DNA from: Candidatus Kuenenia stuttgartensis
GTDB lineage: Bacteria; Pseudomonadota; Alphaproteobacteria; SMXS01
DNA: 34,992 nt
NCBI GenBank assembly: GCA_943329845.2
Contig: CALQFM020000044.1
Coordinates: forward strand, 1 to 34,992
Direction of reading: 5' to 3'
In this document: positions 1-34,992 of the stretch, piece after piece
Layout of the letters: each line of letters starts with the position of its first letter
Numbering within the stretch: position 1 is the first letter of the stretch
Position numbers and translations under genes: made by a program
Notes under the pieces: model-generated
What the model saw: the letters and a program-made list of their open reading frames with translations, nothing else
Databases searched by the model: none
Told to the model about the DNA's origin: nothing

Positions 1-1
1 G

Positions 2-811
2 CGCAAGAAGCGCCACGGCGGCAGGATCATTGCCGTCGCCAACCAGACGGGAGGCGTCGGCAAGACCACGACGGCCATCAACCTGGCGACCGCGCTGGCG
101 GCGGTACGCAAGTCGGTGCTGATGATCGACCTGGATCCGCAGGGCAATGCCAGCACCGGTCTCGGCATTAACCGGGCGTCGCGGAAGGTCAGCATCTACG
201 ACGTGCTGATGCGCGACCATGATTTGGGCGAGGCGCTGATCCAGACGGCGATCCCCGGCCTGAAGCTGGTCTGCTCCACCGTCGACCTGGCGGGCGCCGA
301 ACTGGAGCTGGTCAACGGCGAGGACCGGGCCCAGCGGCTGCGTCAGTCGCTGCGCAATGGCGAGTCGGGCGAGGCACTGGAGGCCTTCGACTACGTGCTG
401 ATCGATTCGCCGCCGTCGCTCGGTCTGCTGACCCTCAACGCCCTGGTGGCGGCCGACACGGTGCTTGTCCCGCTGCAGACCGAATTCTTCGCACTGGAAG
501 GCCTCAGTTTGCTGATGAAAACCATCGAGCGGGTGCGTGGCGCGTTCAATCCGGACCTTCGCCTCGAAGGCGTCGTTTTGACCATGTATGACAGGCGCAA
601 TCGGCTGTCGAGCCAGGTGGAGGATGACGTGCGCGACTTCATGGGCGACAAGGTGTTCAAGACGGTGATCCCGCGCAATGTGCGGCTGTCGGAGGCGCCG
701 AGCCACGGCAAGCCGGCCATCGTCTATGACATGCGCTGTCCGGGCAGCATGGCCTACATCAAGCTGGCGTCGGAGCTGCTGAAGCGCGAAAAGAGGCTGG
801 TCGACGCATGA
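2..811 (+). CDS. parA: Chromosome partitioning ATPase ParA (5' end outside window)
   Basis: ParA/Soj-type ATPase that, with ParB and parS, moves replicated origins apart by forming an ATP-dependent gradient on the nucleoid. The reading frame is open from base 2, so the start lies upstream of the window. The Walker A region is at 41-70 and reads NQTGGVGKTT. Next come an A'-type motif (MIDLDPQGNASTGLGI) and a Walker B-like stretch (DYVLIDSPPSLGLLTLNAL). The protein ends in a basic tail before TGA at 809-811. One oddity: codon 47-49 is ACG (Thr) where the family has the signature lysine of the deviant Walker A box (KGGVGKT). One base (AAG to ACG) explains it. The P-loop lysine itself (codon 62-64) is present. 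parB follows after 17 bases, so the two are probably one operon. Confidence 0.95.
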   Translation, partial: RKKRHGGRIIAVANQTGGVGKTTTAINLATALAAVRKSVLMIDLDPQGNASTGLGINRASRKVSIYDVLMRDHDLGEALIQTAIPGLKLVCSTVDLAGAELELVNGEDRAQRLRQSLRNGESGEALEAFDYVLIDSPPSLGLLTLNALVAADTVLVPLQTEFFALEGLSLLMKTIERVRGAFNPDLRLEGVVLTMYDRRNRLSSQVEDDVRDFMGDKVFKTVIPRNVRLSEAPSHGKPAIVYDMRCPGSMAYIKLASELLKREKRLVDA

Positions 812-828
812 TTTCAAGGATTTAGCGT

Positions 829-1698
829 ATGTCCGACGACAAGAAGCGCCGCCCCGGCGGCCTGGGCCGCGGCCTTTCCGCCCTGCTGGGCGACGATCCG
901 GTGGCCGACGCGGCGCCGCGCGGCGCGCGCGAACTGCCGATCGAGAAGCTGCATCCCAACCGCTACCAGCCGCGCACCCGTTTCGACGAGGCCGCCATCG
1001 ATGATCTGGCCACGTCGATCAAGGCGCGGGGCATCCTGCAGCCGATCCTGGTGCGGCCGTCGTCATCGCGGCCGGGCGAATACGAGATTGTCGCCGGCGA
1101 GCGCCGCTGGCGTGCAGCCCAGCGCGCCCGCCTGCACGCGGTGCCGGTGATCGAGAAGGCGCTGTCCGACGACGAGTCGCTGGAGATCGCCATCGTCGAA
1201 AACGTGCAGCGGCAGGATCTGTCACCAATCGACGAGGCGCGCGGCTACCGCCGGCTGATCGACGAATTCGGTCACAACCAGCAGGATGTCGCCGAGGTGG
1301 TCGGCAAGAGCCGGCCGCATGTCGCCAATATGGTCCGGCTGCTGAGCCTCCCCGAGAAGGTGCAGGCGCTGCTCGACAACGGCGCGCTGTCCATGGGCCA
1401 CGCCCGCGCGCTGGTGACGTCCGACAATGCCGAATGGCTGGCGCAGGAGATCGTCGCGCGCGGTCTCAACGTCCGTCAGGCCGAGGATCTGGCCCGCGAG
1501 GCGCCGCGCTCGAAGGGACGCGGCCCGGTCCGGCCGATGAAGGACGCGGATACGCGGGCGCTGGAAAAGCAGCTCTCCGAGGCGCTCGGCCTGCGGGTAA
1601 GCGTCGAGCATAAGGGGCCGGGCGGTTCCGTGGTGATCAAATATGGTAGCCTCGACCAGCTCGAGGACGTCATGGCGAGGCTGGCCGCCAAGCGGTAA
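829..1698 (+). CDS. parB: Chromosome partitioning protein ParB
   Basis: CTP-dependent DNA clamp that loads at parS, spreads, and stimulates ParA. The 289-residue length is normal for the family. The N-terminus carries the ParA-interacting motif LGRGLSALLG (about residues 11-20). The CTP-binding ParB/Srx domain follows, with GERRWRA at residues 90-96 and the ENVQRQDLSP segment just after. A helix-turn-helix lies at about 152-173 (QDVAEVVGKSRPHVANMV), followed by a linker and a C-terminal dimerisation domain. An AAGGA Shine-Dalgarno-like sequence precedes the ATG. No parS consensus (GTTTCACGTGAAAC) is visible in the window, so the cognate site must lie elsewhere, possibly upstream of parA. Confidence 0.97.
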   Translation: MSDDKKRRPGGLGRGLSALLGDDPVADAAPRGARELPIEKLHPNRYQPRTRFDEAAIDDLATSIKARGILQPILVRPSSSRPGEYEIVAGERRWRAAQRARLHAVPVIEKALSDDESLEIAIVENVQRQDLSPIDEARGYRRLIDEFGHNQQDVAEVVGKSRPHVANMVRLLSLPEKVQALLDNGALSMGHARALVTSDNAEWLAQEIVARGLNVRQAEDLAREAPRSKGRGPVRPMKDADTRALEKQLSEALGLRVSVEHKGPGGSVVIKYGSLDQLEDVMARLAAKR

Positions 1699-1730
1699 GC
1701 GGTTCTACTTACGACAACATTCCCGCTAAT

Positions 1731-1832
1731 CGTCATAGCGAGGAGGCGAAGCCGACGCGCCAACCCAGGCGTTGGGCGCCCCTGCTCGGCTGCCCCAGGG
1801 TTGCCGCGCCGCTACGCGGCACGCAATGACGG
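1731..1832. repeat. Palindromic intergenic repeat between parB and holA
   Basis: The element starts CGTCATAGCGAGGAGGCGAA and ends CGCAATGACGG, so the ends are imperfect inverted repeats (CGTCAT / ATGACG). This is the usual form of the short palindromic repeats spread through alphaproteobacterial genomes. Inside it, GCCGCG...CGCGGC (1803-1820) forms a short hairpin. It lies between two convergent genes and could end transcription from either side, but there is no long T run. Confidence 0.6.
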
Positions 1833-1921
1833 ATATTTTTGGCGCGCATCGCGCAAGATTCACGGATGAATGTTTGAATCTTAGTTATGTAAACAAATGA
1901 AGGCGCCGGAAAACCGCAGCC

Positions 1922-2944
1922 TTACGCCCGCGCCGCGGCGACGAGGCGCATCATGGCGCGGGCAGTAATCGCCTCGGCGGGCATGCCGGTGGTCTTGCAG
2001 GCCATCTCCGCCTCCAGCAGCAGGGCCAGCGCCGTCGCCAGCTTTTTCGCGGTCCAGCGGCCAAGGAGCTGGCGCATTTCGTTGCCCTCGCTCTGGAACG
2101 CCGGCGGCTTGAGCATTTTGAACGCGGCGTCGATCGGTGTGCCGCGTTCGGTCAGGCTGGCGACCAGGTGCAGCCGCTGCATGCGCCGTGAGGTGAGCCG
2201 CAGCAGGCCGACGGCGCTCTCGCCCGTCTCCTCGGCCTTGGCGAGCGCGGCAATCAACGCTTTCATGTCGCCGCGCGCCGCGGCCTTGCCGACCGCGTCG
2301 AACGCCTCGGCCGAGCTGTCGCCGACGCAGGCGCGGGCGTCCTCGACGCTGACCGTGCCGTCGCCGCCCAGCTTGTACAGCGCCAGTTTGTCCAGCTCCT
2401 GGCGGCTGATCATGCGGTCGCCGCCCAGGCTGGCGCGCAGATGCGTGCGCGCGTCCTCGCTGACGATCAGCCCCTGCCCGGCCAATACCTGGTCGATCAG
2501 GCTGTCGATGGTTTCGGCGCTGTCGTAGCCGCATTCGAGCGCCGCCGCGTTGGGCGCCTCCTCGAAGGCCTTGCGCAGGCTGCTTTGCCGGCCCAGATCG
2601 TCGCCGGTCACCAGCACGAAGCCGTCGCCCGGCGGCTCGGCGAGGAATTCGGCGAACAGCTTGGCGTGGCGGTCGCCGGCGCGTCCCACCTTCACCAGCC
2701 GCCTGCCGCCGATCATGGAAATCGCCGCCGCCTCGTCGGCGAGACGCGCGGGATCGGCGAGCAGGGTGGCGGCGTCCAGGTCGGCGACGCGGAACGGATC
2801 CCTGGGATCGTCGACGATGGCGGCGGCCACGGTCGCGGCACGCTCGCGCACCAGCCCCTCGTCGGCGCCGAACACCAGGACCGCGCGAAGCTGCGTGTCC
2901 GGTCGATCGGTGAAACGCTTGAGTTGGGCCGGGGTGAATTTCAT
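1922..2944 (-). CDS. holA: DNA polymerase III delta subunit
   Basis: Delta subunit of the clamp loader, which opens the beta sliding clamp. The 340 residues from the chosen start match the usual length of about 340. The N-terminus MKFTPAQLKRF leads into a degenerate AAA+ fold (VLVFGADEGLVRERA), a middle region with SMIGGRRLVKV, and a helical C-terminal collar (RRMQRLHLVASL, LLGRWTAKKLATALALLLEAE). A longer in-frame reading back to 3040 runs into repeat DNA and gives an N-terminus unlike the family. The start at 2944 has GGAAGG nine bases upstream and is preferred. The gene is downstream of leuS and lptE, the common alphaproteobacterial order, but is separated from lptE by 222 bases of repeat-containing DNA. 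Confidence 0.93.
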   Translation of the reverse strand: MKFTPAQLKRFTDRPDTQLRAVLVFGADEGLVRERAATVAAAIVDDPRDPFRVADLDAATLLADPARLADEAAAISMIGGRRLVKVGRAGDRHAKLFAEFLAEPPGDGFVLVTGDDLGRQSSLRKAFEEAPNAAALECGYDSAETIDSLIDQVLAGQGLIVSEDARTHLRASLGGDRMISRQELDKLALYKLGGDGTVSVEDARACVGDSSAEAFDAVGKAAARGDMKALIAALAKAEETGESAVGLLRLTSRRMQRLHLVASLTERGTPIDAAFKMLKPPAFQSEGNEMRQLLGRWTAKKLATALALLLEAEMACKTTGMPAEAITARAMMRLVAAARA

Positions 2945-2995
2945 GTGCCGGCACCTTCCGGGCACGGGGCACCCCTCGTCCGGCGCTTCGCGCCA

Positions 2996-3067
2996 CCTTC
3001 TCCCCCAAGGGGAGAAGGGTTGGATGCCGTGCATTGGCACGATCCCCTCTCCCCTTGTGGGAGAGGG
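2996..3067. repeat. Double-hairpin intergenic repeat between lptE and holA
   Basis: Two hairpins lie close together. At 2996-3018, CCTTCTCCCC pairs with GGGGAGAAGG around a three-base loop. At 3045-3067, CCCTCTCCC pairs with GGGAGAGGG around a five-base loop. Flanking text (CACCCCTCGTCCGGCGCTTC on the left, GGTTAGGGTGGGGGG on the right) matches the style of a repeat common in alphaproteobacterial intergenic regions. Because it sits inside what is normally a tight leuS-lptE-holA operon, it looks inserted. Confidence 0.65.
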
Positions 3068-3140
3068 TTAGGGTGGGGGGTATGCCGATGCAGGGCGCGG
3101 GTCACAGTCAGAACACAAGTATTGGTAGGAGCGAGCGCCC

Positions 3141-3169
3141 ATTATACCACCAGTCGCGGACTCTGCCTA
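3141..3169 (-). promoter_or_regulatory. Candidate sigma-70 promoter for holA
   Basis: On the minus strand, TATAAT (3141-3146) is preceded by a 17-base spacer and TAGGCA (3164-3169; four of six match TTGACA). The -35 hexamer overlaps the lptE stop codon. It would give holA its own transcript with a leader of about 190 bases containing the repeat hairpins. Confidence 0.45.
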
Positions 3170-3670
3170 TTTGCCCTTGTCGAAGAACACCGCGATGCGG
3201 GTCTTGATCTCTTCCGCAAGTTCGACGGAGAGCTTTTCCTGCGCGTCCTGCTGGGCGATCACCGTGGGATAGTCCTGCTGCACGATGTCAAAGGCGGTTT
3301 CGGCCCAGGTCGTGCCGGTCAGCACCACCTTGTCAGTGGCGACCTCGCGCAATTCGAACCGGGCGCTCATCCGGTAGTTGGCGCGGGTCGCCGACGCGTT
3401 CTGACGGATGCCGACATCCTCGCGCTCCTCGCCCACCTTCAGCGCCAGCTCATAGACCGGCGCGTCGGCCTTGCCGCCTGGGGTGATGGCGTCAACCAGG
3501 GCATTGCGGACAACCTGGCCGAGGCGGTCGGGAATCGGCCGGATGTCGATGGTCGCCATCCTGTCCATCACCGAGGCGGACGTCGCCGTGGCGCTCGCGC
3601 CGTACATGGGCTTGAAGCCGCAACCCGGCAGGGCGACGGAAAGCATCAGAATGACGAGGGCGCGGCGCAT
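3167..3670 (-). CDS. lptE: LPS-assembly lipoprotein LptE
   Basis: Outer-membrane lipoprotein that forms the LPS translocon plug with LptD. The 167-residue product has a lipoprotein signal peptide ending in the lipobox LPGC (Cys17), then GFKPMYG, the usual LptE N-terminal motif. The rest is one alpha/beta domain (YELALKVGEEREDVGIRQNA; TWAETAFDIVQQDYPTVIAQ; SVELAEEIKTRIAVFF). The stop of leuS is only seven bases upstream of this ATG, so the two are almost certainly co-transcribed. Sequence similarity in this family is weak. The call rests on the lipobox, the motif and the leuS-lptE-holA order. Confidence 0.9.
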   Translation of the reverse strand: MRRALVILMLSVALPGCGFKPMYGASATATSASVMDRMATIDIRPIPDRLGQVVRNALVDAITPGGKADAPVYELALKVGEEREDVGIRQNASATRANYRMSARFELREVATDKVVLTGTTWAETAFDIVQQDYPTVIAQQDAQEKLSVELAEEIKTRIAVFFDKGK

Positions 3671-3677
3671 CCGGCCA

Positions 3678-6233
3678 CTATGCCACGATATTGACGATTC
3701 GTCCCGGCACGACGATCACCTTGCGGATCTCCTTGCCGGCGAGCGCCTCGCGGATCTTCGGCTCGGCGAAGGCGGCGGCCTCGGCATCCTCCTTGCCCGC
3801 GTCGCGCGGCAGGTCGATGGTTGCGCGCAGCTTGCCGTTGATCTGCACGGCGATCTTCACGGTCTGGTCGATGACCAGCGCCGGGTCGGCTTCGGGCCAG
3901 GCGGTCTCGAACAGCGGCGACGTGTGGCCCAGCTCGGCCCAGGCTTCCTCGGCCAGATGCGGCATCATCGGCTCGGACAGCCGCACCAGCGTTTCCAGCG
4001 CCTCGCGCAGCGCCCAGCCATCGGCCAATCCCGGAGACTTGAAGGCGTTGATTGCATTGGTCAATTCGTAGATCTGCGCGACCGCCGTGTTGAACCGGAA
4101 GTTGTCGATGCCGTCGGTCACCGCCTTGATCGCCTTGTGCGTGGACCGGCGCAGCGCCATGGCGGCATCGCTCAGGCTGTCGGGCGCCGGCGTCCCGGCG
4201 CCGGGCAGGCCGACCGACTCGCTCACCAGCCGCCAGACCCGCTGGGCATGGCGCCATGCGCCCTCGATGCCGCTTTCCGACCAGTCCAGGTCGCGCTCGG
4301 GCGGACTGTCCGACAGCATGTACCAGCGGGCCGTATCGGCGCCGTAGGTTTCGATGATGTCAGTGGGATCGACCGTATTCTTCTTGGACTTGCTCATCTT
4401 CTCCGAGCGTCCGACCGCCACCGGCTGACCGTCCCGCGTCACCAGGCCATCGCCGCTCCGCACGATCTCCTCGGGCGACAGCCATTTGCCGTCGGGACCC
4501 TTGTAGGTTTCGTGGTTGACCATGCCCTGGGTGAACAGACCCTGGAACGGCTCGGCCAGCGACACCATGCCGCACTTCTCGAGCGCGCGGGTGAAGAAGC
4601 GGGCATAGAGGAGATGCAGCACCGCGTGCTCGACACCGCCGATATACTGGTCGACCGGCATCCAGCGGTCGACGGCTTCCCGGTCCAGCGGCCGGTCCGG
4701 GTCGAGCCCGCAGAACCGCAGGAAATACCAGGACGAGTCGACGAAGGTGTCGCAGGTGTCGGTCTCGCGCCGCGCCGGCTTGCCGCAGGACGGGCAGTCG
4801 ACATGCTTCCAGGTCGGGTGCCGCTCCAGCGGGTTGCCCGGCACGTCGAAGGTGACGTCGTCGGGCAGCAGCACGGGCAGCTGGTCGCGCGGCACGGGCA
4901 CCACGCCGCAGTCGCCGCAGTGGATCACCGGGATCGGGCAACCCCAGTAGCGCTGGCGTGACACGCCCCAGTCGCGCAGCCGGTAGTTCACCTCGCGGGT
5001 GCCGGCGTTCAGCCGTTCCAGCTCGTCGAGCACGCGCTTCTTGGCCTCGGGCACCGACAGTCCGTCCATGAAGCGGGAATTGCCCAGCCGTCCGTCTTCG
5101 GTGAACGCCTTGTCGGCGACGCTGAAGCTATCCGGCGTCTCGCCGTCCGGAAACACCACCGGCGTCACCGGCAGGCCGTATTTGCGGGCAAAGTCCAGGT
5201 CTCGCTGGTCGTGGGCCGGGCAGCCGAAGATGGCGCCGGTGCCGTATTCCATCAGCACGAAATTGGCGATGTAGACGGGCAGGGTCCAGTCCGGGTCGAA
5301 CGGGTGCGTGACCTCCAGGCCGGTGTCGAAGCCCATCTTCTCGGCGGTCTCGATCTCGGCCTCGCTGGTGCCGGTGCGCTTGCACGCCTCGATGAACGCG
5401 GCGGCGGCGGCGTTGCCCTTCGCCGCCTGCTGGGCGATCGGATGATCGGCGGCGATGGCGCAGAAGCTGGCGCCGAACAGGGTGTCCGGCCTAGTGGTGT
5501 AGACCTCGATCGTTTCGTTGGTCCCGGCGATGCGGAAGTGGACGCGCGCGCCTTCCGACCGGCCGATCCAGTTGCGCTGCATGATGCGCACCTTCTCGGG
5601 CCAGCGGTCCAGGGTATCGAGGCCGGCCAGCAGGTCCTCGGCGAAATCGGTGATCCTGAAGAACCACTGCGACAGCTTGCGGCGCTCCACGGCCGCGCCC
5701 GAGCGCCAGCCCTTGCCGTCGATCACCTGCTCGTTGGCCAGCACCGTGTGGTCGACCGGATCCCAGTTGACGTAGCTTTCCTTGCGCTCGACCAGCCCGT
5801 GCTCCAGGAACGACAGGAACAGCGCCTGCTCGTGGGCATAGTAGTCCGGGCTGCAGGTGGCGAATTCACGGCTCCAGTCGATCGCCAGGCCCAGGCTTTT
5901 CAACTGGCCGCGCATGGTGTCGATGTTCTGGTAGGTCCAGGCCGCCGGATGCACCTTGCGCTCCATGGCGGCATTCTCTGCCGGCATGCCGAAGGCGTCC
6001 CAGCCCATGGGATGCAGCACGTTGAAGCCGCGGGCGCGCTTGTAGCGGGCGACCACGTCGCCCATGGTGTAGTTGCGGACGTGGCCCATATGGATGCGGC
6101 CCGACGGATAGGGGAACATCTCCAGCACGTAGTACCGGGGCTTGTCCGCGTCCTCGCGGGTGGCGAAGCTGTCGTGCTCCGCCCAGATGTCCTGCCACTT
6201 CCGCTCGGCGGCCTTGGCGTTATAGCGGCTCAT
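3678..6233 (-). CDS. leuS: Leucyl-tRNA synthetase
   Basis: Class I aminoacyl-tRNA synthetase that charges tRNA-Leu. Its 851 residues are near the usual bacterial length of about 860. The HIGH-type motif is HMGH at residues 48-51 in the context [19 protein letters not shown]. The editing domain follows, with [10 protein letters not shown]. The zinc-ribbon-like insert has paired cysteines (CGDCGV, CPSCGKP). The KMSKS motif is at 612-616. A C-terminal anticodon-binding domain ends with [13 protein letters not shown]. The gene is followed closely by lptE and preceded by the DUF3576 lipoprotein gene 22 bases away, a conserved alphaproteobacterial arrangement. Confidence 0.98.
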
Positions 6234-6255
6234 GAACCTGGTTCTTGGCTAGGAT

Positions 6256-6714
6256 TCAGTCTTCTTTTTCCGTCACGGTGCCGATGCGGATCTGCCGCGC
6301 ACGGACCAGGATGGCGTCCTCGACGCCGGCGACCGTGGCCTGCTGCACCGGCTGCTCGGCCCATTCGCCGCTGCGATCCTTGGCTTGACGGTTGATCGAC
6401 ACCTTGAGCGCGTCGGCGCGCAGGCGTGAATCCATCACCGCGATGCGCATCTTTACCCGCTCGTTGGGCGCCGACGGGTCGGTGTACCAGTCGGTGACGA
6501 TGACGCCGCCGGTAGCGTCGGTCGAGGCGATCGGCATGAAGTTGAGGGTTTCGAGCGCTGCCTGCCACAGATAGCCGTTGACCCGCATGCTGGCCGCCTG
6601 CTCGAGCTGGACGGGCTTGTAGCGGTCAGCCACTTCCTTGCTGCCGCCGCCGCCGCACGCGGTCAGGGCGGACATGCCCGCCAGCACGATGACTCGAAAC
6701 GCTATCCTCGGCAT
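6256..6714 (-). CDS. DUF3576 family lipoprotein
   Basis: Predicted envelope lipoprotein of 152 residues. The signal peptide MPRIAFRVIVLAGMSALTAC ends in the lipobox LTAC (Cys20), followed by a glycine stretch GGGG. The mature part contains VNGYLWQAALETLNFMPIAS and VIVTDWYTDPSAPNERVKMR, features I associate with DUF3576, a family of unknown function found directly upstream of leuS in alphaproteobacteria. The position before leuS-lptE-holA suggests an outer-membrane role, but that is inference. The first gene of this minus-strand run, it is divergent from the beta-barrel gene across a 345-base gap. Confidence 0.88.
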   Translation of the reverse strand: MPRIAFRVIVLAGMSALTACGGGGSKEVADRYKPVQLEQAASMRVNGYLWQAALETLNFMPIASTDATGGVIVTDWYTDPSAPNERVKMRIAVMDSRLRADALKVSINRQAKDRSGEWAEQPVQQATVAGVEDAILVRARQIRIGTVTEKED

Positions 6715-6854
6715 ATGTTCGCCTCAGTTGGGTGAAGGGGTTGCGGGGCGCGCCGCCGGGACTTTATACAGGCCGGGCTGCCGATTGAACAACCGGTTTA
6801 AGGCCGCCGGGCGTTGCCGGGCGCCGCGCCGGCGGCCGGGACCACCCGATTCGC

Positions 6855-6863
6855 TGTGGATAA
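6855..6863 (-). promoter_or_regulatory. Single DnaA-box match
   Basis: TGTGGATAA is the exact reverse complement of the consensus DnaA box TTATCCACA. Only one copy is visible, so this is not by itself an origin. A single box could titrate DnaA or regulate the adjacent genes. Its place a few kilobases from parAB is notable because parAB lies near oriC in alphaproteobacteria. Confidence 0.45.
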
Positions 6864-6965
6864 CCACGAAATTTCCCATGTTTTCATGGCTGTCCCCTGT
6901 GAGTCTTCTTGATTTGCCGATGATGTTGGAGTGGACTATATAAAGATCAAGACCAGATATATTGA

Positions 6966-7003
6966 GAGTGGAGCGAAACTGGTCTAAGAGATCGCCTCCA
7001 CTC
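6966..7003 (+). promoter_or_regulatory. Inverted repeat in the leader of the outer-membrane protein gene
   Basis: GAGTGGAG (6966-6973) is exactly complementary to CTCCACTC (6996-7003) across a 22-base loop. A third half-site, GAGTGGA, lies at 6929-6935. The element is 57 to 94 bases upstream of the start codon, so it could be an operator pair or an mRNA stem-loop in the 5' leader. No regulator can be named. Confidence 0.4.
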
Positions 7004-7059
7004 AGAGGAAACGAACAAGGAGCACGGCCCTTCCCGGCAGGGATTGCGCCGCGAAGAAG

Positions 7060-8118
7060 ATGGGGCGGCTGGCTAAGGGTGCAATGGTATCGGTGATGGC
7101 GCTGGCCTTCGGGCATCAGGCGGTCGCGCAGGATTCCATGCAGTTCATCGACGGCGGCGATCTTCAGTTGCTCGAACCGACGCGTCCGGCGCCGCAGCCG
7201 TGGCAATCGCTGGCCAAGGACAAGGCCGGCACGGCAGCGACGATCGCCACGCCGTCGCCCAGTTCCGATAACTCGCTGTTCAATCTCCGGTCCAAGCCCA
7301 AGCTCGACGGCATGCGCATCGGCGCCGACATCAAGCTGGACGAATCCGACAAGATCGAGCTGCGCGAGGCCAACCGCCTGTCGTTCCAGGCCGATCTCGG
7401 CACCATGCCGGCATTTTCGGCGGGCGCCGTGCAGGGGCCGTTCGGTTCGCCGGCCACGACCGCCATGACCCGGACCGGCCTCGACGACCGGGCGCTGTTC
7501 GCCAGGTCGGCCTCGGTCAATCTCAGCAAGCCGCTCACCGTCGCCATGTTGCGCGACCCGCAGGTCATGGTGCCGCACTATGCCGGCCTGCGCATCGGCT
7601 ACGCGTCCGGCTATTCGGCCGATGACCCGCTGGGCTTCGATCCGTCGCAGCGCGGCTTCGAGGTCTATCTGAGTTCGGCCGCCATGAGCACCGGCTACGA
7701 CAGCAGCGGCCTCGCCTATACCAGCGTGCCCAGCTTCGCCCATCCCGAGTCGGCCTACAATGTGGGCGTCAACATGGGCTACCGCGGCTTCACCCTGGCC
7801 GCCTCCTACCTGCGCGGCACCGCCGAGGACGCGCCCGGATACGAAAGCTACGACCTGGGCGTCAGCTACAATTTCGGCAGCTGGGTCACCAGCGTCGCCG
7901 TCGGCGGCTACTTCGCCGACCGCAACCCGCTCAGCCTGCTGCAGATGTCCGACATCGACCAGCTCTACAGCGTCGAGATCGGTGCCGCCTACGAGTTGCG
8001 CCCGGGTATTCACCTTCTCGGCCGACTGAAGTTCTTCGACTCGCGCACGGTGTTCCGCGAGACCGCCCTCGACGGCATGGGCGGCAGCTTCTACGTCGGC
8101 ACCAGCTTCGGGTTCTGA
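7060..8118 (+). CDS. Outer-membrane beta-barrel protein (porin-like)
   Basis: A 352-residue secreted protein. The N-terminus MGRLAKGAMVSVMALAFGHQ, followed by AVAQ, looks like a Sec signal peptide cleaved after about residue 24. A low-complexity proline/alanine linker (to about residue 75) leads into a C-terminal half of alternating amphipathic strands rich in Gly, Tyr and Ser (NVGVNMGYRGFTLAASYL; YDLGVSYNFGSWVTSVAVGG; FYVGTSFGF). The final residue is Phe, the usual BAM-recognition signature of outer-membrane proteins. It resembles small Gram-negative porins, but the substrate is unknown. A start at the internal ATG 7084 would lose the basic n-region of the signal peptide, so 7060 is preferred although no good Shine-Dalgarno precedes it. 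Confidence 0.8.
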   Translation: MGRLAKGAMVSVMALAFGHQAVAQDSMQFIDGGDLQLLEPTRPAPQPWQSLAKDKAGTAATIATPSPSSDNSLFNLRSKPKLDGMRIGADIKLDESDKIELREANRLSFQADLGTMPAFSAGAVQGPFGSPATTAMTRTGLDDRALFARSASVNLSKPLTVAMLRDPQVMVPHYAGLRIGYASGYSADDPLGFDPSQRGFEVYLSSAAMSTGYDSSGLAYTSVPSFAHPESAYNVGVNMGYRGFTLAASYLRGTAEDAPGYESYDLGVSYNFGSWVTSVAVGGYFADRNPLSLLQMSDIDQLYSVEIGAAYELRPGIHLLGRLKFFDSRTVFRETALDGMGGSFYVGTSFGF

Positions 8119-8140
8119 TCCCTCTTCACATCAATTTTTG

Positions 8141-8223
8141 TGTCATCCCGGCGAAAGCCGGGACCCAGTGATCGCAGGGCGATGCCCTGCCCCGTCTGGA
8201 TCCCGGCTTTCGCCGGGATGACA
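8141..8223. repeat. Long cruciform repeat between convergent genes
   Basis: Outer arms 8141-8163 and 8201-8223 are perfect 23-base inverted repeats (beginning TGTCATCCCGGCGAAAGCC), and pairing continues inward with one mismatch. An inner hairpin GCAGGGC-GAT-GCCCTGC sits at 8174-8190. It is a typical alphaproteobacterial palindromic repeat, related in its ends to the element at 28963-28988. Placed between the ends of the beta-barrel gene and the ThiE-like gene, it can also act as a terminator in both directions. Confidence 0.75.
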
Positions 8224-8230
8224 GGATTTT

Positions 8231-8851
8231 TCAGGGACCGGCAACCGAGCCAATCGCCGCGACCCCGGCGATGCTGGCGGGCCGCAGCCGGCTGACGGTC
8301 TCTTTATCCACGCCGCCCAGCGCATAGACCGGCATGTCGGTCGTGTGCACCAGCGAGGCGAAGCGCACGGTTCCCAGATGCGGCGCGTCCGGGTGGCTGC
8401 GTGTCGGAAACACCGGCGACAGGAACGCGGCATCCGCGCCAGCCAGCGCCGCGCGGCGCAGCGCCGTCCGGCCATGGGCGGCGGCCGTGATCAGCCACAT
8501 CGGATGTCGGCGCCTGATGTCGGGAAGCTGTCGCGCCTGCCATTCGGGCAGGTGCAGGCCGTCGGCACGGGACTTGGCGGCCAGCCGCTCGTCGCCCGCC
8601 ACCAGGAACAGCAGGCCGCGCCGCCGGCACGTGGCGGCCAGCGCCATGGCCAGCCCGGCCCGGTCCGCGGCGGCGTAGTCCCGCAGAATCACCCCCGCGC
8701 CCTTCGGCAGCGCGTCCGCCACGGCAACCGGATCGGCGACGCGGGCCCGGTCGGTCATGAACCACAGCGGCGGAAGGCCGCGCGCGCGGGCCGCGCGGCT
8801 CTGCGCGGCCTTCGACAGGCGCCACAACTGGTCGAGCTTGGGACTGGCCAT
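8231..8851 (-). CDS. ThiE/TenI family protein (thiamine phosphate synthase-like)
   Basis: A 206-residue TIM-barrel protein of the thiamine phosphate synthase / TenI family. Thiamine phosphate synthase joins the pyrimidine and thiazole halves of thiamine; TenI proteins are related aromatases. Visible family features are LPPLWFMTDRAR at the first strand, GVILRDY, and FLSPVFPTRSHP, the phosphate-loop strand (ThiE usually reads GPVFPT). The YALGGVDKETVSRLRP segment lies near the C-terminus. Several ThiE active-site residues are not obviously conserved, so it may be a TenI-like or diverged member. No other thi gene is in the window. It is divergent from yggS with 32 bases between the starts. Confidence 0.75.
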   Translation of the reverse strand: MASPKLDQLWRLSKAAQSRAARARGLPPLWFMTDRARVADPVAVADALPKGAGVILRDYAAADRAGLAMALAATCRRRGLLFLVAGDERLAAKSRADGLHLPEWQARQLPDIRRRHPMWLITAAAHGRTALRRAALAGADAAFLSPVFPTRSHPDAPHLGTVRFASLVHTTDMPVYALGGVDKETVSRLRPASIAGVAAIGSVAGP

Positions 8852-8883
8852 CAGGCGGGGACGCTAATATACAGGCGGCGGAA

Positions 8884-9570
8884 ATGACAGGCCCGAGCAT
8901 GACCCCGACCGCCTCGCAGATCGCCGCCCATCTGGACGAAGTCCGCACCCGGATCGACAAGGCCGCGCGGAAGGGTGGCCGCACCGGCGCCGACGTCACG
9001 CTGATCGCGGTGTCGAAGACCCATCCGTCCGAGGTCATCAAGCTGGCGCTGGCCGCCGGCCAGCGCCATTTCGGCGAGAACCGGGTGCAGGAGGCCGAGG
9101 CCAAATGGGCGGCGCTGAAAGCAAAATACCCGGACGTGGTGCTCCATCTGATCGGCGGCCTGCAGACCAACAAGGTCGGGGACGCCCTCGCCCTGTTCGA
9201 CGTGATCCACACCGTCGACCGCCCGAAGCTGGCCGAGGCCATCGCCCGGCTTGGTGGCGAACTGGGCGTGCGCCCGCCCTGCTTCATCCAGGTCAACACC
9301 GGCGAGGAAGCCCAGAAGGGCGGCGTCATGCCGCTGGAGACCGACGCGTTCGTCACCGAATGCCGCGGCCTGCTGGATGTGGCCGGGCTGATGTGCATCC
9401 CGCCGGTCGACGATCCGCCAGCGCCCCATTTCGCGCTGCTGAAGAAGTTCGCCCGGCGCAATGGACTCGCCGGCCTCAGCATGGGCATGAGCAGCGACTA
9501 CGAAACTGCCGCCGAGATGGGCGCGACCCATGTGCGGGTCGGCTCCGCCATCTTCGGCGCCCGGGGCTGA
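8884..9570 (+). CDS. YggS/PLPBP family PLP-homeostasis protein
   Basis: Pyridoxal-phosphate-binding protein of the YggS/PROSC family, a single alanine-racemase-like barrel involved in PLP and amino-acid homeostasis with no firm catalytic activity. The 228-residue length is normal. The PLP lysine is K45 in LIAVSKTHP. Other family marks are FGENRVQEAEAKW, HLIGGLQTNK (usually IGxLQxNK), FIQVNTGEEAQKGG, and the C-terminal SMGMSSDYETAAEMGATHVR with VGSAIFGAR. An alternative ATG at 8899 is possible and would remove five residues. It stands as a single gene between the ThiE-like and L,D-transpeptidase genes. Confidence 0.93.
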   Translation: MTGPSMTPTASQIAAHLDEVRTRIDKAARKGGRTGADVTLIAVSKTHPSEVIKLALAAGQRHFGENRVQEAEAKWAALKAKYPDVVLHLIGGLQTNKVGDALALFDVIHTVDRPKLAEAIARLGGELGVRPPCFIQVNTGEEAQKGGVMPLETDAFVTECRGLLDVAGLMCIPPVDDPPAPHFALLKKFARRNGLAGLSMGMSSDYETAAEMGATHVRVGSAIFGARG

Positions 9571-9605
9571 GGTCCCGTATCAGCGCCCTTGCAGCAGCAG
9601 GCTGG

Positions 9606-10088
9606 CTACAGCACCTCGATCTCGTCGCCCTTGCGCGCGTCGCGCAGGATGGCGCGCAGGTCCTCGATGGCGACGGCGACACAGCCTTCGGTCGGGCTGT
9701 AGCCGGGCGCCGCCACGTGCAGGAAGATGGCGCTGCCCGCGCCCGGCACCACCGGCGCGTCGTTGTGCCCGAGCACGACGATGATGTCGTAGAGGTGGTC
9801 CTCGCGCCACAGCGTCTCGGTGCGCGCCGGATAGGGCGTGATCACCTTGCTGTTGTAGGTCGGATAGTCCGGATCGTCGCACCAGGCGTCATCGGGAAAA
9901 AGCTGGATGATGGGCAGCCGCGTGGTCGGCGTCTCCAGCCGGTCGGGCCGGAAATACACCCGGCGCAGCTTGAACCGTCCGACCGGCGTGGCGCCGTCGC
10001 CCTCGGTCTTGTCGGCGCGGACGCCGCCCTTGCCCAGGGCGCAACGCACCCGGCGGCCGCCCCATGACAGCCATCCATCCCGGTCCAC
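9606..10088 (-). CDS. L,D-transpeptidase (YkuD) family protein
   Basis: YkuD-fold protein. Family members form 3-3 crosslinks in peptidoglycan or attach proteins to it through a catalytic cysteine. From a GTG start at 10088 the product has 160 residues. The N-terminal ALGKGGVRADKTEGDGATPVG is typical of a short subfamily. The catalytic region has H124 in IFLHVAAPGY and C136 in SPTEGCVAV. There is no in-frame ATG, and the frame stays open far into ribA, so the start is inferred from homology and from ribA ending at 10103. No signal peptide is visible with this start. It follows ribA closely and is probably co-transcribed with it. Confidence 0.85.
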   Translation of the reverse strand: MDRDGWLSWGGRRVRCALGKGGVRADKTEGDGATPVGRFKLRRVYFRPDRLETPTTRLPIIQLFPDDAWCDDPDYPTYNSKVITPYPARTETLWREDHLYDIIVVLGHNDAPVVPGAGSAIFLHVAAPGYSPTEGCVAVAIEDLRAILRDARKGDEIEVL

Positions 10089-10102
10089 GGTGATCAGCAG
10101 GC

Positions 10103-11251
10103 TCAGCTCTTGCTCCGGGCTTTCAGGCCCGGCCCCGACAGGTAATGGCCGCTGCGCCGGGCCTTGGTGGCCAGGTAGAGCTCGTTGTGGGCGTTGGATG
10201 GGAACTCGTGCGGCACCCGCTCGACGACCTCGATGCCGAAACGGGCGAGCGCGGCGACCTTGTCCGGATTGTTGGTCATCAGCCGCACCCGGTCGAAGCC
10301 CAGGCCGCGCAGCATCTCGGCCGCCGGCAGGAACAGCCGCTCGTCGGCGTCGAAGCCGAGCCGTTCGTTGGCCTCGACCGTGTCGAAGCCGTCGTCCTGC
10401 AAATGATAGGCGCGCAGCTTGTTGATCAGGCCGATGCCGCGGCCCTCCTGCGCCAGGTAGAGCAGGATGCCGCTGCCGGCCTTGCCGATGGCCTCGATGG
10501 CACCCTGGAGCTGCTGGCCGCAGTCGCATTTCAGCGAGCCCAGCAGATCGCCGGTGAAGCACTCGGAATGCAGCCGGATCAGCACCGGCTGGTCCGGATC
10601 GGGATCGCCGATGATGATGGCCAGGTGCTCGACGCCGCCGTCCTCGGGGCGGAATGCGATCACCCGCGCCGCCTCCGCGCCGCGCAGCGGCACGCGCGCC
10701 GACGATACCGGGTGCAGGCTTACGGCAGCGACCTCGTCATAGGCCTCGATGTCGGCGACGGCGACCGCCGGGATGGACTCGTTGGGCACGCCGGCCACGT
10801 CTACGCTGACCACCGCCGGCAGCAACTGGCCGAGCTTGCACAGCTTGATGGCGGCGCGGGCGGTGTCGGGCACCGGATCCCACGAGCGGGCGAACGGGCC
10901 GCGCATGGGGTTGTCCAGGTCGTGGGTCGGGTCAGCCAGCGAGCGGAGCAGCCGGGCGTTGAAATGCGAGGCGAGCGGCATGCGAACGATGTCGGCGCCA
11001 GTCGGGTTGATGCGCAGGACGGCGGCGCGGTTGGCGGTCAGCGCCACCATGGGCGTCGCGTCCGAGCGGCGCTTCAGGTCGCCCATGGCTTCGGCCGACA
11101 CGGATTCCGCGGCCAGGCACAGGATCGCGCCGGCGTTGCCCGTTACCGCGACCAGCCGGCCGCGCCGCAAGGCGGCGAAAGCCTCCTCCACGCGGCGCAG
11201 CAGGGCGTGCCGTGCGTCGGGATCGCGGGCGAATGAAGGGTTCCAGTTCAT
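10103..11251 (-). CDS. ribA: GTP cyclohydrolase II with degenerate RibB-like N-terminus
   Basis: First step of riboflavin synthesis: GTP to diaminohydroxyphosphoribosylaminopyrimidine. The C-terminal domain is intact. It has the zinc site C231, C242, C244 in HSECFTGDLLGSLKCDCG, then QEGRGIGLINKLRAY, DTVEANERLGFDADERLF and LMTNNPDKVAAL. The N-terminal ~170 residues (RRVEEAFAALRRGRLVAVTG) resemble the start of DHBP synthase but lack its DDEDRENEGD-type catalytic residues. They are probably a non-catalytic remnant, seen in other alphaproteobacteria. The ATG at 11251 (382 residues) is preferred over an in-frame TTG seven codons upstream. Neither has a strong ribosome-binding site. Confidence 0.93.
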   Translation of the reverse strand: MNWNPSFARDPDARHALLRRVEEAFAALRRGRLVAVTGNAGAILCLAAESVSAEAMGDLKRRSDATPMVALTANRAAVLRINPTGADIVRMPLASHFNARLLRSLADPTHDLDNPMRGPFARSWDPVPDTARAAIKLCKLGQLLPAVVSVDVAGVPNESIPAVAVADIEAYDEVAAVSLHPVSSARVPLRGAEAARVIAFRPEDGGVEHLAIIIGDPDPDQPVLIRLHSECFTGDLLGSLKCDCGQQLQGAIEAIGKAGSGILLYLAQEGRGIGLINKLRAYHLQDDGFDTVEANERLGFDADERLFLPAAEMLRGLGFDRVRLMTNNPDKVAALARFGIEVVERVPHEFPSNAHNELYLATKARRSGHYLSGPGLKARSKS

Positions 11252-11322
11252 CGGACTTATATACGGCGGCAAGAAGCCGTATAACAGTGGAAAGCATTTT
11301 AGCGGTTTAGGAGGGGGTCTCC

Positions 11323-12012
11323 ATGTCCGTTCACAAGCATGTGCTGTTGATCGATGACGACGTCGATCTGCGGCATGCGCTCGCCGACCAGTTGACGCTG
11401 ATCGACGACTTCACCGTCGAGGAGGTCTCGACGGGCACCGAAGGGCTCAGACGGGCCCGCGCCGGCGACTACAACCTGATCCTGCTCGACATCGGCCTGC
11501 CGGACCTGGACGGTCGCGAGGTCTGCCGGCAGATCCGCAAGTCCGGCCTGAAGATGCCGGTCATCCTGCTGACCGCCGCCGCCACCGACGCCGACACCAT
11601 CCTCGGCCTGGATTCGGGCGCCAACGACTATGTGGTGAAGCCGTTCAACTTCGCCGTGCTGCTGGCGCGGATGCGGGCGCAGATCCGCCAGTTCGAGCAA
11701 TCAGAGGACGCGGTGTTCCGAATGGGACCCTATACCTTCCGGCCCAGCCAGAAAGTGCTGGTCGACGAGGAGCGCGGCAGCCAGAAGGTGCGCCTGACCG
11801 GCAAGGAAACCGACATCCTCAAATATCTGTACCGCGCGGCGGGCTCGGTCAGCCGCGACGTGCTGCTCGACCAGGTATGGGGCTACAATGCCAGCGTCAG
11901 CACACACACGCTGGAAACCCACATCTACCGGCTGCGCCAGAAGCTGGAGCGTGACCCGGCCAACGCCACCATCCTGATCACCGAGGGCGGCGGCTACCGC
12001 CTGCGGCCCTGA
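11323..12012 (+). CDS. OmpR/PhoB-family response regulator
   Basis: Two-component response regulator of 229 residues. The receiver domain (1-120) has the acidic cluster D11-D13, phospho-acceptor D56 in LLDIGLPD, T84 and K106 in YVVKPF. The C-terminal winged-helix DNA-binding domain (about 130-229) includes VRLTGKETDILKYLYRAAG, the recognition helix region THTLETHIYRLRQKLE, and the wing ITEGGGYRLRP. A strong AGGAGG Shine-Dalgarno lies at 11309-11314. No histidine kinase gene is adjacent, so it is an orphan in this window. It is coupled, with one base between, to the following hydrolase gene. Target genes cannot be told from the sequence. Confidence 0.95.
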   Translation: MSVHKHVLLIDDDVDLRHALADQLTLIDDFTVEEVSTGTEGLRRARAGDYNLILLDIGLPDLDGREVCRQIRKSGLKMPVILLTAAATDADTILGLDSGANDYVVKPFNFAVLLARMRAQIRQFEQSEDAVFRMGPYTFRPSQKVLVDEERGSQKVRLTGKETDILKYLYRAAGSVSRDVLLDQVWGYNASVSTHTLETHIYRLRQKLERDPANATILITEGGGYRLRP

Positions 12013-12013
12013 G

Positions 12014-12835
12014 ATGACGGATGATTTCACCGTCCGGTTCTGGGGCGTGCGCGGCTCGCTCCCCTGCTCGGGGCCGGATACCGCGCGCTACGGGGGCAAT
12101 TCATCCTGCGTCGAGATGACGTGCGGCGCGCGGCGGCTGGTGTTCGACGCGGGCTCCGGCATCCGGCAGCTCGCCGCGACCATGAAGGGGCCGCAGGACT
12201 TCGACCTGCTGTTCAGCCATTTCCACTACGATCACGTCATCGGGCTGCCGTCCTGCGGGCCGCTCTTCAATCCTAGGACAGTCTGCCGGATCTGGGCAGG
12301 TCGCGCCGGGAGCGACGCGGGCGTGGAGCAGGTGCTGTCCGATTTCATGTCGCCGCCGCTTTTTCCGCTGAAGCTGGACTTCTTCAGCGCCGCGCTCAGC
12401 TTCCACGACTTCCACCCGGGCGAGCGGCTGGACCTGGGCGACGGTATCCGGGTGCGCACGGTGGCGCTCAACCACAAGAATGGGGCAACTGGTTACCGCG
12501 TCGAGTATGGCGGCCGGGCGGTGTGCTACGTCACCGATACCGAGCAGTTCGAAGACGGTCTGGACCGGAACATCCTGGGCCTGATCGACGGTGCCGACCT
12601 GTTTATCTACGACTGCACCTACACCGACGCCGAGTACCCGGCCCACAAGGGCTGGAGCCATTCGACCTGGCAGGAAGGCATGCGGCTCGCCGACGCCGCG
12701 GGCGTCAAGACCTTCGTCATCTTCCACCACGACCCCAGCCATGACGACGCATTCATGGACGGCATCGCCGCTGCGGCACAGGTGGCGCGGCCTGGAACGG
12801 TGGTGGCGCGGGACGGCCTGAAGCTGGCTCTCTGA
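12014..12835 (+). CDS. Metallo-beta-lactamase-fold hydrolase
   Basis: A 273-residue MBL-fold metalloenzyme. The metal motif HxHxDH is H69-F-H71-Y-D73-H74 in LLFSHFHYDHVIG. Further ligands are expected from CYVTDTEQ (Asp) and FVIFHHDPSHDD (His). The N-terminal VRFWGVRGSLPCSG and RYGGNSSCVE are typical of the PhnP/cyclic-nucleotide phosphodiesterase-like branch of the superfamily. Its ATG starts one base after the stop of the response regulator, so translation is probably coupled. The substrate is unknown; a phosphodiester or cyclic nucleotide is only a guess from subfamily resemblance. No signal peptide, so it is likely cytoplasmic. Confidence 0.85.
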   Translation: MTDDFTVRFWGVRGSLPCSGPDTARYGGNSSCVEMTCGARRLVFDAGSGIRQLAATMKGPQDFDLLFSHFHYDHVIGLPSCGPLFNPRTVCRIWAGRAGSDAGVEQVLSDFMSPPLFPLKLDFFSAALSFHDFHPGERLDLGDGIRVRTVALNHKNGATGYRVEYGGRAVCYVTDTEQFEDGLDRNILGLIDGADLFIYDCTYTDAEYPAHKGWSHSTWQEGMRLADAAGVKTFVIFHHDPSHDDAFMDGIAAAAQVARPGTVVARDGLKLAL

Positions 12836-12961
12836 GATTCTTTCATTGCTCAGTATAGTGGAGGAAAAACAGACAAGTTATTGTATTGCAACGATTTTAT
12901 GGGATTTTCAATTCTGCGCACTCACTATTGCGAAGATTAGATAATCCATCATTTCCCGGCG
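12836..12961. other. AT-rich intergenic stretch after the hydrolase gene
   Basis: About 125 bases much richer in A+T than the neighbouring genes (for example ACAAGTTATTGTATTGCAAC). TATAGT near 12852 could be a -10 element, but nothing clear lies downstream. No gene, tRNA or terminator is seen. It abuts the broken end of the GNAT fragment and may be a foreign scar. Confidence 0.4.
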
Positions 12962-13228
12962 TTACCCAGCCAGCCGTTCCAGCAACCCCGCACGAACCGC
13001 CGGCCATTCGCCGGCCATCACCGCGAACGGCGCGCAGCGTCCAGCTGCCTGCTCGGCGCGCATGCGGATCCAGAACGGCTCGAAATGGGCGCCGATCATG
13101 GAATATGGATAGATCTCCCAGATTTCCTGGTCGGCCTCGCAGGCCGCACGCAGCGGCTCGGTGTGGACGTCGTCCAATGGCTCCAGCCGGACGAAGGCGT
13201 TCTCCAACAGGGGCGCGCCCAGGTCCAT
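12962..13228 (-). pseudogene. Truncated GNAT N-acetyltransferase
   Basis: The first ~75 residues match the N-terminal part of RimJ-like GNAT acetyltransferases: LLENAFVRLEPLDDVHTEPL, ACEADQEIWEIYPYSM and HFEPFWIRMRAEQAAG, then FAVMAGE. Family members continue for about 110 more residues with the acetyl-CoA-binding motif. Here the frame runs into an unrelated tail (WPAVRAGLLERLAG) and stops at 88 residues. Neither other frame restores the missing domain, so this looks like a deletion rather than a frameshift. The ATG lies two bases after the xth stop, so the intact ancestor was probably the last gene of that operon. Without the acetyl-CoA site it should be inactive. Confidence 0.7.
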
Positions 13229-13230
13229 GG

Positions 13231-14025
13231 TCAAAGCTCCAGGTCGACCGTCACCGGCACGTGGTCCGACGGCTGCTGCCAGCCGCGCGCCTCGTCCATG
13301 ATGTGCACCGAGCGCAGATGGGGCTTCAGCGGCGGCGTCACCCAGATGTGGTCGAGCCGCCGTCCCCTGTTGGAGGCGCGCCAGTCCTGCGCGCGGTAGC
13401 TCCACCAGGAATAGAGCTTCTCCGGCTCGGGATGGAACTCGCGGATCGCATCCAGCCAGCCGGTGTTGAACAGCCGGGTCAGCTTCTCCACCTCGATGGG
13501 CGTGTGCGAGACGACGTCGAGCAACTGCTTGTGCGACCACACATCGAATTCCGACGGCGCCACGTTGAGGTCGCCCACCAGGATCATCTTCCCGTCCGGA
13601 CGGCAGCGGCCGGTGAACCAGTCGGCGGCTTCGTCGAGGAACATCAGCTTGTGGGCGAATTTCTCGTTCACCGCCGGGTCGGGGACGTCGCCGCCGGACG
13701 GGATGTAGAAATTGTGCACCTCGATGCCGCCTTCCAGCGTGGCGTGGACGTGGCGGGCGTCTTCCTTGCCGCACCAGTTGCGGCGGTCGCGGGCCTCGAA
13801 CGGCCAGCGGGACAGGATGGCGACGCCGTGATAGCCCTTTTGACCGGCGATGACATGATGCACGTAGCCCAGCTTCTCGAACGCCTTCAGCGGGAAGAAC
13901 GGGTCCGGCGTCTTGGTTTCCTGCAGGCAGATGACGTCGGGCTGCATGCGCTCGAGGAACGCGGTCACCAGATCGATCCGCAGGCGCACCGAGTTGATGT
14001 TCCAGGTCGACAGCCGCAGGCTCAT
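13231..14025 (-). CDS. xth: Exodeoxyribonuclease III
   Basis: AP endonuclease / 3'-5' exonuclease of the exonuclease III family, acting in base excision repair. The 264-residue length is normal. Catalytic motifs are all present: LSTWNINSVRLR at the N-terminus, CLQETK with E36, the YHGVAILSR segment, GDLNVAPSEFDVW, the RRLDHIWVT stretch, and the terminal SDHVPVTVDLEL with the active-site Asp-His pair. It follows the hypothetical protein gene by nine bases and precedes the truncated GNAT by two, so the three form one minus-strand operon. Confidence 0.97.
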   Translation of the reverse strand: MSLRLSTWNINSVRLRIDLVTAFLERMQPDVICLQETKTPDPFFPLKAFEKLGYVHHVIAGQKGYHGVAILSRWPFEARDRRNWCGKEDARHVHATLEGGIEVHNFYIPSGGDVPDPAVNEKFAHKLMFLDEAADWFTGRCRPDGKMILVGDLNVAPSEFDVWSHKQLLDVVSHTPIEVEKLTRLFNTGWLDAIREFHPEPEKLYSWWSYRAQDWRASNRGRRLDHIWVTPPLKPHLRSVHIMDEARGWQQPSDHVPVTVDLEL

Positions 14026-14034
14026 CTCTGTTCC

Positions 14035-14625
14035 CTAGAAAATGTTGAAAGACCGGCCGCTCAGCCCGATGGGCCATCGGCCCAGCTCGAACAGCCGGAA
14101 CTTGAGCGCGAAGGGATGCTCTTCCACCGCCTGGGCGGCCAGCACCAGCGCGGCCTGGTAGCAGGCCTGCACCGCGGCGCCCGTGGCGGCCTCGATCACC
14201 GCGTCGTCCTCGACCGGCCACAGCGACGCCGCGCTGGCGATCGCCTCGACCACGACGGGCCCGGCGCTTTCGGTGATGAACGCCAGCGTGTCGGACACCG
14301 TGTCCTCGTCGAAATACTCCAGCGCTTCCCGGCTCAGGTCGGCGCGGAGCTGTTCCTCGACCTCCCAGCCCTCGCTGTTCAGGTCGGTGCTGTCGGCGGC
14401 GTCGCCCGCTTCGGTCCAGTCCTCCAGCGGCGCCGGCGAGGCATCGGGGAAGCCCAGCATGTCCAGGTAGCGCTGCGACAGGTCCAGCTCCTCGGCGCTG
14501 AGCGGCTGACCGATGCGGCTGAACCAGGGAATGCGGGTAACCACATCGCCCAGCCGGCGGATCGCGGTCAGCGCGGCGAGCTGGTCGTCGTCCAGGCCAT
14601 CATAGTCGTCGTCTTCGTCGTCCAT
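14035..14625 (-). CDS. Hypothetical acidic protein upstream of xth
   Basis: A 196-residue acidic protein I cannot assign. It starts with an Asp-rich stretch (MDDEDDDYDGLDDDQLAALT), followed by mostly helical sequence with several hydrophobic helices (VVVEAIASAASLWPVEDDAV; ACYQAALVLAAQAVEEHPFA). There is no signal peptide or clear membrane segment. The ATG has a good Shine-Dalgarno, GGAGGA, six bases upstream. Close linkage to xth (nine bases) suggests co-transcription, but gives no firm clue to function. Confidence 0.75.
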   Translation of the reverse strand: MDDEDDDYDGLDDDQLAALTAIRRLGDVVTRIPWFSRIGQPLSAEELDLSQRYLDMLGFPDASPAPLEDWTEAGDAADSTDLNSEGWEVEEQLRADLSREALEYFDEDTVSDTLAFITESAGPVVVEAIASAASLWPVEDDAVIEAATGAAVQACYQAALVLAAQAVEEHPFALKFRLFELGRWPIGLSGRSFNIF

Positions 14626-15049
14626 GGGAATTCCTCCGCGCCCTGTTTTAGGGGGCCGGGGCGGTCAGGTCGAGCCCGGATGAGGGTGGCCCGGAAAAGC
14701 GTAAGCCCGGCCAAGATAAAATTCCTGACCGGGCTCTGCGCTGTTACGCAAGGTACCAGGAGGGGGGTCCGGTACCGGCAACGTCAGATGCAGAACACCA
14801 AGGGAGGGGATGTGATACTGCACCGCAAAGGACGTCGCTGGGCATGTATTTGGTTGGCGAGTCACAAATTTTCAACAGTGATTTTGCCTATTTTTGCATC
14901 ACAGATATGCGTTCCATTTCACATTTTGTGATCAAGGCCTTAGCTGTTGCCCGCCAAATAGACGACGCTGCCCATAAACCGGGCGGGAAGCGCCGCACAT
15001 TATCGGGTGGGGCGAATCACTGAAAGAAAAACCGGTTTTTCAATGCAAG
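14626..15049. other. Intergenic region between lolA and the xth operon
   Basis: 424 bases without a convincing gene. It probably contains the promoter of the xth operon. A GCCCGG...CCGGGC inverted repeat lies at 14705-14734, and GGTACC occurs twice around 14750-14780. The middle (about 14850-14930) is AT-rich. A 47-codon frame at 14788-14931 has no family resemblance or ribosome-binding site and is not called. A 16-base perfect palindrome at 15026-15041 is listed separately. Confidence 0.45.
15026..15041. repeat. Perfect 16-base palindrome after lolA
   Basis: GAAAAACCGGTTTTTC is its own reverse complement and lies nine bases beyond the lolA stop codon. As RNA on the minus strand it could fold into a short A/U-rich hairpin followed by UUUC, making it a weak terminator candidate. 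As DNA it has the symmetry of a dimeric regulator site. Confidence 0.45.
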
Positions 15050-15706
15050 CTAGTTTTTCGTCGGGGGCCCCCCGCGTTTCGGGCGAGGGTCCTTCCAGGT
15101 CCAGAGCGACTTGTCGAGCGGCACGTTGGTCTGCAGGTCGTCAAGGGTGACGATGGTGGTCTGGCCCCGTTCGTCGAGCACCTGCCATTCGGTCAGCTTC
15201 AGCGGGTTGCGTGAAAACGTCAGCAGCATGCGACCCTCGTCGCGCTTCTTCGGGTCGGTGATCGCCACGTTGATCCACTGGGCGTTGCGCCTGATGCCCA
15301 GCACCTCGACGTCCTCGCCGAACATGAAGTCGCTGCGCACCAGCGGCCGCAGCGGCGTGTCGTTGATCGGCCAGCGGGTGACCTGCTTCAGGTCATAATC
15401 GATCAGGGTGATGACCGTACCGTCGCTGACCACCAGGATCGGCGTCGGCGGCGTGTATTCGAAGCGCAGTTTGCCCGGCTTCTGCAGCGACATGGTGCCC
15501 GCGCTGACCTGGCGGTTGGGCGCCACCTGCTGGAAGCCGGCACGCAGCGAGGTGATGCCCTTGAGATAGGACTGCACCGCCGCCAGGTCCTGCGCCTCGG
15601 TGGTGGACAGTGTCTCGACGGCTTCACGGGACACGGGCGCCGCGGCCGCTGGCGCAGCGGATGCGAGCAGGGCGGCGGCGAGAGCGGATGCGAGAATGCG
15701 ATTCAT
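15050..15706 (-). CDS. lolA: Outer-membrane lipoprotein carrier LolA family protein
   Basis: Periplasmic chaperone that carries lipoproteins from the LolCDE transporter to the outer membrane. The 218-residue product has a Sec signal peptide rich in alanine (cleaved after about residue 22). The fold of an open beta-barrel with lid is indicated by family segments: YLKGITSLRAGFQQVAPNRQ, GTMSLQKPGKLRFEYTPP, LVVSDGTVITLIDYDLKQVT, MLLTFSRNPLKLTEW, LDDLQTNVPLDKSLW. It ends PRPKRGGPPTKN. LolA commonly lies near ftsK in proteobacteria, and here ftsK is upstream on the same strand with a transglutaminase gene between. Confidence 0.92.
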   Translation of the reverse strand: MNRILASALAAALLASAAPAAAAPVSREAVETLSTTEAQDLAAVQSYLKGITSLRAGFQQVAPNRQVSAGTMSLQKPGKLRFEYTPPTPILVVSDGTVITLIDYDLKQVTRWPINDTPLRPLVRSDFMFGEDVEVLGIRRNAQWINVAITDPKKRDEGRMLLTFSRNPLKLTEWQVLDERGQTTIVTLDDLQTNVPLDKSLWTWKDPRPKRGGPPTKN

Positions 15707-15768
15707 CGGCGCACCCTAGCCGCTGAAAGCTGACTTTTCCATGAATGAAGCGCGGGTGCGGGCGAATC

Positions 15769-15810
15769 GGAGCGCGTCTCGATAGAGGGGGCCCGACCGA
15801 GACGCGCTCC
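15769..15810. repeat. Perfect 13-base inverted repeat upstream of lolA
   Basis: GGAGCGCGTCTCG (15769-15781) is exactly complementary to CGAGACGCGCTCC (15798-15810) around a 16-base loop. It lies between the transglutaminase stop and the lolA start, about 60 bases before lolA. It could end transcription of the upstream gene or be an operator. There is no T run. Confidence 0.55.
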
Positions 15811-15911
15811 ATGTCGCTGGCCGTGTGGGCGCGGCATCCGGCGACAAGGACCATTGAATGCCTGCCGCGCCGAATCCGCAAATGGGCAGCCGGAGTACCT
15901 CGAAGAGCGTA

Positions 15912-16697
15912 TCACGGCGCCAGCTGCTCGACGGAAACCGCCACCTTGCGGCACTCGCAATTGCTCGAGGTGGTCATGAACGCGATGTCGGCGGCGTCGC
16001 GGCCGCAGCCGATGCGGACGATGCCTTCGACGGGGGCCAGCCCGGTCGGATCGACCAGCCACCAGTGTCCCTCCAGATAAACCTCGAACACCGCGTGGAA
16101 GTCTGGCGGGTTGAGCTGCCAGGCATAGGCGCTCACCGCCCGGGCCGGAATGTTAAGGGCGCGGCACAGGGTGATGCCCAGATGCATGAAGTCCCGGCAC
16201 ACGCCGGCGTGGTCGACGAAGGTGCGCTCCGCCGTGGTTTCGGCGGTGCTCACGCCCGCGACGTAGTCCACATGCTCGTGGATCCACCCGACCACGGCTC
16301 CGACCTTCGCGGCGCCGTCCGGCAATCCCGAGAATTCGCGCTGCGCGAACCGCATGAACTTGTCCGACGGACAGAACCGGCTGGGCAGCAGGAAGGGCAG
16401 GCAGCCCAGCGGCAGTTCCGACCACACATGCTCCCGGGCTTTCGCCGGCAACAGCGGACGGGTGCCGTTCTCGACGACTCCCTCGTAGAGGATCGTCACG
16501 TCGCCGCTGAGGCACGTCCTGATCTGGCGCTGGCCGGTCGCTTCATCGAAGTCCCTGACGATGGCCACGCCGTCGCCGACCGTGATCGACTCGGACAGCA
16601 CGGTTTGATCGACCGACATGGCGGGCTCGATCGACGCCAGGACCTGCGTCGCCGACTGGAACACGTATACGAGTTCTGCGCGCACCCGGAGCTGCAT
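15912..16697 (-). CDS. Transglutaminase-like cysteine protein
   Basis: A 261-residue member of the bacterial transglutaminase-like superfamily. The papain-like triad is visible: C167 in HAGVCRDF, H201 in DFHAVFEVY and D216 in HWWLVDPTG. The N-terminal ~100 residues (LRVRAELVYVFQSATQVLAS) form the beta domain that usually precedes this core. No signal peptide is visible, so it is probably cytoplasmic. Bacterial members act as proteases or amidases and the substrate is unknown. The ATG at 16697 has GAGGTGGGG just upstream. The gene lies between ftsK and lolA on the same strand, with 93 and 205 bases on either side. Confidence 0.88.
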   Translation of the reverse strand: MQLRVRAELVYVFQSATQVLASIEPAMSVDQTVLSESITVGDGVAIVRDFDEATGQRQIRTCLSGDVTILYEGVVENGTRPLLPAKAREHVWSELPLGCLPFLLPSRFCPSDKFMRFAQREFSGLPDGAAKVGAVVGWIHEHVDYVAGVSTAETTAERTFVDHAGVCRDFMHLGITLCRALNIPARAVSAYAWQLNPPDFHAVFEVYLEGHWWLVDPTGLAPVEGIVRIGCGRDAADIAFMTTSSNCECRKVAVSVEQLAP

Positions 16698-16790
16698 TTC
16701 CCCACCTCGGTGTTGAGAGACAGCGTTAAAGAGTCGGGGCCGGTAAAGTTCCGCGCGAACGTCAGGATTGCATTTCTGGAGGCCGCGGCG

Positions 16791-19187
16791 TCAGCCGCTG
16801 TGGTCGCCGACCAGCACTTCGCGCTTGCCCACGTGGTTGGCGGAGCTGACCACGCCTTCCTTTTCCATGCGCTCGATGATGCGCGCGGCGCGGTTGTAGC
16901 CGATCTGCAAATGACGCTGGACGAAGCTGGTCGATGCCTTGCCCTCGCGCGCCACCAGCGCCACGGCCTGGTCGTAGAGCTGCTCCTCGCTGCCGCCTTC
17001 GCCGTCGCCGCCGGCCATGTCGAGGACGGTGTCGAAGCCGCCTTCCGGCTCCTCGGTGACGCTCGACATGTATTCCGGCGCGGCCTGCGCCTTCAGGAAG
17101 CGCACCACGTCCTCGACCTCGCTGTCGGCGCAGAACGGGCCGTGCACGCGGGTGACCTTGCCGCCGGCCGCCATGTAGAGCATGTCGCCGCGCCCCAGCA
17201 GTTGCTCGGCGCCCTGCTCGCCCAGGATGGTGCGGCTGTCGATCTTCGACGTGACCTGGAAGCTGATGCGGGTCGGGAAGTTGGCCTTGATGGTGCCGGT
17301 GATGACGTCGACCGACGGACGCTGGGTGGCCATGATCAAATGCAGGCCGGCCGCTCGGGCCATCTGCGCCAGGCGCTGGATCGAGCCTTCCACGTCCTTG
17401 CCGGCCACCATCATCAGGTCGGCCATCTCGTCGACGATGATGACGATCAACGGCAGCGGCTTCATCTCCAGCGGCTGCTCCTCGTAGATCGGCCGTCCGC
17501 TGGCCGGGTCGAAGCCGGTCTGGACGGTGCGCTTGAGGGTTTCGCCCTTCTTCTCGGCCTCGGCGATGCGCTCGTTGTAGGCAGCCAGGTTGCGCACGCC
17601 CAGCTTGGACATCAGCTTGTACCGGTCCTCCATCTCGCGCACCGCCCATTTCAGGGCGACCACCGCCTTGCGCGGATCGGTCACCACTGGCGTCAGTAGG
17701 TGCGGGATGTCGTCATAGACCGACAGTTCGAGCATCTTGGGATCGATCATGATGAAGCGGCAGTCCTGCGGCGGCAGCTTGTAGAGCAGCGACAGGATCA
17801 TGGTGTTGATGGCGACCGACTTGCCCGAGCCGGTGGTGCCGGCGATCAGCAGATGCGGCATGGCGGCGAGATCGGCGACGACCGGCGTGCCGCCGATGTC
17901 CTTGCCCAGTGCCAGCGGCAGCCTGGTTTTGGTCTTCTCGTAGGACACGTCGCCCAGCAGTTCGCGCAGCAGCACGGTCTCGCGGCCCACGTTCGGCAGC
18001 TCGATGCCGATGGCATTGCGCCCCGGCACCACGGCGACGCGGGCCGACACCGCGCTCATGGAGCGGGCGATGTCGTCGGCCAGGCCGATCACGCGGGACG
18101 ACTTGGTGCCCGGCGCCGGCTCCAGCTCGTAGAGGGTCACCACCGGGCCGGGACGAACCTGGGTAATACGGCCCTGCACGCCGAAATCGTCGAGCACGGA
18201 TTCGAGCAGCCTGGCGTTCTGCTCAAGCCCTTCCTCGTTTACCCGGCTGGTCTTCTGCGACGGCTCCGGTTCCTCGAGCAGCGACAGGTGCGGCAGGGTG
18301 AAAGACGACGGATCGGCCTCGAATTCCAGCGCCTGCTGCTTTTCCTCGGCGGCGCGTTTGCCCTCCTTGACCTTCTTCGGTTCGCGGGAGATCAGCGACT
18401 TCTTTTCCTTTGGCGGCGACTCCAGCTCGGGATCCGCGGATCGCCCGGTCAGGCCACCCAGCACCGGCGCGATTCGTTCGCGCTTCTCGCGCGGCTCGGC
18501 GGGCTGGCGCACCACGAGAGGCTCCTCGTCGTCCCGCGCGCCGCGCAGGCCCATGAGGGTGCCGATGGGCCAGTACAATACACGGCCGACGGTTCGCCAG
18601 TGGCGGATGCTGAAGCCCATGGCCGGCAGCAGCAGCAGCATCGCCGCGGCGCCCAGCAGCAGGCCGGGAAGCTGCGCCGGCAACACCGGCGACAGATAGG
18701 GATGCAGCGCCGTGTCATAGAGCATCCGGCCCAGCATGCCGCCTGGTCCGGCATTGCTGCCGGAGATCGGCCATTGCAGATCCGGGGCCAAGGCCTTGGC
18801 GGCGAAGGTGGCCAGCGCCACGCACAAGGGCAGCAGGGCCAGGTAGAACCAGATGGAGCGCAGTCCCTGATGGGTCATGATCCGCCAGCCCCAGCCCAGC
18901 AGGGCGAGCGGGAACACGTAACCGGCGATGCCGACCCACTGGAACAGGATGTCGGCGATCCAGGCCCCGGGCGTGCCCAGCCAGTTGGCGGTCATGATCG
19001 CCGGATCGCGAATGCTGGTGTTGGTGCTGGGATCGGCGATGTCATAGCTGAACAGCGCGCCTGCGAAGGCGACGGCCATGGCGATCACCAGCAGGCCGCC
19101 CAACTCGGTCAGCCGTCGCCGCACGAAGGTGACGAAGCCGGCCGGAAGGAAAGATCGTTTGGCCGTCGCGGTGCTGGTCGACGCCAT
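16791..19187 (-). CDS. ftsK: DNA translocase FtsK
   Basis: Septal DNA pump that clears and aligns chromosome termini during division and activates XerCD recombination at dif. The 798-residue length is usual for alphaproteobacteria. Four N-terminal membrane segments occupy about residues 30-200 (for example LGGLLVIAMAVAFAGALF and AAAMLLLLPAMGF). A charged linker follows (about 230-300). The motor domain has Walker A GTTGSGKS (K456) and Walker B IVIIVDEMADL (D586-E587). The C-terminal gamma winged helix has STSFVQRHLQIGYNRAARII and MEKEGVVSSANHVGKREV. Its ATG overlaps the aminotransferase stop by one base (TGATG), implying translational coupling. Confidence 0.98.
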   Translation of the reverse strand: MASTSTATAKRSFLPAGFVTFVRRRLTELGGLLVIAMAVAFAGALFSYDIADPSTNTSIRDPAIMTANWLGTPGAWIADILFQWVGIAGYVFPLALLGWGWRIMTHQGLRSIWFYLALLPLCVALATFAAKALAPDLQWPISGSNAGPGGMLGRMLYDTALHPYLSPVLPAQLPGLLLGAAAMLLLLPAMGFSIRHWRTVGRVLYWPIGTLMGLRGARDDEEPLVVRQPAEPREKRERIAPVLGGLTGRSADPELESPPKEKKSLISREPKKVKEGKRAAEEKQQALEFEADPSSFTLPHLSLLEEPEPSQKTSRVNEEGLEQNARLLESVLDDFGVQGRITQVRPGPVVTLYELEPAPGTKSSRVIGLADDIARSMSAVSARVAVVPGRNAIGIELPNVGRETVLLRELLGDVSYEKTKTRLPLALGKDIGGTPVVADLAAMPHLLIAGTTGSGKSVAINTMILSLLYKLPPQDCRFIMIDPKMLELSVYDDIPHLLTPVVTDPRKAVVALKWAVREMEDRYKLMSKLGVRNLAAYNERIAEAEKKGETLKRTVQTGFDPASGRPIYEEQPLEMKPLPLIVIIVDEMADLMMVAGKDVEGSIQRLAQMARAAGLHLIMATQRPSVDVITGTIKANFPTRISFQVTSKIDSRTILGEQGAEQLLGRGDMLYMAAGGKVTRVHGPFCADSEVEDVVRFLKAQAAPEYMSSVTEEPEGGFDTVLDMAGGDGEGGSEEQLYDQAVALVAREGKASTSFVQRHLQIGYNRAARIIERMEKEGVVSSANHVGKREVLVGDHSG

Positions 19188-20410
19188 CAGCGCGCGTCCA
19201 CCGTCTCGAGTGTATCGCGGATGCTCTGCAGGGCCAGTTCCGTAACCTCCAGCGAGTTCACCAGCGCGACCCGGATATAGGCCGCCCCGGGATTATAGCC
19301 TGAACCGTCGGGCCGCGCCAAATACGCTCCGGGCAACACGCGCACGCCCGCCCTGCTCCACAGGGCCTTCGCCGCCGCCTCGCCGTCGCCCACGTCGAGC
19401 CACAGATAGAAGCCGCCGCCCGGCCGGTAGGCGCCGAAGCGCCCCTGCAGGATGCGCTCGGCGGCGTCGAACTTGGCGCGGTAGAGCACGCGGTTCCCGT
19501 CCACATGGGCCTCGTCGTTCCAGGCGGCGGCCGCTGCTGCATAGACCGGCAGCGGCGACGGCGCGCCACCATAGGAGCGCAGCTCGCGGTAGGCGGCGAT
19601 CAGCCGCGGGTCGCCGGCGACGAAGCCGGACCGCAGGCCCGGCACGTTCGAGCGCTTCGACAGCGACTGGAAGCTGAGCACGTTGGCATAGGGGTCGGCC
19701 GGGTCGCCCAGCCCGCGCCGCGCCATGCTGCGGCACGCCTCCAGCGCGCCGACGGGCGGCGCATCCGTATAGATCTCGCCATAGCACTCGTCGACCACCA
19801 GGGTGATGTCGTGACGCCGGCACAGGCCGATCAGCGTGTCGAAATAGTCCTGGCTCGCCACCGTCCCCTGTGGGTTGGCCGGCGTGCACAGATAGACCAG
19901 CGCGGCGCGGGCGAGCTCGTCCTCGCCCAATGAGGCGAAGTCGGGCAGGAAGCCGGTCTCGGCGGTGGCCGGCAGGTAGACCGGCTCGGCGCCCGCCGAC
20001 AGCGCCGCCGCGGCGTAGCACTGGTAGAACGGGTTGGGCATCAGTACCGTCGGCTGCTGTCCGGCCTTGCGCGGTGGCACCGCGATGAAGGCGATCGAAA
20101 ACAGGCCTTCACGGGTGCCGGCGACGGGCAGCACGTGCCGGTCCGGATCGATGCCGGTCAGGCCGTACCGCCGCTCCAGCCATGCCGCGACCGCCTGCTG
20201 CCACGCCGGCGTGCCCTGGATCGGCGGGTATTTGGCATAATCGGCGCTGTTGGCCTCCAGCACTTCGTTGATGAACGCCGGCATGGGATGGCGCGGCTCG
20301 CCGATGGTCAGGTCGAGCGGGTCGTTGCGCCCCGCGGGCACCCCGTTCAGCAGCGCACGGAGCTGCGTCCAGGTGTGGGCGGGCAGATTGGCGAAGACGG
20401 GGTTGAGCAA
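19187..20410 (-). CDS. Class I/II PLP aminotransferase (DapC-like)
   Basis: PLP-dependent aminotransferase of fold type I, 407 residues from a TTG start. The Schiff-base lysine is K252 in FQSLSKRSNVPGLRSGF. The cofactor contacts include TPANPQGT (Asn179) and VVDECYGEIY (Asp207). The start NPVFANLPAHTW and the pattern DLTIGEPRHPMPAF match succinyldiaminopimelate aminotransferase (DapC)-type enzymes of lysine/peptidoglycan precursor synthesis, but the substrate is not proven. No ATG or GTG lies upstream of the conserved region. TTG at 20410 is chosen because a good promoter ends about 30 bases upstream, and an earlier TTG (20530) would precede that promoter. It is coupled to ftsK by a one-base overlap. 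Confidence 0.88.
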   Translation of the reverse strand: MLNPVFANLPAHTWTQLRALLNGVPAGRNDPLDLTIGEPRHPMPAFINEVLEANSADYAKYPPIQGTPAWQQAVAAWLERRYGLTGIDPDRHVLPVAGTREGLFSIAFIAVPPRKAGQQPTVLMPNPFYQCYAAAALSAGAEPVYLPATAETGFLPDFASLGEDELARAALVYLCTPANPQGTVASQDYFDTLIGLCRRHDITLVVDECYGEIYTDAPPVGALEACRSMARRGLGDPADPYANVLSFQSLSKRSNVPGLRSGFVAGDPRLIAAYRELRSYGGAPSPLPVYAAAAAAWNDEAHVDGNRVLYRAKFDAAERILQGRFGAYRPGGGFYLWLDVGDGEAAAKALWSRAGVRVLPGAYLARPDGSGYNPGAAYIRVALVNSLEVTELALQSIRDTLETVDAR

Positions 20411-20442
20411 CGGCGCACCGGAACAAAAGCAAAACGCGTCGT

Positions 20443-20471
20443 ACTGTACCGGTCGGCGGGAATCCCGACAA
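20443..20471 (-). promoter_or_regulatory. Candidate sigma-70 promoter for aminotransferase-ftsK
   Basis: On the minus strand, TTGTCG (20466-20471), a 17-base spacer and TACAGT (20443-20448) give a good housekeeping promoter. Transcription would start near 20436, leaving a leader of about 26 bases before the TTG start codon at 20410. Confidence 0.6.
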
Positions 20472-20530
20472 GAGTCCCCGAGAAAATTGCGTTCGGCGGA
20501 CGGGAATTGCTCCCGCCCACCGTGGTGCAA

Positions 20531-21760
20531 TTACCGGCCGCTGACGTCCTCTTCCGGTGTCGCGCCGATGCTGTGCAGCGACAGGTCGGCGCCGCGATAT
20601 TCCTGCTCCTGGCTCAGCCTGATGCCCAGCGTCACGCGAAGGACGCCGTAGATCACCAGGCCGCCCACAAGCGCAAATCCCGCGCCGATCAGGCTGCCGA
20701 CCAGCTGGCTCATGAAAGTCACGCCACCCAGGCCGCCCAGCGAGGTCTGGCCGAAGATGCCGCAGGCGATGCCGCCCCACAGGCCGCACATGCCGTGCAG
20801 CGGCCACACGCCCAGTACGTCGTCGATCTTCCATTTGTTCTGGCACCAGGTGAACGCATAGACGAACAGGCCGCCCGCCACCGCGCCCACCGCCAGCGAG
20901 CCGACCGGATGCATTACGTTCGAGCCGGCGCAGACCGCGACCAGACCGGCGAGCGCGCCGTTGTGGGTGAAACCCGGGTCGTTGCGGCCTGCCAGCCACG
21001 CGGCGATGATGCCGCCCGCCATCGCCATCAGCGAATTGATGGCGACGAGTCCGTTGATCGCCGTCAGGCTCTGGGCGCTCATCACGTTGAACCCGAACCA
21101 TCCGATGCACAGCAGCCAGGAGCCCAGCGCCAGGAACGGGATGTTGGACGGCGGAATGCCGACGACCGCGCCGTCCTTGCGATAGCGGTTAAGCCGCGCG
21201 CCCAGCATCAGCACGGCGCCCAGCGCCAGCCAGCCCCCGAAGGCATGCACCACGATCGAGCCCGCGAAGTCGTTGAACTTGGCGCCGAATTGGGCGGCCA
21301 TGAAGTCCTGGAAGCCATAATTGTTGTTCCACGCCAGGCCTTCGAAGAACGGATAGGCCACGCCGACGATGACCGCCGTGGCGATCAACTGGGGCGTGAA
21401 CCGGGCGCGCTCGGCAATGCCGCCCGAGATGATGGCGGGGATCGCCGCGGCGAAGGTCAGCAGGAAAAAGAACTTCACCAGGTCGAAGCCGCTGCCGGCG
21501 AACGAACTGCCCTCGGCCGCGCCGGTGATGATGTCGGCGCCCTGCAGGAAGTGGACGCCGTAGGCGATGCCGTAGCCGACGAAAAAATAGGCAATGGTCG
21601 ATACCGCGAAATCGACCAGGATCTTCATCAGGGCGTTGACCTGATTCTTCTTTCGTACCGTGCCGACTTCGAGGAACGCGAACCCCGCATGCATGGCGAA
21701 CACCAGGATCGCCCCCATGAGCACAAAAAAGACGTCAGCCGCCCGACTGGACGCTTCCAT
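20531..21760 (-). CDS. Ammonium transporter (Amt family), no signal peptide
   Basis: Ammonium channel of 409 residues with about eleven membrane helices. The twin histidines of the pore are H172 (GSIVVHAFGGW) and H322 (GVWPLHGMCG). Other family marks are FLEVGTVRKKNQVNALMK and the C-terminal EQEYRGADLSLH, which binds PII proteins. Unlike the other transporter here it has no cleavable N-terminal signal sequence and begins directly with the first helix. It is alone in its transcription unit, with GGGAGAGA before the ATG and a sigma-54-like element about 70 bases upstream. An intrinsic terminator separates it from the glnK operon. Confidence 0.96.
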   Translation of the reverse strand: MEASSRAADVFFVLMGAILVFAMHAGFAFLEVGTVRKKNQVNALMKILVDFAVSTIAYFFVGYGIAYGVHFLQGADIITGAAEGSSFAGSGFDLVKFFFLLTFAAAIPAIISGGIAERARFTPQLIATAVIVGVAYPFFEGLAWNNNYGFQDFMAAQFGAKFNDFAGSIVVHAFGGWLALGAVLMLGARLNRYRKDGAVVGIPPSNIPFLALGSWLLCIGWFGFNVMSAQSLTAINGLVAINSLMAMAGGIIAAWLAGRNDPGFTHNGALAGLVAVCAGSNVMHPVGSLAVGAVAGGLFVYAFTWCQNKWKIDDVLGVWPLHGMCGLWGGIACGIFGQTSLGGLGGVTFMSQLVGSLIGAGFALVGGLVIYGVLRVTLGIRLSQEQEYRGADLSLHSIGATPEEDVSGR

Positions 21761-21830
21761 TCACTCTCTCCCTTTTCCCTCTCCCGGCGGTCATTCCGTA
21801 GGCACGGCGACCGCATTAACGGCAAATCCG

Positions 21831-21848
21831 AACCAAGAATTATGCCAA
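21831..21848 (-). promoter_or_regulatory. Sigma-54-like promoter upstream of the solo Amt gene
   Basis: On the minus strand TTGGCATAATTCTTGGTT fits the -24/-12 layout (TGGCA-N6-TTG). The consensus C of the -12 TTGC is G here. It shares TTGGCA-N3-TTCTTG with the element upstream of glnK (23853-23870). It lies about 70 bases upstream of the ATG at 21760. Confidence 0.5.
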
Positions 21849-21939
21849 CCGGCGAGAGTTGGGAAAAAGGGCAGGAATTTCAGCAGGATGGGGTTGCAAG
21901 CAGCAACCGCGCCAACACTGTCGTCAGCCCGACCTGCTC

Positions 21940-21958
21940 AAAAAACGGGCCGAGCCCG
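21940..21958 (-). terminator. Intrinsic terminator after the glnK-amt operon
   Basis: On the minus strand CGGGC-TCG-GCCCG is followed directly by TTTTTT (21940-21945). It lies about 110 bases beyond the stop of the second Amt gene and stops read-through into the solo Amt gene. Confidence 0.75.
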
Positions 21959-21987
21959 CCCGGAACGATGAAGTTCTGGGCAGGCCC

Positions 21988-22058
21988 GGGGAGAGACCGG
22001 CCTGGGAGGGGCCGGGGAGAGACGGGTTGGACGGGCCTCGGCGAACCGCGGCCCGTCC
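21988..22058. repeat. Direct repeat and hairpin in the trailer of the glnK-amt operon
   Basis: GGGGAGAGAC occurs at 21988-21997 and again at 22014-22023, 26 bases apart. Next to it GGACGGGCC (22029-22037) pairs with GGCCCGTCC (22050-22058) around a 12-base loop, seven bases after the Amt stop codon. The hairpin probably protects the 3' end of the mRNA or helps the terminator downstream. Confidence 0.5.
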
Positions 22059-22064
22059 GAAGCC

Positions 22065-23402
22065 TTACTGCAGGGACTCGCCGTGCAGGCTGATGTCGAG
22101 GCCTTCCACTTCCTGTTCCTTGGTGACCCGGAGGCCGATGACCATCTTGATCAGGAGCAGGATGACGGCGCTGGCCACCGCGCTCCAGATAAGCGTGGCG
22201 CCGATGCCTTCGATCTGGGTGATGACCTGGCCCCAGTTGCCTTCGTATAGGCCGCCCTTCACGGCGTCGCCCGCGATGGTGCTGGTGGCGAACACGCCGG
22301 TCAGCACCGCGCCGACGATACCGCCGACGCCGTGGACACCCCAGACGTCGAGGGAGTCGTCATAGCCCAGGGCCTTCTTCAGGCTGGTGGCGGCGAAGAA
22401 GCAGATGACGCCAGCGGCAAGGCCGATCCAGAACGAACCGACCGGGGCGACATAGCCCGAAGCCGGGGTGATCGCGACGAGGCCGGCCACCGCGCCCGAC
22501 AGGGCACCGAGGACGGAAGGCTTCTTGTGCACGACCCACTCGACGAACATCCAGGCGAGTGCCGCAGTGGCGGTGGCGATCTGGGTGACGACCATGGCCA
22601 TGGCGGCGCGGCCGTCGGCGGCCAGTTCCGAACCGGCGTTGAAGCCGAACCAGCCGACCCACAGCATGGAGGCGCCGATCAGGGTAAGGGTCAGGTTGTG
22701 CGGCGCCATGTTCTCCTGGCGGTAGCCGGTGCGCTTGCCGAGGATGATACAGGCCACGAGACCCGCGACACCCGCATTGATGTGCACCACGGTGCCACCC
22801 GCGAAGTCGAGAACGCCTTCACCGGCCAGGAAGCCGCCGCCCCATACCCAGTGAGCCACCGGGGAGTAGACCAGGATGCTCCACAGACCCATGAACCACA
22901 GCAGTGCCGAGAACTTCATGCGGTCGGCGAAGGCGCCGGTGATCAGCGCCGGGGTGATGATGGCGAACGTCATCTGGAAGATCATGAACAGGCTCTCGGG
23001 GATGTTACCCACGGGCCACAGCGTGTCGACGCCGATGCCGTTGAGGAACATCTTGTCGAAGCCGCCGATGAACTTGTTCATGCCTTCGCTGGGATTGGTG
23101 CCGAAGGCGAGGGTGTAGCCGACCACGAACCAGATCACGGTGATCAGGGCGGTGATGGCGAAGGACTGCATGGCGGTCGCCAGGATGTTCTTCTTGCGAA
23201 CCATGCCGGCATAGAACAGGGCCAGGCCAGGAATGGTCATGAACAGGACCAGGGCGGTCGACGTCAGCATCCACGCGGTGTTGCCGGTGTCGAGCACGGG
23301 CGCCGGAGCGGCGGCGGCATCCTGCGCGAAGGCGGGAACGGCCGCCATGCCCAGGGCGGCGATCGCCGAGCCCGCGGCCAGAAGGGTTTGTTTCATCTTC
23401 AT
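22065..23402 (-). CDS. amtB: Ammonium transporter (AmtB) in operon with glnK
   Basis: Ammonium channel of 445 residues. It has a cleavable signal peptide (MKMKQTLLAAGSAIAALGMA with cleavage after AVPAFA, about residue 26), as in E. coli AmtB, then about eleven membrane helices. Twin pore histidines are H207 (GGTVVHINAGVAG) and H357 (VWGVHGVGG). The C-terminal tail EQEVEGLDISLHGESLQ is the docking site for GlnK. It starts 23 bases after glnK, the classic glnK-amtB operon, which lets the PII protein block the channel when nitrogen is plentiful. Confidence 0.97.
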   Translation of the reverse strand: MKMKQTLLAAGSAIAALGMAAVPAFAQDAAAAPAPVLDTGNTAWMLTSTALVLFMTIPGLALFYAGMVRKKNILATAMQSFAITALITVIWFVVGYTLAFGTNPSEGMNKFIGGFDKMFLNGIGVDTLWPVGNIPESLFMIFQMTFAIITPALITGAFADRMKFSALLWFMGLWSILVYSPVAHWVWGGGFLAGEGVLDFAGGTVVHINAGVAGLVACIILGKRTGYRQENMAPHNLTLTLIGASMLWVGWFGFNAGSELAADGRAAMAMVVTQIATATAALAWMFVEWVVHKKPSVLGALSGAVAGLVAITPASGYVAPVGSFWIGLAAGVICFFAATSLKKALGYDDSLDVWGVHGVGGIVGAVLTGVFATSTIAGDAVKGGLYEGNWGQVITQIEGIGATLIWSAVASAVILLLIKMVIGLRVTKEQEVEGLDISLHGESLQ

Positions 23403-23425
23403 AGGATTAGTTCTCCCTAATCTTG

Positions 23426-23848
<423 letters not shown>

Positions 23849-23852
23849 CTAG

Positions 23853-23870
23853 AGTCAAGAACCGTGCCAA
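23853..23870 (-). promoter_or_regulatory. Sigma-54-like promoter of glnK-amtB
   Basis: On the minus strand TTGGCACGGTTCTTGACT matches the -24 element TGGCACG exactly. The -12 element reads TTGA instead of TTGC, with correct spacing. Transcription would start near 23843, about 80 bases before the ATG. glnK-amtB is a classic NtrC/RpoN target, so the context supports the call. Confidence 0.65.
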
Positions 23871-23898
23871 ACTTGAAATTTATCTCTAAGGCATTGTC

Positions 23899-23936
23899 GC
23901 CGCATGGGTTTGTAACCTATTGCCGCATCATGCGGC
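23899..23936. promoter_or_regulatory. GCCGCAT repeat cluster upstream of glnK
   Basis: GCCGCAT occurs at 23899-23905 and 23922-23928, 23 bases apart (about two helical turns). The second copy pairs with ATGCGGC at 23930-23936 to make a near-perfect palindrome. The cluster is 30 to 80 bases upstream of the sigma-54-like element, where an enhancer-binding activator would sit. It does not match the enteric NtrC consensus, so the binding protein is unknown. The rest of the 300-base glnK-ubiH gap shows only an AT-rich segment near 23950-24000. Confidence 0.35.
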
Positions 23937-24064
23937 GCAGCATGCCGAACATTTGCAATGATCACAAAGTATGCAATTTGGCCGGCTTGGCTAAAATTTG
24001 ATCAAACTTCGGGACGGTCATATGGGGTGGACAACGTATTGCCTCGCCGTCCATGGTTTGACCC

Positions 24065-25309
24065 ATGACCTCGAACCAGCCGTCCCCGTTTCCGGCACCA
24101 TGCCCGCGCACCGACGTGCTGATCGTCGGCGGCGGCCTCGCCGGCCTCAGCCTCGCCGTGGCGCTGGGCCGGGCCGGCATCGACGTCACCGTCGCAGAAC
24201 GCGCCAGCCTGGACGCCACGGTGGATCCGGGGTTCGACGGCAGGGTAACCGCCATCGCCTACGCCTCGTGGCGCCTGCTCGAGGGGATCGGCGCCTGGCA
24301 GCACATGGAGGCCCATGCCCAGCCCATCCTGGACATCCGGGTGACCGACGGCGCGGCGGCCGTGTTCCTGAATTTCGACCACCGGGCGCTGGGCAACGAG
24401 CCATTCGGCTACCTGCTGGAGAACCGGCACATCAGGCTCGGGCTGCTGCGGACGATCCAGGATCTGGGGACGGTCCACCTGCAATACCCGGCGACGGTGG
24501 ACGGCATGGAGGCGCATCCTGGCGGCGTCACCGCCCGTCTCGGCGGCCATGGCGCGCTGCGCGCTGCCCTTGTGGTGGCGGCCGACGGCCGCAAGTCGCC
24601 GCTGCGCGAGGCGGCCGGCATCAAGGTGCTTGGGCACGACTATGCGGAAACCGGCATCGTCACCACCATCGAGCACGAGAAGGACCATCTGGGTATCGCC
24701 CACGAGCGCTTCCTGCCCGCCGGGCCGTTCGCCGTGCTGCCGATCGCCGGCCGCCGATCGTCTCTGGTGTGGAGCGAGAAGCATCACGTGGCCAAGGCGA
24801 TACTGGCGCTCGACGACGACGCCTTCAACGCCGAGATCTCCAAGCGCATGGAAGGCTTCCTGGGGACGGTGCACGCCGTTGGCCCGCGCTTTTCCTATCC
24901 CTATGCGGTGCATGTGGCCGAACGCTTCTGCGCCGACCGGCTGGCGCTGGTGGGCGACGCGGCCCACGGCATCCATCCCATCGCCGGCCAGGGTCTCAAC
25001 CTTGGCTGGCGCGACGTGGCGGCGCTGGCCGAGCTGCTCGTCGACACCGCGCGGCTCGGTCTCGACATCGGCTCGCCGCTGGTGCTGGAGCGCTATGACC
25101 GCTGGCGGCGCATCGACACGCTGACGCTGGCGACGGTCACCGACAGCCTCAACGCGCTGTTTACCAACGACGTCGCCCCGGTCCGCCTGCTGCGCGACGC
25201 GGGCCTCGCCGTGGTCAACCGTATCGATCCGCTCAAGCGGTTCTTCATGCAGCATGCCCGAGGTACCGTCGGCACCCTGCCGCGTCTGCTGAAGGGTGAG
25301 GCGCTTTAG
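24065..25309 (+). CDS. UbiH/UbiF/Coq6-family FAD hydroxylase
   Basis: Flavoprotein monooxygenase of the ubiquinone biosynthesis hydroxylase family, 414 residues. It has the dinucleotide motif VLIVGGGLAGLSLAVALGRA near residues 18-37, the middle DG motif VVAADGRKSPLRE, and the second FAD motif LVGDAAHGIHPIAGQGLNLG. LGWRDVAALAELL follows. Alphaproteobacteria have several paralogues (UbiH, UbiF, UbiL, UbiM) differing in which ring position they hydroxylate, and the sequence alone does not tell which this is. The start at 24065 lacks an obvious Shine-Dalgarno but gives the usual N-terminus. It is divergent from glnK. Confidence 0.9.
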   Translation: MTSNQPSPFPAPCPRTDVLIVGGGLAGLSLAVALGRAGIDVTVAERASLDATVDPGFDGRVTAIAYASWRLLEGIGAWQHMEAHAQPILDIRVTDGAAAVFLNFDHRALGNEPFGYLLENRHIRLGLLRTIQDLGTVHLQYPATVDGMEAHPGGVTARLGGHGALRAALVVAADGRKSPLREAAGIKVLGHDYAETGIVTTIEHEKDHLGIAHERFLPAGPFAVLPIAGRRSSLVWSEKHHVAKAILALDDDAFNAEISKRMEGFLGTVHAVGPRFSYPYAVHVAERFCADRLALVGDAAHGIHPIAGQGLNLGWRDVAALAELLVDTARLGLDIGSPLVLERYDRWRRIDTLTLATVTDSLNALFTNDVAPVRLLRDAGLAVVNRIDPLKRFFMQHARGTVGTLPRLLKGEAL

Positions 25310-25362
25310 ACCGGGACGCGTCCGGCGTCCCATCCCTGCAAGGATGACGACACGGCCGCAAG

Positions 25363-25806
25363 ATGCTCCAGATAAAGCCCTATGAACCGTTCCATCTCCA
25401 CGCGACCGCCACCCTGTGGCTGGCTAGCTGGCGTTCCACGGGCGTCACGCTCGCGGAGGAGGTCACCTATGACGACTTGGCCGCACGCATCCCGGTCGAA
25501 ATCGCGGCCCAATGGTCGGCCTTCCTGGCTTGGGAAGGCGATACGCTGGTGGGGTTGCTGGCCTTGAAGCCTGCCACCTCATGCCTCGACCAGCTGTTCA
25601 TCCTCCCGCAAGCACAGGGGCGCGGGATCGGCGCCGGGCTCCTCGACCGGGCGAAGCGGGAGATGCCGGATGGGTTTTGGCTGCGCACGGTCGCCGCGAA
25701 CGCCGGTGCCCGCCGCTTCTACGAACGGCACGGCTTCCGCCATACCGAAACCGTCGCGGACGCCCGCCTAGGACATGAAATCGCGATTTATCGGTGGCCC
25801 GCCTGA
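25363..25806 (+). CDS. GNAT family N-acetyltransferase
   Basis: A 147-residue single-domain GNAT acetyltransferase. The acetyl-CoA motif A is DQLFILPQAQGRGIGAGLLD (Q/RxxGxG/A reading QGRGIG), and NAGARRFYERHGFRHTETV is motif B with the usual F/Y-E-xxGF pattern. The substrate is unknown. It follows the UbiH-type gene by 53 bases on the same strand and is convergent with the DUF1192 gene. Confidence 0.88.
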   Translation: MLQIKPYEPFHLHATATLWLASWRSTGVTLAEEVTYDDLAARIPVEIAAQWSAFLAWEGDTLVGLLALKPATSCLDQLFILPQAQGRGIGAGLLDRAKREMPDGFWLRTVAANAGARRFYERHGFRHTETVADARLGHEIAIYRWPA

Positions 25807-25815
25807 TCCTGGCGC

Positions 25816-25846
25816 AAAAAAAGGCCGCTAGCAAATGCCTGCGGCC
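25816..25846 (-). terminator. Intrinsic terminator, minus strand
   Basis: GGCCGC (25841-25846 on the minus strand) pairs with GCGGCC (25823-25828) around a 12-base loop and is followed at once by seven T (25816-25822). It ends transcripts from the DUF1192 side and forms the 3' end of the candidate small RNA. Confidence 0.85.
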
Positions 25847-25899
25847 AAGTCTGGGGGAGTCATCGGATCGGTCAAGGGAGGGGTAATACCGATCCGATG
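25816..25899 (-). ncRNA. Candidate small RNA with anti-Shine-Dalgarno loop
   Basis: The minus-strand transcript would open with CATCGGATCGGT (25888-25899), loop ATTACCCCTCCCTTG, then ACCGATCCGATG (25861-25872): a perfect 12-bp stem. The loop presents CCCCUCCC, which could pair with GGAGG-type ribosome-binding sites. Another C-rich single-stranded run (ACTCCCCCA) follows, then the terminator. A TATGGT -10-like hexamer (25905-25910) would place the 5' end at the foot of the stem, giving about 84 nt. Hairpins exposing CU-rich anti-SD motifs followed by a terminator are the hallmark of several alphaproteobacterial trans-acting RNA families. It could instead be just the 3' trailer of the DUF1192 mRNA. 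Confidence 0.5.
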
Positions 25900-25922
25900 T
25901 GACAACCATAGGCGATGGAATA

Positions 25923-25937
25923 TTAACCCTGGATTAA
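25923..25937. promoter_or_regulatory. Perfect CtrA-type box
   Basis: TTAACCCTGGATTAA matches the full CtrA site TTAA-N7-TTAA exactly. It lies between two convergent genes, where no mRNA promoter is expected, but about 25 bases upstream of the candidate small RNA on the minus strand. Confidence 0.55.
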
Positions 25938-25960
25938 CGGCGTCCGGATTTCCGGCTTTC

Positions 25961-26152
25961 TCACCTGAACAGCTTGGCCGCCGCTGATTGGCTGGATTCC
26001 TTGGAATCCATCAGCTTTTTCGTGCGCAATATCTCGGCCTCGAGCAGCGCGATGCGCTCCTTCAGTTCATAAAGCGAGAGATTGTCGAGTACTTCCCGGG
26101 CGAGATCGGCGGCGCCGGCCGGGCGCGGGCGGGGCAGGTCATCCAAATCCAC
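25961..26152 (-). CDS. DUF1192 family small protein
   Basis: A 63-residue protein typical of DUF1192: an acidic, proline-containing head (MDLDDLPRPRPAGAADLARE), then a coiled-coil core (LDNLSLYELKERIALLEAEI), and the terminal AAAKLFR. The function is unknown. The start is GTG at 26152, because GGAGG lies five bases upstream. A longer reading from TTG at 26188 would place that ribosome-binding site inside the gene. The gene is divergent from the quinone oxidoreductase with 63 bases between starts. Confidence 0.88.
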   Translation of the reverse strand: MDLDDLPRPRPAGAADLAREVLDNLSLYELKERIALLEAEILRTKKLMDSKESSQSAAAKLFR

Positions 26153-26215
26153 CTTGTCCTCCTGTTCGTCGTTGGTAAGGTGCCGCAAGCTTACTCGAAA
26201 ACGGGGACTACCAGA

Positions 26216-27214
26216 ATGTCCGACCTGCCGAAGACTGCGCCGGCCATCGTCATCACCAAGTTCGGCGGTCCGGAGAACATGGTGCTGCAGGACGTGCCGG
26301 TGCCCGTTCCCCAGGCTGGCGAGATCCTGATCCGGGTGCGCGCCGCCGGCATCAACCGGGCCGATGCCGCCCAGCGCGAAGGCCTCTATCCGCCGCCGAA
26401 GGGTTCGTCGGAGATCATGGGCCTGGAATGCGCGGGCGAGGTGGCGGCCCTAGGCGACGGCGTCACCGGCTTCAAGGTTGGCGACAGGGTCTGCGCGCTG
26501 CTGGCGGGCGGCGGCTACGCCACCTATTGCGCCGTGCCCGCCGTGCAGGCGCTGCCGCTGCCGAAAGGATTCAGCTTCGAACAGGGCGCGGCGGTCATGG
26601 AGACGTTCTGCACGGTCTGGACCAACGTCTTCGAGCGCGGCCGGCTGCAGCCTGGCGAGCGCCTGCTGGTGCATGGCGGCTCGTCGGGCATCGGCACCGC
26701 CGCCGTCGCGCTGGCCGCGGCGCTGGGCGCCGAGGTCTACGCCACCGCCGGCACGCCCGAGAAGTGCCAGGCCTGCGTCGACCTGGGCGCCAAACGCGCC
26801 ATCAACTACAAGACCGAGGATTACGTCGAGGTCATCAAGGCCGAAACCGGCGACGGGGTTGACGTCGTGCTCGACATGGTGGGCGGCGATTATCTGGCCC
26901 GCGACCTGTCGATCATGCGGCTCGAGGGCCGGCATGTCAGCATCGCCACCCTGGGCGGCAATACGGCCCATATCCCGATCTTCACCATGATGCTGAAACG
27001 CCTGACCATCACCGGCTCGACGCTGCGCGCGCGGACGCCCGAGCAGAAGGGGTCCGTCGTCCGCGGCGTCCACCAGACGGTCTGGCCGCTGTTCGAGAGC
27101 GGGCGCATCGCGCCGGTGATCGATTCGGTGCTGCCGCTCGCCCAGGCGGCGGATGCCCAGCGCCGCATCGAATCCAGCGTCCACATCGGCAAGATCATCC
27201 TCCGGGTCGACTAA
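26216..27214 (+). CDS. NAD(P)H quinone oxidoreductase (zinc-free MDR family)
   Basis: Zeta-crystallin/PIG3-like oxidoreductase of the medium-chain dehydrogenase superfamily, 332 residues. The N-terminal GroES-like domain has GEILIRVRAAGINRADAAQR and GLECAGEVAALGDGV. The Rossmann domain has the NADP motif VHGGSSGIGTAAVALAAALG, then DVVLDMVGGDYLARDL. No zinc-binding cysteine cluster is present, consistent with quinone reductase-type members. It probably reduces quinones or enones with NADPH. A longer in-frame reading upstream overlaps the DUF1192 gene and is rejected. Confidence 0.93.
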   Translation: MSDLPKTAPAIVITKFGGPENMVLQDVPVPVPQAGEILIRVRAAGINRADAAQREGLYPPPKGSSEIMGLECAGEVAALGDGVTGFKVGDRVCALLAGGGYATYCAVPAVQALPLPKGFSFEQGAAVMETFCTVWTNVFERGRLQPGERLLVHGGSSGIGTAAVALAAALGAEVYATAGTPEKCQACVDLGAKRAINYKTEDYVEVIKAETGDGVDVVLDMVGGDYLARDLSIMRLEGRHVSIATLGGNTAHIPIFTMMLKRLTITGSTLRARTPEQKGSVVRGVHQTVWPLFESGRIAPVIDSVLPLAQAADAQRRIESSVHIGKIILRVD

Positions 27215-27253
27215 AGCAGCCCGCGCTCTCTTCAGCGCGGACAAGCTGCTTTA
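27212..27253. repeat. Two-tier hairpin overlapping the oxidoreductase stop codon
   Basis: TAAAGCAGC (27212-27220) pairs with GCTGCTTTA (27245-27253), and inside it CCGCGCT (27221-27227) pairs with AGCGCGG (27234-27240). The first three bases are the TAA stop of the oxidoreductase gene. It probably forms the mRNA 3' end. Confidence 0.6.
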
Positions 27254-27266
27254 GCACTTTAGAAGC

Positions 27267-27314
27267 GATCATCTTTTCCGCTTTCCGGCAAGTACGCCGG
27301 AAAGCAGGATGATC
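27267..27314. repeat. Second two-tier palindrome before trcR
   Basis: Outer arms GATCATC (27267-27273) and GATGATC (27308-27314) enclose a perfect inner stem, GCTTTCCGGC (27280-27289) with GCCGGAAAGC (27296-27305), around a six-base loop. The style is that of dispersed palindromic repeats of alphaproteobacteria. It lies about 100 bases upstream of the TrcR-type gene. Confidence 0.6.
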
Positions 27315-27415
27315 TAGACAAAATCTTTCTTTCGCTCGGGCCTCAGCCTATATAGGGGCGAACATCCGAGCTTTGACTTCCCGTCGGCGCCGATGCGGCG
27401 CACAGGAGACTATTG

Positions 27416-28033
27416 ATGAACCTACCGTTGATGCCCAAGGCAACCGCTGTCTGGCTCGTCGACAACACCAAGCTGACCTTCCGTCAGATCGGCGATTTCT
27501 GCGGTCTGCATGAACTGGAAGTGCAGGGAATCGCCGACGGCGAAGTGGCGCAGAATATTGTCGGCCTGGATCCGGTCAGCAATGGCCAGGTCACCCGCGA
27601 GGAGATCGCCCGCTGCGAGGGTGATCCGGCCGAGCGCCTGAAGCTGAACCAGCCGGTGATTCCGGAAGCCAAGAAGCGCAAGGGCCCGCGCTACACGCCG
27701 GTGTCCAAGCGGCAGGACCGCCCCGACGCCATCGCCTGGCTGGTGCGGTTTCACCCCGAGTTGACTGATGCGCAGGTCGGCAAGCTGATCGGCACCACCA
27801 AGCCGACCATCGCGTCGATTCGCAACCGCAGCCACTGGAACATGACCAACCTGAAGCCCACCGATCCGGTGACCCTGGGTCTGTGCAGCCAGATGGAGCT
27901 GGACGACGCGCTCCGTATCGCTTCGGCGCGACTCGAAAAGCTGCGCCCGGCCCAGACGGACGTCCCCTGCATGGGCGAACAGCCCTTCGTGGACCTGGGC
28001 AGGATGCCCCAGCCGGACATCACCTTCGACTGA
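27416..28033 (+). CDS. trcR: DUF1013 / TrcR-type cell-cycle transcription regulator
   Basis: A 205-residue protein of the DUF1013 family, almost confined to alphaproteobacteria and described as a cell-cycle transcriptional regulator (TrcR). The N-terminal segment TAVWLVDNTKLTFRQIGDFC with GLHELEVQGIADG looks like a helix-turn-helix. A second HTH-like stretch is FHPELTDAQVGKLIGTTKPT, before IASIRNRSHW. Strongly basic KKRKGPRYTPVSKRQDRPDA links the two. The ATG at 27416 has GGAGA eight bases upstream. The gene stands alone, ending in a hairpin (28055-28078) against the convergent DUF465 gene. Confidence 0.88.
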   Translation: MNLPLMPKATAVWLVDNTKLTFRQIGDFCGLHELEVQGIADGEVAQNIVGLDPVSNGQVTREEIARCEGDPAERLKLNQPVIPEAKKRKGPRYTPVSKRQDRPDAIAWLVRFHPELTDAQVGKLIGTTKPTIASIRNRSHWNMTNLKPTDPVTLGLCSQMELDDALRIASARLEKLRPAQTDVPCMGEQPFVDLGRMPQPDITFD

Positions 28034-28054
28034 ACGGCAATCATCCGCGCTACC

Positions 28055-28078
28055 CCCGGCGGCCCTCAGACCGCCGGG
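28055..28078. terminator. Hairpin between trcR and the convergent DUF465 gene
   Basis: CCCGGCGG (28055-28062) pairs with CCGCCGGG (28071-28078) around an eight-base loop. It is a strong GC stem between two gene ends and may stop transcription from both sides. No T run follows, so it is not a classical intrinsic terminator. Confidence 0.5.
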
Positions 28079-28092
28079 TCGCGCCGCGGGCG

Positions 28093-28257
28093 CTAGTCCT
28101 GCAGCCGCGTGATCTCTTCCTTTATTCGGAGTTTTTCCCGTTTGAGGGAGGTAAGCCGGACCTAGTCCGGCGAGGGGCGATGCATCTCGCCGCTGATTTC
28201 GTCTTCGAGACGATGATGTTTTGATTCGAGTGCCGACAGATGTGCCTCACTGGTCAT
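28093..28257 (-). pseudogene. DUF465 (YdcH-like) gene interrupted by an amber codon
   Basis: With a strong AAGGAG site seven bases before ATG 28257, the frame reads MTSEAHLSALESKHHRLEDE, ISGEMHRPSPD, then TAG (28162-28164), then VRLTSLKREKLRIKEEITRL and a final TAG at 28093. Both halves match the DUF465 family, whose members read RPAPDQ...LKKQKL at the break. One base (CAG to TAG) accounts for the stop. The 54-codon total is the normal family size. The amber codon sits in the loop of a GCCGGAC-TAG-GTCCGGC hairpin. Options are a recent nonsense mutation, read-through, or a sequence error. A second, intact DUF465 gene lies at 29517. Confidence 0.7.
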
Positions 28258-28359
28258 CAATATCTCCTTCTGCAGACTTAACCCGTATATTACATCACGG
28301 CGACAGCGGCAGAGTCACGGAAGAACGATTCTAATCTAGGTTGCAAAGCGGAGGCCGGG

Positions 28360-28947
28360 ATCTCCACCGGGACCCAAAACTTCAACGCAAACAAACTGAT
28401 CGTCGGCATTACCGGCGCGTCGGGCGTGATCTACGGCGTCACGCTGTTGCGAGCGTTGAAGGCGGCTGGCGTCGAAAGCCACCTTGTGATCTCGAAGGCC
28501 GCCGAGTTGACGCTGGGCTACGAAACCGACCTGAAGCCTGCCGACGTCCGGGCGCTGGCCGACAAACATTATCCAGCCGCCGACGTGGGTGCCGCCATCG
28601 CATCCGGCTCTTTCCGGGGCCTCGGCATGGCCATCGTGCCATGTTCGGTACGGTCCATGTCCGAAATCGCGACCGGCGTAACCACCACCCTGCTGACCCG
28701 CGCCGCCGACGTCACGCTGAAGGAACGCCGCCGGCTGGTGCTGCTGCTGCGCGAGTCGCCGCTCCATCTTGGCCACCTGCGCACCATGGCCGCGCTGGCC
28801 GAGATGGGCGCCATCATCGCGCCGCCCCTGCCCGCCTTCTACCCGCGCCCCGAAACCGTGCAGCAGATCGTCGACCATTCGGTCGGACGGCTGCTGGACC
28901 TGTTCGGTATCGACAACGACCTGGCGTTCCGCTGGCGGGAAAGCTAA
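28360..28947 (+). CDS. ubiX: Flavin prenyltransferase UbiX, non-canonical start
   Basis: Makes prenylated FMN, the cofactor of the UbiD decarboxylase in ubiquinone synthesis. The conserved N-terminal FMN motif VGITGASGVIYGV is complete only if translation begins upstream of GTG 28426. The frame is open back to 28282 but contains no ATG, GTG or TTG before the motif. GGAGG at 28350-28354 lies five bases before ATC 28360, which would give about 195 residues, close to the family norm. The later motifs IVPCSVRSMSEIATGVTTTL, ERRRLVLLLRESPLHLGHLR and PPLPAFYPRP are intact. The start is thus either a rare ATC (or CTG at 28396) or an ATG changed by one base. Confidence 0.85.
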   Translation: MSTGTQNFNANKLIVGITGASGVIYGVTLLRALKAAGVESHLVISKAAELTLGYETDLKPADVRALADKHYPAADVGAAIASGSFRGLGMAIVPCSVRSMSEIATGVTTTLLTRAADVTLKERRRLVLLLRESPLHLGHLRTMAALAEMGAIIAPPLPAFYPRPETVQQIVDHSVGRLLDLFGIDNDLAFRWRES

Positions 28948-28962
28948 ACCCTTAAATGCTTG

Positions 28963-28988
28963 GTCATTCCCGCGTGCGCGGGAATGAC
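28963..28988. repeat. Short palindromic repeat at the ubiX / TIGR02444 junction
   Basis: GTCATTCCCGCG (28963-28974) and CGCGGGAATGAC (28977-28988) are perfect 12-base inverted arms with a two-base centre. It belongs to the same broad family as the 8141-8223 element and supplies the last codons and stop of the minus-strand gene. Confidence 0.75.
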
Positions 28989-29440
28989 GGGCCAGGGTCG
29001 GGGTTCGTAGCGTTGACGAGCGGCGTCGCCGCTTCCAGAAACGCCGAAACATCCGCATCGAGATGAGCCGCATAAAGTCGCAGATTGGCCAGCGCCGCCG
29101 CCGCATCCGGCAAGCCCGCCTCGCCCAGCGCCTCGAGCGCGTCCTGCTCCAGCTTTTCCGCCGCCAGCTCGGCCTTCTTGACGGCCTCGCGTACCGTTGC
29201 GTCCTTCGGCAGCGACCGGCGCATCTCGCGCAGCGGCTGGATGTAGGACTGGACCGGCGATGCCGTTTCCAGCGCAAGCTCGAGCGCTTCCGGCGTCAGC
29301 GCCCGTCCGATCCAGAGGCAATACAGCGCCAGGTTCACGTCGGCGCCGAAACGATCCTGCAGATCCAGGCACGCGGCCTCCACGCCCGGCATGCCGTAGA
29401 TTTGCAGGGAAAAACTCCAGAAACTGCCAGCAGGGGACAT
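28964..29440 (-). CDS. TIGR02444-type protein of unknown function
   Basis: A 158-residue mostly helical protein. The N-terminal block FWSFSLQIYGMPGVEAACLD, then LQDRFGADVNLALYCLWIG, matches a small uncharacterised proteobacterial family (TIGR02444/DUF2390). A long helical remainder follows (VREAVKKAELAAEKLEQDAL). The last residues PSFPRTRE and the TGA are encoded by a palindromic repeat, so the natural C-terminus has probably been replaced by repeat insertion. Function unknown. It is convergent with ubiX and divergent from the DUF465 gene. Confidence 0.8.
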   Translation of the reverse strand: MSPAGSFWSFSLQIYGMPGVEAACLDLQDRFGADVNLALYCLWIGRALTPEALELALETASPVQSYIQPLREMRRSLPKDATVREAVKKAELAAEKLEQDALEALGEAGLPDAAAALANLRLYAAHLDADVSAFLEAATPLVNATNPDPGPSFPRTRE

Positions 29441-29516
29441 ATGCGACCGAAAGGCTCACGGATTCGTCGTTACGCTGTTATCATACGCGCGGGAACTTTT
29501 GTGGCTTTACGGAACG

Positions 29517-29717
29517 ATGATCGATCGAGCGGCGCTGGAAGCCAAACTGGCCCAGTTGGAGATTGAGCACAGCGATCTGGACGCTTCGATCTTGGCCCTG
29601 CAGACGCAGGCGCATGTGGATCAGATTCGCGTCCAGCGGCTGAAGAAGCGCAAGCTGGCCCTCAAGGACCAGATCGCGAAGGTGCGCAGCGAGCTCACCC
29701 CCGACATCATCGCCTGA
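29517..29717 (+). CDS. DUF465 (YdcH-like) small protein
   Basis: A 66-residue coiled-coil protein: MIDRAALEAKLAQLEIEHSD, then RVQRLKKRKLALKDQIAKVR, ending TPDIIA. This is the DUF465 pattern of a helix, a short turn and a basic LKKxKLxLKDxI helix. The function is unknown. Location just upstream of purE-purK is common in alphaproteobacteria. The ATG at 29517 is preferred over an in-frame TTG six codons upstream. It is paralogous to the interrupted gene at 28093-28257. Confidence 0.85.
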   Translation: MIDRAALEAKLAQLEIEHSDLDASILALQTQAHVDQIRVQRLKKRKLALKDQIAKVRSELTPDIIA

Positions 29718-29757
29718 CGGTGCGCGCGCACCAGCCCCCGACCCCTGAACCATGCGC

Positions 29758-29785
29758 TTGCTACCGGCGGATTCCCGCCTATAAT
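29758..29785 (+). promoter_or_regulatory. Sigma-70 promoter of purE-purK
   Basis: TTGCTA (29758-29763), a 16-base spacer and a perfect TATAAT (29780-29785) lie about 30 bases before the purE start codon. Transcription would begin near 29792. No PurR-type operator is apparent. Confidence 0.7.
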
Positions 29786-29814
29786 CGCGCGCTTTTCCGA
29801 TGGAAGGCAACGTA

Positions 29815-30309
29815 ATGGCGGATATGCCGCTGGTGGGGATCATCATGGGGAGCCAGTCCGACTGGGCCACCATGAAGCATGCCGCCGACATCCTGGCCGA
29901 GCTTGGCGTCCCCTACGAGACCCGCATCGTCTCGGCGCACCGCACGCCCGACCGCATGGTGGAATACGCCAAGACGGCGCGCGCCCGCGGCCTGAAGGCG
30001 ATCATCGCCGGTGCCGGCGGCGCGGCGCACCTTCCCGGCATGACGGCGTCGATGACCATCCTTCCGGTCTTCGGCGTGCCCGTCGAGTCGAAGGCCCTGA
30101 AGGGCGAGGACAGCCTGCTGTCCATCGTCCAGATGCCGGGCGGCATTCCGGTCGGCACCCTCGCCATCGGCGTCGCGGGCGCCAAGAACGCCGGCCTGCT
30201 CGCCGCCCGTGTCGTCGCGCTGATGGACGAGAAGGTCTCGGCCCGGCTCGAGGCCTGGCACCTCGCGCTGACCGAGTCCGTCGCCACCGAACCCGTCGAC
30301 GAGGCGTAG
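29815..30309 (+). CDS. purE: N5-carboxyaminoimidazole ribonucleotide mutase
   Basis: Converts N5-CAIR to CAIR in de novo purine synthesis (class I PurE). 164 residues. Conserved segments are [39 protein letters not shown] (active-site His in SAHRTP), [19 protein letters not shown] and [19 protein letters not shown]. The start at 29815 has GGAAGG seven bases upstream. An ATG five codons earlier overlaps this ribosome-binding site. purK follows after eight bases, in the same operon. Confidence 0.97.
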
Positions 30310-30317
30310 CAGGTCCC

Positions 30318-31391
30318 ATGCGCATTGCACCAGGCGGCACGATCGGCATCCTCGGGGGTGGCCAGCTGGGCCGCATGCTGGCGCAGGCGGCAAAGAAGCT
30401 GGGCTACCGCACGGTCATCTTCACGCCCGAGGAGGACAGCCCCGCCTCGCAGGTGGCCGACGAGACCATCGTCGCGCCCTACAAGCGCGAGGAGGCACTG
30501 AAGGCGTTCGCCGACAAGGTGGACGTGATGACCTACGAATTCGAGAACATCCCGCAGCAGACCGTGCTGTTCGCCAGCAAGGACAAGCCGGTGCAGCCAT
30601 CGCTGCGGGCGCTGAAGACCTCGCAGAACCGGCTGGACGAGAAGACCTACCTCAACAGGATCGGCGTGCCGACCACGCCCTTCGCCGCCGTCCAGCTGCT
30701 CGACGACCTGGTTGGCGAGGCGCCGGTGCTGGGCTTCCCCTGCGTGCTGAAGACCCAGCGCGGCGGCTATGACGGCAAGGGCCAGGTGCTGATCCGCGAG
30801 CGCAGGGACATGGGCAGGGCCTATGCCCAGATGCTCGGCCAGTCCTGCATCATCGAGGCGTTCGTCGAGTTCACCCGCGAGCTGTCGATCATCTGCGTGC
30901 GCGGCCAGTCGGGCGCTATCCAGTTCTATCCGGTGGTCGAGAACGAGCACCGCAACCACATCCTGTTCCGCACCACCGCGCCGGCGCTGATTTCCGACCG
31001 GCTGGAACAGCGGGCCCAGACCATCGCCACCAAGATCGCCGAAGGCCTGGACTATATCGGCGTGCTGACCGTGGAGCTGTTCGAGACCGTCGATGGCGGC
31101 CTGCTGGTCAACGAGACCGCGCCCCGGGTGCACAATTCCGGCCACTGGACCATCGAAGGCGCCAAGACCAGCCAGTTCGAGAACCACATCCGCGCGATCT
31201 GCGGCCTGCCGCTCGGCCCGACCACCCAGACCCACCGGGCGGTGATGACCAACCTGATCGGCGACGACATCGAGCAGGTTGCCGACTGGCAGGCGATGCC
31301 CAGCACCTATGTGCACCTATACGGCAAGGCGGAAGCCCGCCCCGGCCGGAAGATGGGCCACGTCACCCAGATTTTTCCGCTGGACGACTGA
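30318..31391 (+). CDS. purK: N5-carboxyaminoimidazole ribonucleotide synthase
   Basis: ATP-grasp ligase that makes N5-CAIR from AIR, bicarbonate and ATP, supplying PurE. 357 residues is normal. The N-terminal Rossmann-like domain has TIGILGGGQLGRMLAQAAKK. The ATP-grasp core has FPCVLKTQRGGYDGKGQVLI, then ELSIICVRG, and the metal-binding VNETAPRVHNSGHWTIEG. Eight bases after purE. Confidence 0.97.
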   Translation: MRIAPGGTIGILGGGQLGRMLAQAAKKLGYRTVIFTPEEDSPASQVADETIVAPYKREEALKAFADKVDVMTYEFENIPQQTVLFASKDKPVQPSLRALKTSQNRLDEKTYLNRIGVPTTPFAAVQLLDDLVGEAPVLGFPCVLKTQRGGYDGKGQVLIRERRDMGRAYAQMLGQSCIIEAFVEFTRELSIICVRGQSGAIQFYPVVENEHRNHILFRTTAPALISDRLEQRAQTIATKIAEGLDYIGVLTVELFETVDGGLLVNETAPRVHNSGHWTIEGAKTSQFENHIRAICGLPLGPTTQTHRAVMTNLIGDDIEQVADWQAMPSTYVHLYGKAEARPGRKMGHVTQIFPLDD

Positions 31392-31677
31392 CGTCCGGGT
31401 TTCCCTTCGCCGTCCGAGTGCGCTCCAACGCCCGTGCGGGGCGGTCATCGGGACGGCGCCGCGCGACGTTGGCTCCGGGCGCTCTACCGTTGGTGCAAAG
31501 GCCAACCTTAAACTAACATGAAACTCGGACGGCCTTGCGGGAGCCGGTCAGCCTTGCTGCCCTGCATAGCAATCGTCCTTGGGGAAGGCCTCGACGTCGA
31601 TGCCCTGAGTGAGCCGGGCGTTGCGCCCCGGCCCGGAGGGGGCGGCAACGGATCCAGCCCGCAGAATGGAGAGATGA
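31392..31677. other. Intergenic region before the P450 gene
   Basis: 286 bases with no convincing gene. A stem-loop at 31619-31650 (CGTTGCGCCCC paired with GGGGGC and GCAACG, with one bulged base) lies 28 bases before the P450 start and could affect translation. GCCGTCCGAG (31409-31418) recurs inverted at 31524-31533, but the distance makes pairing doubtful. No clear promoter is seen. Confidence 0.4.
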
Positions 31678-32916
31678 ATGGCCCTGCAAGATCACGGTCT
31701 CGCGCCCAAGCCTGCTTATGTACCCGACGACAGGGTCGTCGACATCGACATGTACAACCCGGCAAACGTCTCGGCGGACTTCCATGTCGCGTGGAAGACC
31801 ATCCAGGACGAGGCCCGGTACAATGTCATGTGGACACCGCGGAACGGTGGCCACTGGATCGCGCTGCGCGGCGACTCCCTGACCGCGGCGCTCAACGACT
31901 ACGAGACGTTTTCCAACCGGATCATCCTGGTGCCCCGATCGATCGGCGAGCTGCACAACATGCTGCCCACCACGCTCGATCCGCCCGAGCATCGTGCATA
32001 CCGGAATGTGATCAACCCCGGCTTCGTTCCAAGCCGGATGCGCAGCCTGGAAGCGACGATCCGGTCGATCTCGGTCGAGCTGATCGAGGGGGTGCGCACG
32101 TCCGGCTCATGCGATCTCATCACCGCCTATGCCGAACAGTTCCCGGTGCGCGTTTTCCTCGCCATGGTCGACCTGCCGCTCACCGATGCGAAAAAGCTGA
32201 AGCGCCTGTCGGACCAACTCGTGCGCCCGGACGGGTCCATGACCTATGAGGAAATAAGGCAGGCGTTCAGCGACTACGCCGGACCCTATATCGAGGCGCG
32301 CCGGGCCAACCCCGGCGACGACTTTTTCAGCGAAATCGTCAATGCCAAGGTCGCAGGCCGCGCGCTGACCTTCGATGAATGCATCAATTTCATCACCCAG
32401 ATCCTGATTGCCGGCCTCGACACCGTGGTCAATTTCATGGGCTACCTGTTCCTGTACCTTGCACGCAACCCGGAGGACCGGCGGCGCCTCGCGGCGGACC
32501 ATTCGCTGATCCCCGCGGCGGTCGAGGAACTGGTGCGGCGCTATGGGCTGGTCACCATCGGCCGGCTCGTCACCCGCGACGTCGACTTTCACGGCGTCAC
32601 CCTGAAGAAGGATGACATGATCGTCCTGCCGACCCAGTTGCACGGCCTCGATGAGCGGGAAAACGCCGACCCCATGACGGTCGATTTCGCCCGGCCGCCC
32701 TACAAGCATTCAGGCTTCGGCAAGGGTCCGCACCATTGCGTGGGGGCGCCGCTGGCGCGGGTCGAAATACGCGTCACTCTCGAGGAGTGGCTGTCGCGCA
32801 TCCCCGAATTCAGCGTCGCGCCGGACGCGGTGATCGAATGCATGGGCGGCATCGTCGGGTGCGTTCGCGAGCTGCCGCTGGTGTGGGACCCTGCGACGAC
32901 CCGCGTGCCGGCGTGA
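31678..32916 (+). CDS. Cytochrome P450, CYP101 (P450cam)-like
   Basis: Soluble class I bacterial P450, 412 residues, collinear with P450cam at an offset of three residues. Matches include VDIDMYNPANVSA, NGGHWIA, LDPPEHR, RPDGSMTYEE, the I-helix AGLDTVVNFMGYLF with the acid-alcohol pair D248-T249 (P450cam D251-T252), FHGVTLKKDD, GLDERENADPM, the heme loop FGKGPHHCVGAPLA with C354, and the C-terminal LPLVWDPATT. The camphor-binding Tyr96 is His93 here and Phe87 is Leu84, so the substrate is probably not camphor. No ferredoxin or reductase gene is in the window. GGAGAG precedes the ATG. It sits between purK and gmd and may be an acquired gene. Confidence 0.95.
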   Translation: MALQDHGLAPKPAYVPDDRVVDIDMYNPANVSADFHVAWKTIQDEARYNVMWTPRNGGHWIALRGDSLTAALNDYETFSNRIILVPRSIGELHNMLPTTLDPPEHRAYRNVINPGFVPSRMRSLEATIRSISVELIEGVRTSGSCDLITAYAEQFPVRVFLAMVDLPLTDAKKLKRLSDQLVRPDGSMTYEEIRQAFSDYAGPYIEARRANPGDDFFSEIVNAKVAGRALTFDECINFITQILIAGLDTVVNFMGYLFLYLARNPEDRRRLAADHSLIPAAVEELVRRYGLVTIGRLVTRDVDFHGVTLKKDDMIVLPTQLHGLDERENADPMTVDFARPPYKHSGFGKGPHHCVGAPLARVEIRVTLEEWLSRIPEFSVAPDAVIECMGGIVGCVRELPLVWDPATTRVPA

Positions 32917-32984
32917 CCGCGCGCCTGACTGGGAAGACCACGCGCAGCGGCGACCAGCAATGATCGGCTGAAAGAACCCGTCTG

Positions 32985-34088
32985 ATGAAAAGAGCCCTGA
33001 TCACCGGCGTTACCGGCCAGGACGGCGCCTATCTGACCGAGCTGCTGCTCGCCAAGGGCTACGAGGTGCACGGCGTGAAGCGCCGCTCTTCCTCCTTCAA
33101 CACGGGCCGCATCGACCACCTCTATCAGGACCCGCACGAGGATGATCAGCGGCTGTTCCTGCACTATGGCGACATGACCGATGCGACCAACCTGATCCGC
33201 ATCGTGCAGGAGACACAGCCGGACGAGATCTACAACCTGGCGGCGCAGAGCCATGTCCAGGTCAGCTTCGAGACGGCGGAGTACACGGGGAACGCCGATG
33301 CCCTTGGCACCTTGCGCCTGCTCGAAGCGATCAGGCTGCTGGGCATGACCGGGCGCACCCGGTTCTACCAGGCGGCGACGTCCGAGCTATATGGCAAGGC
33401 CAGGGAGATTCCCCAGTCGGAAACGACGCCGTTTCATCCGCGCTCTCCCTATGCCGTCGCCAAGCTCTATGCCTACTGGATCGCGGTAAACTACCGCGAG
33501 GCATATGGCATACACGCCTCGAACGGCATCCTTTTCAACCACGAAAGCCCCATTCGCGGCGAGACCTTCGTCACCCGCAAGATCACCCGCGCCGTCGCCG
33601 CCATCCATCACGGCCTCCAGGACCGGGTATATCTGGGCAACCTGGCCGCGGCGCGGGATTGGGGGCATGCGCGAGACTATGTCGAGGGCATATGGCGCAT
33701 CGTCCAGCATCCCACGCCCGACGACTTCGTGCTGGCCACGGGCAAGGCCCGCACGGTCAGGGAATTCGTCGAGCGGGCCTTCGCCGAGGTCGGCACCGAT
33801 ATCGTCTGGCGCGGCGAGGGTGTCGAGGAGACCGGCGTCGACCGCAAATCGGGCCGCACGCTGGTTGAGGTCGATCCGAGGTATTTCCGGCCGACGGAGG
33901 TGAACATGTTGGTCGGCGATCCAGCCAAGGCCCGGCGTGAGCTGGGATGGACGGCGACCACGAGCTTCGAGGACCTCGTCCGCGAGATGGTCGCGGAAGA
34001 TCTGCGGTCGGTCGTCGATGAGGCGCGCCATCGCCGCCTCGACGAGGATCGTGTCGGCGTGGCCGGAGGCGCCCGATCTCCGCGCTGA
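32985..34088 (+). CDS. gmd: GDP-mannose 4,6-dehydratase
   Basis: Short-chain dehydrogenase that converts GDP-mannose to GDP-4-keto-6-deoxymannose, the first step to GDP-fucose, GDP-rhamnose and related sugars for surface polysaccharides. 367 residues. The NADP motif is [20 protein letters not shown], then [20 protein letters not shown]. The catalytic Tyr-Lys pair is in [12 protein letters not shown] and the Thr in [24 protein letters not shown] and the [13 protein letters not shown] segment are typical. The last ~20 residues (basic, ending GGARSPR) extend past the usual end. It starts a polysaccharide-type segment at the right edge. Confidence 0.97.
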
Positions 34089-34177
34089 CGGCCGGCGGAT
34101 AACAACGCTGCCGCCCGCTGCCGCAATATCTTCGCCGGCACCGGTGCCTGACCTATAAGGTTTGTCGAAAGGCAACA

Positions 34178-34966
34178 ATGCCCGGGAACCGGCGCTTGAA
34201 AACCGTCATGACGACATTCGGGAGCAACGAGCAATACGTTCCCTATTGCGTTGACGCCTTGGCCCATTTCTGGCCGGAGATGACCGATCTCCTTGTCTTC
34301 AGCGATCACGGGAGTTTTTCTTACGCCCGAAAGATCATCTCCAAGGAAAGCAGATGGGTGCCCATGGTGCTCGAATGCCTGACGATGGCGATCGAGCAGA
34401 ACTTGTTGAACACCGAGGATTTCATTGTCCTGTTGCTGGAAGACCATATTCCGCATGATCGAATTCCAAATGACGTGATCGTTGCTTTATCCGACAAGCT
34501 ATTTGACCTCGAAAAAACCTATCTGAATCTTGCAGGTCATGGCCCGGCGGAGGTTGTTTCCCGCCGTGACGGTGTTTCGCTCCATCGCATGGACTACCAA
34601 TGGTTCAGTTCGCTGCATCCTGCAATCTGGTCCGTGCGGCATCTGCTGGACACTTTGGCGTTCGCATCGGAGCAAGATCTGCTCGGCCCATGGGAGTTTG
34701 AAACCGTCCGTCTGGCGCGGACGCACCATTACACAACGGGCACCAAGGTGTGGCCGTCGCCGTTCAGCGGGTTTCTGATCGGCGGCCGGGTCAACAGGCG
34801 GGCGCTCGCCACCTTGACGGCAAGCGCCGTCCGGCCGCTCCGGCGGAAGCTGATCAGGCAGCTGTTGCGTGAGTTGCCGGCGCGGATCTGGCGCCGGGTC
34901 CGCAGCCGGTTTCGTGCCCCGCGCAGCAAGGCCGGGCCACCTGGAGCGAAGACCACCGCGACCTAA
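34178..34966 (+). CDS. Unrecognised protein, possibly glycosyltransferase-related
   Basis: A 262-residue protein I cannot assign firmly. The N-terminal half has alternating strands and helices (RLKTVMTTFGSNEQYVPYCV; MTDLLVFSDHG) and an acidic strand end, FIVLLLEDHIPHDRIP, where a GT-A-type glycosyltransferase would have its metal-binding acidic motif. The C-terminal ~70 residues are strongly basic (RRKLIRQLLRELPARIWRRV), suggesting membrane association. The first two thirds use visibly more A/T than neighbouring genes, as often seen in acquired polysaccharide genes. Its place 89 bases after gmd supports a sugar-related role, but this is inference. An internal ATG at 34208 is an alternative start. 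Confidence 0.6.
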   Translation: MPGNRRLKTVMTTFGSNEQYVPYCVDALAHFWPEMTDLLVFSDHGSFSYARKIISKESRWVPMVLECLTMAIEQNLLNTEDFIVLLLEDHIPHDRIPNDVIVALSDKLFDLEKTYLNLAGHGPAEVVSRRDGVSLHRMDYQWFSSLHPAIWSVRHLLDTLAFASEQDLLGPWEFETVRLARTHHYTTGTKVWPSPFSGFLIGGRVNRRALATLTASAVRPLRRKLIRQLLRELPARIWRRVRSRFRAPRSKAGPPGAKTTAT

Positions 34967-34992
34967 GGCTTCATCCGGCTTTCGCCCGGGTA

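Follow-up and report, generated by a model that had tools for sequence, protein, structure and literature searches.

A conserved candidate small RNA with C-rich single strands behind a putative FeuP/PhoP-like regulator box in an alphaproteobacterial family

RESULTS AND DISCUSSION

Layout of the locus

The gap between two convergent genes in the window, which is the whole stretch of DNA analyzed (34,992 nucleotides), contains a TTAA-N7-TTAA repeat, a −10-like hexamer, and a hairpin region on the minus strand. Is a small RNA gene located here, which regulator may use the repeat, and on what might the RNA act? The original prediction had proposed a CtrA-activated and cell cycle-controlled RNA of about 84 nt, the CU-rich loop of which masks Shine-Dalgarno sequences. 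All its coordinates, those of the box, TATGGT, the stem, the loop, the C-rich strand, the terminator, the 84 nt, and the convergent genes, were correct.

The candidate, sRNA A, is encoded on the minus strand between the GNAT gene (plus strand) and the DUF1192 gene (minus strand), on the same strand as the latter and 61 nt 3′ of its stop codon. The features are as follows.

25363 to 25806, plus strand: GNAT acetyltransferase gene, the convergent neighbor (Pfam Acetyltransf_10/1/7)
25961 to 26152, minus strand: DUF1192 gene upstream of sRNA A, coding from the ATG at 26152 to 25964 with the stop codon at 25963 to 25961 (Pfam DUF1192, 59.1 bits, cutoff 25.5)
25934 to 25938, minus strand: upstream half-site GTTAA of the regulator box (5 of 5 columns invariant in nine genomes)
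25923 to 25927, minus strand: downstream half-site GTTAA of the regulator box, GTTCA in G007, G008, and G009 (4 of 5 columns invariant in nine genomes)
25905 to 25910, minus strand: −10-like hexamer TATGGT, 12 nt 3′ of the box (TA invariant in nine aligned genomes; N12 common to other boxed genes)
25816 to 25899, minus strand: predicted 84-nt transcript of sRNA A, with the start deduced from the −10-like hexamer
25888 to 25899, minus strand: 5′ arm of the 12-bp stem (fold; two-sided changes at 6 of the 12 stem pairs in nine genomes)
25873 to 25887, minus strand: loop AUUACCCCUCCCUUG with the core CCCUCCC at 25876 to 25882 (7 of 7 core columns invariant in nine genomes)
25861 to 25872, minus strand: 3′ arm of the 12-bp stem (fold and covariation)
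25847 to 25860, minus strand: single strand ACUCCCCCAGACUU, an alphaR8/MmgR-like module (conservation; subthreshold suhB match)
25816 to 25846, minus strand: intrinsic terminator composed of a GC hairpin, 25846 to 25823, and seven U, 25822 to 25816 (sequence, fold, and covariation)

Together with the preceding G, the TTAA-N7-TTAA at positions 25937 to 25923 reads GTTAA-N6-GTTAA (25938 to 25923). The 12-bp stem is perfect, positions 25899 to 25888 pairing with 25872 to 25861. The fold of 89 nt around sRNA A reached −36.7 kcal/mol compared to −19.7 kcal/mol (standard deviation, 3.1) for shuffled sequences, a z-score of −5.5, and none of 200 shuffles was as stable. A simple consensus scan listed no sigma-70 promoter at sRNA A, and its terminator was likewise not listed.

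Conservation of the RNA and of its promoter

sRNA A was located 3′ of the DUF1192 gene in nine of the ten family genomes (G000 to G009, with G000 being the own genome of the window). A DNA search of relatives recovered the stretch from each of the six further genus genomes, from G004 as the 3′ end only; the other five copies were 74 to 88% identical, two of them aligned over just 75 to 90 nt. The copies beside the DUF1192 gene in G007, G008, and G009, which belong to the family and stand outside the genus, were missed by this search and seen by reading the region. Two-sided changes were present in 7 of 20 pairs (14 cells) of the nine-sequence alignment, which none of 500 shuffles reached, and 96.9% of the alignment cells were paired compared to 20 to 50% with partners slid. 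Further pair types, one of five covariation measures, were reached by 114 of the 500 shuffles. The stem arms were 70 to 75% identical across the nine genomes with the pairing kept. Because the pairs covary while CCCUCCC is invariant, pairing is what is preserved in the stem, and the sequence itself in the loop core; a covarying stem around a constant loop was what the original prediction had named as a check. The linker ACUCCCCCAGACUU had 12 of 14 invariant columns in the six genus copies and 8 of 14 in all nine copies. This stretch is very probably the gene of a conserved small regulatory RNA, and the originally predicted small RNA with a promoter of its own is backed by conservation and covariation.

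The copy in G004 (G004:C119:39-116, L163) comprises the terminator half and a downstream flank like that of the own genome, 98% identical over a 43-nt match. Its 5′ half is unrelated sequence near a contig end, due to either a rearrangement or an assembly join.

Over nine genomes, identity was 51% in the flank upstream of the box, 67% in the N6, 60% in the spacer, 69% in the −10 hexamer with two of its six columns invariant, and 51% between the −10 hexamer and the stem. The conserved half-sites amid these less conserved flanks favor a transcript of its own over a mere trailer of an mRNA. TTAA-N7-TTAA was kept in six genus members and read TTAA-N7-TTCA in G007 to G009. Taken alone, the repeat was not striking. 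With up to one mismatch it occurred twice in the window compared to 0.47 times expected, a number reached by 5 of 100 shuffles, and it was found at 7 places in the own genome compared to 12 for the reversed pattern.

A set of boxed promoters

The pattern GTTHA-N6-GTTHA-N12-TA occurred at 44 sites in the ten family genomes compared to 16 sites for the reversed pattern. The numbers were 35 compared to 5 in the seven genus genomes, the own one included, and 6 compared to 0 in the own genome. Enrichment was absent from the three remaining family genomes, which stand outside the genus (9 compared to 11 reversed). With N5 instead of N6, 1 site was found in the ten genomes compared to 12 reversed. 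Without the −10 element, GTTAAY-N5-GTTMA was not enriched in the family (33 compared to 32 reversed), with 26 compared to 9 in the genus. The six sites of the own genome belong to sRNA A, a paralog named sRNA B, a PepSY-regulator-kinase operon, two DUF6491 genes, and one DUF4168 gene, the DUF6491 and DUF4168 products being of secreted types as judged by eye. Sorting placed 36 of the 44 sites into recurrent groups and left 8 ungrouped. The groups were as follows.

PepSY operon, 10 sites; sRNA A, 8; sRNA B, 4; an additional boxed RNA of G005, 1
DUF6491 genes in two groups, 4 and 2; a group that includes DUF4168 in G000, 3 (its other two members assigned by box sequence only)
Lipoprotein gene after the kinase gene, 2; another secreted protein, 2

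sRNA A of G007 is absent from the pattern matches because its TA is one base off. The lipoprotein gene after the kinase gene is of the 17-kDa-antigen type by Pfam in G000, and the G000 box at this position is without the TA.

A box was present in front of the PepSY gene in all ten family genomes. Reading past the PepSY gene showed the regulator gene in eight of them; in G004 and G006 only the PepSY frame was seen, and the kinase gene was read in G000 only. The operon on G000:C12 encodes a PepSY protein, a 223-aa regulator, and a 451-aa kinase, and its promoter reads GTTCA-N6-GTTTA-N12-TACAAT. The regulator is the family protein nearest to the CtrA probe (see below) and is PhoP/PmrA-like: the G001 protein scored 219 bits with the PmrA and 213.7 bits with the PhoP model of NCBIfam, both below the cutoffs, and 190.8 of 350 bits with the CtrA model. 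At orthologous DUF6491 sites the sequence is GTTCA..GTTCA in G000 and GTTAA..GTTCA in G001, G002, and G003. Because these sites differ in this way at the first half-site, one regulator probably accepts both GTTCA and GTTAA.

Paralog B was found with model R1 in G000, G001, G002, and G004 at 66 to 74 bits and not in the other six of the ten family genomes. It shares the stem-loop and carries the loop stretch CCCUCCCUU, the linker CUCCCUAAACUU, a GTTAAC-N5-GTTCA box, and a TATACCA-type −10 element. In G000 it is situated between two genes which we take to be ubiK-like and lgt-like.

Two observations concern the neighborhood of boxed genes. A conserved box, GTTCA-N6-GTTCA, is located at G000:C12:50815 after the kinase gene and before the 17-kDa-antigen-type lipoprotein gene, and a box at about this position was present in seven of eight family genomes examined. 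In G001 and G002, another regulator gene lies close to a boxed DUF6491 gene; an operon was considered for the two and rejected: in G001 a gene on the opposite strand, presumably of the Rieske type, intervenes.

Assignment of the box to a regulator

CtrA is present in most of the alphaproteobacteria that were studied in PMC2877005. A protein search with a CtrA probe gave no match at an E value of ≤1e-60 in any of the ten family genomes, most of which are drafts. Eight other genomes of the class served as positive controls in a second search with a looser limit, which found full-length orthologs in all eight of them, with 67 to 82% identity and E values of 1e-103 to 8e-126. Among the eight of the ten family genomes covered by this second search, the best matches in seven were paralogs with 37 to 39% identity (E values of 4e-41 to 8e-44). 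The best match in G002 was a 122-aa piece with 77% identity at the end of a 9.6-kb contig, which may be foreign, followed by a match with 37% identity. CtrA was rejected as regulator of sRNA A on the basis of this search with its positive controls. A family without a full ctrA in ten genomes would be unusual for Alphaproteobacteria, and closed genomes would be worth checking for it.

FeuN is a small secreted protein. In Sinorhizobium meliloti, the proposed FeuP site is TTCA-N7-TTCA, which occurs also upstream of feuN, and the predicted layout of feuN-feuPQ is a gene for a small secreted protein followed by those for the regulator and the kinase (PMC3616915). A FeuP-type operon of a small secreted protein, a response regulator, and a kinase with a box of its own is present in G000. 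The PepSY-regulator-kinase system may be addressed as FeuP-like, a label derived from the proposed site and the layout and implying putative orthology. The regulon in S. meliloti and the box set share a direct repeat with an 11-bp period; they differ in that the half-sites are GTTHA and the small protein carries PepSY here. An exact TTCA-N7-TTCA was present in three of the seven boxes of the own genome, and the sRNA A box, with TTAA-N7-TTAA in six and TTAA-N7-TTCA in three genomes, was not exact. The A boxes of the genus read GTTAA/GTTAA compared to GTTCA/GTTTA for the operon box, neither being a perfect TTCA-N7-TTCA. Because these half-site spellings differ, affinity of one regulator for both boxes is something that we infer. 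Searches of the open-licence literature listed no FeuP-controlled small RNA.

The proposed FeuP site is one base away from the CtrA site per half-site, which adds a caution: TTAA-N7-TTAA by itself is no evidence of CtrA. The original prediction had seen no other explanation for the site than CtrA. This was wrong because no full ctrA was found and because the box belongs to a set that contains the promoter of a FeuP/PhoP-like two-component operon; CtrA control and the coupling to the cell cycle are given up with it. What favors a CtrA-activated, cell cycle-controlled RNA is the perfect TTAA-N7-TTAA over the −35 region of sRNA A and the example of the Caulobacter noncoding RNA CcnA, which has a CtrA box in front (PMC8959179) and thus shares a CtrA-type box with sRNA A. 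CcnA, however, is 182 nt long and encoded at the replication origin (PMC8959179), and no full CtrA gene was found here. With full orthologs in all eight other genomes of the class and in none of the family, with GTTCA as the second half-site in three genomes, and with no enrichment of TTAA-N7-TTAA in the own genome, CtrA control is most improbable. Improbable, if to a lesser degree, is also that the box belongs to another OmpR-family regulator, for instance CenR, which would control the PepSY-regulator-kinase operon as well. The CenR motif is TGA-N8-TGA (PMC9275681), and it was found on the other strand in three of the seven boxes of the own genome. The box set fits CenR equally well. Because these are the same three boxes that match TTCA-N7-TTCA, the motif alone cannot tell FeuP from CenR. 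CenR also serves the envelope and regulates its own gene, and the 11-bp period is a further likeness to its regulon. On the other hand, cenR and cenK are unlinked and at separate loci in Caulobacter (PMC9275681), whereas the regulator and kinase genes are adjacent here behind the gene for a small secreted protein. The sRNA A box contains TGA-N8-TGA on neither strand and the B box has no match either, although both boxes fit the FeuP motif imperfectly, too. The linked kinase and the small secreted protein favor the FeuP layout, and a FeuP/PhoP-like regulator remains the preferred assignment.

Kinship with alphaR8 and other small RNA families

An Rfam search of the window at gathering thresholds gave no match. 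The window copy of sRNA A scored 23.7 bits with suhB (RF00519), below the gathering cutoff of 41. Among all A and B copies, only the A copy of G007 passed with 42.8 bits; the A copies of G003, G005, G006, and G009 reached 26.0 to 31.6 bits, the B copies 29.3 to 36.5 bits, and the A copies of G001, G002, and G008 were not listed at an E value of ≤1. A 25.1-bit suhB match in L148 is adjacent to the A copy, on the opposite strand. An alphaR8 gene separate from sRNA A is present in the own genome at G000:C1:88661 and scored 63.6 bits.

The alphaR8 RNAs (MmgR, SisA to SisD) and sRNA A have in common a CUCCC-A(G/A)ACUU-(G)GGCC strand directly before a GC terminator with a U run, so that a Rho-independent terminator follows the core in both. 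Sibling copies within one genome are a further likeness, and SisA is an Hfq RNA (PMC12559287). The alphaR8 core is the 10-nt UUUCCUCCCU after a weak hairpin (PMC12559287). In contrast, the core of sRNA A is GACUCCCCC, the window copy reading GACUCCCCCA after the 12-bp hairpin, and this hairpin with its invariant CCCUCCC loop core takes the place of the alphaR8 hairpin. The promoters of sisA to sisD are without a common motif (PMC12559287), whereas the siblings A and B have a common box. A class-wide model search with stricter filters yielded matches in 138 of 385 genomes at an E value of ≤0.1, five of these genomes being family members. The best match outside the family had 45.2 bits compared to 66 to 100 bits for the A and B copies, and 23 of 25 outside loci that were read contained TTCCTCCCT and were alphaR8-like (exceptions, L108 and L123). 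Because outside scores were lower and the read loci were mostly alphaR8-like, a close match is, for the genomes sampled, a feature of the family level. sRNA A may have descended from an alphaR8 RNA and may work like one, as its 3′ module suggests, and is not classed as one.

RcsR1, SorY, and SorX showed weak Rfam similarity to sRNA A in the hairpin, the CU-rich linker, and the terminator, with 21.4, 19.2, and 16.1 bits, far from the respective thresholds of 60, 111, and 46.6. Enterobacterial small RNAs run by OmpR-family regulators are OmrA/OmrB (EnvZ-OmpR) and MgrR (PhoPQ). A likeness to sRNA A is that two siblings under EnvZ-OmpR repress outer-membrane proteins (PMC12559287); a difference is that the regulator of sRNA A is a predicted one.

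Possible targets

The 9-nt loop complement AAGGGAGGG was found at 10 places in G000 compared to 17 for the reversed sequence and at 10 compared to 13 in G005. Three of these 20 places are the antisense strands of the A copies of G000 and G005 and of the B copy of G000. The complement stands just before a possible start at G000:C77, G005:C1:515070, G005:C3:533654, and G005:C4, and no gene had it at its ribosome site in both G000 and G005. Besides A, the sole place common to both genomes, as judged by eye, is an element downstream of lolA in the window (see below). As to the idea of a CU-rich loop that masks Shine-Dalgarno sequences, the loop core is invariant, but the loop complement was rare and gave no common ribosome-site target in the two genomes searched. 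sRNA A is likely a base-pairing repressor. A shorter stretch may suffice for pairing, or sRNA A may pair with another RNA instead.

Proposed mode of action and alternatives

sRNA A is probably a stand-alone gene, controlled through its box by a FeuP/PhoP-like envelope regulator, with C-rich strands that would act on ribosome sites. An envelope signal would be answered by the response regulator of the G000:C12 operon, which would bind the direct repeat GTTAA-N6-GTTAA at about −27 and −38 in place of a −35 element. Transcription would start at the first base of the hairpin and generate an 84-nt, probably Hfq-dependent, trans-acting RNA that exposes C-rich single strands at two places, in the CCCUCCCUU loop and in the CUCCCCC linker. 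These strands may pair with G-rich ribosome-binding sites and lower the translation of a set of mRNAs, probably for envelope proteins, and paralog B with the same kind of box may back up sRNA A in some species. The basis in the sequence is the conserved RNA structure, the conserved promoter, the common box set, and that no full ctrA was found; regulator binding, the signal, expression, Hfq dependence, pairing, and the targets we infer.

Three alternatives touch the RNA itself. The hairpins could belong to the DUF1192 mRNA as nothing more than its trailer and terminator, or to an RNA processed out of this trailer. sRNA A is indeed on the strand of this gene, 61 nt past the stop codon, and no minus-strand terminator was listed in between by the consensus scan, which also missed the terminator of the RNA itself. 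Yet a conserved box and the TA of the −10 element stand between the gene and the hairpin with the spacing of the other boxed promoters, the loop and linker are conserved beyond the needs of a terminator, and paralog B repeats this layout at a different locus, so that a mere trailer is quite unlikely. Still less to be expected is that sRNA A is the relocated alphaR8 (MmgR/suhB) RNA of this lineage. The common 3′ module and the 42.8 bits of the G007 ortholog at a cutoff of 41 point in this direction, but the own genome has its separate alphaR8 gene, the window copy scored 23.7 bits only, and a strong hairpin with a second C-rich loop replaces the alphaR8 hairpin. Somewhat easier to accept, albeit unlikely, is a function of the C-rich strands mainly on another RNA, as a sponge or decoy, instead of on ribosome sites. 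The sponge RNA CrfA of Caulobacter pairs with the alphaR8 core and sponges SisA (PMC12559287), and the loop complement is rare in the own genome; against this, SisA also represses mRNAs directly by its C-rich strand (PMC12559287), and no candidate partner RNA was identified here.

An extension of the preferred reading to the whole family is doubtful: in a family that has seemingly lost CtrA, an autoregulated FeuP/PhoP-like envelope system may run sibling RNAs (A, B, and two in G005) with a doubled anti-Shine-Dalgarno strand in a rigid loop and a linker, and one stress signal would brake many G-rich ribosome sites at once. 

In the preferred reading itself, the regulator operon, the box, the sibling RNAs, and the secreted proteins give a family-wide and testable circuit and suggest an alphaR8-like RNA under an envelope two-component system.

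Similar RNA candidates

G005 contains two more boxed candidates with CCCCTCCC, at G005:C5:274862 and at G005:C1:323401, the latter with a TTAA-N7-TTCA box. Behind this box, the stretch G005:C1:323300-323484 contains two successive CCCCTCCC with inverted repeats visible by eye; in the minimum-energy fold of the stretch as a whole, pairing runs across the two instead. A third candidate type of C-rich-loop RNA (AAGTCCCCTCCC, CTCCCCAAACTTGG) occurs in four genus genomes and G007, at G000:C10 (36584), G002:C13, G003:C1, G001:C12, and G007:C16. It has no clear box and follows an apparent terminator of another gene.

A conserved intergenic RNA-like element without an Rfam match of note is located in the window at 14650 to 14980 on the minus strand, between lolA (15050 to 15706) and the gene at 14035 to 14625. 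The 5.6-kb stretch of G007 that was examined for it contains no lolA. The element was present near lolA in all five other genus genomes examined, and it comprises GCAGTATCACATCCCCTCCCTTGGTGTTCTGC, with a loop that is nearly that of sRNA A, followed by GGTACC-GGACCCCCCTCCT-GGTACC.
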